Part shown: in pieces, positions 1 through 64,000 of the stretch
How the letters are laid out: every line of letters starts with the position of its first letter
How positions within the stretch are numbered: the first letter of the stretch is position 1
DNA from: Lachnospiraceae bacterium
Lineage (GTDB): Bacteria; Bacillota; Clostridia; Lachnospirales; Lachnospiraceae
Assembly: GCA_014239155.1 (NCBI GenBank)
Contig: JAAZZQ010000017.1
Location: forward strand, 1-64,000
DNA length: 64,000 nt
Direction: 5' to 3'
The notes under the pieces: model-generated
Database searches by the model: none
What the model saw: the letters and a program-made list of their open reading frames with translations, nothing else
What the model was told of the DNA's origin: nothing
Position numbers and translations under genes: made by a program

Positions 1-2
1 AG

Positions 3-131
3 GAAATTCAGGGCAGTATAATATTCAGCAGTTTCGTGGGAAAACTCGAAACTGTGAAAAAATCATGTGCTCTGGTCAAAATAATTGAGAACTATGTCTT
101 ATCGGGCTTTAAAAATGTCCAAAAGTTGTAA
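3..131 (+). CDS. Tentative C-terminal tail of an unidentified gene cut by the window start
   Basis: One frame is open from the window edge to a TAA at 129-131, giving about 42 residues with a plausible mix of hydrophobic and charged residues. I do not recognise the family. The other two forward frames stop early. With so little sequence this could be chance, so it is offered only as a possible end of an upstream gene. Confidence 0.25.
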   Translation, partial: EIQGSIIFSSFVGKLETVKKSCALVKIIENYVLSGFKNVQKL

Positions 132-487
132 ACTGGTGTAGTAGATATTGAATAATCGCATTGTTTTTGACAAGAATAGAGAAGTGAGTTTGTGCGTATT
201 GCATAATTATTGTAATTAAGTTAAGGAAATATGTATAAGCAAGTAACAGAGAATGTGATAAAATAAGTATAAATATAATAATAATTCACAAAAAGAAAGA
301 CTTTATATGATATTTTTCTACAGAAAAAGATAAATTTTTTTGGGAAGTTGCGTCGATGTGGAAAATCATGTAGAATTAAAAATATATACACCTTTGTCAG
401 AAGATTCCTGCATTGGCAGATGTCGGGTCATCTGAGAATACTTGGTCTGTATCAAATGGTTAGACTTTAAAAGGAGGATTATTAAGT
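132..487. other. AT-rich intergenic region upstream of the debranching enzyme
   Basis: No gene is visible on either strand. The only firm signal is the ribosome-binding site AAGGAGG at 471-477, ten bases before the ATG at 488. A TTGACA lies at 167-172 but no convincing -10 box follows at normal spacing. Confidence 0.5.
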
Positions 488-2599
488 ATGAGGTATATTG
501 GTTCGGGACTAGAAAGAAAATATTATCCGCCTACAGATGAAGTTGCTGGGTTTTCCATTCGGCCTGGAAAATTTTTGGAGAATGGGGCAATTAGGGTTGA
601 CGAGGGAGTGAATTTTACCATTCATTCCAACGGGGCAAAATCTTGTAGCCTCTGTCTGTTCCATGTGGGGGAACATGAACCTTACGCGGTGATACCATTT
701 CCAGATTCTTGCCGCATGGGTGATACGTATTCTATGGTGGTCTATGGATTGAAACCCAGAGAGTTTGAGTATGCATACCAGTTTGATGGGGAGTACAATA
801 TCAGTAAGGGATTGTTGTTTGACAAGACGAAATATATTCTTGATCCCTATGCTAGATCGGTTGCTGGGCAAGAAATATGGGGTAAGGAAAAGCCTGTTTC
901 AGAACGCATCTATAAGGCGCGTGTTGTGGATGGTGGGTACGATTGGGGAAATTTTAAGAATACCAGTTTGGAACCAAAGGACTTGATTATCTATGAGATG
1001 CATGTGAGAGGATTTACACAGGATAAATCTTCAGGAGTTGAACATAGGGGAACCTATGAAGGTATTCGGGAGAAGATTCCTTATCTGTTGGAACTTGGTA
1101 TTAATGCAGTGGAGCTTATGCCTGTTTTTGAGTTTGACGAGACAGAGGATGTGCGGATTGTTGACGGTGAGAAGTTAATTAATTATTGGGGATACAGTCC
1201 TGTATGCTTTTTTGCGCCCAATGTCGCCTACGCGTCGGATACACGTGCGGGGAAAGCTGGAAATGAGTTTCGGAGCCTAATTCATGAGTTGAATGCGAAC
1301 GGAATAGAGGTTATCTTAGATGTTGTATTTAACCATACAGCAGAGGGAAACGAGATGGGACCGTGTTTCTCGTTTAAGGGCATTGACAACAATATTTACT
1401 ATATGCTGACTCCTGACGGGAAATATTACAATTTTAGCGGATGCGGCAATGTAATGAACTGCAATCACCCAATTGTGCAGCAGTTTATTTTGGAATGTCT
1501 GCGCTATTGGGTTGTTTCCTACCGAGTTGACGGATTTCGTTTTGATCTTGCCTCAATTATGGGACGCAATGAGGACGGTTCCCCTATGAGTAAGCCTCCA
1601 TTGTTACAGAGCCTTGCATTTGACCCAGTGCTTGGCAGTGTGAAATTGATTGCAGAAGCATGGGATGCAGGTGGATTATATCAGGTGGGAAGTTTTCCGT
1701 CGTGGAATCGCTGGGCAGAGTGGAATGGAAGATATCGCGATGATATGCGCTGTTTCCTAAAAGGAGATTATGGTATGGCGCAGGCAGCAATCAATCGTAT
1801 TACGGGCTCTTTTGATTTGTATGGAAAGGAAAACCGCGGGGAGAATGCAACAGTCAATTTCCTAAACTGTCATGATGGTTTTACATTGTATGACATGTAT
1901 GCTTATAATCAGAAACATAATGAGAAAAATGGCTGGAACAACACGGATGGAGCAAATGACAATAATAGCTGGAATTGTGGCGTGGAGGGCGATACAGAAG
2001 ACCCTGAAGTTTTGACGTTGAGAAACCGCCTTAGAAAAAATGCGTTTGCAATTTTAATGTGCAGCAGAGGTGCTGCAATGTTTCTTGCGGGAGATGAGTT
2101 CTGCAACACACAGTTTGGCAACAATAATGCTTACTGTCAAGATAATATTGTGTCATGGCTTGATTGGACACGCAAAGAAGAGTACAGTGAAATGTTTGAA
2201 TTTTGCAAGTTTATGATTAATCTACGCAAGAATCACCCGATTTTGAGAGGACGTTCTGGACCAAGTGGCTGTGGGTTCCCAGAAGTTTCCATTCATAATA
2301 AAACGGCGTGGAACAGTAGTTGCGGACCAGATACGCGCACGATTGGCATTATGTTTGCTGGACGAACAGCGGGAAATCGAGAAGACGATATTATCTATAT
2401 TGGGGTGAATGCATTTTGGGAAAAGGAGGAAGTACAGCTTCCAAAGCTGCCTCTTGGAAGAAAGTGGCGCATTATTATGAACACAGAATTTGAGCATACC
2501 CCAGACACAGACTATCATAAACTGACCAATTGGGTGACAAAAGATGCACTTATTATGTATCCGCGGTCTGTTGTGATAGCGATTGTTGATAAAAATTAA
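488..2599 (+). CDS. glgX: Glycogen debranching enzyme / isoamylase-type alpha-1,6-glucosidase (GH13)
   Basis: This 703-residue cytoplasmic enzyme should hydrolyse alpha-1,6 branch points of glycogen or limit dextrins. An N-terminal CBM48-like beta domain (about residues 25-125) precedes a GH13 barrel. All four GH13 signatures are readable: DVVFNHT near residue 278, GFRFDLAS with nucleophile D353, LIAEAWD with acid/base E390, and NCHDG with transition-state stabiliser D463. Length and the CBM48-GH13 order fit GlgX/isoamylase (GH13_11) rather than pullulanase, which is usually secreted and larger; there is no signal peptide. The ATG follows an excellent AAGGAGG. The next gene, a chemoreceptor, starts 31 bases downstream, but the functional link is unclear. 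No other glycogen gene lies in the window. Confidence 0.9.
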   Translation: MRYIGSGLERKYYPPTDEVAGFSIRPGKFLENGAIRVDEGVNFTIHSNGAKSCSLCLFHVGEHEPYAVIPFPDSCRMGDTYSMVVYGLKPREFEYAYQFDGEYNISKGLLFDKTKYILDPYARSVAGQEIWGKEKPVSERIYKARVVDGGYDWGNFKNTSLEPKDLIIYEMHVRGFTQDKSSGVEHRGTYEGIREKIPYLLELGINAVELMPVFEFDETEDVRIVDGEKLINYWGYSPVCFFAPNVAYASDTRAGKAGNEFRSLIHELNANGIEVILDVVFNHTAEGNEMGPCFSFKGIDNNIYYMLTPDGKYYNFSGCGNVMNCNHPIVQQFILECLRYWVVSYRVDGFRFDLASIMGRNEDGSPMSKPPLLQSLAFDPVLGSVKLIAEAWDAGGLYQVGSFPSWNRWAEWNGRYRDDMRCFLKGDYGMAQAAINRITGSFDLYGKENRGENATVNFLNCHDGFTLYDMYAYNQKHNEKNGWNNTDGANDNNSWNCGVEGDTEDPEVLTLRNRLRKNAFAILMCSRGAAMFLAGDEFCNTQFGNNNAYCQDNIVSWLDWTRKEEYSEMFEFCKFMINLRKNHPILRGRSGPSGCGFPEVSIHNKTAWNSSCGPDTRTIGIMFAGRTAGNREDDIIYIGVNAFWEKEEVQLPKLPLGRKWRIIMNTEFEHTPDTDYHKLTNWVTKDALIMYPRSVVIAIVDKN

Positions 2600-2630
2600 A
2601 TAAAGAACTGTAAAATGGGAGGTATCTGAC

Positions 2631-4322
2631 GTGTTAAAAAATTTAAGGGTGAGAAGTAAACTTTTCTTCTCATTTGGTATTGTAATTATTATCTATATTA
2701 TTGCAATTATGGCATCTTTAATTGGATTGAAAAGTGTATTTAAAGAGTTGAGGGATTTCTATGAAGTTCCGTATCCGATGGTTAAGTCGGCTTTACAGGC
2801 ACAATCTACAGCAAGACAGATTCAATTAAATGTCTTCCGTGCTTGTACCGCAATAAATAGTGAAGATGCAATACAATCTTATTTGTCCGAGATTGATCAG
2901 AATGTTACCAGTCTAAATGCTGCTTTGCACGCTCTGGAAGGGTATTATGATGCAAACTCTACATTGCTTCAATCTGTACAGGTCGTTGCACAGCAGACAA
3001 GTGAGGCAAGACAGAAGGTAATTGATCTCCTTAAAGCCAATGACTTAGAGGGTGCTATTGCTATGATCGCTGGGGAATACGGTGATGCCGCTTCAAGTTT
3101 GCAGGTTACATTGCAGGATATTATTGATGACAGCCAGACAAAAGCAGATGACTATTACACTACTGGAGCTTTAATAAATCAGCGCTGTTCAACTACATTG
3201 TATGTACTTTCCATTATCAGTGTCACATTTACATTCATTCTTTCTATTAGCATTATTCGTGGTATTACGCATCCAATTGCTGAGATTGAAAATGCTGTAA
3301 AGGGAATGGCAAAAGGAAATATGAGTTCGGAAATCATATATAAATCCAGGGATGAGCTTGGTGTGCTGGCGGAGAATCTTCGTTTTGTATTAAAAACTTT
3401 ATCCGCATATATTTCCCATATATGCTCTAGGATGGATTCTCTGTCAACAGGCGATTTGACGGTCAGGATGGATATGGATTATCTTGGAGAGTTTGAATCT
3501 ATTAAGCATTCTGGAAATAAAATTATCAAAGCGCTTAATGATACGTTTGGGCAGATTCATATAGCTGCTGAGCAGGTGTCAAGTAGTTCTGAGCAAGTGT
3601 CAAATGGCGCACAGGCGTTAAGCCAAGGTTCTACAGAACAGGCAAGTTCTGTAGAAAGGTTGGTGGTCACCCTAAATGATCTGTCAGAACAGGTAACGCA
3701 GACGGCTGGAAAGTCGCGAGATGTTAATAATCTAATTCTGGAAACGGTCAGAGAAGTAAATGACAGTAACACCAAGATGGAAGCTATGATGAGTGCCATG
3801 ACAAAGATCAATAATTGCTCAAGTGAAATAGAAAAGATTATCAAGACAATTGAAGACATTGCATTTCAGACCAATATTCTTGCATTGAATGCAGCGGTGG
3901 AAGCTGCTCGGGCAGGAGAGGCTGGCAAGGGGTTTGCTGTTGTGGCAGACGAGGTGAGAAGTCTCGCTTCAAAGAGTGCAGAGGCAGCGAAAGATACAAA
4001 CATATTGATTAGCAATTCTCTTACCGCAGTGACAGAGGGAAACAAAATTGCGGAAGACACCCAAAAGTCTTTGATGACTGTAGTGACAAGCGCACAGCAG
4101 ATTGAGAGCAATATGGTGCAAATCACAGAGGCTTCTGACATGCAGGCAGAAGAACTCCGCCAGGTTACTTTAGGAATCGACCAGATTTCTTCCGTTATCC
4201 AGACAAACTCCGCAACCGCACAAGAAAGTGCTGCTGCCAGTGAGGAGTTATTTAATCAGTCAAAACTGCTCAAGCGCCTTGTAAATCAGTTTCGTACAGG
4301 TGGAGATTTTCGGGATCGTTGA
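2631..4322 (+). CDS. Methyl-accepting chemotaxis protein with a four-helix-bundle sensor
   Basis: A 563-residue membrane chemoreceptor. Transmembrane helix 1 spans about residues 12-33, followed by a roughly 155-residue helical periplasmic-side domain of the 4HB_MCP type, helix 2 (about 189-210), HAMP (about 212-265), and the long cytoplasmic coiled coil. The conserved hairpin tip that contacts CheA/CheW is clear around residues 405-440 ([20 protein letters not shown]). The start is GTG at 2631 behind GGGAGG. No chemotaxis kinase or flagellar gene is nearby, so it should feed a pathway encoded elsewhere. The ligand cannot be predicted. Two hairpins follow the stop. Confidence 0.92.
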
Positions 4323-4372
4323 TAGGGAATTGTAATAAAAAGATATTGCATTACATAGGTGAAAATAGCAAA

Positions 4373-4402
4373 AAAGCAGGAATTTAAAAGAGTTCCTGCT
4401 TT
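4373..4402 (+). terminator. Hairpin terminator after the chemoreceptor
   Basis: A ten-base stem (AAAGCAGGAA with TTCCTGCTTT) encloses a ten-base loop 50 bases after the chemoreceptor stop codon. The trailing T-run is short. Confidence 0.6.
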
Positions 4403-4469
4403 CTGTGTACATAGATGGTATCTAAAGGAAGATTGACAATGGTTTTTTAATATCAATAGAAAAAACAAA

Positions 4470-4491
4470 GAAGCCTGATTGCTCAGGCTTC
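4470..4491 (-). terminator. Hairpin terminator, probably for the VanZ-like gene
   Basis: A perfect nine-base stem (GAAGCCTGA / TCAGGCTTC) has a four-base loop. Read on the minus strand it is followed by a T-rich tract, so it most likely ends transcripts from the minus-strand gene at 4662-5168. The rest of the 339-base gap (4323-4661) is AT-rich with no gene seen. Confidence 0.6.
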
Positions 4492-4661
4492 CTGTTGTGT
4501 AAAAGGGGAATTCTTCCGGAATTGCTAATTAGCAAGTCTAACATCTCTGCTAAACATACTATTATAATACAATGAAACAAGCCTATAATCTATAACTATA
4601 TTGTAAAAATATAGAAATATATTAGCCAAATTAAAAAATATCAGCTATTTTTACACAGCTT

Positions 4662-5168
4662 CTAATGTCTACATAACGGTTCAAAAATTGTTTTTCTTCC
4701 AATATATCCTGATATTCGCACAAAAAGGATGCCAAGGAAGGAGCCGAAACTGTCAATCATTACGTCACGGACAGAACAGCCACGCCCGCGAACAAAATAC
4801 TGATGTAGCTCGTCAAGAGAAGCAAAACCTACACACAAGAATCCACTGATGATAATGAGCCAGATTCCTCGTATGCCATATACATACAATGGGAATGACA
4901 CGGAAACTGCAAGCAGAAAATATTCTGTAAAGTGGGCAAGCTTTCGCACAGAATAGTGAATTTTGCGAATACTGCGTGAGATTTGCTTGTCCGTCAGTTC
5001 TAAGTCAAGAGCCTTATCGACAAAGGATATCGCTGTGTAAGATACATTGTAGCTTAGATTGGAACTGGTGGTGCCATCTTGCGCTGAGAGACAAAATATT
5101 AGATACATCATCATCAGTGCAGGGATAAAGGATAAGGGTTTTAATAGAATACGCAGTAACAATTTCAT
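4662..5168 (-). CDS. VanZ-like family membrane protein
   Basis: A predicted 168-residue membrane protein. It shows the VanZ-like pattern: an early hydrophobic helix, a conserved FCLSAQDG stretch, a second part with KLAHFTEYFLLA, and further helices ending near SLDELHQYFVRGRGCSVRDV, typical of the VanZ/YqeJ fold. VanZ itself contributes to teicoplanin resistance; most homologues, and this isolated gene, have unknown function. I chose the internal ATG at 5168 because AGGAG sits eight bases upstream, whereas the longer frame starting at 5261 has no ribosome site. It is transcribed alone, convergent to the chemoreceptor and divergent from the transposon remnant. Confidence 0.8.
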   Translation of the reverse strand: MKLLLRILLKPLSFIPALMMMYLIFCLSAQDGTTSSNLSYNVSYTAISFVDKALDLELTDKQISRSIRKIHYSVRKLAHFTEYFLLAVSVSFPLYVYGIRGIWLIIISGFLCVGFASLDELHQYFVRGRGCSVRDVMIDSFGSFLGILFVRISGYIGRKTIFEPLCRH

Positions 5169-5338
5169 AATAAGTCTCCTAATAAAGATTTTATACATTC
5201 TGTTAAAAAAGATATCCTTATAGTAACCAGAAAGTATTATGGCAAGCAAGAAAAATTTCATAAAATTTTTTCTTTTGGATTCAAGGTTTAATTTGGCAAG
5301 AATAATTATGCTTTTTGGATTCTATCCACTTTTTTTAA

Positions 5339-5787
5339 ACCATTGGCAAATGGTAAAATATAGGCTATAATACACATATAGGATCATTCTTAAATCTACA
5401 GAAAGGGGAAAATTTATGTAAAACAGCAAGTGAGACATCTGTCTAAAAAGGATTGCAAAACACTTTGGTAATTTGCCACACTGCCAAAAACCTTATCAAT
5501 CAAGCGATATATAATATAAGACAATACTATTTTGCAGAAGGCAAATATCTGAATTACCAAAAGAATTATACTCTACACAAAGAGAGTGGGAATTACAAAA
5601 TTATTAATTTTAATATGGCACAACAGATACTCAAAGAAGTAGATGGCAGTTTTTGGTCATTCTTTGTAAATATTCCATATAGTCAATTTTAGAATAAACT
5701 TGAGCTTTGTAAATTGAAACACCAAACTTCTTAAATAGAGTCATTAAACTCTTAGAAGCTCTGACTTTTTAGGTCAGGGTAGTTCAC
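5339..5787 (+). mobile_element. Remnant of an IS200/IS605-type (TnpB-only) insertion sequence
   Basis: The right end is recognisable: an eight-pair hairpin (CTGAC at 5761-5765 with GTCAG at 5773-5777, extended by G-T pairs) is followed by TTCAC at 5783-5787, the typical right-end cleavage motif of IS605-family elements. The left boundary is uncertain; a perfect six-base hairpin at 5339-5354 (ACCATT/AATGGT) is a candidate left-end structure. Inside are a decayed tnpB start and no transposase TnpA. In intact TnpB elements the right end also encodes the guide RNA scaffold, so this stretch may be a relic of an omega-RNA. Confidence 0.65.
5416..5692 (+). pseudogene. tnpB: Truncated, frameshifted tnpB (RNA-guided nuclease) remnant
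   Basis: The readable part matches the N terminus of TnpB/OrfB proteins (ICHTAKNLINQAIYNIRQYY, then AQQILKEVDGSF). Upstream, another frame reads KQQVRHLSKKDCKTLW, which is the expected preceding segment, so at least one single-base deletion near 5470 separates them. A second deletion just after the ATG at 5416 would explain why that ATG is followed at once by a stop. Everything past about residue 90 is missing, including all RuvC catalytic residues and the zinc finger, so no nuclease can be made. The decay fits an old insertion with an internal deletion. Confidence 0.75.
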
Positions 5788-5834
5788 GTTAGAATATTAT
5801 TTATATACCAGAAAGATATAAGGGAGGGAGTCTT

Positions 5835-6299
5835 ATGCACGACAATCTTAGACTTTCAAGGGATGAGATTATCATATGTTACAAGGATGATGTGGCACGT
5901 CTAATGCAGTATTTGTCATGGTTACAAGATAAGAGTGGGACTGTTGCGACAGATATTTACAATGGACAGGGAATTGAAAAAACCTCGATGGCAGTTCCAG
6001 TTTATGACGCAACGCTGCTTGGTTTTGTTAAGGAGGTGAAACAGACCGATTTTCTCAACAGAAATTATGTGTATACGTACTCAAGATATCGAATTAAGAC
6101 TGCGGCGGACGAACTGCGAATTATCAGTGCCTGTTCTTTGCAGGAGATTACAGTTTTGGGAGATATTTTATCAAAATATGTTCTGCGCGGAGATATCAAA
6201 GGAGCTGTCTGGGCAGAGGGCGTTCAGAATGGGGTATATCTCGCACTCCTGTTGAAATTGAAGGAACTGATGGAAATCAGGCAGCCGTTGGAGTACTAG
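5835..6299 (+). CDS. Hypothetical protein upstream of a TetR regulator
   Basis: A soluble 154-residue protein that I do not recognise. It has no signal peptide, membrane helix or obvious catalytic motif. The second half is predicted helical (ISACSLQEITVLGDILSKYV and the C-terminal helix). The ATG at 5835 has GGGAGGGAG upstream. The TetR gene begins 17 bases after its stop and the thioesterase follows, so the three probably form one transcript. That arrangement suggests a role linked to whatever the TetR protein senses, but nothing in the sequence names it. Confidence 0.75.
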   Translation: MHDNLRLSRDEIIICYKDDVARLMQYLSWLQDKSGTVATDIYNGQGIEKTSMAVPVYDATLLGFVKEVKQTDFLNRNYVYTYSRYRIKTAADELRIISACSLQEITVLGDILSKYVLRGDIKGAVWAEGVQNGVYLALLLKLKELMEIRQPLEY

Positions 6300-6316
6300 G
6301 CTATAGGAGCATAGGC

Positions 6317-6904
6317 ATGGGAGAAAAATCATTACAGAAAAGAAAGTATATTTTGGAGAAGGCAAGAGGCGTGTTTTGTCAGAAAGGATACAGGGCTGTT
6401 ACAATGAAAGAGATTGTGGAAGCTTGTGGTATTAGCCGAGGAGGTCTTTATTTGCATTTTATAAACACAAAAGATCTCTTTGAGGCGGTGCTTGCACAGG
6501 AGCATATAAATGCTGAAGCAGTACTCCGAAATGCGAAAGTACAAAATGCTTCTCCAGGGGAAATGCTGTTGTTGTATTTAAATGCGCAGAAAAAGGTGAT
6601 CCTAAAAAAGAAGGATAATCTTTCGACAGCGATATACGAATATATGTTTGATAATAAGATACGTGGAAAAAACAATCCTGTGCGAAGACAGTTTGAGGCG
6701 TCTGTGGCAGTTCTGGAATCGCTGATAGCGGAGGGAGTGGCGCAAGAGTGGATGGTCTGTGAGGATATCGCAGAGGCGGCACGCAATATTGCATATACAT
6801 TCGAGGGTTTAAAGATATCTTCCTGTACAATTGGCGTTTCTGCGGAGGTTGTAGATAAGGAGATTGCTTATATTATGGGGATATTAGGTATGGTGGTGAA
6901 GTAA
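6317..6904 (+). CDS. TetR/AcrR-family transcriptional regulator
   Basis: A 195-residue regulator. The N-terminal helix-turn-helix (about residues 8-55) has the classic TetR pattern: ILEKARGVFCQKGY, then TMKEIVEACGISRGGLYLHF. The rest is a helical ligand-binding and dimerisation domain of ordinary TetR size. It sits between an unknown gene and a hotdog thioesterase (22 bases downstream), so local autoregulation of this small operon is likely. No clear palindromic operator was found upstream of the first gene. The effector is unknown. Confidence 0.9.
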   Translation: MGEKSLQKRKYILEKARGVFCQKGYRAVTMKEIVEACGISRGGLYLHFINTKDLFEAVLAQEHINAEAVLRNAKVQNASPGEMLLLYLNAQKKVILKKKDNLSTAIYEYMFDNKIRGKNNPVRRQFEASVAVLESLIAEGVAQEWMVCEDIAEAARNIAYTFEGLKISSCTIGVSAEVVDKEIAYIMGILGMVVK

Positions 6905-6926
6905 GAAAAACTTAGGAGGAAAAACG

Positions 6927-7325
6927 ATGCAGGATACACTAGATGCAGTGCGGGAGCGATTTTCAAAAGACCGCTTTGCAACCGTAAACGGCGCGGTAAT
7001 TGAGGCTGTGGATGAAGGATTTGCCAGATGTTCCATGAAGTTAAACGACACCCATCGCAATGCGTTAGGAGCTGTGATGGGCGGCGCAATTTTTACGCTG
7101 GCAGATTTTGCCTTTGCGGTGGCTTCCAATTGGAATAAGGACCCCAGAGTATCGCTCACAGCTTCTATTAGTTTCCTTGGCAGGGCAAAGGGAAGTAAAT
7201 TAATTGCAGAGGCTTCAAAAATAAGAGAAGGCGGAAAAACTTGTTATTATGAAATTACTGTCAGTGATGAGCTTGGAAGTCAGGTGGCACATATGACCTC
7301 CAATGGTTTTGCAGTAAAGTCATAA
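6927..7325 (+). CDS. PaaI-type hotdog-fold thioesterase
   Basis: A 132-residue hotdog-fold protein of the PaaI/YbgC group, expected to hydrolyse acyl-CoA or aryl-CoA thioesters in the cytoplasm. The diagnostic central-helix segment HRNALGAVMGGAIFTLADFA is present around residues 48-67, with the conserved N-G/A-x-x-x-G-G pattern and the acidic residue of the helix. The ATG follows AGGAGG. As the last gene of the TetR operon it is the most likely regulated enzyme. Substrate is unpredictable: phenylacetyl-CoA is the paradigm, but no phenylacetate pathway is visible. Confidence 0.85.
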   Translation: MQDTLDAVRERFSKDRFATVNGAVIEAVDEGFARCSMKLNDTHRNALGAVMGGAIFTLADFAFAVASNWNKDPRVSLTASISFLGRAKGSKLIAEASKIREGGKTCYYEITVSDELGSQVAHMTSNGFAVKS

Positions 7326-7441
7326 TGAGATAAATTTGAGTGTAAGATGAATTGGAATGTAGAAATTGGTAAGAATAGCATACAAGTGAAATAAATTAGC
7401 AAAGATATTTTATAATATAGAAACAAAAAGGAGGATTTTTT

Positions 7442-8401
7442 ATGAGAGAAGGAGCAATTAACAATAGAAAGGTAGCAATTGTGGGCTGTGGTTTTGTTGG
7501 TTCTGCCACAGCATTTTGCCTGATGCAGAGTGGTCTGTTTTCGGAGATGGTGTTGATTGATGCGGACCATGACAGAGCGGAGGGCGAAGCGCTTGACATT
7601 GCACATGGGATTCCATTTATTGGACACGTAGATATTTATGCGGGGACTTACGATGATATTGTGGATGCTGCCATTGTGATTATTACGGCGGGGGCAAATC
7701 AGAAACCGGATGAGACAAGGCTTGACTTAGTGCACAAGAATGTAGGCATTTTTAAAAGCATTATCCCTGAGATTGCAAATAGAAATTATCAGGGCATTAT
7801 ATTGGTTGTGTCAAATCCAGTTGATATTCTTACCTATGTGGCATGTAAGCTTAGCAATATGCCAGAGGATAGGGTAATTGGATCTGGAACCGTGCTGGAT
7901 ACAGCCAGATTGAAATATAAACTTGGAGAACATCTGAACGTGGACAGCAAAAGTGTTCATGCCTTTATTATTGGAGAGCATGGAGACAGTGAGATTGCCG
8001 CATGGAGCAGCGCCAATGTATCTGGTGTGCCGCTAAATGATTTTTGTGAGTTAAGAGGACATTTTCAACACGAAGAATCTATGGACCGCATTGCAGAAGA
8101 AGTGAAAAATTGTGCTTATGAGATTATCTCCAAGAAAAGAGCCACTTATTATGGAATTGCAATGTCTGTAAAGCGAATCTGTGAGGCAATTGTGCGCAAT
8201 GACCGCTCTATTCTTCCAATATCGCGTATGATACATGGCGAGTATGGCATTGAGGGAATGGCGCTTAGTATGCCGGCTGTATTGGGTGAAGATGGCGTGC
8301 AAACTAGAGTGCCCATTGCGCTAAATGAGGATGAACAGAAAAAGCTGAAACAGTCTGCGGATACACTTGCATCGGTGATTAAAGAATTAGATTTGAATTA
8401 A
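7442..8401 (+). CDS. ldh: L-lactate dehydrogenase
   Basis: A 319-residue NAD-dependent dehydrogenase reducing pyruvate to L-lactate. The Rossmann signature GCGFVGSATA lies near residue 16, followed by an acidic residue for NAD at the end of beta-2. The loop reads GANQKPDETR; Gln where malate dehydrogenases carry Arg favours lactate specificity. The catalytic dyad is visible with H180 in GEHGDSE and the paired Asp near residue 153. An AGGAGG precedes the ATG, and a TATAAT at 7411-7416 is a likely -10 box. It appears monocistronic apart from the small gene 19 bases downstream. It supports a fermentative lifestyle. Confidence 0.93.
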   Translation: MREGAINNRKVAIVGCGFVGSATAFCLMQSGLFSEMVLIDADHDRAEGEALDIAHGIPFIGHVDIYAGTYDDIVDAAIVIITAGANQKPDETRLDLVHKNVGIFKSIIPEIANRNYQGIILVVSNPVDILTYVACKLSNMPEDRVIGSGTVLDTARLKYKLGEHLNVDSKSVHAFIIGEHGDSEIAAWSSANVSGVPLNDFCELRGHFQHEESMDRIAEEVKNCAYEIISKKRATYYGIAMSVKRICEAIVRNDRSILPISRMIHGEYGIEGMALSMPAVLGEDGVQTRVPIALNEDEQKKLKQSADTLASVIKELDLN

Positions 8402-8420
8402 TAAAAGAAAAGGTTGTATA

Positions 8421-8555
8421 ATGGGAACGTTTATTACAGGTGTAATTTTACTGGCGGCTGTTGGCTTGGCTTTGCGCAGTATGATACGCAGTAAAAAAAA
8501 TGGAAAATCGCTACAGTGCGGAGGCGACTGTAGCAGGTGTAAAGGCTGTTATTGA
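8421..8555 (+). CDS. FeoB-associated Cys-rich membrane protein (small)
   Basis: A 44-residue protein. One N-terminal membrane helix (about residues 3-20) is followed by a basic stretch and a cysteine cluster ending CGGDCSRCKGCY. This layout matches the FeoB-associated Cys-rich membrane proteins (PF12669) that in other clostridia lie beside the iron transporter FeoB. No feoB is near here, so its role is inferred from family only. An AAAGG lies upstream of the ATG. Its stop overlaps the convergent MATE gene by seven bases. Confidence 0.75.
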   Translation: MGTFITGVILLAAVGLALRSMIRSKKNGKSLQCGGDCSRCKGCY

Positions 8556-9860
8556 TAATGCATTTGTCTGTAAAAGCAGAAAGACATTATTGTCGCAATA
8601 ATCCAGCCAATTGGCCATGCACACCAGATGCCAATGGCGCCAAACCAATTTGAGAAAAGGAAGGCGAGTACAACGCGCAGAATTAAATCCGTAAAGGTTG
8701 CCGCCATAAAGGGTTTCATGGCGCCAGCACCGCGGAGTATGCCATCTGCCACTAATTTTGCTGACACGACAAAATAAAAGGGAGATAGAATCCATAGAAA
8801 TTGTTTTCCAGTGAGCAAAGCTTCTGAGGAAGAGGAATCCATAAACAGCAAAAGTAGATATTTTCCAAAACAAATGTATAAGATGACAATGGGGATACAG
8901 ATACACCAGACTAATTTTAGACCGGCATGGAGTCCATTTTTTACCCTTGCAGGAAGTCCGGCGCCAATATTTTGTGCCGTGAAATTGGACACCCCATTTC
9001 CAAGTGTGGTGAAGGAAGTAATCACCAGATTGTTGAGTTTGACGGCAGCAGAGTATCCAGCGGTAACACTAATGCCAAAGCTATTAATAACACTTTGGAT
9101 AAAGATATTTCCAACAGAGATAAAGGATTGCTGTAGGATACTTGGTATAGCAATTACAGCGAGTTTTTTGAGCAGTGCTGAGGAGAACAGCGCTGCTTTT
9201 TTGTCTGTTTTAATACGAGATAACCGCTTGAGGATTAATCCAAGCGACAAAATGCAGCTAATGCCCTGACACAAAAAAGTTGCCCACTGCAATTCCCATA
9301 GAAAAGCATTTTACAAATAAAATATCAACTGCAATGTTTGATATGGATGAGAAAGCAAGGAAATAAAATGGCGTTTTGGAGTCTCCAAGAGCGGAGAAAA
9401 TGCCAGTGGCAATATTGTAGAAAAATAGGAATGGAAGACCAAGTATGTAGATATTCATATAGAGAGCAGAATCTGACAGGATTTCGGGCTGTGTTCGCAT
9501 CTGTTCCAATAGCGTATCGCAGAACAAAAAACCAAAAAGCATTAGTATTGCGCAAAGAACTGTGCTAGAAATTAGGGTTGTGTAGACAGCGGTTTTCATT
9601 TTGGTGTAATCTTTGGCGCCAAAAAATTGTGATACAATAACGGAACAACCAATGTTGCAACCAAAGGCAAATGCAATAAAAACAAGTGTGACATTGTAAC
9701 TGTTGCCAATTGCTGCTAGTGCATTTTCTCCAATAAATTTGCCGGCGACAAGACTGTCTGCAATGTTGTAGAGCTGCTGGAAAATAATACTGCCAAACAT
9801 GGGAAGACAAAATTTCCAGAGAACAGTTTGTGGGTTTCCTTGAGTGAGATCTTTATTCAT
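8549..9860 (-). pseudogene. MATE-family multidrug/Na+ antiporter split by a frameshift
   Basis: Two minus-strand frames together make one MATE exporter of about 440 residues with the expected twelve helices. The N-terminal part (start 9860) has the family opening NPQTVLWKFCLPMF and QLYNIADSLVAG; the C-terminal part resumes at about 9292 with WATFLCQGIS and runs to 8549. The junction lies near 9285-9292. Phase is consistent with a net loss of two or five bases, for example slippage between two nearby TGG triplets. No other stop or frameshift is seen, so the lesion is recent, or it is a sequencing error and the gene is intact. Substrate unknown. Confidence 0.8.
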
Positions 9861-10042
9861 AATAATGGAATCCTTTCTTTAAAATTTGTGTATTTACAGA
9901 AACAGCAAAACTTATTATAATAAGAAAATAGTAATATGAAAAGCGTTTATAAAAATTTAATATTTTGTTCGCTGACTGTTTGCTGATATTTCAGTAAAAT
10001 GAAAGCGTTGTAATGACGATATTGTTTTGGGGGATTTACACA

Positions 10043-10519
10043 ATGAATATAAGACGTGCGCAAGAAAAGGATATTGACAAAATGAATGATTTACTTTATC
10101 AAGTGCTTATGTTGCATCATGCTGGTAGACCTGATTTGTTTAAGGGAAATACGAAAAAGTATACCAATGAGGAGCTTTGTGAGTTGATTTGTGATGACAC
10201 AAGACCAATTTTTGTGGGAGTAGACGAAAAAGATCAGGTGCTTGGTTATGTATTTTGTGTCTTTCAACAACATATAAAAAGTAATATCCTGACAGACATT
10301 AAGACATTATATATTGATGATCTGTGTATAGATAGTACCAAAAGGGGACAACATATCGGGAAAAAGTTGTATGAATATGTATTGCAGTATGCAAAGGATC
10401 AGGGATGTTACAATGTCACATTAAATGTGTGGGCATGTAATGAGCATGCTAGATGTTTTTATGAGCATTGTGGTTTTGTGCCACAGAAAATTGGAATGGA
10501 AAAAATATTAGACGGCTGA
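10043..10519 (+). CDS. GNAT-family N-acetyltransferase
   Basis: A protein of 158 residues transferring an acetyl group from acetyl-CoA to an unknown amine. The GNAT fold is supported by the N-terminal IRRAQEKDIDKMNDL and the motif A region, where YIDDLCIDSTKRGQHIGKKL carries the pyrophosphate-binding R-G-x-x-I-G-K pattern, plus the late ACNEHARCFYEHCGF segment. I place the start at the ATG at 10043 because the family begins there and GGGGGA lies upstream; an in-frame ATG at 10013 would add ten residues without a good ribosome site. It stands alone between the MATE gene and a sensor kinase. Confidence 0.85.
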   Translation: MNIRRAQEKDIDKMNDLLYQVLMLHHAGRPDLFKGNTKKYTNEELCELICDDTRPIFVGVDEKDQVLGYVFCVFQQHIKSNILTDIKTLYIDDLCIDSTKRGQHIGKKLYEYVLQYAKDQGCYNVTLNVWACNEHARCFYEHCGFVPQKIGMEKILDG

Positions 10520-10567
10520 TTTCTAATAAAAATACAATCTATTTTATAATGTAAAAGAGGAATTACA

Positions 10568-13102
10568 ATGATAAAAAACACCAAAAAATTTATACTGATA
10601 AGTTTTTCGATTTTGATTTCTGTATGTATTTTAATACTTACGGTTACATCTGTGTACATATCAGGTAAAAGCGATGGGGCAATTAATGAGATTGGTATGA
10701 TTTATATGTCCGCAGTTGCAAAACAAATGCAGGAGAAATTTGATGCGATCGTTGATTCACAGATATTGGAGATGGAAGGGATTGTGCAGAGACACCCGCC
10801 AGAGACAATGGAATATGGACCTGAAATGATTGAACAGCTTGTGGTTAGTGCACAAGTGCGAGATTTTTTGTATCTGGGATTATATGCGGAAGATGGAGAC
10901 TGCGAAGTAATTTATGGCAAAGAGGTGGAATATGAGAGTGAGGAAGTCTTTCGCAGAGTGTTTCAGGATAGTAGCTTGAGAGTATTTTCGGGATTTAGTG
11001 CCGAGGGAGAGCGGGTGATGTGCCTGCTGATTGATGTTGCCTATCCTATGAAAGATGGCAAGGTAAGCACTGCTATGGTGGCTGCAATGCCAATGGAATA
11101 TCTGGAAAATGTGCTTGCACTAGATGGAGAGAATTCTCTTATGTATTCCTATATTATTCGCAGAGATGGCACTTTTGTGATTCGGGCAAAGCAAGAGTCT
11201 CTTTTTGAAAATATAAGTGAGACTTTTTGTGCATATAATGGAAAGCAAGCAGAAGAGTATGTCAGTGAACTGCAAGAGGCAATCAATAATAATACGAACT
11301 ATGCTACGATTGCCTGTGTAAATCAAGAGAAAAGATACCTTTTGTGCACTGGACTGCCAAACTCAGAGTGGTATTTAATTTCTTTGATGCCATTTGGCGT
11401 ATTGGACAGAATTTTGGAAGGTTTGAGCCTTGAGCGCCAAATTACAACATTAATAATGTGTTTTGTGATTCTTGGTGGTATTGTAATTATTTTTATTTTA
11501 TATTATAGATTGTCAAAACAACAACTGTTGGAACTGGAAAATGCAAGACAGGAAGCTGTCAAGGCAAACAAGGCAAAGAGTGAGTTTCTTTCCAGTATGA
11601 GTCATGATATCCGCACACCGATGAATGGCATTGTGGGAATGACTGCGATTGCAATGGCAAATATTGATAACTCTGAACGTGTTAAGGATTGTCTTAGAAA
11701 GATTACACTGTCCAGCAGACATTTGCTTGGACTAATCAATGATGTCTTGGATATGTCAAAGATTGAAAGTGGAAAGTTAACATTAAACATGAATCAGATA
11801 TCACTGCGGGAGACAATGGACAGTATTGTAAACATTGTACAGCCGCAAGTAAAAGAGCGACAGCAGCATTTTGATATTTTTATCCAGAAAATCATAACAG
11901 AGGAAGTTCACTGTGACAGTGTACGATTAAATCAGATTTTGATTAATTTATTGTCAAATGCGCTGAAATTTACACCAGAAGGTGGAAGAATTAATGTATA
12001 TTTACAGCAGGAGCCGTCTCCTTTAGGAGATTCTTATGTGCGATGCCATTTTCGTGTCAAGGACAATGGTATTGGAATGACAGATGAATTTCAGAAAAAG
12101 ATTTTTGATACATTTACGAGAGAAGAGAAAGCACAGATTGATAAGATTGAGGGAACTGGACTTGGAATGGCAATAACAAAGGCGATTGTGGATACCATGA
12201 AGGGCAGTATTGAGGTGCGAAGTGCAATTGGAAAAGGAACAGAATTCCATATTACACTCGATCTGGAAAAAGCGGATGTCATGGTGGAAGATATGAAATT
12301 GCCGCCGTGGAGAATGTTAGTGGTAGATAACAATGAAGATCTTTGTCAAAGTGCAGTTTTGTCGTTAAGAGAGATTGGAATTGATGCGCAGTGGGCAGCA
12401 AGTGGCAGGGTTGCTGTTGAGATGGCAAAAAAATGTCATGATGAGCAAAATCCTTTTGAGATTGTACTTTTAGACTGGAAGATGCCGGATATGGATGGCT
12501 TACATACAGCACGCGAGATGCGAAAACATCTAGGAGAGAATGCACCGATTTTAATTATCTCTGCATATGATTGGAGTGAGATAGAGGAGGAAGCCACAGA
12601 GATTGGCATTCAGGGATTTATATCGAAACCGCTGTTTAAATCCAATTTGTTTTTGGGACTGAGACACTATATGCTTGATGAGTCTGAAAAAGCTGAGATA
12701 AAGGAAGCTGAGTTTCACAACAGTTTTTTGGGTAGGCGGATTTTGCTGGCAGAAGACAATGATTTGAACTGGGAAATTGCAGAGGATCTTTTATCTGAAG
12801 TAGGATTTGAGCTGGAGAGAGCAGACAACGGAAAAGTCTGTGTTGAGAAATTTGAGCAATCGCCGCAGGGATATTATGATGTTGTGTTGATGGATATTCG
12901 CATGCCAATTATGAATGGTTATGATGCGGCGAAGGCGATTCGTGCCTTGGGGCGCCCAGACGCAAAATTGCCTATTATAGCGATGACAGCGGATGCTTTC
13001 TCAGATGATATTCAGCGGTGCCTTGACTGCGGTATGAATGAGCATGTAGCAAAGCCAATTGATGTCAATAGGCTGACACAGCTTCTAAAAAAGTATTTAT
13101 AG
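10568..13102 (+). CDS. Membrane hybrid sensor histidine kinase with two receiver domains
   Basis: An 844-residue hybrid kinase. A signal-anchor helix (about residues 8-30) and a second helix (about 293-315) frame a roughly 260-residue extracellular sensor resembling a Cache-type domain. Then come HisKA with phosphoacceptor H346 (SHDIRTPMNGI), HATPase with N (NLLSNALKF), G1 (DNGIGM) and G2 (GTGLGMA) boxes, receiver 1 with D636 (LLDWKMPDMDG), and receiver 2 with D776 (LMDIRMPIMNG). There is no HPt domain and no DNA-binding output, so phosphotransfer must involve proteins encoded elsewhere. It ends in a strong bidirectional hairpin. Ligand and targets are unknown. Confidence 0.92.
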   Translation: MIKNTKKFILISFSILISVCILILTVTSVYISGKSDGAINEIGMIYMSAVAKQMQEKFDAIVDSQILEMEGIVQRHPPETMEYGPEMIEQLVVSAQVRDFLYLGLYAEDGDCEVIYGKEVEYESEEVFRRVFQDSSLRVFSGFSAEGERVMCLLIDVAYPMKDGKVSTAMVAAMPMEYLENVLALDGENSLMYSYIIRRDGTFVIRAKQESLFENISETFCAYNGKQAEEYVSELQEAINNNTNYATIACVNQEKRYLLCTGLPNSEWYLISLMPFGVLDRILEGLSLERQITTLIMCFVILGGIVIIFILYYRLSKQQLLELENARQEAVKANKAKSEFLSSMSHDIRTPMNGIVGMTAIAMANIDNSERVKDCLRKITLSSRHLLGLINDVLDMSKIESGKLTLNMNQISLRETMDSIVNIVQPQVKERQQHFDIFIQKIITEEVHCDSVRLNQILINLLSNALKFTPEGGRINVYLQQEPSPLGDSYVRCHFRVKDNGIGMTDEFQKKIFDTFTREEKAQIDKIEGTGLGMAITKAIVDTMKGSIEVRSAIGKGTEFHITLDLEKADVMVEDMKLPPWRMLVVDNNEDLCQSAVLSLREIGIDAQWAASGRVAVEMAKKCHDEQNPFEIVLLDWKMPDMDGLHTAREMRKHLGENAPILIISAYDWSEIEEEATEIGIQGFISKPLFKSNLFLGLRHYMLDESEKAEIKEAEFHNSFLGRRILLAEDNDLNWEIAEDLLSEVGFELERADNGKVCVEKFEQSPQGYYDVVLMDIRMPIMNGYDAAKAIRALGRPDAKLPIIAMTADAFSDDIQRCLDCGMNEHVAKPIDVNRLTQLLKKYL

Positions 13103-13132
13103 CGAGTAGGGAAGAGTGCTCTTCCCTACTCG
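13103..13132. terminator. Bidirectional hairpin sharing the family-1 arm sequence
   Basis: A perfect 12-base stem, CGAGTAGGGAAG with CTTCCCTACTCG, and a six-base loop lie right after the kinase stop codon. The stop codon of the convergent XRE gene is inside the stem. The same arm sequence recurs in the family-1 elements near 17.3, 18.2 and 44.3 kb. Confidence 0.8.
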
Positions 13133-13386
13133 AACTCTGTTTTGTCGCCCTCGATTAAATAGTCACAGGAGACGCCGAATATATGCGCTAGAGCACGGAT
13201 TTCAATGTCCGTCACATAGCGTTTATTTGTCTCTATGCGGGTGATTACATTTTTATCCATATCATACCCGGCTAGTTGGAGTTTGTTGGATAAGTCTCGC
13301 TGCGAGAGGTAATGCTTTTTTCTCAGCGCAATAAGGCGTTTGCTGATCAGATTTTTTTCGCCGGAGCTGGTTTTGGGCTTTGGCAT
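13126..13386 (-). CDS. Small XRE-family helix-turn-helix regulator
   Basis: An 86-residue protein that is essentially one Cro/CI helix-turn-helix: LISKRLIALRKKHYLSQRDL, then NVITRIETNKRYVTDIEIRALAHIFGVSCDYLIEG. It should bind DNA as a dimer. It has no effector domain. It is divergent from mutY, and an eight-base inverted repeat in the shared upstream region (13406-13447) could be its operator. Its stop codon lies inside the terminator hairpin shared with the sensor kinase. Confidence 0.85.
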   Translation of the reverse strand: MPKPKTSSGEKNLISKRLIALRKKHYLSQRDLSNKLQLAGYDMDKNVITRIETNKRYVTDIEIRALAHIFGVSCDYLIEGDKTEFE

Positions 13387-13405
13387 AACGAAAACCTTCT
13401 TTCCA

Positions 13406-13447
13406 TAATGTTACGATGTTACGTATCACTTTTACAACCTAACATTA
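13406..13447. promoter_or_regulatory. Inverted repeat between the XRE gene and mutY
   Basis: TAATGTTA at 13406-13413 pairs with TAACATTA at 13440-13447, 26 bases apart, in the divergent upstream region. Position suggests an operator for the XRE protein; this is inference only. Confidence 0.3.
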
Positions 13448-13531
13448 ATGATTTTAAGGGATAAACTAGAAAAATAGGGTTGTAAAAACGGGACAAATAA
13501 GGAATTATAAAGGAAGTAGGAAGAGATTGTC

Positions 13532-14620
13532 ATGAAGATAGAGCAATTAAAAAATATTGTCGTTCCGCTGTTAGATTGGTATCACAACAACAGCAGAAAA
13601 CTTCCTTGGAGGGAGAGCAAGGACCCATATCGAATCTGGGTGTCAGAAATTATGTTACAGCAGACAAGGGTTGAGGCGGTACTTTCATATTATGAGCGCT
13701 TTATGGAACATTTTCCCACGGTGGAATCGCTTGCGGCATGTGATGACGAAGTGCTTTTTAAATTGTGGGAAGGGCTAGGATACTACACACGTGCGCGTAA
13801 TCTAAAAAAGGCGGCACAAATAATCTGTACACACTTTCAGGGACAGTTTCCAAGACAGTTCGACCAGATTCTTGCACTGCCAGGAATTGGCGCATACACA
13901 GCGGGAGCAATTGCATCAATTGCCTTTGAACAGGCAAAGGCGGCTGTGGATGGAAATGTGCTGCGTGTAATTACCAGATTGACACAGGATAATCATGATA
14001 TAACAGATGCAAAGTTCCGAAACAAGATTACAGAGGCGCTAGAGGAGTGTTATCCAAAAAGACACAGAGGCGATTTTACACAGAGTCTAATGGAGCTTGG
14101 CGCAGTTGTTTGTGTGCCGAATGGAGTACCGCAATGCAGCAGTTGTCCAATCAATCAATTTTGTGATGCTTACACCAACAAAACACAGCTTTTATATCCA
14201 GTAAGGAAAAAGAAGGCTGCCCGCAAAGTAGAGAAAAAGACAATTTTCATACTATGCTTTGAGGAAAAAATAGCACTTCGCAAACGGGAGGCTGATGGAG
14301 TTCTGTCTGGAATGTGGGAGTTGCCAAATCAGGAGGGAGCGCTGACAAGGCAGCAGGTTTGCCAATGGCTTGCAGAAAGAGGGCTTATGGCAGATACAAT
14401 AAAAGAGCCTTCTAATAAAAAGAAGCAATTAAAACATATCTTTACCCATATTGAATGGCATATGACTTACTGGGTAATTGTTTGTAACACAACTGGAATA
14501 GACCAGAATTTCGTGTGGGTTACAAACGAACAATTAGAACAAGATCTTGCACTTCCAACAGCTTTTAAAAAGGTGTATCAGGCAGCTTTGCAGGAGAATT
14601 TTGTCTGCAAGAGGATTTAG
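13532..14620 (+). CDS. mutY: A/G-specific adenine DNA glycosylase
   Basis: A 362-residue base-excision repair enzyme removing adenine mispaired with 8-oxoguanine. Catalytic E39 sits in SEIMLQQT, the helix-hairpin-helix reads LPGIGAYTAGA, and catalytic D140 is in VDGNVLR. The [4Fe-4S] ligands are the four cysteines of CVPNGVPQCSSCPINQFC. A C-terminal NUDIX-like domain (about residues 230-355) is the part that recognises 8-oxoG. Length matches bacterial MutY. It converges on a small XRE gene with a four-base overlap. The AhpC/AhpF-like peroxide genes follow, consistent with an oxidative-damage theme, though they are not in the same transcript. Confidence 0.95.
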   Translation: MKIEQLKNIVVPLLDWYHNNSRKLPWRESKDPYRIWVSEIMLQQTRVEAVLSYYERFMEHFPTVESLAACDDEVLFKLWEGLGYYTRARNLKKAAQIICTHFQGQFPRQFDQILALPGIGAYTAGAIASIAFEQAKAAVDGNVLRVITRLTQDNHDITDAKFRNKITEALEECYPKRHRGDFTQSLMELGAVVCVPNGVPQCSSCPINQFCDAYTNKTQLLYPVRKKKAARKVEKKTIFILCFEEKIALRKREADGVLSGMWELPNQEGALTRQQVCQWLAERGLMADTIKEPSNKKKQLKHIFTHIEWHMTYWVIVCNTTGIDQNFVWVTNEQLEQDLALPTAFKKVYQAALQENFVCKRI

Positions 14621-14829
14621 GAATCCTCTTGCTCAGGCACATACACCATAATATCTTCAATGCGGCAGTCAAGAATGCTGCATAATCTGTTGAGAATAAG
14701 CGTTTTGACAATCATATTTTTGCGCAGCCGTTGAAGCTGGGCTTTGTCAACCCCATATTCCTTAATGAGTCGATATTGGCTGATACTTTTCTTTTTGAGT
14801 GTTTTCCATAATGGGTCATATTTTATCAT
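14617..14829 (-). CDS. Small Cro/CI-type DNA-binding protein
   Basis: A 70-residue protein: a single helix-turn-helix of the YozG-like type (SISQYRLIKEYGVDKAQLQR, then LNRLCSILDCRIEDIMVYVP). Such proteins are common, small and mostly uncharacterised. A good AGGAGGA lies upstream of the minus-strand ATG. It is divergent from ahpC, with a perfect 34-base palindrome between them, so it could control peroxide genes, but there is no direct evidence. Confidence 0.8.
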   Translation of the reverse strand: MIKYDPLWKTLKKKSISQYRLIKEYGVDKAQLQRLRKNMIVKTLILNRLCSILDCRIEDIMVYVPEQEDS

Positions 14830-14874
14830 TTTATCTGTCCTCCTTTCCTTTGTATTCTAATGAAGAAAATAAGC

Positions 14875-14908
14875 AAAGAACATGGTGCGTGTACGCACCA
14901 TGTTCTTT
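14875..14908. promoter_or_regulatory. Perfect 16-base inverted repeat between XRE gene and ahpC
   Basis: AAAGAACATGGTGCGT at 14875-14890 is followed by two bases and then its exact reverse complement at 14893-14908. It lies 46 bases upstream of the XRE start codon and about 105 bases upstream of the ahpC start. No coding gene ends into it, so an operator or a regulatory RNA hairpin is likelier than a simple terminator. A TTGACA overlaps its right edge (14908-14913) but lacks a well-spaced -10 box. Confidence 0.6.
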
Positions 14909-15012
14909 TGACAGAGTATAGAGAGAAAGAAAATTGGTTATGCTATATTTTGTATCTATATAGAATTTTTGCGTTTTTTATGCATAGAAAGAAAATAGAA
15001 GGAGGATTTTTT

Positions 15013-15576
15013 ATGTCATTGATTAACCGTGAAATTGTGGATTTTAAAGTGCAGTCATTTGTAAATAATGAGTTTAAGGAGGTGACAAAGAAAGACGTTC
15101 TTGGCAAGTGGAGCGTGTTCTTTTTCTATCCAGCAGACTTTACATTTATATGTCCTACAGAGCTTGAAGACTTGGCCAATAAATATGAGGAATTTAAAAG
15201 AATTGGCTGTGAGATTTACAGTGTTTCTTGCGATACTCATTTTGTTCATAAGGCATGGCATGATGTGTCAAAGACCATTCAAAAAATACAATACCCAATG
15301 CTTGCAGACCCAACAGCCGTCCTTGCAAGAGGCTTTGAGGTTTTAATTGAGGAGGATGGACTTGCAGAGAGGGGAAGCTTTATTGTCAATCCACAAGGAA
15401 AGATCGTAGCCTACGAGGTAATTGCAGGTAATGTTGGTCGAAATGCAGACGAGCTGTTTCGGCGGGTGCAGGCGTCTCAGTTTGTGGCGGAACATGGAGA
15501 TCAAGTATGCCCTGCAAAGTGGCAGCCCGGAGGAGAGACATTAAAGCCAAGCCTTGATCTAGTGGGGCTGTTGTAG
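15013..15576 (+). CDS. ahpC: Alkyl hydroperoxide reductase subunit C (2-Cys peroxiredoxin)
   Basis: A 187-residue typical 2-Cys peroxiredoxin that reduces hydrogen peroxide, organic peroxides and possibly peroxynitrite. The peroxidatic cysteine is C47 in FTFICPTE and the resolving cysteine C166 in QVCPAKWQPG, exactly the AhpC arrangement. The start is the ATG at 15013 behind GGAGG; a longer in-frame extension to 14860 would translate the upstream palindrome and has no ribosome site. Its reductase partner begins nine bases downstream, so the pair is surely one operon. Regulation is probably peroxide-responsive. Confidence 0.96.
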   Translation: MSLINREIVDFKVQSFVNNEFKEVTKKDVLGKWSVFFFYPADFTFICPTELEDLANKYEEFKRIGCEIYSVSCDTHFVHKAWHDVSKTIQKIQYPMLADPTAVLARGFEVLIEEDGLAERGSFIVNPQGKIVAYEVIAGNVGRNADELFRRVQASQFVAEHGDQVCPAKWQPGGETLKPSLDLVGLL

Positions 15577-15584
15577 GTGAATCT

Positions 15585-17228
15585 ATGAAGGCACATGACA
15601 GATTGTATGATGTTATTATAGTGGGAGCAGGACCGGCAGGATTGTCGGCAGCAATTTATGCCGCAAGGGCAAAGTATCGGGTACTTGTGCTCGAGAAAAA
15701 TGGGATAGGCGGTCAGATTACTATTACTTCGGAGATTGTTAATTATCCCGGTGTGGAGATGGCAGGCGGAAAAGAACTAACAGAGCATATGCGCGTTCAG
15801 GCAGAGCGATTTGGTGCGTCTTTTATAATTGCAGAAGTGTTGGATATGGAGCTTGAGCGAGATGTCAAACTTCTTCATACCACAAAGGGAGACTATGAGG
15901 CGTTGGGCGTTGTCCTTGCTCCTGGTGCCAATCCTAGAAAGCTTGGATTTCAGGGGGAGAAGGAATTTCAGGGAAGAGGGGTAGCATACTGCGCAACATG
16001 CGATGGAGAGTTTTTTACTGGAAAGGATGTGTTTGTCATAGGAGGCGGTTTTGCGGCGGTCGAGGAAGGCATGTTTCTCACAAAATATGCTCGAAAAGTC
16101 ACATTGATTGTGCGCGAGCCAGATTATACCTGCGCAAAAACTGTATCGGATAAATTAAAGGATTTTCCAAATATTAAGACAATTTTTCGCACAGAACTTA
16201 AGGAAGTTGGCGGAGAACATGTGTTATCCTACGCAGTATTTTTAAATAATATAGATGGAAGTCAGTGGAGATATGATGCACCGCAGGGAGATACTTTTGG
16301 AATCTTTGTATTTGCGGGATATGTACCAAATACAAAGTGGATTGCGGGCTGTGTGGAGCGAAATGAACAAGGGTATTTAATTACAGATATAGATAGACAA
16401 ACTAATATTGCAGGCGTTTTTGCGGCTGGAGATGTGTGTGTCAAAAATCTTAGACAAGTTGTGACAGCAGTCTCTGACGGGGCAATTGCAGCGACTTCTC
16501 TGGAGCGGGTTGTGTCGGAGCTTCACACAAAACTTGGCATTCCAGATTTGTATCAGACAACAGAGCAGGGTAAGACCCAAAAGAAACAAGATGAATATGC
16601 GTATTTTACAAAGGGTGAAGGATTTATTAGCAATGAGATACGACAACAACTTACAGGAATTTTTGCAAAGTTTTCTGCGCGTGTCACAGTGCGTGCGTGG
16701 CTTGATGAAAGCGCCTTTTCTGGTGAGATAAGAGGATTTTTAAATGAGCTTATGAGTATAACCGATAAGGTTGTCTGGACAGAACAGCAGACTGAGGATG
16801 CCGTAAAACCAGAATATTTGCCAGCGATGGAAGTACTTGACAGCACAGGAAAAAGCAGTGGTATTTATTTTCATGGGGTGCCAGGAGGGCATGAATTTAA
16901 TTCTTTTATCATTGCACTATATAATGTGGCAGGACCCGGACAACAACTGGACCACCACACACAAGAGCAGATTGTAACGCTTTCAGAAAAGACAAATATT
17001 AAAATTTTAGTATCGCTCACATGTACAATGTGCCCGGAGTCTGTGATAGCAGCACAGCGAATTGCAGCCATATCTGAGCAAGTTACAGCGGAGATGTTTG
17101 ACTTGTCCCATTATCCAGAATTAAAGGAAAAATATAATGTTATGAGTGTTCCCTGTATTGTGATAGATGATAAAAAGACTGTGTTTGGAAAAAAGAATGT
17201 GGAGGAAATGTTGGCTTTAATTTCATAA
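15585..17228 (+). CDS. AhpF-like peroxiredoxin reductase with permuted domain order
   Basis: A 547-residue flavoprotein that should reduce AhpC with NAD(P)H. Residues 1-310 are a thioredoxin-reductase module: FAD-binding GAGPAGLSAAIYAARA, redox pair C136-A-T-C139, NAD(P)-binding GGGFAAVEEG, and the second FAD motif with GVFAAGDV. After a linker, residues about 340-547 match the AhpF N-terminal domain of two thioredoxin folds, with redox pair C480-T-M-C483. Enteric AhpF has this second module first, so this protein has the reverse order. Similar reversed fusions are known in anaerobic Firmicutes. It is co-transcribed with ahpC and ends in a strong terminator. Confidence 0.88.
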   Translation: MKAHDRLYDVIIVGAGPAGLSAAIYAARAKYRVLVLEKNGIGGQITITSEIVNYPGVEMAGGKELTEHMRVQAERFGASFIIAEVLDMELERDVKLLHTTKGDYEALGVVLAPGANPRKLGFQGEKEFQGRGVAYCATCDGEFFTGKDVFVIGGGFAAVEEGMFLTKYARKVTLIVREPDYTCAKTVSDKLKDFPNIKTIFRTELKEVGGEHVLSYAVFLNNIDGSQWRYDAPQGDTFGIFVFAGYVPNTKWIAGCVERNEQGYLITDIDRQTNIAGVFAAGDVCVKNLRQVVTAVSDGAIAATSLERVVSELHTKLGIPDLYQTTEQGKTQKKQDEYAYFTKGEGFISNEIRQQLTGIFAKFSARVTVRAWLDESAFSGEIRGFLNELMSITDKVVWTEQQTEDAVKPEYLPAMEVLDSTGKSSGIYFHGVPGGHEFNSFIIALYNVAGPGQQLDHHTQEQIVTLSEKTNIKILVSLTCTMCPESVIAAQRIAAISEQVTAEMFDLSHYPELKEKYNVMSVPCIVIDDKKTVFGKKNVEEMLALIS

Positions 17229-17267
17229 TAATTCTTAATTGTTATAAAAAAATGTATATAATTTGAT

Positions 17268-17305
17268 ACGTAACAGTTTGCTTTTGCCAAACTGTTACGT
17301 TTTTT
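17268..17305 (+). terminator. Intrinsic terminator of the ahpC operon
   Basis: A perfect 13-base stem (ACGTAACAGTTTG / CAAACTGTTACGT) with a seven-base loop is followed by a run of T. The GTAACAGTTTG arm resembles the ends of the family-2 elements. Confidence 0.85.
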
Positions 17306-17314
17306 AATGTGTGG

Positions 17315-17388
17315 ACCCATGCAGAGGAAATAAGCCTGCTATGCGACGCACAGGTCACGCGGTGAGTAGGGAGAGACTTCCTTACTCG
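17315..17388 (+). repeat. Family-1 structured element, copy A (degenerate)
   Basis: Order: outer arm ACCCATGC (17315-17322), box AGAGGAAATA (17323-17332), a degenerate inner region, outer arm GCACAGGT (17348-17355), linker with CGCGG, then the TGAGTAGGGAG hairpin closing at 17388. The outer stem has two adjacent mismatches and the inner hairpin is not convincing, so this looks like a decaying copy. Confidence 0.6.
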
Positions 17389-17419
17389 ATTTTATTTTTT
17401 TATGATTTTAAAATTTTAC

Positions 17420-17454
17420 TTGACAAATAAATGAATATATGATTAAATGTTCAT
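17420..17454 (+). promoter_or_regulatory. Promoter with ArsR-type zinc operator
   Basis: TTGACA (17420-17425), a 17-base spacer and TTAAAT (17443-17448) form a good sigma-A promoter for the metal regulon. The imperfect palindrome ATGAATAT (17431-17438) with ATGTTCAT (17447-17454) overlaps the -10 box and matches the TGAA-TTCA style operators of SmtB/CzrA-type sensors. Metal-free ArsR protein would occlude RNA polymerase here. Confidence 0.7.
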
Positions 17455-17537
17455 ATAAGAAAGAGATAGGAATCACAAATTGTTTCGTTATTTCTTACAG
17501 GTCTTTCGTATATTACGGAAAGGAAGGTGGTAGTGTG

Positions 17538-17837
17538 ATGGACACAAAAGTCACAACAGAGACAATGGAGGATTTGGCAGCAGTGTTCAAGATATTTGGA
17601 GACTACACGCGGCTTACAATTCTCTCGTTACTGATGGATTATGAGGAGTTGTGTGTGGGGGACATTGCAGAGCGGCTAAATATGACACAATCAGGAGTGA
17701 GTCACCAACTAGCCCTTCTAAAACAAAGTAAGCTTGTAAAGACAAAGCGCGAGGGAAAGAGTATCTTTTACTCTATTGCCGACGAACATGTTTCCGCCAT
17801 TATCCGTATTGGAATGGAGCATGTGCTGGAAGATTAG
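17538..17837 (+). CDS. ArsR/SmtB-family zinc-type metalloregulator
   Basis: A 99-residue winged-helix repressor. The DNA-recognition helix reads TQSGVSHQLALLKQ. The C-terminal helix carries D82-x-H84, ten residues, then H95-x-x-E98, exactly the alpha-5 site of zinc sensors such as SmtB and CzrA; the alpha-3 position reads ELCVGD, lacking the second Cys of arsenic/cadmium sensors. So zinc (perhaps cobalt) is the likely inducer. I chose the ATG at 17538, which follows AAGGAAGG; an upstream extension would cross the operator. It is the first gene of the HMA/ATPase module and is predicted to repress it from the promoter at 17420. Confidence 0.9.
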   Translation: MDTKVTTETMEDLAAVFKIFGDYTRLTILSLLMDYEELCVGDIAERLNMTQSGVSHQLALLKQSKLVKTKREGKSIFYSIADEHVSAIIRIGMEHVLED

Positions 17838-17872
17838 GAAAAGTGAAAAATTGATTAAGGAGGAAAATGAGC

Positions 17873-18091
17873 ATGAAAAAAACGTACAAAATTGAGGTGG
17901 ATTGTGCAGCGTGCGCAGCAAAGATGGAGGAGGCAGCAAAGAAGACTACAGGTGTCAAGGATGCGACAGTTGCCTTTATGCCACAGAAGATGAAAGTTGA
18001 GTTTGAGGATGACGCAGATATAACAGCAGTTATGGCAGAAGTGTTAAAGAACTGCAAAAAAGTGGAGTCTGATTGTGAGATATTCCTGTAA
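17873..18091 (+). CDS. Stand-alone heavy-metal-associated (HMA) domain protein
   Basis: A 72-residue ferredoxin-like HMA domain with metal ligands C11 and C14 in VDCAACAAKM. The D-C-x-x-C form is that of Zn/Cd/Pb ATPase N-terminal domains rather than copper chaperones, which usually read MxCxxC. The ATG at 17873 is nine bases after AGGAGG; an ATG at 17867 is too close. The ATPase downstream lacks an N-terminal HMA domain, so this protein probably delivers zinc or cadmium to it as a detached domain. A terminator-like hairpin and two structured repeats separate it from the ATPase. Confidence 0.85.
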   Translation: MKKTYKIEVDCAACAAKMEEAAKKTTGVKDATVAFMPQKMKVEFEDDADITAVMAEVLKNCKKVESDCEIFL

Positions 18092-18098
18092 AAACGCC

Positions 18099-18128
18099 AA
18101 TGGCTCTGCAGTTAATGCACGAGCCATT
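18099..18128 (+). terminator. Hairpin after the HMA gene
   Basis: An eight-base stem AATGGCTC / GAGCCATT with a 14-base loop is followed by TCTTTT. It may attenuate read-through into the ATPase gene. Confidence 0.6.
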
Positions 18129-18142
18129 TCTTTTATGCGCAT

Positions 18143-18219
18143 GGGCACCCAAAGGAATATTGTCAGCGAGGCTGACGGGTGCCCAGCGCGGCGAGTAGGG
18201 AAGGCTACTTCCCTACTCG
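18143..18219 (+). repeat. Family-1 structured element, copy B
   Basis: Outer stem GGGCACCC (18143-18150) with GGGTGCCC (18177-18184), internal box AAAGGAATA, inner hairpin GTCAGC-GAG-GCTGAC (18162-18176), linker AGCGCGG, then the 12-base hairpin CGAGTAGGGAAG / CTTCCCTACTCG (18192-18219). Outer and inner stems differ completely in sequence from copy C but remain perfectly paired. Confidence 0.85.
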
Positions 18220-18232
18220 ATACTTATACCAG

Positions 18233-18310
18233 ACCTGCGCAGAGGAAATATGCCACTAACGTGGCGCGCAGGTTGCGCGGCGAGTAGGGAAGCTGAGCCT
18301 TCTCTACTCG
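18233..18310 (+). repeat. Family-1 structured element, copy C
   Basis: Outer stem ACCTGCGC (18233-18240) with GCGCAGGT (18266-18273), box AGAGGAAATA (18241-18250), inner hairpin GCCAC-TAAC-GTGGC (18252-18265), linker TGCGCGG, then the CGAGTAGGGAAG hairpin with one G-T pair (18281-18310). It is in tandem with copy B, 13 bases apart. Confidence 0.85.
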
Positions 18311-18345
18311 ATTACGCATGAGAACAAAAAATATTAAAAAGAAAG

Positions 18346-18382
18346 GTTATTGTTCAGACAGGAATTAGCAGTGAACAGTAAC
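18346..18382. promoter_or_regulatory. Inverted repeat just upstream of the ATPase gene
   Basis: GTTATTGTTCA (18346-18356) pairs with TGAACAGTAAC (18372-18382) with one G-T pair, ending next to the ATPase ribosome site. It could be an operator or a hairpin affecting translation. Confidence 0.35.
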
Positions 18383-18398
18383 AAAGGAAGTGGTGGAA

Positions 18399-20273
18399 AT
18401 GACAAAAAAACAAAAAAAGGTATTGATTCGTATTATTGTCTCTGCAATACTTGTGGTGGCATTCAGTTTGATACCAGTTGAAAATTCGTATCTGCGATTG
18501 GTATTGTTTTTAATTCCATATATTATTATTGGATATGATATTCTTCGAAAAGCAGTGCTTGGCATTATAAATGGTCAGGTGTTTGATGAAAATTTCCTGA
18601 TGGCGATTGCCACGGTTGGCGCCATTTTTTTAGGGGAATATCTTGAGGGGACTGCTGTAATGCTTTTTTACCAAATTGGTGAGCTGTTTCAGAGTTACGC
18701 AGTGGGAAAAAGTCGCGGGAATATTGCAGCGCTTATGGATATTAGACCGGACTATGCAAATATTGAGCAAGATGGACAGCTCGAACAAGTTGATCCAGAT
18801 GATGTGGAGATTGGAACTGTAATTGTCGTACAGCCAGGAGAAAAAGTTCCAATTGATGGCGTGGTTGTAAGTGGAAATTCAACACTCAACACAAGTGCAT
18901 TGACCGGCGAAAGTCTTCCTAGAGAGGTACAGGAAGGAGATGCTGTTATCAGTGGCTGTGTAAATTTATCTGGGTTACTTCGCATAGAGACAACCCGAGA
19001 GTTTGGAGAATCCACAGTCTCAAAGATACTGGATTTGGTTGAAAATTCCAGTATGAAAAAGTCAAAGTCAGAGAATTTTATTACGCGGTTTGCAAAGTAT
19101 TATACACCGATAGTCTGCATTGGTGCACTTGCACTTGCAATTTTGCCACCTTTGGTAAATCTTTTGATGGGAAATCCGGCGGGTTGGTCGCAGTGGATTA
19201 TTCGAGCACTTACAACGCTGGTTATTAGCTGCCCCTGTGCGCTGGTTATTTCAATACCACTTAGTTTCTTTGGTGGTATTGGTGGGGCATCTGCAAGAGG
19301 CGTGCTGGTAAAAGGGTCTAATTATTTGGAGGCGCTTTCTGAGACGAAATATGTAGTGTGCGACAAAACTGGTACACTGACAAAAGGGGTCTTTGAGGTA
19401 ACACGGATTGCGCCAGTGGATAAAATAACAGAAGAGATGCTTTTGGAGTTGGCGGCATATGCAGAGAGCTATTCCAATCACCCAATTAGCAGAAGTTTGA
19501 AAGAAGCATATGAAAAAAGAACAGGAAAACAGATAGATGCCGCAAGTGTTTCTGATGTGGAAGAGATTAGCGGACATGGTGTTTCAGCAGTGATTGACGG
19601 CAGAAAAGTTTCCGTGGGAAATGTAAAGTATATGAGATTACTTAATATTTCTTATATAGAACCAAAAAACATTGGAACAGAGGTTCATGTTGCAGTTGAC
19701 GGAAGCTATGCGGGGTATCTATTGATTTCAGATATTATTAAACCAAGTGCAAAGGCTGCAATTGCAGGACTGAAGGCGGCTGGAGTAAAGCAAGTGATTA
19801 TGCTGACAGGAGATGCCAGAACTGTTGCGGAGGCAGTCGCACAGGAGCTTGGTGTGGATGTGGTAAAAAGTGAGCTGTTACCAGCAGACAAGGTTGCGGA
19901 GGTGGAGCGGCTTTTGGCACAAAAGGGAGAGAAAGAACGACTTGCATTTGTCGGTGATGGTATTAATGATGCGCCGGTACTTTCCAGAGCAGATATTGGA
20001 ATTGCGATGGGAGCATTGGGCTCTGACGCGGCGATTGAAGCTGCGGATATTGTACTGATGGATGACGACCCAATTAAAATTGCAACAGCCATGAATATTT
20101 CCAGAAAAACGTTGCGCATTGTACATCAAAATATTGTATTTGCGTTGGCTGTCAAGTTTGCATGTCTTGGTTTGGGTGCAATTGGTTTTGTCAATATGTG
20201 GTGGGCAATTTTTGCGGATGTTGGCGTGATGATTCTTGCAGTATTAAATGCTACCAGAACATTAAAAAAGTAG
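18399..20273 (+). CDS. Zn2+/Cd2+/Pb2+-exporting P1B-type ATPase
   Basis: A 624-residue heavy-metal efflux pump. It has the TGES actuator motif, the membrane metal site C278-P-C280, phosphorylated D322 in DKTGTLTKG, an HP motif (NHPISR), and GDGINDAPVLSRADIGIAMG. The last helices contain AVKFACLGL and ADVGVMILAVLNATR, the Lys and Asp signature of the Zn/Cd/Pb subgroup (ZntA/CadA) rather than copper pumps. The N terminus starts directly with membrane helices, without an HMA domain, which is encoded separately at 17873. GGAAG precedes the ATG at 18399; two GTG codons just upstream are alternatives. Zinc-responsive control by the adjacent ArsR protein is expected. Confidence 0.93.
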   Translation: MTKKQKKVLIRIIVSAILVVAFSLIPVENSYLRLVLFLIPYIIIGYDILRKAVLGIINGQVFDENFLMAIATVGAIFLGEYLEGTAVMLFYQIGELFQSYAVGKSRGNIAALMDIRPDYANIEQDGQLEQVDPDDVEIGTVIVVQPGEKVPIDGVVVSGNSTLNTSALTGESLPREVQEGDAVISGCVNLSGLLRIETTREFGESTVSKILDLVENSSMKKSKSENFITRFAKYYTPIVCIGALALAILPPLVNLLMGNPAGWSQWIIRALTTLVISCPCALVISIPLSFFGGIGGASARGVLVKGSNYLEALSETKYVVCDKTGTLTKGVFEVTRIAPVDKITEEMLLELAAYAESYSNHPISRSLKEAYEKRTGKQIDAASVSDVEEISGHGVSAVIDGRKVSVGNVKYMRLLNISYIEPKNIGTEVHVAVDGSYAGYLLISDIIKPSAKAAIAGLKAAGVKQVIMLTGDARTVAEAVAQELGVDVVKSELLPADKVAEVERLLAQKGEKERLAFVGDGINDAPVLSRADIGIAMGALGSDAAIEAADIVLMDDDPIKIATAMNISRKTLRIVHQNIVFALAVKFACLGLGAIGFVNMWWAIFADVGVMILAVLNATRTLKK

Positions 20274-20294
20274 GGAAAAAATTCCCTACTTTTT
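20265..20294. terminator. Terminator after the metal ATPase
   Basis: A 13-base stem AAAAAGTAGGGAA / TTCCCTACTTTTT with a four-base loop includes the ATPase stop codon. It is A-rich on one side and T-rich on the other, so it can work in both directions. Confidence 0.85.
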
Positions 20295-20343
20295 AAAATC
20301 CTAAAAGATATTATTGACATCAGTCTAGGATTTTGGCTTAATA
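20295..20343 (+). promoter_or_regulatory. Promoter region with a nine-base inverted repeat upstream of the PurF-like gene
   Basis: TTGACA lies at 20314-20319 and TTAATA at 20338-20343 (18-base spacer). AAAATCCTA (20295-20303) and its exact reverse complement TAGGATTTT (20326-20334) flank the -35 box. A repressor operator is plausible; the sequence does not match the known PurR box, so the regulator is unknown. Confidence 0.45.
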
Positions 20344-20395
20344 TAGATATAGGAATATTAAATTTTTATAATATTTGTAAAGAGAGGGAACAAAA

Positions 20396-21802
20396 ATGGG
20401 CGGCTTTTTTGGAGTAACATCACAGCAGGATTGTGTCTTTGATCTTTTTTTTGGAATTGATTATCACTCGCATCTGGGAACAAGACGGGGTGGTATGGCA
20501 GTTTATGGAAAAGACGGGTTTAATCGGGCGATTCATAATATTGAAAATGCGCCGTTTCGCACCAAGTTTGACAAAGATGTGAATGAAATGCATGGAAATT
20601 ATGGGATTGGTTGTATCTCAGACTATGAACCGCAACCATTGATTATTCGCTCGCATCATGGAACTTATGCGCTGACAACTGTTGGAAAAATCAATAATAC
20701 GGATGAGTTGATGCAAGGTCTATTTGATGTGGGACATGCACATTTTCAGGAGATGAGTGGCGGTGAAGTTAATGCTACAGAACTTGTTGCAGCGCTGATT
20801 AACCGCAGAGAAAATATGATTGAGGGCATTAACTACGCATTGGAGTCTATTGATGGTTCCCTGTCAATTCTTCTAATGAATAAGGCAGGAATTTATGCAG
20901 CTAGGGACAAATATGGAAGAACGCCTGTTGTGATTGGCAAAAAAGAAGATGGTTTCTGTGCATCTTTTGAAAATTTTGCATACAAGAATCTTGGATATGT
21001 GGATTATAAGGAATTAGGACCAGGGGAAGTGGTTGTGATGACAGAGAAGAACTGTGTCACGCTGGTAAATCCGCAGGAAGATATGAAGATTTGCACATTT
21101 TTATGGGTATATTATGGTTATCCTGCAAGTTCTTATGAGGGAGTGAATGTGGAGCAGATGCGCTATCGTTGTGGGGAGAAGATGGCGCAACGGGATAATG
21201 TAACGCCAGATATTGTGGCTGGTGTACCAGATTCTGGCATTGCACATGCAGTGGGATATGCGAATGAGTCAGGGCTTCCGTTTTCCAGACCATTTATCAA
21301 ATACACACCAACATGGCCGCGATCTTTTATGCCAACCATACAAAGTAAGAGAAACCTGATTGCAAAGATGAAGCTTTTGGCAGTTGATGACCTGATTAAA
21401 GATAAAAGTTTGCTTTTAATTGACGATTCCATTGTTCGAGGAACCCAGTTGCGAGAGACAACAGAATTTTTATATCAAAGTGGCGCAAGAGAAGTGCATA
21501 TTAGGCCAGCTTGCCCGCCACTGTTGTATGGCTGCAAGTATTTGAATTTTTCGCGTTCGTCCTCAGAGTTAGATTTGATTACCAGACGTGTGATTGAGCG
21601 GTTAGAAAATGGCAATATCACAGATGAAATCTTGCAGGAATACGCAGATCCAGAATCAGAAAAGTATGAACAGATGGTTGAGGAAATTCGGAAAGAGCTA
21701 AATTTTACTTCGCTGCGCTTTAACCGTTTGGATGATATGTTGGATGCAACAGGAATTGAACATTGTAAACTCTGCACATATTGCTGGAATGGAAAAGAGT
21801 AG
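20396..21802 (+). CDS. Amidophosphoribosyltransferase (PurF) paralogue lacking the glutaminase cysteine
   Basis: A 468-residue protein with full PurF architecture: an N-terminal Ntn-type glutaminase-like domain and a C-terminal phosphoribosyltransferase with PRPP motif LLIDDSIVRGT near residue 340. The four cysteines of the Bacillus-type [4Fe-4S] site are kept (C233, C373, C457, C460). But the protein starts M-G-G-F-F-G, so the cysteine nucleophile that must be residue 2 (or exposed by cleavage) is glycine, and the glutamine-binding segments are also altered (TRRGGM, VGKINN). It may use free ammonia, or have another role. GAGGGA precedes the ATG. A canonical purF is expected elsewhere. PurL lies 3 kb downstream, beyond a chemoreceptor. 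Confidence 0.85.
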   Translation: MGGFFGVTSQQDCVFDLFFGIDYHSHLGTRRGGMAVYGKDGFNRAIHNIENAPFRTKFDKDVNEMHGNYGIGCISDYEPQPLIIRSHHGTYALTTVGKINNTDELMQGLFDVGHAHFQEMSGGEVNATELVAALINRRENMIEGINYALESIDGSLSILLMNKAGIYAARDKYGRTPVVIGKKEDGFCASFENFAYKNLGYVDYKELGPGEVVVMTEKNCVTLVNPQEDMKICTFLWVYYGYPASSYEGVNVEQMRYRCGEKMAQRDNVTPDIVAGVPDSGIAHAVGYANESGLPFSRPFIKYTPTWPRSFMPTIQSKRNLIAKMKLLAVDDLIKDKSLLLIDDSIVRGTQLRETTEFLYQSGAREVHIRPACPPLLYGCKYLNFSRSSSELDLITRRVIERLENGNITDEILQEYADPESEKYEQMVEEIRKELNFTSLRFNRLDDMLDATGIEHCKLCTYCWNGKE

Positions 21803-21803
21803 T

Positions 21804-21854
21804 GTGAAATCAAAGATTTCACCATCTTGATTTGAGTGCCCGCCCAAGCGGGCA
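21804..21854 (+). terminator. Two short hairpins after the PurF-like gene
   Basis: GTGAAATC-AAA-GATTTCAC (21804-21822) and TGCCCGC-CCAA-GCGGGCA (21837-21854) lie in the 84-base gap before the next gene. Neither has a T-run, so termination may be partial. Confidence 0.4.
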
Positions 21855-21886
21855 AATGGGAGTTAGAGTGAGAAAGGCGGCGGAGA

Positions 21887-23887
21887 ATGAAAGAGAAAAG
21901 ACAAAAGAAAATGGTTTCTATTAAGGTAAAATTGCTGGGAATCATTTTGCCAGTGGTGATTGTCATTATGGTATTGCTGGTCGGATTATTATATTTTATT
22001 TCAAAAAATATTATTAAAGAGTACTCTGAGAATTTGCTTGGCTCTTCTATTGACAACCAGACAAATCAGATTGAGGCGTGGCTGAATGAAAACCTGTCTG
22101 CGTTTAGCGCAATAAAACAGGCAATTGAGCAGACAAAACCCAGCACGTCTAATTTACAGGCAATATTAGATAGTTATTATGGTTTTCGTGATAATTACCC
22201 AGAGGGATTTTATATTGCGGATGCAAATGGAAAATTAATGACTGCCTCTGCGTCCGAAAAAAAAGAGACTGATCCAACGCAGTCTGTATGGTATCAGGAG
22301 GGATTAACCCGCTGGAATATGGGACTGACAAACGCATATACCAACGCGGAGGGTAGAAAGGTAATTAGTGCATCTGGAATCTTAAAGGATGGGTCTGACA
22401 TTGTCAAAGTAATCTCGGCAGATCTTACGCTGGAACGTATTAGTATTATTGTAAATAGTTATATTGAGATGGAACAGGCGCAAGCTTTTTTGGTAAGCAG
22501 CACAGATGGGACAATTCTGGCGCATCATGAAAATGATTTGATTTCAACAAAGCTGAAAGATTCCAAGGATGCATTTATGCAAGATGTCTGGCAAAAAGTG
22601 GAACAGTGGGATTTTGATATGGCAGAGATTGATCACAATATGACTGCATTTTCACAGATACAGGGAACCGATTGGGTGCTAGTATCTTATATTCCAACAA
22701 AAGTAATCTATGCGGATATTAATAATGTACGCAATATGACCCTTGTGTTTGGGCTGTTGTCTATTCTTTTGTTAGCAGGGTTGGTAGAGCGTGTTGTTCA
22801 TATGGTGATTCGGCCTGTCAAAGAGTTAATCAAGGTGATTACAGCGATGACCAATGGAGATTTTACTGTGCAGGTCAAGGCTGGCAGCAATGATGAAATT
22901 GGTGCGATGAGCGGTTATGTGGAGCAGTTTATTCAAACAATGCGGCAGATGATTGCCTCGATTCATACAATGTCAGACAAGCTCAATACACAGGCAGGAA
23001 ACAGTGATACAATTTCGCATGAAATGTATGATGCTTCTAAGAGACAAGGTCAGTCTATGAGAGAGCTTAATTCTACCGTAGAACAATTGTCCCTTTCTGT
23101 CGGTGAGATTGCGGAACATGCAACAACACTCGCTATGGTTGTCACAGATACAAAAGAAGACGGTGAACAGGTAGATAAACAGATGCAGGAGGCTGTAGTA
23201 GTCTCTCAAAGTGGACAGTCTGATTTACAGCGCGTCAGCAGTGCAATGGATACAATTAATGTATCCGTACAGAAGCTACAACAATCAATTGATGAAGTTG
23301 GAAAAGCTTCCTTGGAAATTACAAACATTACAGAAATTATTGGAAATATTGCGGACCAGACAGCGCTACTCTCCCTCAATGCATCAATTGAGGCGGCGCG
23401 GGCAGGAGAGGCAGGCAGAGGGTTTTCTGTGGTGGCAACAGAAATCGGCCAACTTGCCAATACCAGTGCCGACGCTGTACATAATATTGAGGGGTTCATT
23501 GGACAAATTAACAGTCTGGTAGGAGATACTGTGAAACAGACAAAGGAGAGCGTGGAAAATATTAATCACAGCAGCGGTCTCGTGGAAGATACACTTCATA
23601 CATTTGACGCGATATTTGGCAATATTGAACAGGTTAGTACATTAGTTCGTGAGATGATAAAAAAGGTGGAAAAAGTGGATGATGTGGCGACAAATGTTGC
23701 TGCAATCACACAGGAACAAGCGGCAAGTTCCGAGGAGATTTTGGCGACCTGTGAGTCAATGGTACGCCAAGTAGACAATATAACTGGAAATAGTGAACGT
23801 GTTTCAGAAGGTGCAAAAGAGCTAACAGCGTCGGCAGAAGAACTATATGAACAGGTTGCCAGATTTAAGGTTCGAGAGGGGGCATAA
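21887..23887 (+). CDS. Methyl-accepting chemotaxis protein with dCache sensor
   Basis: A 666-residue chemoreceptor. Helix 1 (about residues 12-37) and helix 2 (about 283-306) enclose a 245-residue extracellular double-Cache domain; the stretch with DNYPEGFYIADANG and the later YIEMEQAQAFLVS are typical Cache strands. HAMP (about 307-360) and the signalling coiled coil follow, with the CheA/CheW tip near residue 495 ([20 protein letters not shown]). Two bases after its stop begins a sugar-binding lipoprotein, so the two are translationally coupled. This suggests the receptor reads a binding protein, a direct Cache ligand, or both. Confidence 0.92.
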   Translation: MKEKRQKKMVSIKVKLLGIILPVVIVIMVLLVGLLYFISKNIIKEYSENLLGSSIDNQTNQIEAWLNENLSAFSAIKQAIEQTKPSTSNLQAILDSYYGFRDNYPEGFYIADANGKLMTASASEKKETDPTQSVWYQEGLTRWNMGLTNAYTNAEGRKVISASGILKDGSDIVKVISADLTLERISIIVNSYIEMEQAQAFLVSSTDGTILAHHENDLISTKLKDSKDAFMQDVWQKVEQWDFDMAEIDHNMTAFSQIQGTDWVLVSYIPTKVIYADINNVRNMTLVFGLLSILLLAGLVERVVHMVIRPVKELIKVITAMTNGDFTVQVKAGSNDEIGAMSGYVEQFIQTMRQMIASIHTMSDKLNTQAGNSDTISHEMYDASKRQGQSMRELNSTVEQLSLSVGEIAEHATTLAMVVTDTKEDGEQVDKQMQEAVVVSQSGQSDLQRVSSAMDTINVSVQKLQQSIDEVGKASLEITNITEIIGNIADQTALLSLNASIEAARAGEAGRGFSVVATEIGQLANTSADAVHNIEGFIGQINSLVGDTVKQTKESVENINHSSGLVEDTLHTFDAIFGNIEQVSTLVREMIKKVEKVDDVATNVAAITQEQAASSEEILATCESMVRQVDNITGNSERVSEGAKELTASAEELYEQVARFKVREGA

Positions 23888-23889
23888 CG

Positions 23890-24885
23890 ATGAGAAAAAG
23901 TAGAAACTGTTTGAGAAGATATGTTTCCCTGTGTGTTCTCTCTATAATCCTAATTGTTGCTGTGTCGGGTTGCGGGCAGGCAGCAGGCGGGAAAAAAGGA
24001 GAGATACGAATCTTTTTTGCCCTAAATAAGATGGATACCTTTCGGGAGACGCTTGTAGGAGGCGCCACAGAGCGCGCTGAACAGAAAGGCGTACAGATGG
24101 ATGTAGGAGATGCACAAGGCTCGATAGAGAAGCAGGTAGAACAGCTAAAGCAAGCGGCAGCAGATCAGTATGATGTAATTATATGTAGCCCTGTTTCTGT
24201 AGATACTGTGGTACAATTAAAGATGAGTGCTGGGGAGATACCAATTGTATTTGTCAATAGCTGCCCTGATGAAAAGTATTTACAGCCCGGAAAATATGTT
24301 CATGTTGGTTCTAGTGAACAGGTTGCAGGAGAATTTCAGGCGGAGTATATCTTGCAGAAACTTGCTGGAAATCAACAGATTAATGTAGTGTTAATCAAAG
24401 GACCAACAGATCACTCTGCAACAGAAGGGCGCACAAATGGAGTGAAAAGAACGTTTGAAAAAAGTGGAAAACAGATTCGCTATGTGTTTGAAGACAATGC
24501 CAACTGGGATGCACAGCAGGCAAAGGAGTTGTTTGAGCTGTTTTTAAGCACAGGAGTTTCAGCGGATTGTGTGATCTGCAATAATGACGAGATGGCACTG
24601 GGCGTTGTGGAGGCTTGCAAAGAAAATGGGATTGACAGCAGCACACTTCCGATTTTGGGTGTGGATGCGACAGCGGCTGGATGCGAGGCAATTCGCAGCG
24701 GTGAGATGGCATTTACAGTATATCAATCTGGAAGTGGACAGGGATATGCGGCAGTAGATACAGCAATTGAGCTTGCCGGAAAAGGAAATATGAAAGAGAT
24801 TGCGGGGAGCACAGAAGATGGAAAGTTTGTGCGTGTAGATTTTGAGCGCGTGGACAGTAGCAATGTCTCTCAGTATGCAAAATAA
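23890..24885 (+). CDS. Sugar-binding lipoprotein (type 1 periplasmic-binding fold) coupled to the chemoreceptor
   Basis: A 331-residue lipoprotein. The signal peptide ends in VAVSGC with lipidated C28. The mature part has the ribose/galactose-binding fold (Peripla_BP_4): repeated IICSPVSVDTVVQL, GSSEQVAGEFQAEYI, VIKGPTDHSATEGRTNG, and a late CNNDEMALGVVEA and GVDATAAG. Such proteins normally deliver sugars to an ABC transporter, but no permease or ATPase gene is nearby. Its tight coupling to the upstream chemoreceptor suggests a chemosensory role, as with RbsB-Trg or MglB-Trg in enterics. Ligand probably a monosaccharide or autoinducer-like sugar; not resolvable here. Confidence 0.87.
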   Translation: MRKSRNCLRRYVSLCVLSIILIVAVSGCGQAAGGKKGEIRIFFALNKMDTFRETLVGGATERAEQKGVQMDVGDAQGSIEKQVEQLKQAAADQYDVIICSPVSVDTVVQLKMSAGEIPIVFVNSCPDEKYLQPGKYVHVGSSEQVAGEFQAEYILQKLAGNQQINVVLIKGPTDHSATEGRTNGVKRTFEKSGKQIRYVFEDNANWDAQQAKELFELFLSTGVSADCVICNNDEMALGVVEACKENGIDSSTLPILGVDATAAGCEAIRSGEMAFTVYQSGSGQGYAAVDTAIELAGKGNMKEIAGSTEDGKFVRVDFERVDSSNVSQYAK

Positions 24886-24940
24886 TTGTTTATAGCACAG
24901 AATAGTTGTTATAAGTTAGGAAGCGGGAAATAAAAATGTG

Positions 24941-24968
24941 TTGAAAAATCAATTTAAACGATTATAAT
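24941..24968 (+). promoter_or_regulatory. Sigma-A promoter of purL
   Basis: TTGAAA (24941-24946), a 16-base spacer and TATAAT (24963-24968) lie 45 bases before the purL start codon. Confidence 0.75.
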
Positions 24969-25013
24969 GAAAGAGGATTACGATAACTTGAAGACAAACG
25001 GAGGACTCAGAAA

Positions 25014-28000
25014 ATGGGAAATGTAAAGCGTATTTACGTAGAAAAAAAAGAATCCTTTGCCGTTAAGGCTAGGGAACTTGAGGAGGAATTAAAGAGCTAT
25101 CTAGGCATCACTGGATTAAAGAAAGTCAGGATTTTTATTCGTTATGATGTGGAAAATCTTACAGATGCTATATTTGATAAGGCTTGCAAATGTGTGTTTT
25201 CAGAGCCTCCTGTAGACGATTTATATATGGAGAACATTGATTTGCCAGAAAATGCTCGCTGCTTTTCTGTGGAGTATCTGCCAGGACAATTTGACCAGAG
25301 AGCGGATTCAGCAGTACAGTGTGTACAGTTTTTAAAAGAGGATGAACAGCCTATTATTAAGACGGCTGTCACTTATCTATTAATTGGAACCATTTCAGAC
25401 AGTGAGTTTGATAAGGTGAAAAATTATTGTATCAATCCTGTGGACTCACGGGAGACTGGATTGGAAAAGCCAGAGACATTGGTGCAATTTTTTGCGGAAC
25501 CTGCGGATGTTGGAAGTTATGACGGATTTGTGGATATGGATGAAGATGCGCTGTCAGAGCTGTATGATTCCCTAGGACTTGCTATGACATTTAAGGATTT
25601 TGAGCATATTCAAAATTATTTTAAAAATGAAGAGCATAGAGACCCGACAGTCACAGAAATTAGGGTGTTAGATACCTATTGGTCCGATCACTGTCGCCAC
25701 ACAACGTTCTCTACAGAATTAAAGGAAGTTACGTTTGAGGAAGGATACTACACAGATCCCATAAAGACCACTTATGAAAATTATCTTGCTGTTCGGGGGG
25801 AAATTTTTGCAGGTAGAAAAGACAAGTATGTCTGTTTGATGGATTTGGCATTGATAGCAATGCGAAAACTAAAAAAAGATGGCAAGTTGGAGGATATGGA
25901 AAAGTCAGATGAGATTAACGCATGTTCCATAGTCGTTCCTGTAGAGATTGACAAGGAAGATGGAAAAGGCGTTGTCACAGAGGAGTGGCTCATTAATTTT
26001 AAGAATGAGACACATAATCATCCAACTGAAATTGAGCCGTTTGGTGGCGCAGCGACTTGTCTTGGCGGCGCGATTCGCGATCCCCTCTCAGGGCGTACAT
26101 ATGTTTACCAAGCAATGCGCATTACCGGTGCAGCGGACCCTACAGTGCCAGTAGGCAATACAATGCGAGGGAAACTTTCACAAAAGAAGCTGGTGCGTGG
26201 CGCAGCAAGTGGTTATTCTTCTTATGGAAATCAGATTGGACTTGCGACAGGATTTGTCAAGGAAGTGTATCATCCAAATTATGTGGCAAAACGAATGGAA
26301 ATTGGCGCTGTGATGGCAGCGGCGCCAAGAGCAGGGGTTATTCGTGAAAATTCAGACCCCGGAGATATGATTATTTTGCTCGGTGGGCGGACAGGTCGAG
26401 ATGGCTGTGGTGGAGCGACTGGCTCTTCCAAAGTGCATACAACAGCATCTTTGACAACCTGCGGCGCGGAGGTTCAGAAGGGAAATGCGCCGACAGAGCG
26501 CAAGTTGCAGCGGCTGTTTCGCAGGGCTGAAGTCAGCAAAATCATTAAAAAGTGCAATGATTTTGGAGCAGGCGGCGTGTCTGTTGCAATTGGAGAGCTT
26601 GCAGATGGTCTTGTTGTGGACATGGATAAAGTGCCAAAGAAATATGCAGGTTTAGACGGGACAGAGCTTGCAATCTCAGAATCTCAGGAGAGAATGGCAG
26701 TTGTTGTAGACCCAAAAGATGCGGATCAATTTCTTGCGTATGCTGCGGAGGAGAATCTTGAGGCGGTAAAAGTTGCAGTGGTTACGGAGGAACCTAGATT
26801 GGTGTTAAAGTGGCGCGGCAATAAGGTTGTGGATATTGCAAGAGCTTTTCTAAATACAAATGGAGCACATCAAGAGACAGGCGTATTTGTAGATACTCCT
26901 GTGGAGGAGGACAATTATTTTCACAAGATAGCAGTGAAAAAAGTGGAAGAAGCGCTGGAAAAGGATAATGTAAAAGAAGCAGTCCTTGCCACATTAAACG
27001 ACTTGAATGTATGTTCGCAAAAAGGTCTTGTCGAGATGTTTGATGCGTCAATTGGCGCAGGCAGTGTGTTTATGCCTTACGGTGGTAAGTATCAGCTTAC
27101 AGAGACACAGACTATGGTTGCAAAGCTTCCTGTCTTAAAAGGAAAGACAGACACCGTGACAATGATGGCACATGGTTTTGATCCCTATTTGTCCAGTTGG
27201 AGTCCATATCATGGAGCGATTTATGCAGTAACCGAATCAATGGCAAAAATTGTGGCATCAGGTGGCGACTACACAAAAATACGATTTACGTTTCAAGAGT
27301 ATTTTAGGCGTATGACAGAGGAGCCTTCCCGTTGGAGTCAGCCATTTGCGGCGTTACTTGGCGCGTATGATGCGCAGATTGGCTATGGACTGCCTTCCAT
27401 TGGCGGCAAGGATTCTATGTCAGGTACATTTAATAAAATCGATGTGCCTCCTACACTTGTTTCTTTTGCGGTAGATGTCGCAAAACAGCAGGACATTATC
27501 ACACCAGAGTTAAAGTGTGCAGGGGACAAACTTGTTGTATTTGACTTGCCCAAAAATAAGTATGCCCTTCCAGATTACAAAAATGTGATGAAACTTTATA
27601 GCGGTATTGCGAAGTTGATTGCTGACAAGGTGATTGTCGCTGCTTATGCGCTTGATTCTAAGGGGATTGTGGCATCAGTGGCAAAGATGGCATTTGGCAA
27701 TAAGATGGGTGTGGAATTTGACAGTGCACTTGATGCGCAGGCGCTTTTTGCAAATGAAATAGGAAGCATTATCGCCGAAGTTTCTGCGGATAAATTGGAG
27801 GCGCTTGCTGCAAGTGGTGTGGATTACAGGATTGTTGCAACAGTGTGCGCTGAGAATGAGGGCTTTGTATATCAGGATACAACGGTGTCAATGGACGAGG
27901 CGTTAAAAGCTTGGACATCAAAGCTTGAAAAAGTTTTTCCAACCAAGGCGGTTAAAGGTGCAGAGGCAATTGAGACAAAACTTTATGACACCAAAGATAT

Positions 28001-28823
28001 TTATATCTGTAAAAATAAAGTGGCAAAACCAACGGTATTTATCCCCGTATTTCCCGGCACAAACTGCGAGTATGATTCAACGATTGCATTTGAGCGTGCA
28101 GGTGCCAATGTTGTGACAAAAGTATTTCGCAATCTGTCTGCGGAAGATATTAGAGATTCTGTAGATACGTTTGTACAGGCAATTGCGCAGGCACAGATTA
28201 TTATGTTCCCGGGTGGCTTTTCGGCGGGGGATGAGCCAGACGGAAGCGCGAAGTTTTTTGCGACTGCCTTCCAGAATGCAAAGATGAAGGAGGCAGTAAA
28301 CAAACTGTTAAATGAAAGAGATGGTTTGGCGCTTGGTGTCTGCAATGGATTTCAGGCAATGATTAAACTTGGTCTTGTGCCTTACGGTGAGATTGTTGGT
28401 CAGAAGGAGGATTCGCCAACATTGACTTATAACACAATTAATCGCCATATTTCTAAGATGGTCTACACAAAAGTTGTCACAAACAAGTCTCCTTGGTTGC
28501 AGCTTGCTGAGTTAGGAAAGACTTACGTCACACCCGCTTCCCACGGTGAGGGCAGATTTGTGGCACCGCAAGCATGGATTGACAAACTTTTTGCAAATGG
28601 ACAAGTTGCGACGCAGTATGCGGACTTTAACGGAAATATTTCTATGGATGAGGAATGGAATGTAAATGGCTCCTATGCCGCGATTGAGGGTATTACATCA
28701 CCAGATGGAAGATGCCTTGGCAAAATGGCACATGTGGAACGTCGCGGGATTGCTGTTGCAAAGAACATCTATGGAGAGCAGGATTTAAAGATATTTGAGA
28801 GCGGTGTATTGTATTTTAAATAA
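25014..28823 (+). CDS. purL: Phosphoribosylformylglycinamidine synthase, single-chain
   Basis: A 1269-residue FGAM synthase for the fourth step of purine synthesis, using FGAR, glutamine and ATP. It is the large one-chain form rather than PurL-PurQ-PurS. The synthetase core shows TYWSDHCRHTTF, the HNHPTEIEPFGGAATCLGG loop, and a second half-site near DVAKQQ. The C-terminal class-I glutaminase carries FPGTNCEYD, nucleophile C1110 (GVCNGF), and H1177/E1179 (SHGEGRF). It has its own promoter and a good GGAGG, and appears monocistronic. With the PurF-like gene and the PurO/AICAR pair at 54 kb it makes three dispersed purine loci here. Confidence 0.96.
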   Translation: MGNVKRIYVEKKESFAVKARELEEELKSYLGITGLKKVRIFIRYDVENLTDAIFDKACKCVFSEPPVDDLYMENIDLPENARCFSVEYLPGQFDQRADSAVQCVQFLKEDEQPIIKTAVTYLLIGTISDSEFDKVKNYCINPVDSRETGLEKPETLVQFFAEPADVGSYDGFVDMDEDALSELYDSLGLAMTFKDFEHIQNYFKNEEHRDPTVTEIRVLDTYWSDHCRHTTFSTELKEVTFEEGYYTDPIKTTYENYLAVRGEIFAGRKDKYVCLMDLALIAMRKLKKDGKLEDMEKSDEINACSIVVPVEIDKEDGKGVVTEEWLINFKNETHNHPTEIEPFGGAATCLGGAIRDPLSGRTYVYQAMRITGAADPTVPVGNTMRGKLSQKKLVRGAASGYSSYGNQIGLATGFVKEVYHPNYVAKRMEIGAVMAAAPRAGVIRENSDPGDMIILLGGRTGRDGCGGATGSSKVHTTASLTTCGAEVQKGNAPTERKLQRLFRRAEVSKIIKKCNDFGAGGVSVAIGELADGLVVDMDKVPKKYAGLDGTELAISESQERMAVVVDPKDADQFLAYAAEENLEAVKVAVVTEEPRLVLKWRGNKVVDIARAFLNTNGAHQETGVFVDTPVEEDNYFHKIAVKKVEEALEKDNVKEAVLATLNDLNVCSQKGLVEMFDASIGAGSVFMPYGGKYQLTETQTMVAKLPVLKGKTDTVTMMAHGFDPYLSSWSPYHGAIYAVTESMAKIVASGGDYTKIRFTFQEYFRRMTEEPSRWSQPFAALLGAYDAQIGYGLPSIGGKDSMSGTFNKIDVPPTLVSFAVDVAKQQDIITPELKCAGDKLVVFDLPKNKYALPDYKNVMKLYSGIAKLIADKVIVAAYALDSKGIVASVAKMAFGNKMGVEFDSALDAQALFANEIGSIIAEVSADKLEALAASGVDYRIVATVCAENEGFVYQDTTVSMDEALKAWTSKLEKVFPTKAVKGAEAIETKLYDTKDIYICKNKVAKPTVFIPVFPGTNCEYDSTIAFERAGANVVTKVFRNLSAEDIRDSVDTFVQAIAQAQIIMFPGGFSAGDEPDGSAKFFATAFQNAKMKEAVNKLLNERDGLALGVCNGFQAMIKLGLVPYGEIVGQKEDSPTLTYNTINRHISKMVYTKVVTNKSPWLQLAELGKTYVTPASHGEGRFVAPQAWIDKLFANGQVATQYADFNGNISMDEEWNVNGSYAAIEGITSPDGRCLGKMAHVERRGIAVAKNIYGEQDLKIFESGVLYFK

Positions 28824-28927
28824 GTAGAAAGTTATTCGAGACCATATTTTTAGAGGTGCCAAGATAGACAAATACATAGAATTTTGATATTATAATCTAT
28901 GAGAATGTTCATTCGTGTGGTGATAAA

Positions 28928-31786
28928 ATGATGAATGTGGTATTTGTAGGAATTGGAATGCTTGGCATTGGGATTATTGTTTTTGCGTTGATGCTTCTGC
29001 TTCGGGGTGATGGTTCAAGGGAGCAGAAGCTAATGCAATATTTTCTTTTGGGGGCATTGGTGCAGAATGTCGGATATTTGCTAGAATTGACAGCGCCGAC
29101 ATTAGAAGCTGCCATAGTGTCTGTCAAAATGCAATATCTGGGTTCTTTGACAGTCCCGATTAGTTATTGTTATTTTATATTTAGTTATTGTTGTGAAAAA
29201 GCGCCAAAAAAGGTTTTGCGTGTTTTAAAGATTGTTGATGTCTTTATTATAGGGCTTGTTTTTACTTGCGATTTACATACAATTTATTATCGCAGTATTC
29301 AATGGGTAGAAACAACAGAGGGACACGGTTTATTGCACTTGGAATATGGACCAGGATATTGGATTTTTATGGTCTGCGGAACGGCGATTCCATATGTTTT
29401 GTCTCTTTATGCGCTGGTCCGTTTTTGCGTTAAGAGACCAGAGTATGCTGCTGACAGAAGATGTGGGCTAATTTTGGTGCTTTCTTTTCTGCCAGTTGTG
29501 GCACTTTATGCGTATTCTGCGAAATTAACACGCACGTATGATTCCACGCCAGTGGTTTTGGGGGTGGTGCTTTCGAGCGTAGTAATTTTAATTTGGATTA
29601 GAAAGGTATATGATTTTAGCAGTCTGGCGTTTGGCATATTGCTTAACAGTATGAGTGACAGTGTGATTGCATTGGATGAACAGCGACAGATTACGAATTT
29701 TAATCCAGCAGCGGCAAGAATTTTTAAGGATTTGGACAGTCAAATGATTGGGAAGCCAATCGAGAGATTAAAGGGATTTCCTCAAGATATGCTGGGTCAG
29801 GAGGAACGGTGGGAATTTTGTCTGAATGACAGGTTTTTTCAGGGACATGTAGAACCAATTTTTGATGAATTTAGGAAGAACAAGGGGTATGTTGTTCTCC
29901 TTTTTGATGTGACAGAGACAAGAAATTATATTGAAGAAATTAAGCATGTGCGGGAGCAGGCAGAACAGGCTAATATTGCAAAAAGTGCTTTTCTTGCAAA
30001 TATGTCTCATGAGATTCGCACGCCAATGAATGCCATTGTAGGGCTGAGTGATATTATAATGGAAGAAAGCCGTGGAAAAAAAGTATATGAGTATGCCTGT
30101 GATATTAAATCGGCTTCGCGTAATTTGCTGGCACTTATCAATGATATTCTTGATTTATCTAAAGTGGAATCAGGAAAAATGGAGTTGGTGCTGACAGAGT
30201 ATCATGTAGTTTCGCTTGTTGACGAGGTTCTAAGCATGATGGAGGTTGTGGCATCACAAAAAGGTCTTTGTCTAAAAAAGAAGTATGATATGTCGATTCC
30301 CTGTCGGTATCTGGGCGATGAGGGAAGAATTAAACAGATTTTAATTAATATTCTAAACAATGCATTGAAATTTACAAAAAAAGGCTATGTTGCATTCTCT
30401 GTCACTGCAAATCGAGGTGATAGAGAGGATTTGGAGATTCTTTCTTTTCGGATAGAGGATACAGGATGCGGTATCCGCGAAGAAAACTTAAAAGAAATTT
30501 TCGATAATTTTAAGCAAGTAGATTCAAGAAGAAATCGCGCTGTTGAGGGAACAGGGCTTGGTCTTTCCATCACCAAACATCTAGTAGAGCTGATGCAGGG
30601 AACGATTCAAGTAGAAAGTGTGTATGGTGAGGGAACTACATTTACAATAAAAATTCCACAAAAGATTGTGGATGACAGACCTCTGTCGGAGGTGCCAGTG
30701 GCACAAGCACAGACAGAAGAAGCCTTGAATTTCTTTACAGTGAAGGATTGTAGGGTGTTGGTGGTAGATGACAATCGAATTAACAGAAGAGTTGCTATTA
30801 ATTTTCTGCGGACCTATGGCTTAGAGATTGACGAGGCAGACAGTGGAGCTGCCGCGATTGCACTTGTCCATAAGATAAGGTATGACATTATTTTTATGGA
30901 TCATATGATGCCAGAAATGGATGGAATAGAGACAGTACAGAAAATACGAAGTGAGTGTGGGGATTATGGTAAATTTCCAATTATAATCGCATTGACAGCG
31001 AATGCAATGGAGGGAGTCAGGGAAATTTTTCTAAAAAATGGTTTTCAGGATTTTATTACGAAACCGTTGGATAGGCGGTCTTTGCACGCAACGTTACTTC
31101 GATGGATTTCGGAGGAAAAGCGAGTAAAAGATGAAACTTTAACACAGGTGGAACAAACAGAAGATAGCAAAGACATAGAATTTCAAATAGACATTACTGG
31201 AATTGATATGGAAAAGATCGCAGGACAATATTTGGATAATCGTGAGGACTATTTGGAACTTTTGGACTTGTACTGTCTGGATGGAAAACGAAAATTAATC
31301 CTTTTGCGTGAACTTTGGGAAAAACAGGATTATAAAAATTATGGGATTGAGGTTCACGGCTTGAAGAGTGCTTCTGCCAATGTGGGGGCTATGGCAATCT
31401 CAGAATGTGCTAGAGAGCAGGAAAAGGCTGTTGATAGAGGGGATATAGATTATGTTGACACACATGCAGCACAATTGTTAACAGCATATGAGGCACAGAT
31501 AGAACATATTATTCAATTTTTGGAACGTGTTCAGAAACCAACAAATTCTGGAGAGAAAAAACAAGCAATTGATCCTGAAAGTTTTGTGTGTGAGATAAAT
31601 GAAGCCCTAAATAGTTTGGACAATTTTCGCGCGAAGGATTGTGCACATAAAATAGAGGAGATTTTACAATATCAGTTAAATCCTGAGATTGAATCCAAAT
31701 TGATAGAAGTGCAAAATCAGTTGAAGTTATATGAAGATGAGGCAGCAGAGCAGATGCTTCGAGAATTGTTGGAAATAAAGTGGTAA
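28928..31786 (+). CDS. 7TM-type hybrid histidine kinase with receiver and HPt domains
   Basis: A 952-residue phosphorelay kinase. Seven hydrophobic segments in the first 235 residues form a HisKA_7TM-like sensor, followed by a PAS domain (DSVIALDEQRQITNFNPAAA), HisKA with H361 (SHEIRTPMNA), HATPase (NILNNALKF, DTGCGI, GTGLGLS), receiver with D658 (FMDHMMPEMDG) and an HPt domain with H810 (VHGLKSASANVG). All relay steps except the final output are in one chain. A single-domain response regulator starts 13 bases downstream and is the obvious recipient. Gene fusion order is standard. Ligand unknown. A TATAAT at 28891-28896 suggests the promoter. Confidence 0.92.
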   Translation: MMNVVFVGIGMLGIGIIVFALMLLLRGDGSREQKLMQYFLLGALVQNVGYLLELTAPTLEAAIVSVKMQYLGSLTVPISYCYFIFSYCCEKAPKKVLRVLKIVDVFIIGLVFTCDLHTIYYRSIQWVETTEGHGLLHLEYGPGYWIFMVCGTAIPYVLSLYALVRFCVKRPEYAADRRCGLILVLSFLPVVALYAYSAKLTRTYDSTPVVLGVVLSSVVILIWIRKVYDFSSLAFGILLNSMSDSVIALDEQRQITNFNPAAARIFKDLDSQMIGKPIERLKGFPQDMLGQEERWEFCLNDRFFQGHVEPIFDEFRKNKGYVVLLFDVTETRNYIEEIKHVREQAEQANIAKSAFLANMSHEIRTPMNAIVGLSDIIMEESRGKKVYEYACDIKSASRNLLALINDILDLSKVESGKMELVLTEYHVVSLVDEVLSMMEVVASQKGLCLKKKYDMSIPCRYLGDEGRIKQILINILNNALKFTKKGYVAFSVTANRGDREDLEILSFRIEDTGCGIREENLKEIFDNFKQVDSRRNRAVEGTGLGLSITKHLVELMQGTIQVESVYGEGTTFTIKIPQKIVDDRPLSEVPVAQAQTEEALNFFTVKDCRVLVVDDNRINRRVAINFLRTYGLEIDEADSGAAAIALVHKIRYDIIFMDHMMPEMDGIETVQKIRSECGDYGKFPIIIALTANAMEGVREIFLKNGFQDFITKPLDRRSLHATLLRWISEEKRVKDETLTQVEQTEDSKDIEFQIDITGIDMEKIAGQYLDNREDYLELLDLYCLDGKRKLILLRELWEKQDYKNYGIEVHGLKSASANVGAMAISECAREQEKAVDRGDIDYVDTHAAQLLTAYEAQIEHIIQFLERVQKPTNSGEKKQAIDPESFVCEINEALNSLDNFRAKDCAHKIEEILQYQLNPEIESKLIEVQNQLKLYEDEAAEQMLRELLEIKW

Positions 31787-31799
31787 AAGGAGAAACTAA

Positions 31800-32168
31800 A
31801 TGGGAAAAATGCGAATTTTAGCGGTGGATGATAACAGCATTAGTCTTGCGGCAATTGAGCAGGAGCTAAAAAAAGAATATGAGGTGATTCCAGTTAATTC
31901 CGGTGCGCGTGCACTGCAATATTTGCGGAGAGAAAGACCAGATTTGATTCTTTTAGATATTCAGATGGCGCAAAAAGATGGGATTGAAACGTTGAGAGAA
32001 ATCCGCCAGATGGAGAGATGTTGGGGAATCCCAGTGATTATGCTCACCTCAAAACAGGATAAAGCCACGGTTGTGGAGACATCTAAATTAGGAATATATG
32101 ACTATGTGATTAAGCCATTTAAAGGAGAAGATTTACATAATCGAATAGACCGTGCGCTAAAAAAATAG
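31800..32168 (+). CDS. Single-domain response regulator
   Basis: A 122-residue CheY-like receiver with no output domain. The acidic pocket (VDDN), phosphoacceptor D53 (LILLDIQM), the conserved Thr in MLTSK and Lys in VIKPFKGED are all present. It overlaps functionally with the 7TM kinase encoded 13 bases upstream, whose HPt domain probably phosphorylates it. Output would be by protein-protein contact, unless it passes phosphate onward. The YjbR-like gene follows within eight bases. Confidence 0.9.
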   Translation: MGKMRILAVDDNSISLAAIEQELKKEYEVIPVNSGARALQYLRRERPDLILLDIQMAQKDGIETLREIRQMERCWGIPVIMLTSKQDKATVVETSKLGIYDYVIKPFKGEDLHNRIDRALKK

Positions 32169-32175
32169 GAGGTGT

Positions 32176-32517
32176 TTGAGCGGTTTGACAACGAGAGAAG
32201 AAGCGCTAAAATATGGACTTACATTTCAGGAGGTGTATCAAGATGCACCATTCCATGATGCGAATTGGGTATTAGTGCGCTGTAAAAAGAATAAAAAGGC
32301 ATTTTTGTGGACCTATGAATATGAAGGGCAGATGCGTATTAATATAAAGGTTAGTCCAGAGTGGCGAGATTTTTGGCGGGATACATATGCAGCGGTACTT
32401 CCAGGCTATCATCAAAATAAAGAGCATTGGAATACTGTGATTCTTGATGGGAGTATTCCCGACGAGGAAGTGAAACGAATGATTGCAGAAAGTTATGATT
32501 TGGTAAAGGGGAAATAA
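32176..32517 (+). CDS. MmcQ/YjbR-family protein
   Basis: A 113-residue protein of the MmcQ/YjbR (CyaY-like fold) family. Diagnostic features are the central INIKVSPEW segment, the PGYHQNKEHWNTVILDG block and the closing IAESYDLV. Homologues bind DNA in some reports, but the biological role is unsettled. The start is a TTG at 32176 close behind AGGAGG; a TTG at 32185 (L-to-M of TTREEA) is an alternative. It is downstream of the kinase/regulator pair and three bases before the next gene, so it is probably in the same operon. Confidence 0.8.
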   Translation: MSGLTTREEALKYGLTFQEVYQDAPFHDANWVLVRCKKNKKAFLWTYEYEGQMRINIKVSPEWRDFWRDTYAAVLPGYHQNKEHWNTVILDGSIPDEEVKRMIAESYDLVKGK

Positions 32518-32520
32518 GAG

Positions 32521-33348
32521 ATGGCAATTCAATATAAAATATCGGCAGTGGATATAATAAAGATGCTTGGATACACAGAACCTGTAAGCGAGGAAGAATG
32601 GAAAGAACAGCGAAGGTATTATGAGCGCAAGTATGGAGGGAAACTGCCAATGGATAAATCAAGGATGGAAATTTTTGAGGAGGAGTATCATCGAAAGTTT
32701 CCACAGATATTAGATGAATTTGTGCGTTTGGCAAGTGACCGCCCGTTGTTTGAAACGGCAGATATATGGGTATTCGGGAACCTTTTTCCTTATTTCTCTT
32801 ATGAAGATATTGAACAGTGGATTGAGGATGATAAGGAATATTGGGAGGAGTCGCCAGAAGAGTATGAAGATGAGGAGCACTATCAATTTTCAAAGATTCC
32901 TAGGGAACAGTGGAAAGAACATGTTTTAAATTATTTACAGATTGGTAGTGATTATGCCGCAGGTGTTGTGAATTTTGGTATTTGTGAGACTGATTTGGAG
33001 AAAGAAGACCCACCAGTATATTATTTGCATGAAGCCGATTCTATTAAGGAATGGAAAGTGTTGACAAATACGCTATCTGAGTTTCTTGGAGGAATTGTCT
33101 GTGATCTGTTGGCAGGAGCGAATTATTTTACGGCTCAGAATGTTCTGGAGGAGGATTGCTGGGAGTTTTGCGAATATAAAAACTTGGACCAACTGTCACA
33201 GCGACAGATTGTGCTTTCGGAGATGACAAAATATCCTTCCTTTTATGGAGATGATGTTTTTTATCGCATCTGTTTGGACAAGGGCACAAATACGCTGTAT
33301 TTGGTTAACAATGACAAGGATTTGCTGGTGATACAAAAGGCAGAATAA
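32521..33348 (+). CDS. Hypothetical acidic protein, last gene of the kinase operon
   Basis: A 275-residue soluble protein I do not recognise. It is strongly acidic, with a Glu/Asp/Tyr-rich block (about residues 95-125: EDDKEYWEESPEEYEDEE) and many Trp and Tyr. The C-terminal third (CDLLAGANYFTAQNVLEEDC and FYGDDVFYRICLDKGTNTLY) vaguely recalls SMI1/KNR4-like (SUKH) immunity folds, but this is not strong enough to name it. No signal peptide or membrane helix. It starts three bases after the YjbR stop. Confidence 0.7.
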   Translation: MAIQYKISAVDIIKMLGYTEPVSEEEWKEQRRYYERKYGGKLPMDKSRMEIFEEEYHRKFPQILDEFVRLASDRPLFETADIWVFGNLFPYFSYEDIEQWIEDDKEYWEESPEEYEDEEHYQFSKIPREQWKEHVLNYLQIGSDYAAGVVNFGICETDLEKEDPPVYYLHEADSIKEWKVLTNTLSEFLGGIVCDLLAGANYFTAQNVLEEDCWEFCEYKNLDQLSQRQIVLSEMTKYPSFYGDDVFYRICLDKGTNTLYLVNNDKDLLVIQKAE

Positions 33349-33404
33349 TTTTTAAAAAACGATTGCATTCAGAACAATTTTGAGTTTATTTCAAAGCTTC
33401 TTTT

Positions 33405-33438
33405 GGTTAATATAAAACACATAGGTTTTATATTAACC
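33405..33438. terminator. Convergent hairpin between the unknown gene and the nuclease gene
   Basis: A perfect 14-base stem, GGTTAATATAAAAC with GTTTTATATTAACC, and a six-base loop overlap the nuclease stop codon. It is AT-rich and lacks a clean T-run, so it is a weak bidirectional terminator at best. Confidence 0.5.
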
Positions 33439-34297
33439 GATTTAGACTAGCGATTGCCGCTTGCTGTTCTTTGAACTGCATATCAATTTTGTCTCCATTA
33501 GAATACTTTACAACAATTTCATATCTATAAAATGAATCTTTGGTAAAGGCAATTTCTTTGTCTCCATTAATAATATAAGCACAAGCATCTTGAATATTGT
33601 AAAATATTTTTGCATCTCCAAATAAAGATATAATAGAAATACTCTCTAATGTTCTTTCTAACGCATTTCGTATACACATCAAAAAGATTTTCCATTGTTC
33701 GGTATTGTTATTTATTAAATAATCACCAATTAGTTGCAATTGAGTTTTCGTTAATGCTTCAAGCTGTTCAACACGGCTTTGCAACACTTCTTCCGAAGTA
33801 TTTTCATCCCAATGTGCATCAATACCTTGTGAAGCAAATGCATCTTCAATAGCATTAATTGAAAAATATAATAATTTGAATCCTTCTGATTTCATTTGAT
33901 TTAATGAATTTTCTGTAAATTCTCCTGCCAAAACAGCTCCATAGAAAGGACCATACTCACTATATCGACTTACCAAAGGTTTAATGGCCGCTGATATTTC
34001 CTGTGCTTTATTTTTTGAATGTTTTGTATATCTTCGCCATGCCATTTCAATAAATGCTCTGGGGTTTCCAATTTTTGTTTCGGATCCTTGATATTCGATT
34101 ACAATATCTAACTTATGCGTATTTCCATTAATATCAATCCATTTTACTTCGCTTTGATTGTTTCTTGCAGGTCTTGGATGCCTATAATCTAAATACATAC
34201 CATATTCATTTGCGATAGGTTGACAATGCCTAATTAAAGTACATTCTAATAAATCTCCTATAATTTGACCAAAGCGATGTGCTGGTGATTTTGCCAT
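33428..34297 (-). CDS. Probable PD-(D/E)XK-like restriction endonuclease
   Basis: A 289-residue protein paired with a DNA methylase, hence a likely restriction enzyme. The candidate nuclease core is KLDIVIEYQG, followed about 20 residues later by FIEMAWRRYTKHSKNKAQEI; the Asp and Glu fit a PD-(D/E)XK fold, but the usual E-x-K is E-M-A, so the lysine may be supplied from the next helix. Base composition is clearly more AT-rich than the neighbours and it is inverted relative to them, both signs of transfer. Its start is seven bases after the methylase stop, so the methylase is made first. A non-nuclease accessory role cannot be excluded. Confidence 0.65.
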   Translation of the reverse strand: MAKSPAHRFGQIIGDLLECTLIRHCQPIANEYGMYLDYRHPRPARNNQSEVKWIDINGNTHKLDIVIEYQGSETKIGNPRAFIEMAWRRYTKHSKNKAQEISAAIKPLVSRYSEYGPFYGAVLAGEFTENSLNQMKSEGFKLLYFSINAIEDAFASQGIDAHWDENTSEEVLQSRVEQLEALTKTQLQLIGDYLINNNTEQWKIFLMCIRNALERTLESISIISLFGDAKIFYNIQDACAYIINGDKEIAFTKDSFYRYEIVVKYSNGDKIDMQFKEQQAAIASLNRLI

Positions 34298-34304
34298 TAT
34301 AATT

Positions 34305-35573
34305 TTACCCCCTTATCCATAAACGACCTTCTTTTAAAGGAACCTTATGTTTTCTATTTTTCCATTTGACATTTCTATCCCTAATTTTTTCAAAATAATA
34401 ATTTTTAAAACCCGCAGCAATCGCTAATTGACCTAACCATTTATCTACAGGAACATATATTCCATATGGTGCTGAATCACCAATGACAAAACAAACTGTA
34501 GCTCCTTCTTTACAAACTTGCCGGAGCTCCTGCCATACTTTTGCTAAGTCTAAAAAGTAAAGTGCTATCATTGTGTGATAGTTTTTTCTTCCACCATGAT
34601 TTTCTTTTTCCAAATCCAATTTTGTACATACATCTAATATTTCATTGTATATTGGTTTTAGTAAAGGGTCTTTTAAATACTGAAAGGTATCTTTTTTTTC
34701 TTTTGAAACCATTTGGGAACAGGAACGAATAAGCCCTGGTCTAATTTTACTTTGTAAGTCTCCCCAACAATTGATTTCTCCTAATACAGATAATTCCAAT
34801 CTTGTTGCATCTGCATAATCATAATTGTTTGCGTATGGTGGAGATGTTATGATAAGATCAATACTATTTTTTTTAATAGTTGATGCTTTTCTTGCATCTT
34901 GTTTGATTAAGGTAGCGCATTGTTTGGATTGGCTTTCTTGAAATATTTTCATATCTTCACACATTAAATTAACTTGATTAGAAAATGCTTCAAAAGCAGA
35001 TAGTACTTTCTTTTTTTTCTTGTTCGGTAATATATACTGCCATATAGCTGTTCCAACATGTGAAGATGCACGCAGCATGGAAACAAAAGCTAACCAAGAT
35101 AATTTGTACGAAAAAGAAGCATTAGATTTAGAATATAATGCCTTCTTTAAGTGATCAATTTCTTTTAAATTTTTTTCGTCATAGCATTTTAGGACAATAT
35201 CAGGATATTGTTCAATTGGTGAGTGATCATTTTCTGCTTGCACTAATATATCATTAGCTGTTTTTAAAAAGGAGTCTATATCTGATTTCCAAAGCAGTTT
35301 TCCGGCAGCAATTTCATATATTAAAGGATGAGATTCATAGCCATATGAAGGAACACCTAACTTATCACATGATAATAATGTGGTTCCTGAACCTGCAAAT
35401 GGATCAAGGACTCTAAAATAATCACTATGGATAGATTTTGATAAGTATGTCATTACAGTCTCTTCAATCCATTGAGCCGAAAAACCAGCCGTATATCGAA
35501 ACCATCTATGAATTGGCAAGGACATATTATCAATGAATGTAGAAGTTGTATCTGTCTGTAAAATTTTACTCAT
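34305..35573 (-). CDS. Site-specific DNA methyltransferase (N4-cytosine/N6-adenine type)
   Basis: A protein of 422 residues using S-adenosylmethionine. The SAM-binding motif I is DPFAGSGTTLL (about residues 57-67) and the catalytic motif IV is TSPPY (about 243-247), followed by ANNYDYADATRLEL. SPPY is typical of N4-cytosine and some N6-adenine enzymes. The order, FxGxG first and SPPY about 180 residues later, resembles the alpha group, with the intervening helical block perhaps holding target recognition. I prefer the ATG at 35573 (AGAAAGG upstream) over the one at 35630. It is the first gene of the AT-rich methylase/nuclease operon. Confidence 0.85.
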   Translation of the reverse strand: MSKILQTDTTSTFIDNMSLPIHRWFRYTAGFSAQWIEETVMTYLSKSIHSDYFRVLDPFAGSGTTLLSCDKLGVPSYGYESHPLIYEIAAGKLLWKSDIDSFLKTANDILVQAENDHSPIEQYPDIVLKCYDEKNLKEIDHLKKALYSKSNASFSYKLSWLAFVSMLRASSHVGTAIWQYILPNKKKKKVLSAFEAFSNQVNLMCEDMKIFQESQSKQCATLIKQDARKASTIKKNSIDLIITSPPYANNYDYADATRLELSVLGEINCWGDLQSKIRPGLIRSCSQMVSKEKKDTFQYLKDPLLKPIYNEILDVCTKLDLEKENHGGRKNYHTMIALYFLDLAKVWQELRQVCKEGATVCFVIGDSAPYGIYVPVDKWLGQLAIAAGFKNYYFEKIRDRNVKWKNRKHKVPLKEGRLWIRG

Positions 35574-35659
35574 AAATATAATACCTTTCTGAAAAACTGT
35601 TAAGGAACTGTAAAAAATGTTTTCTGTCATTTATACGTCTTAATATAATATCATATTTC

Positions 35660-35675
35660 TGTAGATGTTTCTACA
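35660..35675. promoter_or_regulatory. Small inverted repeat upstream of the methylase operon
   Basis: TGTAGA-TGTT-TCTACA lies 87 bases upstream of the methylase start codon, in its likely promoter area. An autoregulatory operator is possible. The rest of the 292-base gap up to 35865 shows no gene. Confidence 0.3.
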
Positions 35676-35865
35676 ATTTTTTCAGAAGTAGAGATGTACT
35701 TGGAGTACTTTTTATGGGTAGAATAATCTCAAAAAAATGATTGCATTTAGAACAAATGTATGATAAGATAAAACAAACATAGATTTGGAAAATTTGTTTG
35801 CTTTTGTACACATTTTTTATATTGAGAGAAAGAATGGTTTAAAATTAAAGGCTGGGGATAGAGAT

Positions 35866-37281
35866 ATGAATGATAAAATACAATTGCATCCAACGTTAAA
35901 ACCGACAGTTGCAGAGGGCGAGCAGAATACAGAATCGGAGCAAATACTTACAAATATAGGGCTGCACACAACACGGACCCAATCGATTATGGAAAAGCTT
36001 GCAATTTTGTCAGATGCCGCAAAATATGATGTGGCGTGCACAAGTTCTGGTATTGACAGAAAAGGGAATGGGCGTGATATGGGAAACTGTGTGGCGGCAG
36101 GAATTTGTCACAGTTTTTCGGCGGATGGCAGATGTATTTCTCTGTTGAAAATACTAATGTCAAATGAGTGCGTTTATGACTGTAAGTATTGTATTAATCG
36201 CAAAAGTAATGATGTACCGCGCGCAACGTTTACTCCCGATGAAATTTGCGAGTTAACAATAAATTTTTATAAAAGAAATTATATTGAAGGGCTGTTTTTA
36301 AGTTCCGGCGTCATCCATAATCCAAGCTACACAATGGAGTTGCTTTATCAAACCCTTTACAAGCTTAGGAATGAGTATCATTTTCATGGCTATGTACATG
36401 TCAAGGGAATCCCGGGCACGGACCCAATGTTAATTCAGCAGATTGGCTACTTGACTGATAGAATGAGTGTAAACTTAGAGCTACCCACAGCGGAGGGGCT
36501 GGAAAAGCTTGCGCCTAACAAACACAGGAAAGCAATTTTAACGCCAATGCGCCAGATACAAAACGGCATTGCGCAGGGAAAACAAGAGCTTGCGCTGTAC
36601 CGCAATGCGCCGTCATTTGTGCCAGCAGGACAATCTACACAGATAATTATTGGAGCGACGCCAGAAAGTGATTATCAAATTATGTCTGTCGCAGAAGGGT
36701 TATATGATAAGTTTGGTTTAAAGCGGGTATTTTATTCTGCTTATGTTGGGATAAACGAAGATCAGGCATTGCCTTCGATTCATACAGCTTCCCCATTGCT
36801 GCGCGAACATCGATTGTATCAGGCGGATTGGCTGTTACGATTTTATCAGTTTCGTATAGAGGAGCTTTTAAATGAAAGACATCAGAATTTTAATGTCTTA
36901 TTAGATCCAAAGTGTGACTGGGCATTGCAGCATTTGGATCAATTTCCAGTGGAGATTAACCGAGCGGATTACAAGACGCTTCTGCGTGTACCTGGTATTG
37001 GAGTGAAGAGTGCACAACGCATCTGTAAGGCGAGAAAAAGTGGTGCACTCAATTTTGACAATCTGAAAAAAATCGGTGTGGTGTTAAAACGTGCATTGTA
37101 TTTTATCACTTGTAATGGGAAGATGATGTATAAAACAAAGCTTGAGGAGGACTATATTACAAGGAATTTGCTGGCAGAGCGGGAAAAGTTACCGTTTGAC
37201 AAAGACGGAATGACCTACAAACAGTTGTCGCTGTTTGATGATACCCACGAAAACGCAGAGCAGTATTCCAATTTGTATTAG
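35866..37281 (+). CDS. Radical SAM protein linked to DNA repair (TIGR03916-like)
   Basis: A protein of about 472 residues. It has the radical-SAM motif C102-VYD-C106-KY-C109 for a [4Fe-4S] cluster, followed by a TIM-barrel-like region, and a C-terminal helix-hairpin-helix (LLRVPGIGVKSAQRIC) suggesting DNA contact. This is the layout of the putative DNA modification/repair radical SAM family often found next to, or fused with, a uracil-DNA-glycosylase-related partner. The next gene is that partner type. I start at the ATG at 35866 (GGGGAT upstream); the frame extends to a TTG at 35785 without support. The reaction is unknown. Confidence 0.85.
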   Translation: MNDKIQLHPTLKPTVAEGEQNTESEQILTNIGLHTTRTQSIMEKLAILSDAAKYDVACTSSGIDRKGNGRDMGNCVAAGICHSFSADGRCISLLKILMSNECVYDCKYCINRKSNDVPRATFTPDEICELTINFYKRNYIEGLFLSSGVIHNPSYTMELLYQTLYKLRNEYHFHGYVHVKGIPGTDPMLIQQIGYLTDRMSVNLELPTAEGLEKLAPNKHRKAILTPMRQIQNGIAQGKQELALYRNAPSFVPAGQSTQIIIGATPESDYQIMSVAEGLYDKFGLKRVFYSAYVGINEDQALPSIHTASPLLREHRLYQADWLLRFYQFRIEELLNERHQNFNVLLDPKCDWALQHLDQFPVEINRADYKTLLRVPGIGVKSAQRICKARKSGALNFDNLKKIGVVLKRALYFITCNGKMMYKTKLEEDYITRNLLAEREKLPFDKDGMTYKQLSLFDDTHENAEQYSNLY

Positions 37282-37323
37282 TGATTTGATTATTTTTCAA
37301 GCACGTCCTAGAAGGGATTTTAT

Positions 37324-38100
37324 ATGGAAGAGTATGTATTAATTTGTGAAGGCAGTACAGAAGGAATTTTAACAGGTGTTTATGAGGCGTATCTTTTAAA
37401 AAAGAGAATGGGGATAGAAAGTCATAATTGTATTCATCTTGCGATAAAGGAGCCAGAGATGCAGCGTCTGTTTACGCATTATGAATCGATACAAACCGAT
37501 GCAAAAAAAGCGGAGAAAGTAAGCAATACGATTGAAAGGCAGTTGGGAAAAGAAACATGGTATAGAATTAGTATGGCGATGGTATCCTGCTATGAAGATA
37601 GGGCGGATGCGGTATACCATACAATTGTTCTTGGCTTACAATTGCGGGATAATAAAATTACAGACCGATTACAGGAGGATTGTGTACAGCGCACATTTCA
37701 GTGTGCACGCGCATCTGACAATGAGTTGTGTCATCTAAAACAATTTTTGCGTTTTTTAGAGTTACAAAATGGTATGCTGTATGCAAAAATTAATGCAAAA
37801 CATCATGTTCTTCCGTATTTAATGCCACATTTTGCTGACAGACTACCCGCTGATAATTTTGTGATTTACGATGAGAATACACAGATCTTTGGATTACATG
37901 CAAGCTATCAGAAGTGGTATTTAATGCAGGGGGTAGATTTAGATGAGGAGCGGTTGGTTTACTCTGAACTTGAGAATGAATATCAGGACCTATTTCGACG
38001 TTTTTGTGAGAGCGTTGCAATTGAGGCGCGTGTGAATCCTGCATTGCAGAGAAGTATGTTGCCAATGCGTTTTCGACCAAATATGACGGAGTTTCAATAA
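37324..38100 (+). CDS. DUF4130-type putative DNA metabolism protein
   Basis: A 258-residue protein of the TIGR03915/DUF4130 family. Features include the opening YVLICEGSTEGILTGVYEAY, the central DNELCHLKQFLRFLELQNGM, and the late PADNFVIYDENTQIFGLHAS. It has no recognised catalytic motif. In many genomes it is adjacent to the radical-SAM gene upstream, and in some it is fused to a family-4 uracil-DNA glycosylase, so the two probably act together on damaged DNA. Here there is no glycosylase fusion. The gap to the radical SAM gene is 42 bases, so co-transcription is likely. Confidence 0.82.
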   Translation: MEEYVLICEGSTEGILTGVYEAYLLKKRMGIESHNCIHLAIKEPEMQRLFTHYESIQTDAKKAEKVSNTIERQLGKETWYRISMAMVSCYEDRADAVYHTIVLGLQLRDNKITDRLQEDCVQRTFQCARASDNELCHLKQFLRFLELQNGMLYAKINAKHHVLPYLMPHFADRLPADNFVIYDENTQIFGLHASYQKWYLMQGVDLDEERLVYSELENEYQDLFRRFCESVAIEARVNPALQRSMLPMRFRPNMTEFQ

Positions 38101-38123
38101 TAGTTCATTAGAAAGGGGAAAAG

Positions 38124-39815
38124 ATGGCAATTATCGGAATTGATTTGGGGACAACAAACAGTTTGGTATCTTATTGGAAAGAGGGAACCGTAAAATTGAT
38201 TCCCAATTCTATGGGCAGTGTGTTGACACCAAGTGTGGTTAGTGTCATGCAAGATGAGATTTTTGTAGGGCAGTCCGCAAAAGAGCGAGGATTGACGCAT
38301 GGCAGTGAGACGGCAGCCTCTTTTAAGCGTTTTATGGGGACAAAAAAGAAATATCAGTTGGGGAGCCAAATATTTACGCCCACAGAACTTTCAGCACTTG
38401 TCCTGAAAAAATTAAAACAGGATGCGGAAGCGTATCTTAATGAGCCAGTGGAGGAAGCAATTATCACAGTTCCGGCATATTTTAATGACAGACAGAGAAC
38501 AGATACCAAACTTGCAGCGAAAATGGCAGGGATTCATGTGGAACGGCTGATAAATGAACCGTCGGCCGCAGCGCTTGCCTATCAGACCGCACGAAATCAA
38601 GAGGATGCTGTACTTTTAGTATTGGATTTTGGGGGAGGAACTCTTGATATTTCTGTTGTGGAATGTTTTGAGAATGTAATTGAAATTGAGGCAGTAAGCG
38701 GTGATAATCATTTGGGCGGCGATGATATTGACCAACTTCTTTATAAAGATTTTATGGAAAAACACTCTGAACTTTCTTTGTTGGATGAAGAGGGCGCCGC
38801 TGGACTGCGAACTGCTCTGACAGAGGCAAAATGTGCACTTGGCAAGCAAGACAAACTTATGGTTTCTTATACTTATGGGACAAGTACAGTTGAGGATTAT
38901 ATAACACAGGAACAGCTGTTGGAGTTGGGATTGCCAATATTGGAGCGCATTCGACATCTGTGCGCGCAGGCGATGCGAGACGCAAAATGCAAGGAAAATG
39001 AGATTGATGATGTAATTATGGTGGGTGGTTCCTCACAGCTTTATTTTGTACAGCGGTTTATTGAAGAACTGTTTGGCAGACCGCCAGTAGTAATGGACAA
39101 GACGGATAAAGTTGTGGCAAGAGGTGCGGGTATTTATGCAGGAATACGAATGCGTGCTGCGGATATTAAAGACCGCATGATGACCGATGTCTGCCCGTTT
39201 ACACTTGGAACGAATGTTGTGTGGGATAAAGAAGATGACAGACCACATATCTGCCCTGTTTTAGAACGCAACTGTCCACTGCCTTTTTCAAAGACAATTC
39301 AGCTATATACTACTGGAGATTATCAGGAATTAATGCGTGTTGGTATCTATCAGGGGGAAGCGTACTATGCAGATGAGAATGTGTGTCTTGGAGAGCTGCT
39401 AATTGGAGTTCGGCGGCGTCTAGCGGGTCAGGAAGGAATCCGTGTAACTTTTTCCTACGATATTAATGGTGTGTTGCAAGTTGAGGCGGAAAATGCTATG
39501 CATCAGGTCGTTAAAAAGTTGATTGTCAATGATGCACTGAGCGAGAAAGAGATAGAGGAAAGTCTTATACAACTAGAACAACTGAAGATGCCAGGTAAAG
39601 AGACAGAGGAATATGCACTTATTCACGCCAAATTAGAATGGTTGTATCAGCAGCAGACAGGGACAGCAAGAAATCAGACCGCGGGAATGCTGTATCATTT
39701 GAAGACAACAAGGGAAGAGGGAAAACATCATTTATATGTAAAAGTGAAAGAGGAAGCCAAACAGTGGTTGGTGCAGGCGTCAATGTATCTTGATGCATTT
39801 GAGCCAGAAAATTAG
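38124..39815 (+). CDS. Hsp70-family chaperone paralogue (DnaK-like)
   Basis: A 563-residue Hsp70, shorter than housekeeping DnaK (about 610-640). The ATPase half is complete: GIDLGTTNSLVSYW, NEPSAAALAYQ, LDFGGGTLDIS and VGGSSQLYFVQRFIEE. The substrate-binding half has the beta-sandwich region but a shortened helical lid and no C-terminal EEVD-like tail. It is not in a grpE-dnaK-dnaJ cluster; instead a large divergent J-domain protein starts ten bases downstream. The pair therefore looks like a dedicated HscC-like chaperone system with its own client. It follows the DUF4130 gene by 23 bases, so the whole 35.9-42.5 kb set may be one transcript. Confidence 0.9.
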   Translation: MAIIGIDLGTTNSLVSYWKEGTVKLIPNSMGSVLTPSVVSVMQDEIFVGQSAKERGLTHGSETAASFKRFMGTKKKYQLGSQIFTPTELSALVLKKLKQDAEAYLNEPVEEAIITVPAYFNDRQRTDTKLAAKMAGIHVERLINEPSAAALAYQTARNQEDAVLLVLDFGGGTLDISVVECFENVIEIEAVSGDNHLGGDDIDQLLYKDFMEKHSELSLLDEEGAAGLRTALTEAKCALGKQDKLMVSYTYGTSTVEDYITQEQLLELGLPILERIRHLCAQAMRDAKCKENEIDDVIMVGGSSQLYFVQRFIEELFGRPPVVMDKTDKVVARGAGIYAGIRMRAADIKDRMMTDVCPFTLGTNVVWDKEDDRPHICPVLERNCPLPFSKTIQLYTTGDYQELMRVGIYQGEAYYADENVCLGELLIGVRRRLAGQEGIRVTFSYDINGVLQVEAENAMHQVVKKLIVNDALSEKEIEESLIQLEQLKMPGKETEEYALIHAKLEWLYQQQTGTARNQTAGMLYHLKTTREEGKHHLYVKVKEEAKQWLVQASMYLDAFEPEN

Positions 39816-39825
39816 GAGAAGTACA

Positions 39826-42471
39826 ATGAATACGATTTGGGAGATTCTTGAGATTGAGCCTACATTGGATAAAAAAGAGATTCGCAGGGCGTATGCTGCT
39901 TTAAGTCGTAAATATCATGTGGAAGAATTTCCAGAGGAATTTGCCAGAATCCAACAGGCGTATCATGCGGCGTTGGAACAGGTGCAGGATCGGGAGAATA
40001 AGACAATACAATTGATTCAGGTCGCTGCGTTTGACAATATAGAGCATGATGAAGACTATAAGCCAAATTCTATTTTATTGCGTTTGGAACAGTTTCGTAA
40101 AAATCAAAAAGGTTTTTCTACTACATATAACAGCGAAGAAGTGATTGTTCAAATTATAGAATTGTTGGCAGAATACAATCAATTGACCAATTTAGACCGA
40201 AAAGAATCTAACAGATTGCTTGTATGGCAGAATTTTATATTATCAGATGCATTTCTTACAGTTTATGACAGGGAAGGGTTTGTGGAAAAGCTTGTACGAG
40301 AGATTTCGGCTTGTAAAGCGCTTACTTTATCGAAACTGGAACCAGAATTTTTAAGTGAATTGTCACTGGTTTATGGTATTGTTCATTTTGATGACATAGG
40401 AAGATATGACCTTGGAAATAAGGTTGCTTTGGGAGATTTGCTGTTGGAACAAAACGGTGCGGATTGGCTAGAAGTTAGACCAACCGCGCAGCGGGTTAGC
40501 CTAAGTTATTCTTTCTATTCGTTTCGCAAGTTGTGTCAGAGTGCGCATCGAGGAGAACTTAAAGATTATCAGTTAGATAAGTGGGGAAATCTGTGTTTTC
40601 ATGCGGAGGACAACTATATTCCAAAAGTGACAGCAGAGGAAGAACCAAAGTGGCAGTTGCGAATCGAATCTGTAATCGAACCGTTTGCGCCTGCTTGTGT
40701 GGCAATGCACCGCTATCTTGTTGGGCACTATGGGATTTCAGAACAGGTTTGTCATTGTATGCGTGAAAATTTTGAAATTGATGGAAGATTGGGTGAATAT
40801 CCGCTGTGTTCTTATCAGGAAGCATATGAGCAAATGTGTCAGAAGTATCCCCAGATGAATCAATCTGAGGCTGCTAAATTGACAGAGTGGAAACTTGCAT
40901 TACTGTCAGATCCACCTGTATTTACAAAGAGAACACTGGATTTGGAGACAATGGAGTGGCTGATGTTGGTCTGGAAAGTGCGACAGTGTTCTGTAGAATT
41001 GACCCAAGAGGTCTATGACGCATACAAGGATGCGGGGGCGATTTTCCTTCCACTATTAGAGATGCTAATTGCACGTTTAATAGAATGTAAAAATGAGTGT
41101 TCCTGCAAATGCGAAACAAAAATAGAGCAAGTGTCCTTGCAAAATGGTTGTTTTTGGTATTATTTTCTAGGAACTGTATATCCATACACAAACAATGGAC
41201 AGAAGTGGACAGAATCAGATTATCACTTTGCGCTTTCACAATATATGAAACAAGTATATCCTGTCTCAAAATACTTTATAAGAAAATTCTTTTCAAAAGA
41301 AACAAAGTCGCCAAAGGATTGTATGCATTTTGTTTTGCAAGTGGGAAGACGGGAAAAGGTTGTATATTTGGAAGAAAAAGAGATTCGACTCGTGTTTACT
41401 TTGCATCATGTAGAGTATTTTTTAGAGGGAACACCTGTTTTTTATCAGGTACTTTCTTTTGCGGAGTTGGCGGCATTGCCAGAATCTGAAGAAGGAAATG
41501 TAACATTTTTCTTACTGCTGCCCATTGCAAAGATACAGGCAGAGGAACAATGCAGAACAGAGGTGCTGCGACGATTCAAATATTTGCCATTTTATGAGCC
41601 TACTTGGAATTTTCTTGTGGATTGCATCATGCGAAATACAGATTGGGAAATCGCGCCAGAGCACCCACAGAAACAGTTAGAGGAAGTGTATTATAGTGAA
41701 AACACATTCCACTGCTTTCGGGGTAGGCTGACAGGAAGAAAGTTTACAGTGGAATACAAGACACCAAAAGGTTGGTATGCAATGAAGCTGTTGCATGGAG
41801 AGTCGAAGAATACGCGAGCGGTCGAGGACAAAACAGAACGTCTTTGTCTAATGCATAAAGTTGTAGATGGATTTTTGCCGCCAGAGCCAAAGTTGTTAAA
41901 AGAAATTTCAGTTAGAGGAAAGACCCCGCGACAAAAGGCGGATGCTGTGTATCGTATGCTGATGGAAGGTGGGCAGCTATTAGGAATTAATTTTTCTATT
42001 GTTCTATGGTTTTGGGAAGATGGGGTTATCCTTCCACGGCTGTGTTATCTATTTATAGATAACATTTGGAATGCAGCAAACACTTTGCTTGAGATTACAG
42101 GGGAACGAAAAAGTGTTTATCTCAATCGAGAAGAACGTCTAAAACGCATAATAGGAGAATCTGCAAGCATTGTGGGATATTTTAGTGTGGAAAATTTATT
42201 GCCGTTTCCTGTTGGTTTTGGCGAAAGTGGAAAGGTTTATAGTTATTTTAATCATAAATTGATTGTGGCGAAAAGTTATCCAGAATTAATAACAAAATGT
42301 ATTGACTTGGAGCATCTGGATAAGATTGAGATAGATGATGGAGTGCGCACTGTAGATTTGTTTACAAGAAAACTAGAAAATTGGTATATGCATCGTTATC
42401 TTCCTGAAACAAAAGAGTATGAGGAAAATTATCCTTTTGAGGTGTTAAGAGAACTATTTGAAGAATTATAA
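39826..42471 (+). CDS. Large divergent J-domain protein
   Basis: An 881-residue protein. The first 60 residues are a J domain: TIWEILEIEPTLDKKEIRRA, YAALSRKYH, and FARIQQAYHAAL. The essential HPD tripeptide between helices II and III is replaced by H-V-E, so Hsp70 stimulation may be altered. The remaining 800 residues have no recognised domain, no membrane helix and no zinc-binding cysteines of DnaJ. It contains many aromatic residues. The ATG at 39826 follows AGGAG; an in-frame extension into the Hsp70 gene is not needed. It is coupled to the Hsp70 gene and is presumably its co-chaperone or client adaptor. Confidence 0.82.
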   Translation: MNTIWEILEIEPTLDKKEIRRAYAALSRKYHVEEFPEEFARIQQAYHAALEQVQDRENKTIQLIQVAAFDNIEHDEDYKPNSILLRLEQFRKNQKGFSTTYNSEEVIVQIIELLAEYNQLTNLDRKESNRLLVWQNFILSDAFLTVYDREGFVEKLVREISACKALTLSKLEPEFLSELSLVYGIVHFDDIGRYDLGNKVALGDLLLEQNGADWLEVRPTAQRVSLSYSFYSFRKLCQSAHRGELKDYQLDKWGNLCFHAEDNYIPKVTAEEEPKWQLRIESVIEPFAPACVAMHRYLVGHYGISEQVCHCMRENFEIDGRLGEYPLCSYQEAYEQMCQKYPQMNQSEAAKLTEWKLALLSDPPVFTKRTLDLETMEWLMLVWKVRQCSVELTQEVYDAYKDAGAIFLPLLEMLIARLIECKNECSCKCETKIEQVSLQNGCFWYYFLGTVYPYTNNGQKWTESDYHFALSQYMKQVYPVSKYFIRKFFSKETKSPKDCMHFVLQVGRREKVVYLEEKEIRLVFTLHHVEYFLEGTPVFYQVLSFAELAALPESEEGNVTFFLLLPIAKIQAEEQCRTEVLRRFKYLPFYEPTWNFLVDCIMRNTDWEIAPEHPQKQLEEVYYSENTFHCFRGRLTGRKFTVEYKTPKGWYAMKLLHGESKNTRAVEDKTERLCLMHKVVDGFLPPEPKLLKEISVRGKTPRQKADAVYRMLMEGGQLLGINFSIVLWFWEDGVILPRLCYLFIDNIWNAANTLLEITGERKSVYLNREERLKRIIGESASIVGYFSVENLLPFPVGFGESGKVYSYFNHKLIVAKSYPELITKCIDLEHLDKIEIDDGVRTVDLFTRKLENWYMHRYLPETKEYEENYPFEVLRELFEEL

Positions 42472-42564
42472 CCAACATATTTTAGATAAGAAACATTTTA
42501 TTTGCCTTTTTTTAATAAAAATTATATACTAATGTAAAAATATGAAAAACGGAGATGACGGTAG

Positions 42565-43404
42565 ATGAAAGTAGTTGAAAAACAAACATTAGATGAGGAG
42601 CGCGCTTTGTATGGAAGTAAAGGAATTCTGATAAAGGAATGTTCTTTTGATGGTCCAGCGGATGGAGAAAGTGCGGTAAAAGAGTCCTCAGATGTTCAGG
42701 TAAACAAATGTTTCTTTAACTTGCGCTATCCATTCTGGCATGTGCATGGATTGACCATTCATAATTCTGAGATGACACCACTGTGTCGCGCTGCGCTTTG
42801 GTATTCTGACCATGTGGAAGTTACAGATACAAAAATGTATGGTATTAAGGCGTTTCGTGAGTGCAGTGATGTGGTAATTCGCGATTGTGATATTATTTCG
42901 CCAGAGTTTGGCTGGTTTGTGAAAAATATTGAAATGACAAATTCTGTGGCAGAAAGCGAGTACTTTATGATGCGCTCAGAGAATATCACATTTAAAAATG
43001 TAACATTTAAGGGAAAGTATTCGTTCCAATACATAAAAAATGCTGTGTTTGAAAATTGTAATTTTGATACAAAAGACGCTTTCTGGCACGGTGAAAATGT
43101 TATTGTGCGAAACAGTGTTGTGAAAGGGGAGTATCTTGCATGGTATGCGGATGGACTCACCTTTGAAAATTGTAAAATTATTGGCACGCAACCGCTATGT
43201 TACTGCAAAAATTTAAAGTTGGTTGACTGCGAGATGATAGAGACGGACCTTTGCTTTGAGAAATCTGAGGTGGAGGCACAAATAACAACACCTGTGATTA
43301 GCATTAAAAATCCATTGTCAGGGACCATTGTTGTGCCGGCGGTAGATGAGATTATTATGGATGATGCAAATGCAAAAGGTAAAATTCGTTACAGTTCAGT
43401 CTAG
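42565..43404 (+). CDS. DUF3737 right-handed beta-helix protein
   Basis: A 279-residue protein of the DUF3737 family. Short repeating units such as VQVNKCFFN, LTIHNSEMT, VEVTDTKMY, VVIRDCDII and ITFKNVTFKG run through most of it, which is the pattern of a right-handed parallel beta-helix as in pectate lyases. Family members are widespread in gut Firmicutes and Lactobacillales and have no known activity. There is no signal peptide, so it should be cytoplasmic. Its last codons and stop overlap the left end of a family-2 repeat. Confidence 0.85.
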   Translation: MKVVEKQTLDEERALYGSKGILIKECSFDGPADGESAVKESSDVQVNKCFFNLRYPFWHVHGLTIHNSEMTPLCRAALWYSDHVEVTDTKMYGIKAFRECSDVVIRDCDIISPEFGWFVKNIEMTNSVAESEYFMMRSENITFKNVTFKGKYSFQYIKNAVFENCNFDTKDAFWHGENVIVRNSVVKGEYLAWYADGLTFENCKIIGTQPLCYCKNLKLVDCEMIETDLCFEKSEVEAQITTPVISIKNPLSGTIVVPAVDEIIMDDANAKGKIRYSSV

Positions 43405-43541
43405 GACTTTGCATTTACTGCAAATTATGGCTTTATAAGCCACGTAAAACTGTGTAGTGGTAGAGATACATCAAGCCACCACGAAGTGGTTTTGCATGGC
43501 TTGATGTCTGTAACAGGAAGCCAAAGGCTGAACTCTGTTAC
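43389..43541 (+). repeat. Family-2 structured element, copy 1
   Basis: A 153-base element. It starts with GTTACAGTTCAG (43389-43400) inside the 3' end of the DUF3737 gene and ends CTGAACTCTGTTAC (43528-43541). Inside: TTTGCA-TTTAC-TGCAAA hairpin; a compound hairpin with outer stem ACATCAAGCCA (43468-43478)/TGGCTTGATGT (43497-43507), inner CCAC-GAA-GTGG, and one-sided bulge TTTTGCA; then GTAACAG (43510-43516) pairing with CTGTTAC (43535-43541). The rest of the gap to 43643 is AT-rich with no gene. Confidence 0.75.
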
Positions 43542-43643
43542 TAAAATTCAAATCGTTGCTTAGATAGGGCTTGAAAAAGGTTTTAAAGTGTGCTATGGTA
43601 AAGAAAAGCAGAGGATTTTCTATATTTTAGGAGGTATTTGGAT

Positions 43644-44129
43644 ATGAAAAAATTGTTGGCTATGGGACTTGCCTGTGCAGTAATGCTCGCTCCGGCGTTT
43701 TCCGTAAATGCCGCAGAAGAGGTTGAGACCTGTCATATCGGAGGCTGTAAATTAGGGGAATGTTTTATGGATGCAGACGGTGATGGAATCTGTGGAAATC
43801 ACTACTTCGTTGATGAAGATGGCGATGGAATTTGCGATTTTCATTGCTATTCAGATGTCAATACAGACGGAATCTGTGACTATTTTGTAGATGCGGATGA
43901 GGATGGAATCTGCGATCACTGTCATGATCATGGAAAACCAGTTCCAGCAAGTACACTGGATGGTGCTGCAAGCACCACAGTAGCTCCAAGCACACCTACA
44001 GTAACCTATGCAGCGCCAGCTCCTACTGTGACCTACACAACACCTACTGTTACTTATGATCCCAATTATTATTATGGATGTCATAGCAGCAGGCATCACA
44101 GCAGTGGACATCATGGACGTTGCTGGTAA
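43644..44129 (+). CDS. Secreted protein with DxDxDGxC repeats and a His/Cys tail
   Basis: A 161-residue secreted protein. A typical signal peptide ends near SVNAAEE. Residues about 45-100 hold four repeats of Asp-rich, cysteine-containing loops (DADGDGIC, DEDGDGIC, DVNTDGIC, DADEDGIC), similar to calcium-binding loops of dockerins or thrombospondin type-3 repeats but with cysteines at every turn. A Thr/Pro/Val-rich linker follows (APAPTVTYTTPTVTY), ending in a histidine- and cysteine-rich tail (CHSSRHHSSGHHGRCW). There is no sortase motif. Metal binding is likely; calcium for the loops and a transition metal for the tail is inference. The ATG at 43644 follows AGGAGG. Confidence 0.8.
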   Translation: MKKLLAMGLACAVMLAPAFSVNAAEEVETCHIGGCKLGECFMDADGDGICGNHYFVDEDGDGICDFHCYSDVNTDGICDYFVDADEDGICDHCHDHGKPVPASTLDGAASTTVAPSTPTVTYAAPAPTVTYTTPTVTYDPNYYYGCHSSRHHSSGHHGRCW

Positions 44130-44156
44130 ATCTTTTCGATAGGTAGAGAGCACGAA

Positions 44157-44194
44157 CTCTGAGAAAGTGTGACAGGGTGTAGTTCTCCTCAGAG
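44157..44194. repeat. Hairpin downstream of the secreted-protein gene
   Basis: CTCTGAG (44157-44163) pairs with CTCAGAG (44188-44194) across a 24-base loop. No T-run follows. It lies in the 514-base gene-free stretch 44130-44643. Confidence 0.4.
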
Positions 44195-44260
44195 CATTAT
44201 AAGAATTGTTGTAAGCAAACTTTCGCAGTTCTAAGAGAGTAGTTTTGTATTTATGCGCAG

Positions 44261-44338
44261 ACCTGCGCAGAGGAAATATGCCACTAAAGTGGCGCGCAGG
44301 TCGCGCGGCGAGTAGGGAAGATAAGACTTCCCTACTCG
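44261..44338 (+). repeat. Family-1 structured element, copy D
   Basis: Nearly identical to copy C: outer stem ACCTGCGC/GCGCAGGT, box AGAGGAAATA (44269-44278), inner hairpin GCCAC-TAAA-GTGGC (44280-44293), linker CGCGCGG, and hairpin CGAGTAGGGAAG / CTTCCCTACTCG (44309-44338). It lies 26 kb from copies B and C. Confidence 0.85.
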
Positions 44339-44376
44339 ATTAATTTGTATATGTACGAAATCTCTAGCTTTTTTGG

Positions 44377-44404
44377 AAAAAACACCTTTTTGGAGGTGTT
44401 TTTT
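44377..44404 (+). terminator. Strong intrinsic terminator
   Basis: AAAAAACACCT with AGGTGTTTTTT and a six-base loop, followed by more T. It lies 38 bases after copy D and would end transcripts running through the secreted-protein gene and that element, or a small RNA from this region. Confidence 0.8.
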
Positions 44405-44466
44405 TTCTGCACAAGGCACCCAAAGAATGGAAATTGGTAGGCAATAAAGAATTTAAATAAAAGATA

Positions 44467-44602
44467 GTAACAGTTCAGGCAGGTATTTGCACTGTGCTGC
44501 AAATACCGTAGGAAAGCGTGGTGGCTGCAAGCAAAAATTCATCGCCGAAGGCGATTTTGTATGAATTTTTGCCTGTAACAGTGAAGGTATCTGAACTGTT
44601 AC
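44467..44602 (+). repeat. Family-2 structured element, copy 2
   Basis: A 136-base element with perfect 12-base ends GTAACAGTTCAG / CTGAACTGTTAC. Inside: ten-base hairpin GGTATTTGCA (44482-44491)/TGCAAATACC (44498-44507); compound hairpin GCAAAAATTCAT (44531-44542)/ATGAATTTTTGC (44561-44572) with inner CGCC-GAA-GGCG and bulge ATTTTGT; and GTAACAG at 44575-44581, which can pair with the same CTGTTAC used by the outer ends. It ends 42 bases before rtcB. Confidence 0.85.
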
Positions 44603-44643
44603 AAAAGATATTCGTATAACATTTGGAAAGGAAAAAGGATTTT

Positions 44644-45780
44644 ATGATTACAATATACGGAAAATATACAAATGCGATTGTTTATACAACGGAGAATGAA
44701 CAGTATGCAATGGATGACTATGCGCGCAAGCAGTTACAGATGATTTGCGACCACCCTTGTGCCGCAGGAAGCAAGATTCGCGTTATGCCAGATGTGCATC
44801 CCGGAAAGGTGGGAACTATTGGGTTGACAATGACAGTGAGGGATTTGCTGATGCCAAATCTTGTCGGGGTAGATATTGGTTGTGGCATGACAATTGCAAA
44901 ACTGAAAGCGAAACGTCTGGAATGTCAAAAATTGGATACAATTATTCGTGATAATGTGCCTGTTGGTGGTGCAGTCAGAAAGAACTGTCATAAACTGAGT
45001 GATAAAATTGCACTTCGCAGACTGCATTGCTATAAGGCGATTGAGGAGGCAAAGGCGGAGCGCAGTATTGGAACCCTTGGCGGTGGCAATCATTTTATTG
45101 AAGTGGATAAAGACGAAGAGGATACACTTTACCTAGTAGTCCATTCTGGTAGTCGCCACCTTGGCATGGAAGTGACAGAGTATTATTTAAAGGAAGGACA
45201 AAAAGAATCTCAGATGAAAAAGCAAGGTCATGCTCCATATGAATTGACTTGTCTGGAAGGAGCGTTATTGCAGGATTATCTCTATGATTTGGAAATTGTG
45301 CAGGAGTTTGCGCGTCTGAATAGAGAAGCGATGATTGATGAGATTACGCGCGGTATGAAATGGAAGGTACAAGACAGTTATACTTGCATTCACAACTATA
45401 TTGATTTTTCAAAAGATGTGCCTCTTTTAAGAAAGGGGGCAATTAGCGCGCAAGAAGGTGAGCAGGTTATTATTCCAATGAATATGCGTGATGGAATTAT
45501 TTTAGGGACAGGGCTTGGCAATGTGGACTGGAATCAGTCGGCTCCGCATGGTTCTGGGCGTGTTTATAGGCGCTCAGAAGTGAAGGAGCATCACACTGTC
45601 TCTGAGTTTAAAAAGGCGATGGAGGGAATTTATTCCATTTGCATCAATAAGGATACCTTGGATGAGTCCCCGTTTGCGTATCGTAAGATAGAAGATATGG
45701 TGCCAGTAATCGAGGAGACTGTAAAGATAGAGAAAGTTATTAAGCCAGTCTATAATTTTAAGGCAGGTGCGGAGAGATAA
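44644..45780 (+). CDS. rtcB: RtcB-family RNA ligase
   Basis: A protein of 378 residues in the RtcB family, which joins 2',3'-cyclic phosphate (or 3'-phosphate) to 5'-OH RNA ends using GTP and Mn2+. Metal-ligand C80 lies in VGVDIGCGM, further ligands in GTLGGGNHFIEVD and VHSGSRHLG, and the histidine to be guanylylated is H302 in SAPHGSGR. It is shorter than E. coli RtcB (about 408). I start at the ATG at 44644 with AAGGA upstream. No RtcA or RtcR-like regulator is present. It is first in a cluster with a CMP-kinase-like gene and an unknown, bracketed by inverted family-2 elements. Confidence 0.9.
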   Translation: MITIYGKYTNAIVYTTENEQYAMDDYARKQLQMICDHPCAAGSKIRVMPDVHPGKVGTIGLTMTVRDLLMPNLVGVDIGCGMTIAKLKAKRLECQKLDTIIRDNVPVGGAVRKNCHKLSDKIALRRLHCYKAIEEAKAERSIGTLGGGNHFIEVDKDEEDTLYLVVHSGSRHLGMEVTEYYLKEGQKESQMKKQGHAPYELTCLEGALLQDYLYDLEIVQEFARLNREAMIDEITRGMKWKVQDSYTCIHNYIDFSKDVPLLRKGAISAQEGEQVIIPMNMRDGIILGTGLGNVDWNQSAPHGSGRVYRRSEVKEHHTVSEFKKAMEGIYSICINKDTLDESPFAYRKIEDMVPVIEETVKIEKVIKPVYNFKAGAER

Positions 45781-45792
45781 GGAGGTATTAAA

Positions 45793-46407
45793 TTGATTAT
45801 TACGATTAGTCGAGAGACAGGAAGTGGTGGACATACGGTAGGTAGATTGTTGGCAGAGCGATTGGGCTATGATTTTTATGATAAAGAAATTGTGGCATCT
45901 GTGGCAAGCAAAATGGGGATTGATGAGAAACTCATTTTGGAAAATGGTGAGAATATGTCTGATCAAGATTATATTGATATGAAAAGTGGCTTTGTGCCAT
46001 ACTACAGAAAAGCACAAGTGCCTTACGAGGAAATTAAAGAGGCACAGGACAAGGTAATTAAAAGTATTGCAGAGAAAGGAAACTGTGTGATTGTAGGGCG
46101 CGGCGCAGATTATATTCTCAGGGAGCGCGATGATGTTTTTCATGTGTTTATTCACGCGGATATGGAGCATCGTGTGAAACGTGTCCAGCGTCATGAGGGC
46201 GTGACAGACCAAGAAGAGCGTGTCCGAAAAGAGCTTATGCAAAAAGACCGTTCAAGGGCTACTTACTATAGATATTTTACACAAAAAGAGTGGGGAAAAG
46301 TTGAGAATTATACACTCTCATTGGATTCTGGTATCTTTACAAAAACACAGTGCATGGAACTGATTGTTCAGGCAATAAAGATGAAAGAAAAAAACAAAGA
46401 GGCATAA
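45793..46407 (+). CDS. Cytidylate-kinase-like family protein
   Basis: A 204-residue P-loop nucleotide kinase of the cytidylate-kinase-like family (AAK6/Cytidylate_kin2). The N terminus ITISRETGSGGHTVGRLLAE contains a G-S-G-G variant P-loop, followed by GYDFYDKEIV and a later IVGRGADYIL and RVKRVQRHEGV. True CMP kinase is usually about 220 residues with a stricter GPAGSGK loop, so the substrate here is uncertain. The start is TTG at 45793 behind AAGGAGG. It lies 12 bases after rtcB and one base before the next gene, so it is in the same operon. Confidence 0.82.
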   Translation: MIITISRETGSGGHTVGRLLAERLGYDFYDKEIVASVASKMGIDEKLILENGENMSDQDYIDMKSGFVPYYRKAQVPYEEIKEAQDKVIKSIAEKGNCVIVGRGADYILRERDDVFHVFIHADMEHRVKRVQRHEGVTDQEERVRKELMQKDRSRATYYRYFTQKEWGKVENYTLSLDSGIFTKTQCMELIVQAIKMKEKNKEA

Positions 46408-46408
46408 A

Positions 46409-46915
46409 ATGGAAAAAAGTATATATCATACCATTATATTAAAAGAAGATATTGAAAAATTGCTTACACTTAGCGATAATGAAAAAAAAGAACTTCTTTT
46501 TGTACTGTTATGGGAATATCTGCCTTGGAAATCTTTAGAGGAAATGAATGAAGTACAAAAGACACTATATCTTGCCTCGAAATTGGAGGACATCTGTCAG
46601 ATTGACATGCTCCCTTCTTTGTCTGCGGAAAAAGAGTTTTTTCTTGCTTTGCCCGAAATAAAAAAAGCATATGAAAACTTAGGTGCATTCAAATCGGCGG
46701 CACTTTTAGATGAATTTATATCATTGATACCTGCTAAAACAGTGCCTGCATGGGAATGGTTTTTTGAGGGAGAACGAGGAGATATTATTGAAAGAATTGA
46801 CGGTGAATTATGTGATTATCCAGATGGACTTATGATTAATTTTTATATTGCGTATCTCTCTAAACCTCAAAATGCAAAGCAACTTTTTACAGGGCTAAAT
46901 AATCGATCCCTATAA
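46409..46915 (+). CDS. Hypothetical protein, possibly DMP19-like
   Basis: A 168-residue acidic helical protein. The stretch LPEIKKAYENLGAFKSAALLDEFISLIP resembles the DMP19/DUF4375 pattern, in which a helical domain lies near an A-x-x-x-I-G-A turn; the match is only suggestive. There is no signal peptide or membrane helix. It starts one base after the kinase-like stop. The family-2 element copy 3 begins eight bases after its stop codon. Confidence 0.65.
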   Translation: MEKSIYHTIILKEDIEKLLTLSDNEKKELLFVLLWEYLPWKSLEEMNEVQKTLYLASKLEDICQIDMLPSLSAEKEFFLALPEIKKAYENLGAFKSAALLDEFISLIPAKTVPAWEWFFEGERGDIIERIDGELCDYPDGLMINFYIAYLSKPQNAKQLFTGLNNRSL

Positions 46916-46922
46916 AGGCTAT

Positions 46923-47058
46923 GTAACAGTTCAGACAAGCTGACCTGTTACTGCAAAAATCCATTAAAAATCGCCTTTGGCGATGGGATTTTTGTTCTCA
47001 AGTTTTATGTTTTCGCACGGTCAGCGCAGTAAATGCGCAGACCTATCTGAACTGTTAC
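46923..47058 (-). repeat. Family-2 structured element, copy 3 (inverted)
   Basis: Also 136 bases with perfect ends GTAACAGTTCAG / CTGAACTGTTAC. Aligning its reverse complement with copy 2 recovers the same order: hairpin GGTC-x-GCGCA (arms 47019-47028 and 47034-47043), compound hairpin (outer CAAAAATCC 46954-46962 / GGATTTTTG 46986-46994; inner ATCGCC-TTT-GGCGAT), and the competing CTGTTAC (46945-46951). Stem sequences differ from copies 1 and 2 but pairing is kept. Confidence 0.85.
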
Positions 47059-47097
47059 AAGGCTATTACAAATTTTCTAAACTTATTAGATAAAAAC

Positions 47098-47126
47098 TTG
47101 CAATCTAAAAACGATTGCGATACAAT
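47098..47126 (+). promoter_or_regulatory. Sigma-A promoter of leuS
   Basis: TTGCAA (47098-47103), a 17-base spacer and TACAAT (47121-47126) lie upstream of leuS. No T-box leader is visible in the 80 bases before the start codon; a small CATCTT/GAAGATG hairpin (about 47167-47190) is the only structure. Confidence 0.7.
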
Positions 47127-47207
47127 TACACAAGAGTATTTTGTATTGAAAATATTAGAAAATAAGCATCTTTTACAATAGAAGATGTTAAAAAAGGAGT
47201 AAAAGAG

Positions 47208-49622
47208 ATGAACAAAGAGTATTCTCCAAAGGACATTGAGAAAAAGTGGCAGAATATCTGGGATAAGGAGGAGGCCTTTAAGGTCGGTGTGGACAAGACA
47301 AAACCAAAGTATTATGCGTTGGTAGAGTTTCCGTATCCGTCAGGACAGGGACTTCATGTAGGGCATCCAAGACCATATACTGCGATGGATATTGTGTCAA
47401 GAAAACGCAGAATGCAGGGCTATAACGTTCTGTTTCCTATGGGGTGGGATGCGTTTGGCTTGCCGACAGAAAATTATGCAATTAAGAACAAGATTCACCC
47501 AAAGATTGTGACTAGGAACAATGTAGAGCATTTTAAGAATCAGTTAAAGGCGCTTGGGTATTCGTTTGATTGGTCCAAGGAAGTAAACACAACAGACGAG
47601 AACTATTACAAGTGGACACAGTGGATTTTCTTGCAGCTTTTTAAGAAGGGGCTTGCCTACAAGAGCGAGATGCCAATAAACTTTTGTACTTCTTGCAAAG
47701 TTGGGCTTGCCAATGAGGAAGTGGTAAACGGTGTGTGTGAGCGCTGTGGTTCTGAGGTTATTCGCAAGATGCAATCACAGTGGATGCTGAAAATTACGGA
47801 TTATGCAGATAAATTAATTGAGGGGCTTGACCATGTTGATTATATTGAAAAGGTTAAAGTTTCGCAGAAAAATTGGATAGGGCGTTCTGAGGGTGCTGAG
47901 GTAGAGTTTAAGATTAAAGATAAGGATGAAACACTTTTAATTTACACAACAAGACCAGACACTCTTTTTGGCGCAACCTATATGGTAATCTCGCCAGAAC
48001 ATCCATTGATTGAGAAGTACAAGGCTGAGATTGGAAATTATGCAGAAATAGCAGCTTACCGCGAACAGGCTTCTAGGAAGTCCGATTTTGAACGCACAGA
48101 GTTAGCAAAGGATAAGACAGGTGTGTGCATTCATGGTATTTCGGCAATTAATCCAGTCAACAACAAGGAAATTCCAGTGTGGGTTTCTGACTATGTATTG
48201 ATGTCATATGGTACTGGTGCGATTATGGCAGTTCCAGCGCATGATACAAGAGACTGGGATTTTGCGAAAAAATTTGGTCTTCCTATTATAGAAGTAGTTG
48301 CGGGAGGCGATGTGCAAAATGAAGCGTTTACAGATGTTGCGACAGGTACGCTTTGCAATTCGGATTTTCTAAATGGAATGGAAGTAAAGGATGCAAAGAA
48401 AGCAATTACAAATTGGCTTGAAGAAAAAGGAATTGGCCATAAAAAAGTTAATTTTAAGCTGCGCGATTGGGTGTTCTCCCGCCAGCGCTATTGGGGTGAA
48501 CCGATTCCTATTGTGAATTGTCCTTGCTGTGGGTACGTTCCACTTGACGAGAGCGAATTGCCTTTGAGATTGCCAGAGGTAGAAAGTTATATGCCAACAG
48601 ATACAGGTGAGTCACCGCTTGCTGCGATGCGCGACTGGGTGGAGACCACTTGTCCAAAGTGCGGTGGCAAGGCGGAACGCGAGACGGATACCATGCCACA
48701 GTGGGCGGGATCTTCTTGGTATTTCTTAAGATATATTGATCCAGATAATGACAAAGAATTTGCATCAAAAGAGGCGCTTGAATACTGGATGCCAGTTGAC
48801 TGGTACAACGGTGGAATGGAACACACAACACTTCATTTGCTCTACTCAAGATTTTGGCATAAATTCCTGTATGATCAGAATTTAGTGCCTTGTGATGAGC
48901 CGTATAAAAAGCGTACTTCGCATGGTATGATTCTTGGTGAGAATGGGGAGAAGATGTCCAAGTCAAGGGGAAATGTAGTAAATCCTGATGACGTGGTAAA
49001 TGCATTTGGTGCAGACACACTTAGAACCTATGAAATGTTTATTGGTGCTTTTGATTTGAGCGCAGCATGGAGTATGGAGGGCGTTAAGGGGTGCCGTCGT
49101 TTCCTTGACCGTGTATGGAAACTTCAAGATATGATAATTGACCAAGAGAATTATCGGCCAGAGATGGAGACAAAAATTCACCAGACAATTAAGAAAGTTT
49201 CCAATGACTTTGAGGGATTGAAATTCAATACCGCGATAGCGGCAATGATGGCGCTTGTCAATGAATTTTACAAGGCAAACAGTGTCACAAAAGGCGAGTA
49301 TGCCACACTGATTTTATTGTTAAATCCAGTGGCACCACATATGACAGAGGAGCTCTGGGAAATGCATTTTGGCAATGGAAGAGCTTATCAGCAGAAGTGG
49401 CCGGAGTATGACGAGGCAAAGACTGTAGAGTCTACTGTGGAGATTGCAGTGCAAATTAACGGCAAAGTAAAGGCAACTTTGGAAGTTGGACTTGATGAGG
49501 AAGAGGTCTCTGTAAAGGAGAAAGCACATGCGATTCCTTTGATTGCGGAACTTACAGCCGGAAAGAACATTGTGAAGGAAATCTATGTAAAAGGTAGAAT
49601 ATTGAATATTGTAGCAAAATAA
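47208..49622 (+). CDS. leuS: Leucyl-tRNA synthetase
   Basis: An 804-residue class-I aminoacyl-tRNA synthetase charging tRNA-Leu. H50-V-G-H53 is the HIGH motif and K582-M-S-K-S the KMSKS motif. A large CP1 editing insertion (about residues 220-410) contains [17 protein letters not shown] and the late [12 protein letters not shown]. Cysteine pairs CTSCKVG/CERCGS and CPCCGY/CPKCGG form zinc-binding elements. The anticodon-binding helices follow the [10 protein letters not shown] segment near residue 600, then a C-terminal domain. Size and order are normal. It has its own promoter. A truncated LeuRS-like gene starts 47 bases downstream. Confidence 0.97.
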
Positions 49623-49669
49623 AATAACTTTAATTTCTATTCAATAAATATCAATGTACGGGGGCAAAA

Positions 49670-50413
49670 ATGGTGAATGATATTTTGACGCCGATGAATC
49701 ATAGAGAAATTGAATACAATGCAAAGAAACTGTCGGGGTGTAATATCCCCGACAGTTTTCTCTGCGCAGACTTGTGTGAAGAAAAAGAAAACAGAGCTGT
49801 TTTGTTAAAGTGGCTTGACGAGACAGGAAAACGTGTGTTTGATGAAAATTTAATAATGGATTATGGTACAGACTGTCTAAGGCTGTATTTGCTGTTTGAA
49901 CAGACGCCAAAGGAGAAAGATGCACCTTACTATGATAGTTGGAAAGAGGGCGCACTTGAAGGCATTTACAAGTTTCTTAGCAGATACAGAAGAATGATAC
50001 TTGTCGCTGATTTGTGGAACAGAAGCGGTAACTACAACGAAGAAATGTTTTCTACAGAGCGTATTTGTAGGTTGAAAGAGGCGGTAGAGAACACAAACCG
50101 AAAAATAAAAGAATGTATCAACCGTGGCAATACAATGTCAAATCGCCATAAAATTGTATCAGCATTGATGGAGCTTTTGAATTTATATCAAAAAGAATTG
50201 AAGATTGGGGAGATTGTAGCTAAGATTCATGCCCGTGCAATTGAGACGGCTGTTCCACATGGAAGTACAGAGAATAAATTTGAGATGGAACAGAAAGAAG
50301 AACAAGCAAAAAATCCAGAAGTGACAAAGCTTTGTCAGAAGTTTATTGCGTTGATAGCGCCATATGCGCCAAGTCTGTCTATGATATTGTGGACATCAAC
50401 TGTATTAGCATAA
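49670..50413 (+). CDS. Truncated leucyl-tRNA-synthetase-like protein (anticodon-domain paralogue)
   Basis: A 247-residue protein. From about residue 46 it parallels LeuS after the KMSKS loop: DYGTDCLRLYLLFEQ (residues 64-78) aligns with [15 protein letters not shown] of LeuS, then a helical KEGALEGIYKFLSRYRRM and a late FIALIAPYAPSLSMILW matching the anticodon-binding bundle. It has no HIGH, KMSKS or editing domain, so it cannot aminoacylate. The first 45 residues are unlike LeuRS. Being next to leuS, it looks like a partial gene duplication that has diverged strongly and kept an open frame. It might bind tRNA or regulate LeuS; no function is known to me. Confidence 0.75.
   Translation: MVNDILTPMNHREIEYNAKKLSGCNIPDSFLCADLCEEKENRAVLLKWLDETGKRVFDENLIMDYGTDCLRLYLLFEQTPKEKDAPYYDSWKEGALEGIYKFLSRYRRMILVADLWNRSGNYNEEMFSTERICRLKEAVENTNRKIKECINRGNTMSNRHKIVSALMELLNLYQKELKIGEIVAKIHARAIETAVPHGSTENKFEMEQKEEQAKNPEVTKLCQKFIALIAPYAPSLSMILWTSTVLA
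49727..49758 (+). terminator. Strong hairpin inside the 5' part of the LeuRS-like gene
   Basis: AAACTGTCGGGG and CCCCGACAGTTT form a perfect 12-base GC-rich stem with an eight-base loop, followed by TCTCT. It looks like the leuS terminator, yet lies about 60 bases inside the next reading frame, so it may also attenuate that gene. Confidence 0.7.
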
Positions 50414-50499
50414 CTATACTATATTTTTTGTATTTCCTTGCCATTTTTGGTTGGAACTGATAAGATAATAATCAGGAACTGAGAAAATGAGGTGAAAGA

Positions 50500-51081
50500 A
50501 TGGCATTCTCAAAGGGAAAACGGATAGAAGATGAAACAAGCAAGCGCATAGAAGACCTTGCAGTCAATATTGGTTGCCATGAAGGTGTGGATGCACTGAC
50601 CGTCACAAGATTATGCAAGGAGTTAAACTGTGATAGGAGAGTGATTTACAATCGATTTCGGGATATTGATGAGATTAATTTGCTGGTCGCACAGCGGTGT
50701 AACGAGGAGATTTTGGCAAAGGCAAAGACCGCTATAACGCCCCAGGTTTCCTTTTATGAGAATATGACAGCGCTGGTTCAGGCAATGTTTACTTATATTT
50801 ATGAAAAAAATGCCTATTTTCAATATTATACAATACTTTATACAGTTACAGACAAAGGTTTAAAAAATGAGATTGTTCATTATTTGACTTATTTGATAGA
50901 GCAGGGAAAATTATCTGGTGACGTGCGCGCAGAGATAAATAGCAGCGGGGTGGCGCAAAATATTTGGATTCTTATGACAGGGATTGGCAGTATGCTTGCA
51001 GCGAATGTCAATTATAAATATCAAGAGGGACTCAATACATTGTTGTATGGCGTGGAGGCATTGGTTTCTTATATGAAATAA
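50500..51081 (+). CDS. TetR/AcrR-family transcriptional regulator
   Basis: A 193-residue regulator with an N-terminal TetR helix-turn-helix (ALTVTRLCKELNCDRRVIYNRF, read in parts, about residues 33-55) and a helical C-terminal domain containing SFYENMTALVQAMFTYIYEK. The ATG follows GAGGTG. The aldo/keto reductase gene starts 63 bases later in the same direction and is the likeliest target. No clear operator palindrome was found. The effector is unknown. Confidence 0.85.
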   Translation: MAFSKGKRIEDETSKRIEDLAVNIGCHEGVDALTVTRLCKELNCDRRVIYNRFRDIDEINLLVAQRCNEEILAKAKTAITPQVSFYENMTALVQAMFTYIYEKNAYFQYYTILYTVTDKGLKNEIVHYLTYLIEQGKLSGDVRAEINSSGVAQNIWILMTGIGSMLAANVNYKYQEGLNTLLYGVEALVSYMK

Positions 51082-51144
51082 AAATAGGACATAAAAGATA
51101 TAAGTTAGAAAGTATAAACAGTTAGAAATGGCAAAGGAGGAGTT

Positions 51145-52179
51145 ATGGTAACAGTAAAACTTGGAAATACAGGGATTGTGGCAAATAAAAATGGTTTTGG
51201 TGCACTGCCAATTCAGCGAATTGACACGGAACATGCAGTAAAACTTATACATATGGCGCTTGATGGCGGTGTGAACTTCTTTGATACGGCAAGGGCATAC
51301 AGTGATAGTGAGAAGAAGTTAGGGATTGCTTTAGAGGGGATTGACAGAAGTAAATATTATATTGCGACAAAGACAACTGCACAGACAGGCGAGAAAGTTT
51401 TTGAGGATTTGGAGACTTCGCTAGGGCTTTTAAAAACAGATTATATTGATATTTATCAATTGCACTGTGCACCGCGGTGTTTTCGGCCGGGTGATGGAGA
51501 TGGCGTTTATGACGCTGTTGTAAAAGCGAAAAAAGAAGGAAAAATTCGACATATTGGAATCACTGCACATTTGTTAAATGTTGCGGAGGAGGCAATTGAG
51601 AGTGGTCTGTACGAAACATTACAATTTCCTTTTGCATATATTTCTTCAGAGAAGGAGATTGCGCTTGTAGAGAAGTGTGAGAAAGCGGGAATGGGTTTTC
51701 TCGGCATGAAGGGACTGGCAGGCGGATTGTTGACAAACGCAAAACTCTGCTACTGGTTTGCTTGCCAGCATCCTTCTGTGTTGCCATTGTGGGGAGTGCA
51801 GCGTGAATCTGAGCTTGCGGAATTTTTGGCTTGTCAGCAGGAAATGCCACAGATGAACGACGAGCTGAAAAAGATTTATGAAAATGACCGAAAAGAGTTG
51901 GCAGGAGAGTTTTGTCGTGGGTGTGGTTATTGTATGCCTTGTCCCAAAGGTATTAAAATCAATAATTGTGCACGTATTTCGCAGCTTTTGCGCCGTTCTC
52001 CATCAACAAATTGGCTGGGGGAAGATTGGCAGGCAGAGATGGCAAAAATTAAGGAGTGCCTCCACTGTGGACAGTGTGCTTCCAAGTGTCCATATGGACT
52101 TGACACGCCAAAACTTTTGGAAAAAAATCTTGAGGATTACGAAAATGTGTTGGCAGGCAGAGTGTGTGTAAGTGAATAA
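51145..52179 (+). CDS. Aldo/keto reductase with C-terminal [4Fe-4S] domain
   Basis: A 344-residue oxidoreductase. The barrel carries the AKR tetrad: Asp and Tyr in FFDTARAYSDSE, Lys in ATKTTAQTG and His in QLHCAPR. The C-terminal 80 residues hold two cysteine clusters, CRGCGYCMPCPKGI and CLHCGQCASKCPYG, for iron-sulfur clusters, which is the ferredoxin-extended AKR type common in clostridia. It probably exchanges electrons with ferredoxin rather than only NADPH. Substrate unknown. AGGAGG precedes the ATG. Confidence 0.9.
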   Translation: MVTVKLGNTGIVANKNGFGALPIQRIDTEHAVKLIHMALDGGVNFFDTARAYSDSEKKLGIALEGIDRSKYYIATKTTAQTGEKVFEDLETSLGLLKTDYIDIYQLHCAPRCFRPGDGDGVYDAVVKAKKEGKIRHIGITAHLLNVAEEAIESGLYETLQFPFAYISSEKEIALVEKCEKAGMGFLGMKGLAGGLLTNAKLCYWFACQHPSVLPLWGVQRESELAEFLACQQEMPQMNDELKKIYENDRKELAGEFCRGCGYCMPCPKGIKINNCARISQLLRRSPSTNWLGEDWQAEMAKIKECLHCGQCASKCPYGLDTPKLLEKNLEDYENVLAGRVCVSE

Positions 52180-52217
52180 GTTAGAAAAAAGATTATGGGA
52201 AAGGAAAAGGTATCATT

Positions 52218-53993
52218 ATGGAATTTGCGTCAGTATACCACAGAACCGTTGATAATTATTGCTATATGCTTGATGAGGAGCAGCTTATTATTAATCTTAA
52301 AACAGGATATGATGTAAAAGAAGTAAATATTGTCTATGGAGACCCGTTTGCAAATGGTATTCTTGGCGGCGGTGAGGAATGGACAGGGCAAAAAGCAAAT
52401 GTTCCATTTAAAAAACGCCTAAAATATCAACTTTGGTGGACAACGACAATCAAGCCAACATTCAAGCGCTTAAAATATTATTTTGAGTTGGTGACAGAGA
52501 CAGAGCGTTGGTATTATTTTGAAGATGGTTTTGTCAGTGAAGAACAGATGCAGATTAAGGGGCGGAGCCGACAGTGCTTTACTATGCCTTGGATGAACCC
52601 CGTTGATGTCAATCGGGTTCCAGCGTGGGTAAACGAAACTGTGTGGTATCAGATTTTTCCAGAGCGGTTCTGTAATGGTGATTCTTCCCTAAATCCTGAA
52701 AATACAAAACCTTGGAAATATGAGGGCGGTGTTGGGCATCATGATTTTTACGGCGGCGATTTAAAAGGTATGACGGACAAGCTGGATTATTTAAAGGATT
52801 TGGGGATTACTGGAATCTATACAACGCCGATTAATGAATCTCCTTCCAACCATAAATATGACACAACGGATTACGAGAAAATTGACCCTTGTTTTGGCAA
52901 TGATGAGACCATGAAAAATTTTGTGGAACAGGCACATGCGCGTGGAATCCGCGTGATGTTGGATGCTGTTTTCAATCACAGCGGATATTTCTTTAAACCG
53001 TGGCAAGACGTGTTAGAAAATGGGCGCGATTCTAAGTATTTTGATTGGTTTATGATTAACGAATGGCCGTTGTCAAATCAGTGGGATGCAGCAAAGAGAG
53101 GGCAGTTGTATACTTTTGCTTTTTTTGACGAGATGCCAAAACTCAATACGAACAATCCAGTGGTGCGTGAGTATTTCATTGGAGTAGCCTGTGAATGGGT
53201 AAAAAAATATGATGTGGATGGTATTCGCATGGATGTGGCAAACGAAGTGTCGCATGTATTTTGCAAACAGCTTCGACAGGCTGTGAAAGCGATTAAACCA
53301 GACATTTATATTTTAGGCGAGGTATGGCATGACGCGATACCGTGGCTCCGAGGAGATGAGTTTGACTCTGTTATGAACTATCCGCTTGCAGGTAGTATGA
53401 AAGACTTTTTCTTGGACAAGAGCCTTACTGGCGAGGACTTTGAATTTATGATTAACCGCTGTTATACAAATTATATGCAACAGACCAATGATGTGCTGTT
53501 TAATATGCTTGACTCGCATGACACAATACGTCTTCGGAATGTGACAAGTGGACTAGACGTTTATAATTGTCTCTTTGCATTGTTGTTTACAATGCCAGGT
53601 AGCGTTTGTATCTATTATGGCACAGAGATTGGTATGGAGGGCGGTTTTGACCCAGACTGCCGCAGATGTATGCCTTGGGAAGATATTGAGCAGGGAAAAT
53701 ATAATGAGCAAATCTCGATTACAAAGCAGCTTATTAAGCTTAGAAAAGAAGAGCCATTGATGCGGGAGCGAAATTTTCATTTTCCGGCAGATTATAAAAA
53801 TCCACGCGTGATTCAGCTTCAAAAGATGGGCTGGGGAGAGACCCTTGAGGTAATTGTAAATAGCAGTGATGAAGATATTGAGATTGTAAGAGATAAAGAT
53901 AATAAGATTATGTTCTCAAGAAATCTGGAGGGAGATATTTTACATTGCAATGGCGTTTGCATTCGGTATCTTGGAAGCAGGAAGAATATTTAG
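52218..53993 (+). CDS. Neopullulanase/cyclomaltodextrinase-type alpha-glycosidase (GH13)
   Basis: A 591-residue cytoplasmic GH13 enzyme. An N-terminal CBM34-like beta domain (about 1-120) is followed by TVWYQIFPERFCNG and the barrel with DAVFNHSG, nucleophile D339 (GIRMDVAN), acid/base E368 (ILGEVWH) and stabiliser D435 (LDSHD). No signal peptide, so it acts on imported maltodextrin, cyclodextrin or pullulan fragments. It sits 38 bases after the AKR gene and 12 bases before the IMP cyclohydrolase; whether it shares their transcript is unclear. Together with glgX it indicates alpha-glucan metabolism. Confidence 0.9.
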   Translation: MEFASVYHRTVDNYCYMLDEEQLIINLKTGYDVKEVNIVYGDPFANGILGGGEEWTGQKANVPFKKRLKYQLWWTTTIKPTFKRLKYYFELVTETERWYYFEDGFVSEEQMQIKGRSRQCFTMPWMNPVDVNRVPAWVNETVWYQIFPERFCNGDSSLNPENTKPWKYEGGVGHHDFYGGDLKGMTDKLDYLKDLGITGIYTTPINESPSNHKYDTTDYEKIDPCFGNDETMKNFVEQAHARGIRVMLDAVFNHSGYFFKPWQDVLENGRDSKYFDWFMINEWPLSNQWDAAKRGQLYTFAFFDEMPKLNTNNPVVREYFIGVACEWVKKYDVDGIRMDVANEVSHVFCKQLRQAVKAIKPDIYILGEVWHDAIPWLRGDEFDSVMNYPLAGSMKDFFLDKSLTGEDFEFMINRCYTNYMQQTNDVLFNMLDSHDTIRLRNVTSGLDVYNCLFALLFTMPGSVCIYYGTEIGMEGGFDPDCRRCMPWEDIEQGKYNEQISITKQLIKLRKEEPLMRERNFHFPADYKNPRVIQLQKMGWGETLEVIVNSSDEDIEIVRDKDNKIMFSRNLEGDILHCNGVCIRYLGSRKNI

Positions 53994-54005
53994 GAGGTTT
54001 TAAAA

Positions 54006-54719
54006 ATGAAGATGTTATCATTGGAACAGGAGCTTAGGGAGAATGCCTATCCTGGAAGGGGAATTGTCATTGGTAGGACAGCAGATGGAAAAAAAGCTGC
54101 AATTGCTTACTTTATTATGGGCAGGAGTGAGAACAGTAGAAACCGTGTTTTTGTAGAAGAAGGAGAGGGGATTCGCACACAGGCATTTGACCCTTCTAAG
54201 TTAAGCGATCCCAGTTTAATTATCTATGCGCCAGTTCGTGTGCTTGGCAATAAAACCATTGTGACAAACGGAGACCAGACAGATACCATCTATGAATTGA
54301 TGGATAAACAACAGACATTTGAGCAGGCGCTTAGAACAAGGGAATTTGAGCCAGATGCACCAAATTACACACCAAGGATTTCTGGTATTCTTCATATTGA
54401 GAATCACAGTTTTAACTATGCAATGTCCATTTTAAAAAGTAATAATGGAAATCCAGATGCCTGCAATCGTTTTACCTTTGCATACAATAATCCAATAGCA
54501 GGCGAGGGACACTTTATCCATACTTATATGGGAGATGGAAACCCGCTTCCAAGCTTTGAGGGAGAACCAAAGCTTGTGGGGATTCCAAATGATATAGATG
54601 CGTTTGGCGATCTTGTATGGGATAGCTTAAATGTGGAGAATAAAGTATCACTGTTTATCCGGTTTATTGATATTGAAACAGGAAGATATAAGTCAAAGAT
54701 TTACAATAAAAACAAGTAG
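54006..54719 (+). CDS. IMP cyclohydrolase, PurO-like
   Basis: A 237-residue enzyme of the PurO (IMP_cyclohyd) family, closing FAICAR to IMP in the last purine step. The family opening [20 protein letters not shown] and [15 protein letters not shown] is clear, as is the late [20 protein letters not shown], shown here in parts. PurO is best known in archaea; clostridial homologues replace the cyclohydrolase half of bifunctional PurH. The AICAR formyltransferase gene follows after 11 bases and supplies the other half, so the two genes together equal PurH. Confidence 0.88.
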
Positions 54720-54730
54720 GAGAATTGAAT

Positions 54731-55906
54731 ATGAAAGAATTTGAATTGAAATACGGCTGTAATCCTAACCAGAAACCCTCTAAAATATACAATAAAGATG
54801 GTGAACTGCCAATTGAAGTATTAAATGGAAAACCAGGGTATATTAACTTCTTAGATGCATTGAATGGATGGCAGCTTGTCAAAGAGTTAAAAAAGGCGAC
54901 TGGACTTCCTGCTGCGACTTCCTTTAAACATGTGTCGCCCGCTGGAGCGGCTGTGGGACTTTTGTTAAATGAAGTGGAGCGAAAAATTTATTGGGTAGAG
55001 GATATGGGAGAATTGTCTCCGCTTGCAAGCGCATACGCAAGGGCAAGAGGCGCTGACAGAATGTCTTCGTTTGGCGATTTTATTGCATTGTCCGATGTGT
55101 GTGATGTCGATACAGCAAAATTGATTAAGCGGGAAGTATCAGACGGTATTATTGCGCCAGGATATGAGCCGGAGGCACTTGAAATCTTAAAAGCAAAGAA
55201 AAAAGGAAATTATGCAGTGATTCAAATGGATCCAAATTATATGCCAAATCCAATAGAGACAAAAGAGGTCTATGGTATTACTTTTGAGCAGGGCAGAAAT
55301 GAGCTTGTAATTGACGATTCGCTGTTTGCAAATGTTGTGACAGAGAACAAAGAAATTCCAGAACAGGCAAAACGAGACCTTGCAATTGCTATGATTACCC
55401 TAAAGTATACACAGTCAAACTCTGTGTGCTATGTAAAAGGCGGGCAGGCAATTGGCATTGGCGCAGGGCAGCAGTCGCGTATTCATTGCACGAGGCTTGC
55501 GGGAAACAAGGCAGACAATTGGTTTTTGCGCCAGAATCCAAAAGTATTGAATCTGCCATTTCAAGAGAAAATCGGTCGTGCCGACAGAGACAACACCATT
55601 GATGTATATATGAGTGAAGATTATATGGACGTGCTTGCAGATGGCGTCTGGGAAAAGTTTTTTACAGAAAAACCAGAAGTGTTTACAAGAGAGGAGAAAC
55701 GTGCTTGGTTAAATCAAATGACAGAGGTGGCACTTGGTTCTGATGCGTTCTTTCCATTTGGAGACAATGTGGAACGAGCACATAGAAGTGGCGTTTGTTA
55801 TATTGCGCAGCCCGGCGGTTCAATTCGAGATGACAATGTAATTGAAACTTGCAATAAATATCATATGGCAATGTGCTTTACAGGGATTCGGCTGTTTCAT
55901 CATTAA
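54731..55906 (+). CDS. AICAR formyltransferase (single-domain PurH-type)
   Basis: A 391-residue enzyme transferring a formyl group from 10-formyl-tetrahydrofolate to AICAR. It corresponds to the transformylase half of PurH. The catalytic Lys66-His67 pair lies in [12 protein letters not shown], with [19 protein letters not shown] and [20 protein letters not shown] further on. It lacks the cyclohydrolase domain, which is the preceding gene. ATG 54731 is eight bases after AGGAG. It converges on the AraC-type gene with a four-base overlap of the stops. Confidence 0.92.
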
Positions 55907-56818
55907 GATAGCGCATTCTGTTCAAAGCGCCATTGTCTTGGTGAACTACCGTACACATGTTTGAATGCGCGTGAAAAATGCAGTTGATTTGGATAGCCGA
56001 CTGCATTGCCGATATCGGATATAGATAAGCTGGTGAGCTTTAGAAGTTCAGCAGCTTTTTTCATGCGATAAGAAATTAAAAATTCCTGTGGGGATTTTCC
56101 CATATTTTCATGAAAGATTTTCCCAAAATAACTTCGGTTTAAACCACAAGAAGCCGCAATTTCCTCTACAGAAATGGCGTTCTGAAAATTTTGCTCAATA
56201 AATGAGATGGCTTCACGAATATAAAAGTCACGAAGGCTGTTTCCTTTGTTCAGTTGGGTCAGGTTGCAGGAACGCACAAGACTGTCTATAAATAAATAAA
56301 GATGTCCAATTAGGTGAAATGGAGATTCTTCTTTGTGATTGACAATATAAAGCATCTCTGATTTCATTAAATCTGCCAAATCTTTGTAGCGTGCCTTATA
56401 GACTGGTTGGTCTACACTCAGTCCAGCAAGTTCAATAGTCTCTTTTGCACGCAGCCCGTCAAATTCAATCCACACATACTCCCACGGAATCTCATGGTCA
56501 GCAATATACATATTAATTTGGTTTGGAGATAATAGGAGGCGTATTGGAGCGAATAGTTTCGTCAGCAATATACATATTAATTTGGTTTGGAAAGCACATA
56601 AATCCTTGTCCACTTTTGACTGCGTATTGAATGGATTCTCCCTTTGCATTGTTACTATATAAAATGCCAGTGCCAGAGATGCAATAATGAAAAAGATAAT
56701 GGTTTCGCGCAGCAGGACCAAAGGAGTGTGACGGGTCACACTTTTCCCAGCCAAATTGATACAAACCTAAATCAATAAAGTTCTCACTCGGAAAAACAGA
56801 AAATATTACTTCACTCAT
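55903..56818 (-). pseudogene. AraC-family regulator of the galactoside operon, interrupted by a 64-bp repeat unit
   Basis: The gene reads from 56818 to 55903 on the minus strand but is broken into two frames. The N-terminal half (SEVIFSVFPSENFIDLGLYQ, cupin-like sensor) runs to FPNQINMYIAD; the C-terminal half resumes at HEIPWEYVWIEFDG and ends with a complete AraC double helix-turn-helix (ISVEEIAASCGLNRSYFGKI, GNAVGYPNQLHFSRAFK). The break is a 64-base insertion made of a second copy of a 31-base segment plus 33 other bases; removing it gives one 283-residue protein in frame. It is divergent from the ABC importer/GH36 genes, as are RafR/MsmR activators. In the present state no full protein is expected. 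Confidence 0.85.
56497..56591. repeat. 31-base direct repeats flanking 33 bases inside the AraC gene
   Basis: The sequence from 56497 to 56527 recurs exactly at 56561-56591 (both begin GTCAGCAATATAC and end TTTGGTTTGGA). Repeat plus spacer is 64 bases, one more than a multiple of three, so gain or loss of one unit toggles the reading frame. Confidence 0.95.
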
Positions 56819-57234
56819 GTTTTATGCTCCTTATAAAATAGTCTTTTAGGATTTTTCTTGTACTTATATTATCGAGTACAACGAAAAATTCCAAGAGTCT
56901 ATATTGATATTGCTGTAATTATTGTTTCGGTAAATTTATAAAGTATCACTGCATTTATAGAGCAATCCAAGTGATTTATTACAATTTATAGAAGGTGAAA
57001 GGTGCATCTCAATAAAAATTGTTGTATAGAATGTCCTTTACAAGCAATCTATAATGTACATTCTACACAAAAATAAAAATATGGTCTAAGAACAGTATAT
57101 ACCCAAATGCTACTTAACTTCAAGATAATTCTATAAAAGTGGCATTAAGGCATAAAATTGGTAAAATCATGCCATTTACGATAGCATAATGGTATGTTAA
57201 AGTATATATATCAACAAAAAGGAGGAAAAACAGA
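56819..57234. promoter_or_regulatory. Divergent regulatory region of the alpha-galactoside operon
   Basis: A 416-base AT-rich region without genes. It holds two inverted repeats of equal 23-base spacing: TTGTATAGAATGT (57022-57034) with ACATTCTACACAA (57058-57070), 12 of 13 pairs, and TGGCAT (57140-57145) with ATGCCA (57169-57174). They are candidate sites for the AraC-type activator or a catabolite regulator. AGGAGG precedes the binding-protein start. Confidence 0.5.
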
Positions 57235-58512
57235 ATGAAAGGAAAAGCAGTAAGGCACTTTGGAATCGCATTATGCTGTATCGCAGCGGCAAGCATTCAG
57301 GGATGTGCAGCTTCGGGCGATAATGGAAAGACAAAAATAGAAATTGTCCAGTACAAACCAGAAGCTGCAAGTTATTTTGCGATGGTGGAAGAAAAATTCA
57401 ATGCGGAGCATGATGATATTCAGCTAAAGATTAGTTCCCCCAATGACGCAATGACCATTTTAAGAACAAGGTTTATTCGTGAGGATTATCCAGATATAAT
57501 AGGCATTGGAGGAGACATCAATTATTCCTATTTTGTAGATGCTGAGATTTTGGCAGATGTTTCAGATTATCCGGGGCTTCAAAATATCAAGCAGGCATAC
57601 CGCGATATTGATGAGGCATTGGAGTTGGTCCCGACAGAGGGAACCTATGCAGTTCCCTATGTGGCAAATGCGGCAGGTGTGCTGTACAACAGGGATATGT
57701 TTGAGCAGCATGGATGGGAAATTCCGCAGAATTGGACAGAGTTACAGACATTGTGCACACAAATTCAGTCAGAGGGAATCCAGCCGTTCTATTTTGGATT
57801 TAAGGATACTTGGACTTGTCTTGCACCGTGGAATGCTATGGCGGTTAGCCTCGCACCTGCTGATGTGACAAAGCAAGTGAACAGAGGAGAGACAAATTTT
57901 GCAAAGGAATATCGTGAGGTGTCAGAGAAGTACCTAAGCTTGTTGCAGTACGGTTTAGAGGACCCATTTGCATATAGCTACAATGATGCCTGCACAGCCT
58001 TTGCGCGGGGAGAAGCGGCTATGTATCCTATTGGAAGCTATGCAATTCCTCAGATTTTGTCAGTAAATCCAGAGTTAAATATTGATTCGTTTGTGATGCC
58101 AGCAAATGATGACGCGGCAAAGAATACATTAAACTCTGGTATTGACTTGCAGTTTTGTGTGACTGCGGACTGCAAAAATAAAGAGGCGGCCTATAAAGTT
58201 TTGGATTTTCTGCTTGCGGAGGAGAATCTGCAACAATATATTGATGCGCAGATAGCAATTCCATGCAAGGAGGGCAATTTCACACTGTCTCCCATGTTGG
58301 ATGGTATGAATCAGCATATTGCAGAGGGCAGAATGACAGACTATCAGGATCATTATTACCCATCTGAGATGGCTGTTGACGCACAGATTCAGACATTCTT
58401 AATCCAGAAGGACATAGATGCATTTTTAAAGAAATTTGACACGGATTGGTTGCGTTACAACAGAGATATTATCCGCATGGTACAAGACTACGAGAAATCG
58501 CAAGGAAATTAA
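57235..58512 (+). CDS. ABC transporter sugar-binding lipoprotein (MsmE/RafE-like)
   Basis: A 425-residue type-2 solute-binding lipoprotein. The signal peptide ends SIQGC with lipidated C24. The mature part has the extracellular sugar-binding (SBP_bac_1) pattern: VQYKPEAASYFAMVEEKFN, YPDIIGIGGD, GVLYNRDMFEQHGWEIPQNW in parts, and FARGEAAMYPIGSYA. Two permeases and an alpha-galactosidase follow in the same direction, so raffinose, stachyose or melibiose are the likely ligands. Start ATG follows AGGAGG. Predicted activator: the divergent AraC-type gene, currently broken. Confidence 0.92.
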   Translation: MKGKAVRHFGIALCCIAAASIQGCAASGDNGKTKIEIVQYKPEAASYFAMVEEKFNAEHDDIQLKISSPNDAMTILRTRFIREDYPDIIGIGGDINYSYFVDAEILADVSDYPGLQNIKQAYRDIDEALELVPTEGTYAVPYVANAAGVLYNRDMFEQHGWEIPQNWTELQTLCTQIQSEGIQPFYFGFKDTWTCLAPWNAMAVSLAPADVTKQVNRGETNFAKEYREVSEKYLSLLQYGLEDPFAYSYNDACTAFARGEAAMYPIGSYAIPQILSVNPELNIDSFVMPANDDAAKNTLNSGIDLQFCVTADCKNKEAAYKVLDFLLAEENLQQYIDAQIAIPCKEGNFTLSPMLDGMNQHIAEGRMTDYQDHYYPSEMAVDAQIQTFLIQKDIDAFLKKFDTDWLRYNRDIIRMVQDYEKSQGN

Positions 58513-58530
58513 GAGAAGGGGTGTGGAGAT

Positions 58531-59397
58531 ATGAAGAATGAGAGAAAAACAACATTTTTATTAATTACAATTCCAATATTGGCATTGTTTGTCTGCTTTA
58601 ACACGATTCCGCTGATTCGCGGCGTGATTTATAGCTTTACAAATTTTAAGGGATTTGGTTCTTACGATTGGATAGGGTTCCGCAACTACATAGATTTGTT
58701 TACAGATGCGCGTGTTGGCAAATCATATTTGTTTACATTTAAGCTCGCTGTTGTGACAACCATTGTGGTCAATGTGATTAGTCTTATTCTCGCACTTGCA
58801 CTGAACAGCAAAATACGAGCAAAAAGCTTTTTTAGAGGTGCATACTTCCTGCCAAATATTCTTGGCGCGCTGGTTGTAGGTTATATCTTTAACTACTTTT
58901 TTACCTATATTCTTCCTGCAGTGGGCGCTATGATTGGTTCTGACTCTTTAAGCAAGAGCATTTTGTCAAATCCTAGTTCAGCGTGGCTTGGTATTATGGT
59001 TGTCTGTTCATGGCAGGCAGTTGCAATGAATACAATTATTTATATCTCAGGTCTGCAAACTGTGCCAGAAGATGTATATGAGGCGGGTGGATTAGATGGT
59101 GCGACTGGATGGAAGCAATTCCGTTACTTAACATTTCCACTGATTATTCCGTTCTTCTCGATTAATATGGTGTTGAGTGTAAAGAATTTCTTAATGGTAT
59201 TTGATCAGATTATGGCATTAACCAAGGGTGGTCCTGCGCAGAGTACAGAGTCTATTTCTTACTTGATTTACAACAATGGTATGTCAGGCGGACAGTTTGG
59301 CTTCCAGAGTGCCAACGCAGTTATTTTCTTTATCGTAATTGTGACGGTTTCTGTGGCACAAATGAAATTTACTGGTAAAAAGGAGGAGCAGTTATAA
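58531..59397 (+). CDS. ABC transporter permease, MsmF/MalF type
   Basis: A 288-residue inner-membrane permease with about six helices. The cytoplasmic EAA loop that docks the ATPase reads EAGGLDGATGWKQFRYLTFP near residue 190. It follows the binding protein by 18 bases and overlaps the next permease start by one base (TAATG). It forms the heterodimeric channel with the next gene product. No ATPase gene is in the cluster; such importers often share an MsmK/MsmX-type ATPase encoded elsewhere. Confidence 0.92.
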   Translation: MKNERKTTFLLITIPILALFVCFNTIPLIRGVIYSFTNFKGFGSYDWIGFRNYIDLFTDARVGKSYLFTFKLAVVTTIVVNVISLILALALNSKIRAKSFFRGAYFLPNILGALVVGYIFNYFFTYILPAVGAMIGSDSLSKSILSNPSSAWLGIMVVCSWQAVAMNTIIYISGLQTVPEDVYEAGGLDGATGWKQFRYLTFPLIIPFFSINMVLSVKNFLMVFDQIMALTKGGPAQSTESISYLIYNNGMSGGQFGFQSANAVIFFIVIVTVSVAQMKFTGKKEEQL

Positions 59398-60242
59398 TGA
59401 AGGAAGGTATGATGAATAAGAAAACAAACTGGACAGCGATGGTTGTGCTGATTCTAGGACTTTCTGCAATTGCATTCCCGCTGTACATGACAATTATTAT
59501 TGCGTTTAAGCAGCCTGCGGAGATGACGAATAGTGTCAGTGGGATTCTGTCTCTTCCAAAAACATGGAGTCTTGACAATTTTAAAGAGGCAATGCGTGTG
59601 ACAGATTTCTGGAACTCTCTGAAAAACAGCCTTTTGATTACACTTTTGACTGTGGCACTGTCCATTATAATTCACTCCTTAATGGGGTATGCACTTGGCA
59701 GAAATAAAAGTCATAGCAAGTTTTATAGTTTTGTGTATCTCTTTATTGTAAGTGGTATGTTCGTTCCGTTTGCGATTTTAATGATGCCACTGGCAAAGCA
59801 GACAGCGGAATTAGGATTGGCAAACTGGTTTGGTGTTATTATTTTGTATGTTGTATTTTACATGCCAATGAATATTATGTTATACTCAGGTTATCTGGTG
59901 AATATACCAATGGCATTGGAGGAGGCTGCAAAAGTTGACGGAGCATCGACATGGAGAACATACTGGAAAATTATTTTCCCGATTATGCGCCCAATGCATG
60001 CGACGGTTGCGGTATTAACAGCACTGGCAGTATGGAATGACGTTATGACGCCGCTGGTTATTATGGCGGGTTCTGATCAGAATACATTGCCGTTAGCACA
60101 GTTAAATTTCCAGACGCAGTTTGGTACAAACTATAATCTGGCATTTGCTTCTTATTTGTTGTCACTAGTTCCAATACTGATTTTCTATATTATTTGCCAG
60201 AAACAAATTTTGAATGGTGTTGTAAACGGCGCAGTAAAGTAA
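59397..60242 (+). CDS. ABC transporter permease, MsmG/MalG type
   Basis: A 281-residue permease, partner of the preceding one. Six helices are evident, and the EAA loop reads EEAAKVDGASTWRTYWKIIF near residue 180. The ATG at 59397 overlaps the previous stop by one base with AGGAGG upstream; an ATG at 59409 (NKKTNW) with AAGGAAGG is an alternative start. The alpha-galactosidase gene begins about 13 bases after its stop. Confidence 0.92.
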   Translation: MKEGMMNKKTNWTAMVVLILGLSAIAFPLYMTIIIAFKQPAEMTNSVSGILSLPKTWSLDNFKEAMRVTDFWNSLKNSLLITLLTVALSIIIHSLMGYALGRNKSHSKFYSFVYLFIVSGMFVPFAILMMPLAKQTAELGLANWFGVIILYVVFYMPMNIMLYSGYLVNIPMALEEAAKVDGASTWRTYWKIIFPIMRPMHATVAVLTALAVWNDVMTPLVIMAGSDQNTLPLAQLNFQTQFGTNYNLAFASYLLSLVPILIFYIICQKQILNGVVNGAVK

Positions 60243-60254
60243 TTTAGGAGAAAA

Positions 60255-62438
60255 ATGTATATGGCAATTCAATTTCAAAAGGATAATCAAGTTTTTACAT
60301 TAAATACAAGACACACGACTTATCAGATGAAAGTGGACCGGTTGGGTTTTCTGCTACATCTGTACTATGGGAAGCGGATTTCTGGAAATATGGATTATCT
60401 GCTGACCTACTATGACAGAGGCTTTTCAGGAAACCCGGCGGATGCCGGAAATGACAGGACATACTCTATGGATGCCTTGCCACAGGAGTACCCGCAGGCA
60501 GGAACTGGCGATTATCGCAATAACGCTCTTGTGATACGCAATGCGGATGGCTCAGAACACTGTGATTTGCGCTATGTTAACCATGAGATAAAAAGGGGAA
60601 AATATGCGTTAAAAGGACTTCCTGCTGTGTATGCGGCTGACAATGAGGCGGAGACGCTCGAAATTGTCTTAGAGGATTCGGTTAGCAAAGTGCAAGTGCG
60701 ACTTTTGTATGGTGTGCTAGAGGAAGTGAACATTATCACAAGAAGCGCAAAGATTATAAATTTGGGTTCCGATCAAATTTATGTGGAGAAGGCAGCTTCA
60801 ACATGCTTGGATTTCATAAATGGGGATTATGATTTTATTAGTTTTTGCGGGCGTCATGCGATGGAACGTAATTTTCAGCGGACAAGGATTGCGTATGGGT
60901 GTCAGGTGATTGGGAGCCGCAGGGGAACTTCCAGTCATCAGTACAATCCTGCAGTGATTATCGCAGACAAAGACGCGACGGAGGAGATGGGCAGTTGCTA
61001 TGGTATGGTTTTTGTCTACAGTGGAAATTTTAAGTGTGAGGTGGAGCGAGATCAGTATGGACAGACAAGAGCCTTGATGGGGTTAAATAGTGATCTGTTT
61101 CACTATCCGCTTGAAAAAGGGGAAACATTATTGATACCAGAGACAATTTTGTGTTATTCAGACGAAGGGTTTGGCACATTGTCAAGACGGTATCACCAGT
61201 GTATAAGGAGACATCTTTGCAGAGGAAAATACAGTTGTCAGTCAAGACCAGTGTTAATTAATAGCTGGGAGGCAGCCTATTTTGATTTTGACGGTGAGAC
61301 AATCTATCACTTGGCGGAAGAAGCAGCGGAACTTGGGATTGATATGGTGGTGATGGATGACGGTTGGTTTGGCAAGCGCAATGACGATAACAGCGGTCTT
61401 GGCGATTGGCAGGTCAATGAGGAGAAACTTGGCTGTACATTGGGAGAACTGATTCGGCGCATCAATGCCATTGGAATAAAGTTTGGCATTTGGATAGAGC
61501 CGGAAATGGTATCGGAGGACAGCGATATTTATCGCAATCACCCTGACTGGGCAATTCAAATTCCGGGGAGAAAACCAGTTCGCGCACGAAATCAATTAGT
61601 GCTTGATTTTTCCAGAAAAGATGTGCGGGACTATATTTTTAACCAGATTTGCAGCGTGCTTGACCAAGGGAATATCGAGTATGTAAAGTGGGATATGAAC
61701 CGAAGTCTCACGGATATATATTCTATGGAAAATGCACAGGGAAAAGTGACGTATGATTATGTGCTTGGCGTGTATGATTTTTTGGAACGATTAATGCAGC
61801 GTTATCCAGATATGTTGATAGAGGGTTGTAGTGGAGGCGGCGGCAGGTTTGATGCAGGAATGTTGTACTATACACCACAAATCTGGTGCAGTGATAATAC
61901 AGACGCGGTGGACCGTCTGCGTATTCAATATGGGACATCGTTCTTTTATCCAATTTCCGTGGTTGGCTCGCATGTGTCCGCGGTTCCAAATCACCAGACA
62001 GGAAGGAGTGTCAGTCTAAATACGCGAGGCGTGGTTGCAATGGCGGGCACGTTTGGATATGAATTAAATCCTAAGACACTTTCCAGTGAAGAAAAAGAAG
62101 AGATTAAAGGGCAGATTATACGCTATAAAAAATATGAGGCGCTAATTTGTAAAGGGGACTATTATCGTTTGTCGAATCCATTTGCAGATGCGTATGTGGC
62201 ATGGGAAACTGTGTCAGAGGATAAAAAACAAGTGTTGCTTAGCGTGGTAATGCAGGAGATTCACGGAAATATGACAGTGAATTATGTTCGACTAAAAGGG
62301 CTAAATCCAGATGCTGTTTACAAGAATGCAGAGACAGGGACATGCTATTATGGCTCTGCACTAATGGCAGCAGGATTGCCAATGCCAGTTGAGATGGGAG
62401 AGTATCAGGCGTATCAGATTTATATGGAGGCGTTGTAA
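60255..62438 (+). CDS. Alpha-galactosidase (GH36)
   Basis: A 727-residue cytoplasmic GH36 enzyme removing terminal alpha-1,6-galactose from raffinose-family sugars or melibiose. An N-terminal beta-supersandwich (about 1-320) precedes the barrel with VVMDDGWFGKRNDD, nucleophile D480 (KWDMNRSLTD) and acid/base D547 (WCSDNTDAVDR). No signal peptide, so it acts on sugars imported by the preceding ABC genes. Start is ATG 60255 or 60261; AGGAG is four or ten bases upstream respectively, and 60261 has the more usual spacing. It ends in a strong terminator. Confidence 0.94.
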   Translation: MYMAIQFQKDNQVFTLNTRHTTYQMKVDRLGFLLHLYYGKRISGNMDYLLTYYDRGFSGNPADAGNDRTYSMDALPQEYPQAGTGDYRNNALVIRNADGSEHCDLRYVNHEIKRGKYALKGLPAVYAADNEAETLEIVLEDSVSKVQVRLLYGVLEEVNIITRSAKIINLGSDQIYVEKAASTCLDFINGDYDFISFCGRHAMERNFQRTRIAYGCQVIGSRRGTSSHQYNPAVIIADKDATEEMGSCYGMVFVYSGNFKCEVERDQYGQTRALMGLNSDLFHYPLEKGETLLIPETILCYSDEGFGTLSRRYHQCIRRHLCRGKYSCQSRPVLINSWEAAYFDFDGETIYHLAEEAAELGIDMVVMDDGWFGKRNDDNSGLGDWQVNEEKLGCTLGELIRRINAIGIKFGIWIEPEMVSEDSDIYRNHPDWAIQIPGRKPVRARNQLVLDFSRKDVRDYIFNQICSVLDQGNIEYVKWDMNRSLTDIYSMENAQGKVTYDYVLGVYDFLERLMQRYPDMLIEGCSGGGGRFDAGMLYYTPQIWCSDNTDAVDRLRIQYGTSFFYPISVVGSHVSAVPNHQTGRSVSLNTRGVVAMAGTFGYELNPKTLSSEEKEEIKGQIIRYKKYEALICKGDYYRLSNPFADAYVAWETVSEDKKQVLLSVVMQEIHGNMTVNYVRLKGLNPDAVYKNAETGTCYYGSALMAAGLPMPVEMGEYQAYQIYMEAL

Positions 62439-62445
62439 GAAGGTG

Positions 62446-62474
62446 AAAAAACAGGGCTTTTGGCCCTGTTTTTT
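62446..62474. terminator. Bidirectional terminator between GH36 and the activase gene
   Basis: AAAAAACAGGGC and GCCCTGTTTTTT form a perfect 12-base stem with a five-base loop between two convergent genes. It overlaps the stop region of the minus-strand gene. Confidence 0.9.
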
Positions 62475-64000
62475 ACGCGGATTTATTTTTTGTATTGTCT
62501 TTTCTTCTTCCTTTGGAACGTCTTTTATGAAAATGTTTTTTCGTATTGATAGAAGCTTGCTGCAATGTAGATTCCGATAGGTCTTCTTGCTGTGGCTTTG
62601 TCTCCGCGGCCTTGTCTAAGTTCTTTTGGGCGGTGGAAAGCATTAGTTTAATGCGGTTGAGCTGATTGACTTCTGAAGCCCCTGGGTCATAGTCAATAGC
62701 GACAATATTAGCCTCTGGGTGACGTTTCCGCAATTCCTTAATCACACCTTTGCCAACAACGTGGTTTGGCAGACAGCCAAAAGGTTGTGTACATACAATA
62801 TTCGGAGTATCTGTATGGAGCAATTCAAGCATTTCCCCTGTGAGGAACCAGCCTTCGCCTGTCTGGTTGCCAAGGGAGACAATCTCTTGTGCATTTTTTG
62901 CTGTCTCATAGATGTCAGCAGGCGGGATAAAGTGTTTGCTTGCAGCAAATGCGTCGCTCATTGGTTTTCTAAGTGTTTGGATTGCTTTAATTCCAAGTTT
63001 GCAAAGCTTTGCAGCTTTTTTGCTGGTGCCAAGGTTTTCTGCCTTGTAAAGCTGATTATAAAAGCAGTAGAACATAAAATCCATCAAGTCGGGCACAACT
63101 GCCTCAGCGCCTTCGTGTTCTAGTAATTCTACAAGTTGGTTGTTTGCAGCAGGAGAAAATTTAACCAAAATCTCACCAACAATTCCCACACGTGGTTTCT
63201 TAATATTTAAAGTAGGAATTGCGTCAAACTCCGCAATCATTTCACGACACATTTTTTTGTAGGTGTAAAATGACAGGTATTTACGACTAAGGAAGTCGCA
63301 ACACTTTTGAATCCATTTCTGGTGCACTGCATCAACAGAACCAGAGACAGCCTCATAAGGGCGCATTCTGTAGACACATCGCATAAAAATATCACCAAAA
63401 TTCACAGCATAGATTGCGCGCAGCAATAGCATTGGCGTTAATTGAAAGCCCGGGTTGCTCTCTAATTTTGAAAGACTGATAGAGATAACCGGAATATGTT
63501 GGTAGCCCGCCTTTTCAAGTGCGCGGCGGATAAATCCAATATAATTTGTTGCGCGACAGCCGCCACCTGTCTGTGACATTACAACAGCAAGATGATCGGT
63601 ATCATATTTGCCGGAAAGCACTGCCTCCATAATCTGTCCAACGACCAATAAAGATGGATAACAAGCGTCGTTATTGACATATTTTAATCCCATATCAATG
63701 CTACCTCTGTTGTCATTGTTGAGCACAACTAGATTATAACCACATCTTCGGAAAGTTGGCTCAAGCAAATCAAAGTGAATCGGAGACATTTGCGGGCAGA
63801 GTATGGTATAATTTTTGCGCATTTCTTTTGTAAAAAGAACTCTTTTTATGCTGCTAGGCTGAATTGTTCGTTCTTGATGACGTTCCTCGCGCACACGAAT
63901 GGCTGAAAGCAGAGAGCGAATACGAATACGCGCCGCACCAAGATTATTTACCTCGTCAATTTTTAGACAAGTATAAATTTTGCCTGAACCGGTTAAAATA
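62473..64000 (-). CDS. C-terminal part of a 2-hydroxyacyl-CoA dehydratase activase/DUF2229 protein (cut by window end)
   Basis: The frame is open to the right edge of the window, so only the last 509 residues or so are seen. Recognisable parts are [74 protein letters not shown] and [20 protein letters not shown]. These belong to the large (about 1400-residue) clostridial proteins that join two BadF-type activase domains to DUF2229 and a HgdB-like part; related activases use ATP to drive an electron into radical dehydratases. The true function of the fusion is unknown. The tail is Lys/Arg/His-rich ([14 protein letters not shown]). A GTG at 63894 is not a real start. Confidence 0.85.

Follow-up and report, generated by a model that had tools for sequence, protein, structure and literature searches.

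Short structured repeats in Lachnospiraceae are probably MITEs mobilised by IS66-family transposases

The window, a 64,000-nt stretch of contig JAAZZQ010000017.1 from a Lachnospiraceae bacterium, carries three copies of a structured repeat with 12-bp inverted ends like GTAACAGTTCAG (Table 1). The repeat had been described in a first-pass annotation, and the description is confirmed overall: the coordinates given for copies 2 and 3 (136 bp each) are borne out, and only the start of copy 1 moves, from 43389 to 43388, giving 154 bp. As read from the sequence, all three copies share the order proposed earlier, namely a left terminal inverted repeat (TIR), hairpin 1, a linker, hairpin 2, an internal GTAACAG and the right TIR. 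In each, hairpin 2 has the inner stem and one-sided T-rich bulge that the annotation described. Copy 1 is divergent from the other two and its hairpin 1 is altered; in the predicted fold, only the first (CTTTGCA/TGCAAA) of the two small hairpins possible there is formed. An RtcB-like ORF follows copy 2; its listed TTG start lies 20 bp, and its first ATG 41 bp, beyond the end of the copy. The copy 3 duplication begins at position 46915, the base on which the stop codon of an ORF (46409–46915) ends.

Table 1. Positions of the three repeat copies and their parts within the window
Feature	Position	Strand	Sequence or evidence
Left 8-bp target duplication, copy 1	43380..43387	.	TAAAATTC; sequence
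Copy 1, 154 bp	43388..43541	+	left TIR variant GTTACAGTTCAG, right end CTGAACTCTGTTAC; covariance-model E 2.1e-10
Altered hairpin-1 region, copy 1	43404..43441	+	CTTTGCA/TGCAAA and GGCTT/AAGCC; two small hairpins possible
Hairpin 2, copy 1	43469..43507	+	CATCAAGCC..GGCTTGATG, inner CCAC/GTGG, one-sided bulge
Alternative terminal hairpin, copy 1	43510..43541	+	internal GTAACAG with right end CTGTTAC
Right 8-bp target duplication, copy 1	43542..43549	.	TAAAATTC; sequence
Left 8-bp target duplication, copy 2	44459..44466	.	AAAAGATA; sequence
Copy 2, canonical, 136 bp	44467..44602	+	covariance-model match
Hairpin 1, copy 2	44482..44507	+	GGTATTTGCA/TGCAAATACC
Hairpin 2, copy 2	44531..44572	+	outer GCAAAAATTCAT/ATGAATTTTTGC, inner CGCC/GGCG, 3'-side bulge
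Terminal hairpin, copy 2	44575..44602	+	right TIR pairs with internal GTAACAG; excludes TIR-TIR stem
Right 8-bp target duplication, copy 2	44603..44610	.	AAAAGATA; sequence
8-bp target duplication, copy 3	46915..46922	.	AAGGCTAT; sequence
Copy 3, canonical, inverted, 136 bp	46923..47058	-	covariance-model E 6.7e-34
Terminal hairpin segment, copy 3, 29 bp	46923..46951	-	
Hairpin 2, copy 3	46954..46994	-	
Hairpin 1, copy 3	47019..47043	-	GGTCTGCGCA/TGCGCTGACC
Second 8-bp target duplication, copy 3	47059..47066	.	AAGGCTAT; sequence

All three window copies are flanked by perfect 8-bp direct repeats, which are absent from the first-pass annotation. Across the genome, the duplication matches at 8/8 positions in 41 of 123 copies and at 7/8 in 25, compared with 0.4% and 0.1% for shuffled partners (a control in which self-pairings were possible), and duplication lengths of 5–7 and 9–11 give at most two perfect cases. 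These counts draw on 125 of the 141 covariance-model matches, the 16 left out being two partial matches and others weaker than ∼8e-4; of the 125, one lay outside the fetched DNA and one had no right flank. Elsewhere the pattern recurs, with 8/8 in 45/86 and 7/8 in 13/86 copies from other records, and 14/31 and 7/31, respectively, in a one-per-genus set. In one nested pair, taking out the inner copy together with one duplication regenerates the outer copy, with the target duplication GATTTGTA. Some own-genome copies are 98–99% alike and have perfect duplications, which shows recent movement. The copies combine TIRs, a duplication of fixed length, small size, high copy number and the absence of a transposase gene, as expected of MITEs. 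The earlier suggestion of a MITE-like repeat is thus supported by the TIRs, the 8-bp duplications, more than 100 dispersed copies, the nested insertion and, in relatives, the IS66 ends described below.

A covariance-model search of the kind proposed in the annotation returned the 141 matches mentioned above for the window's genome; it also gave matches in 30/36 genomes of the genus, 41/299 of the family and 0/24 of other families. A pattern scan gave at least 111 stretches, of which the 80 listed were used. The culturable Blautia parvula is among the carriers. Elements of ∼136 bp are present in many gut bacteria of this one family. At the sensitivity of a search with copy 2 as query, no copies were found among 50,697 phage and 72,556 plasmid records. 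Rfam gave no match at gathering score across the whole window, nor by E-value near a family score, and a known Rfam family was rejected on this ground; five weak matches, including a mir-544 match that overlaps copy 1, are at chance level and far below gathering scores. Each of the outcomes that the annotation had named as counting against its reading is therefore absent: further copies exist, covariation exceeds both controls (see below), and no existing Rfam family was found.

The copies fold more strongly than shuffled sequences, with z scores on the two strands of −5.6 and −7.8 for copy 2 and −5.7 and −6.4 for copy 3, and −3.6 for copy 1. Trimming 12 bases from each end weakens the scores to −2.1 (copy 1), −2.6 (copy 2) and −3.0 (copy 3), indicating that the TIR stem is part of the folding signal. 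Among 110 distinct own-genome rows, in alignments built with a structure-favouring model, 92.1% of cells are paired compared with 80.8% in shuffled and 28–39% in slid controls. Both partners have changed at 29/34 pairs in these rows (20/22 among non-TIR pairs), and at 19/22 internal pairs across 30 genera, where the two internal hairpins covary. The covarying stems noted earlier are thus upheld beyond both controls. Chance as the source of the repeats and their structure was rejected, given the fold strength and the covariation.

Pairing is not kept equally along the tree of copies. Among own-genome copies, 60 of 136 events on terminal branches break a pair, versus 6 of 46 on internal branches (p 1.5e-4); the contrast is weaker, at 63/129 versus 13/45 (p 0.02), in a looser set and 29/70 versus 7/33 (p 0.05) across species. 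Double changes that keep pairing show the reverse, with 12/136 events on terminal and 14/46 on internal branches. Pairs are thus kept via double substitutions on branches that yield further copies, and in single resident copies they are broken far more often. On terminal branches, paired columns change at 0.69 times the rate of unpaired columns, and on internal branches at 0.40 times; copies less than 4% apart have diverged equally (0.021) in the two classes of site. Resident copies retain some constraint, at a reduced level. Because breaks are frequent on terminal and rare on internal branches, the fold seems to be selected mainly in lineages that spread, and the fold, more than the exact letters, seems to be preserved as the element spreads.

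Mismatches of the G.T type outnumber A.C mismatches (90 versus 46), although four separate comparisons each miss the 0.05 level. When corrected for mutation bias, the excess holds at G-C pairs (64/95, p 0.007) but not at A-T pairs (26/41, p 0.16). Branch and mismatch counts exclude gapped copies and retain 83 and 95 of the 110 own-genome rows and 58 of the 86 cross-species rows. In alignment A6, a mismatch-prone hairpin 1 pair was omitted from the mismatch counts; this alignment includes five CASJPF01 rows (L249, L271, L284, L317 and L325) and some near-duplicate rows. CASJPF01 appears to be a close relative, almost identical to the window's genome.

Covariation might in principle arise without selection, by template-switch correction of one hairpin arm from the other (as in quasi-palindromes) or by exchange of hairpin modules between subfamilies. 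Long hairpin arms are known substrates of template switching, and some copies are mosaic, such as C41:85497, whose left half comes from one subfamily and whose right half from another. We nevertheless consider this origin rather improbable. Correction is expected in every copy, whereas kept double changes are concentrated on internal branches; the G.T over A.C asymmetry is unexpected under correction at the DNA level; and the fold survives with different arm sequences in 30 genera.

A second alternative is that the element is an RNA useful to the host, a leader, attenuator or switch in the mRNAs that contain it, with a fold that the host maintains. The strong covariation would agree with this, as would, in a scoring of orientation and spacing relative to ORFs, the location of 121/124 copies outside every ORF of at least 90 aa and an orientation bias among the 82 copies between co-directional ORFs (51 in the direction of the genes, 31 opposite, p 0.035). 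The mismatch asymmetry also suggests a single strand of one sense, and the ratio of 0.69 leaves room for residual constraint on resident copies. However, the equal divergence of recently split copies and the many terminal-branch breaks amount to decay of single copies, which argues against a role for the copies where they now lie. Together with the marks of transposition on the DNA and the lack of an Rfam match, this makes a host RNA quite improbable.

The link to IS66 comes from relatives of the window's genome. In a congener, the intact 2251-bp IS66 element L104 has the TIR GTTACTGTTCAC (12/12), an 8/8 target duplication and a PF03050 match (3.7e-25); one subfamily of own-genome copies has the same 12-bp TIR. 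A 441-bp locus (L113) has exact MITE ends (GTAACAGTTCAG) enclosing a PF03050 C-terminal remnant, without a duplication. More generally, an exact match to a MITE end core lies within 260 bases beyond the IS66 C-terminus in 11 of 20 cases (10 of the 30 IS66 loci had no locatable C-terminus and were left out); after removal of the five IS66 loci that had suggested the cores, the count is 6/15, versus 79/4000 random segments (p 2.5e-7). IS66 insertion sequences are described as having 8-bp direct repeats (PMC11946415, PMC3281130) and inverted repeats of 20–30 bp starting GTAAGCG (PMC11946415). The MITEs share the 8-bp repeats and differ in the shared inverted repeat, which is 12 bp; many copies start GTAACAG, which agrees with GTAA but not GTAAGCG, and other subfamilies, like L104, start GTTA. 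Unlike IS66 elements, the ∼136-bp MITEs have no coding capacity.

The autonomous partner was sought in the window's own genome, where a PF03050 profile search found no IS66 transposase even though copies there have moved recently. PF03050 is present in 18/38 genomes of the genus, with one intact element that has matching ends, and only slightly more often in MITE-bearing (20/41) than in MITE-free (85/258) genomes of the family (p 0.054). No intact IS66 element with exactly GTAACAGTTCAG ends was found, the remnant L113 being the one locus with them. A search of 200 family genomes with the L113-remnant protein gave matches in nine at E ≤ 1e-8 (best 1e-13, 38% identity), none of them the intact owner of these ends. 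Mobilisation by a different family (for example, of the IS256, ISL3, IS6 or IS1595 type) would accommodate the missing gene, and 8-bp duplications are produced by several IS families, but it is very unlikely, since the IS66 elements of relatives have such ends and the same duplication length and L113 contains an IS66 remnant inside exact MITE ends.

We conclude that the copies are probably MITEs mobilised by IS66-family transposases, with the fold aiding their propagation; the element seems to use an enzyme encoded by a larger transposon. An IS66-type transposase acting in trans would recognise the 12-bp ends, GTAACAGTTCAG or the variants GTTACAGTTCAG, GTTACTGTTCAC and GTAACTGTTCAG, and each insertion would generate an 8-bp target duplication. 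The interior consists of the two covarying hairpins and a repeat of the end sequence, which can pair back with the right end. We infer that the folded single strand, in the hairpin-1-first orientation, promotes propagation. In the simplest form, folding would compact an otherwise stiff 136 bp so that the two ends could meet in the transposase complex, and the folded form may be single-stranded DNA or a transcript. After insertion, a resident copy would decay under much weaker constraint. Against a role for the fold, copy 1 and its kin have spread with their altered hairpin 1. To our knowledge, the mechanism of IS66 transposition itself is poorly understood.

The 3' segment can enter two exclusive pairings, as the first-pass annotation had proposed: a terminal hairpin between the internal GTAACAG and the right end excludes the TIR-TIR stem. 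Where the two ends of a copy differ, the internal heptamer agrees with the right one in 59 cases, the left one in 19 and neither in two, and the local hairpin covaries with the right end. We speculate that the choice between the terminal hairpin and the TIR-TIR stem may decide which form is presented. A more far-reaching version, in which the folded strand, a transcript or single-stranded DNA with hairpin 1 first, itself takes part in IS66 transposition (as a guide or structure-specific substrate, with the two 3' pairings gating exposure of the right end and the fold, more than the sequence, inherited across much of the family), appears unlikely. The earlier interpretation thus stands in part, namely for the MITE-like character, the structured, covarying stems and the existence of the exclusive pairings.

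Integron attC sites are imperfect palindromes that are recognised by their fold more than by their sequence, a general likeness to the elements here, which differ in making 8-bp target duplications. BOX and RUP of Streptococcus pneumoniae are alike by description, being small, multi-copy and folded with TIR-TIR pairing, with target duplications and IS-like ends. They belong to another host family and have other IS partners (IS630-Spn1 for RUP, ISSpn2 for BOX), BOX is modular, and the word ‘compensatory’ is absent from that paper (PMC3049150). QMITE2 of Coxiella burnetii and other prokaryotic MITEs share the size class, direct repeats of 7–9 bp and a folded transcript, but have longer TIRs of 23–29 bp; ‘IS66’ does not occur in that review (PMC10969869). 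Shared ends likewise served to assign a parental IS to MITECca01 (IS982) and MITEPsy1 (IS5?), which differ in IS family and, for MITEPsy1, in duplications of 4 nt, and for which the accessible portions of the reports describe no conserved multi-hairpin architecture (PMC9769881, PMC3189936). A family-wide MITE group tied to IS66 appears to be undescribed. Structural selection can here be placed mainly in spreading lineages rather than in resident copies, and MITE hairpins that are usually read as regulators of neighbouring genes may instead belong to the transposition process. Recognising the family would also prevent its copies from being misread as new riboswitches in Lachnospiraceae genomes.

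Comparison with other genomes and with reduced forms adds some detail. G022 lacks copy 3, and both G033 and G023 lack copy 2; the flanks are too diverged for a base-exact empty site, in place of which the nested pair stands as evidence of insertion, and G033 has a short end-like remnant at the copy 2 position. For the L003 insertion, only the left-hand DNA could be aligned. The nine shortened copies (≤120 bp) whose target duplication matches at 6/8 or better all lack close siblings. The 29 bp of the copy 3 terminal hairpin also occur alone at two genomic sites, each with its own 8-bp duplications, and these two identical derivatives suggest that a unit lacking the hairpins may move.

The repeat is a transposable element. 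The first-pass annotation had left a MITE, an RNA element or both as candidates for it, and the MITE-like side is borne out by inverted ends, 8-bp target-site duplications, a nested insertion and copy number. A BLAST search with copy 2 at E ≤ 10 returned 58 matches in the window's genome; R1, a covariance model trained on 21 copies, returned 141 at E ≤ 1. Perfect 8-bp direct repeats (TAAAATTC, AAAAGATA and AAGGCTAT) flank every copy in the window. Among the 123 copies of this genome with both flanks, the duplication agrees at 8/8 positions in 41, 7/8 in 25 and 6/8 in 14, versus 0.4%, 0.1% and 1.1%, respectively, with shuffled right flanks; duplication lengths of 5–7 and 9–11 bp yielded at most two perfect cases apiece in the same copies. 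In one nested pair, excising the inner copy together with one duplication leaves the outer copy whole, flanked on each side by its own duplication, GATTTGTA. The end GTAACAGTTCAG, allowing one mismatch, occurs 232 times, against 41 for the reversed pattern. Lengths of 133–137 bp account for 102 of 144 pooled copies with duplications of at least 7/8 (summed from a length histogram) and for 39 of 66 such copies in the window's genome alone, although these counts include near-duplicate rows and the model favours that length.

The neighbours of the three copies are a DUF3737 gene, an RtcB-like gene, a cytidylate-kinase-like gene and an ORF with a sub-threshold DMP19 match; the ORF downstream of the three-copy region we take to be a leucyl-tRNA synthetase gene. 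Copies 2 and 3 lie exactly where they were first placed, whereas copy 1 starts at 43388, one base before the position first given. The stop codon of the upstream DUF3737 gene is a TAG inside copy 1. Between copies 1 and 2 lies a small secreted-looking protein with four DxDxDGICD-type repeats and a His-rich tail, without a Pfam match. In genome G022, a 179-bp stretch with MITE-like ends and no duplication sits between the RtcB-like and kinase genes; the same space in the window, unlike that in G022, holds no such element. Across the genome, scored on simple ORFs rather than annotated genes, 121 of 124 copies fall outside any ORF of 90 aa or more: 82 have co-directional ORFs on either side, 21 divergent and 8 convergent ones, and 10 are undecided. 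Orientation relative to co-directional neighbours is split 51 to 31 (p 0.035).

Coordinates of the repeat copies, their derivatives and nearby features (G000, the window's genome; C, its contigs; L, fetched loci)
Feature	Location	Remark
DUF3737 gene	window 42565-43404	
Stop codon of DUF3737 gene	window 43402-43404	TAG
Copy 1	window 43388-43541	
Small secreted-looking protein	window 43638-44129	
Copy 2	window 44467-44602	
Copy 3	window 46923-47058	inverted
Solo unit	G000:C2:27604-27632	L076
Solo unit	G000:C57:94182-94210	L077
Solo unit	L041:638-666	
Solo unit	L270:4008-4036	
Solo unit	L281:4041-4069	
Solo unit	L296:4035-4062	
Solo unit	L134:1158-1190	
187-bp family	G000:C8:276906-277092	L079
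187-bp family	G000:C57:75317-75503	L082
187-bp family	G000:C41:54147-54333	L086
187-bp family	G000:C45:160058-160244	L081
179-bp stretch	L138:1059-1237	G022
55-bp palindrome	L293:1702-1756	

Several observations link the ends to IS66. Passages of PMC11946415 give 8-base duplications and inverted repeats starting GTAA for the IS66 family, and an excerpt of PMC3281130 likewise gives 8-bp direct repeats. PF03050, the Pfam domain of the IS66 transposase, has no match in the window's genome and is present in 18 of 38 genomes of the genus. One locus in a relative, L104, is an intact 2251-bp IS66 element (terminal inverted repeat (TIR) GTTACTGTTCAC, 12/12; duplication GCTGCTTT, 8/8) with a 558-aa transposase (PF03050 at 3.7e-25). 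A MITE subfamily of the window's genome has this same TIR, and the right end of the subfamily read inwards (GTTACTGTTCACTCCG) agrees over 15 bases with the left end of the L104 element (GTTACTGTTCACTCCC). At another locus, L113, exact MITE ends 441 bp apart enclose a remnant of an IS66 transposase, its C-terminal part still open, without a duplication. We examined 30 IS66 loci, within the genus and beyond it, for six MITE end cores; the C-terminus could be located in 20, and an exact core lies within 260 bases after it in 11. Because five loci had themselves suggested the cores, the fair count is 6 of 15, versus 79 of 4000 segments drawn at random from these loci. Co-occurrence across 299 genomes is weak, with PF03050 in 20 of 41 MITE genomes versus 85 of 258 others (p 0.054).

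The covariance search also found copies in other Lachnospiraceae, where the first-pass annotation had proposed to look: 30 of 36 genomes of the genus match at 0.001, the window's own counted, as do 41 of 299 genomes of the family at 1e-6, each from a different genus, and none of 24 genomes from other families of the order. Scanning named genomes for the pattern gave at least 111 stretches. Record titles for 80 of them read Lachnospiraceae, Clostridiaceae, Clostridiales or Clostridia, with genera such as Blautia, Eisenbergiella, Dorea, Hungatella, Eubacterium, Fusicatenibacter and Clostridium, among others; one is only 'Bacterium D16-56', and carriers include [Clostridium] symbiosum ATCC 14940 and Blautia parvula.

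The element reads TIR, hairpin 1, linker, hairpin 2, second end copy and right end. Hairpin 1 has arms GGTCTGCGCA/TGCGCTGACC and variants, followed by a linker near CGTAAGAAAA. The outer arms of hairpin 2 are highly variable (GCAAAAATCC, GCATCAAGCC, GCATCCAGCCC, GCATCCGGCCC and others) around a core that in most copies is CAT-(stem with GAA-type loop)-ATTTTnnATG, and the second end copy, GTAACAG or GTAACAGTTCAG, mostly lies 26–32 bases ahead of the right end. The covariation first noticed between three copies holds in larger sets. In 110 distinct rows from the window's genome, standard pairs fill 92.1% of pair cells (against 80.8% when shuffled and 28–39% when slid), and 29 of 34 pairs, 20 of 22 internal, are doubly changed. 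For 86 distinct rows from other records the values are 92.8% (shuffled 83.4%; one slid version reaches 58.5%), 24 of 34 and 17 of 22, and for 31 rows (two from this genome and 29 from 29 other genera) 93.3% (shuffled 77.7%), 28 of 34 and 19 of 22. In all three sets, none of 500 shuffles reached any of five measures; the alignments were made with the covariance model and lean towards its structure, and rows of kin can beat shuffles without structure. By eye, one branch (elements in L258, L262, L322 and L324, from records of RUG11237 and RUG231) has the hairpin 2 bulge on the 5′ side, which looks like an inversion of the module, the rest being alike.

We read the fold as under selection mainly in the lineages that spread. 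Copies less than 4% apart at unpaired sites diverge equally at paired sites (0.021 versus 0.021), with double changes at 10% of changed pairs; in the most distant copies doubles make up 59%, and paired divergence is 0.289 versus 0.429 unpaired. On a tree of 83 copies, pair-breaking events are 60/136 on terminal versus 6/46 on internal branches (Fisher p 1.5e-4), a contrast that shrinks with looser inclusion (63/129 versus 13/45, p 0.02) and is 29/70 versus 7/33 across species (p 0.05). The paired/unpaired change rate is 0.69 on terminal and 0.40 on internal branches, so constraint on resident copies is weaker, perhaps not zero. Watson–Crick pairs changed to G.T 90 times versus 46 to A.C over four branch sets (pooled p 2e-4; each set by itself narrowly misses 0.05). 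Measured against the mutational bias seen at unpaired sites, the excess stands for G-C pairs (64/95, p 0.007) and is not retained for A-T pairs (26/41, p 0.16). This strand asymmetry speaks for a single strand, whether RNA or single-stranded DNA, rather than for a cruciform in the duplex.

The two exclusive pairings that had looked switch-like recur as predictions. The internal heptamer could be located in 130 of 135 usable copies; it is exactly complementary to the right end in 102 and identical to the left end in 72. Where the ends differ it sides with the right 59 times, the left 19 times and neither twice, an agreement that linkage may inflate, the internal copy and right end being ∼30 bases apart. 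Single-sequence folds prefer the local hairpin in some genera (e.g., L370, L371, L374, L377 and L380) and the TIR–TIR stem in others; on paper, the predicted competition is real.

No existing Rfam family accounts for the repeat: at gathering score there was no match in the window, where five matches by E-value fall far under their scores (one overlaps copy 1), nor any match in six loci of other records. Among open-licence papers on MITEs in connection with IS66, with Lachnospiraceae or with covarying folds, no title or displayed abstract describes elements of this type, and a 2024 review of MITEs in prokaryotes never uses the word IS66. The known systems that work most similarly are the pneumococcal repeats BOX and RUP (PMC3049150). 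MITEs themselves are known; we class as new a family-wide set with IS66-type ends whose fold seems to be kept by selection during spread.

Shorter and longer relatives share these ends. Solo units of 28–33 bp, each a pair of facing ends between duplications of 7/8 or 8/8, turned up at seven sites (three in the window's genome, one in each of four others) within 1.6 Mb of fetched DNA, some of it overlapping, scanned without a chance control. Two in the window's genome are identical 29-mers that match copy 3 in its terminal segment. Such units would arise most simply if the DNA separating the left end from its internal copy were deleted; alternatively, they may be very small transposon-like insertions in their own right. 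None of nine copies of at most 120 bp with duplications of at least 6/8 has a close sibling, and three of them, from different genomes, resemble one another weakly (scores 0.52–0.58). The 55-bp palindrome is composed of the left end and hairpin 1 in mirrored form, without a target duplication. A 187-bp MITE family of four copies has the same ends, a different interior and duplications of 8/8 in three copies and 7/8 in one; it folds in part into two hairpins (interior z −3.4, −0.9, −2.7 and −7.7).
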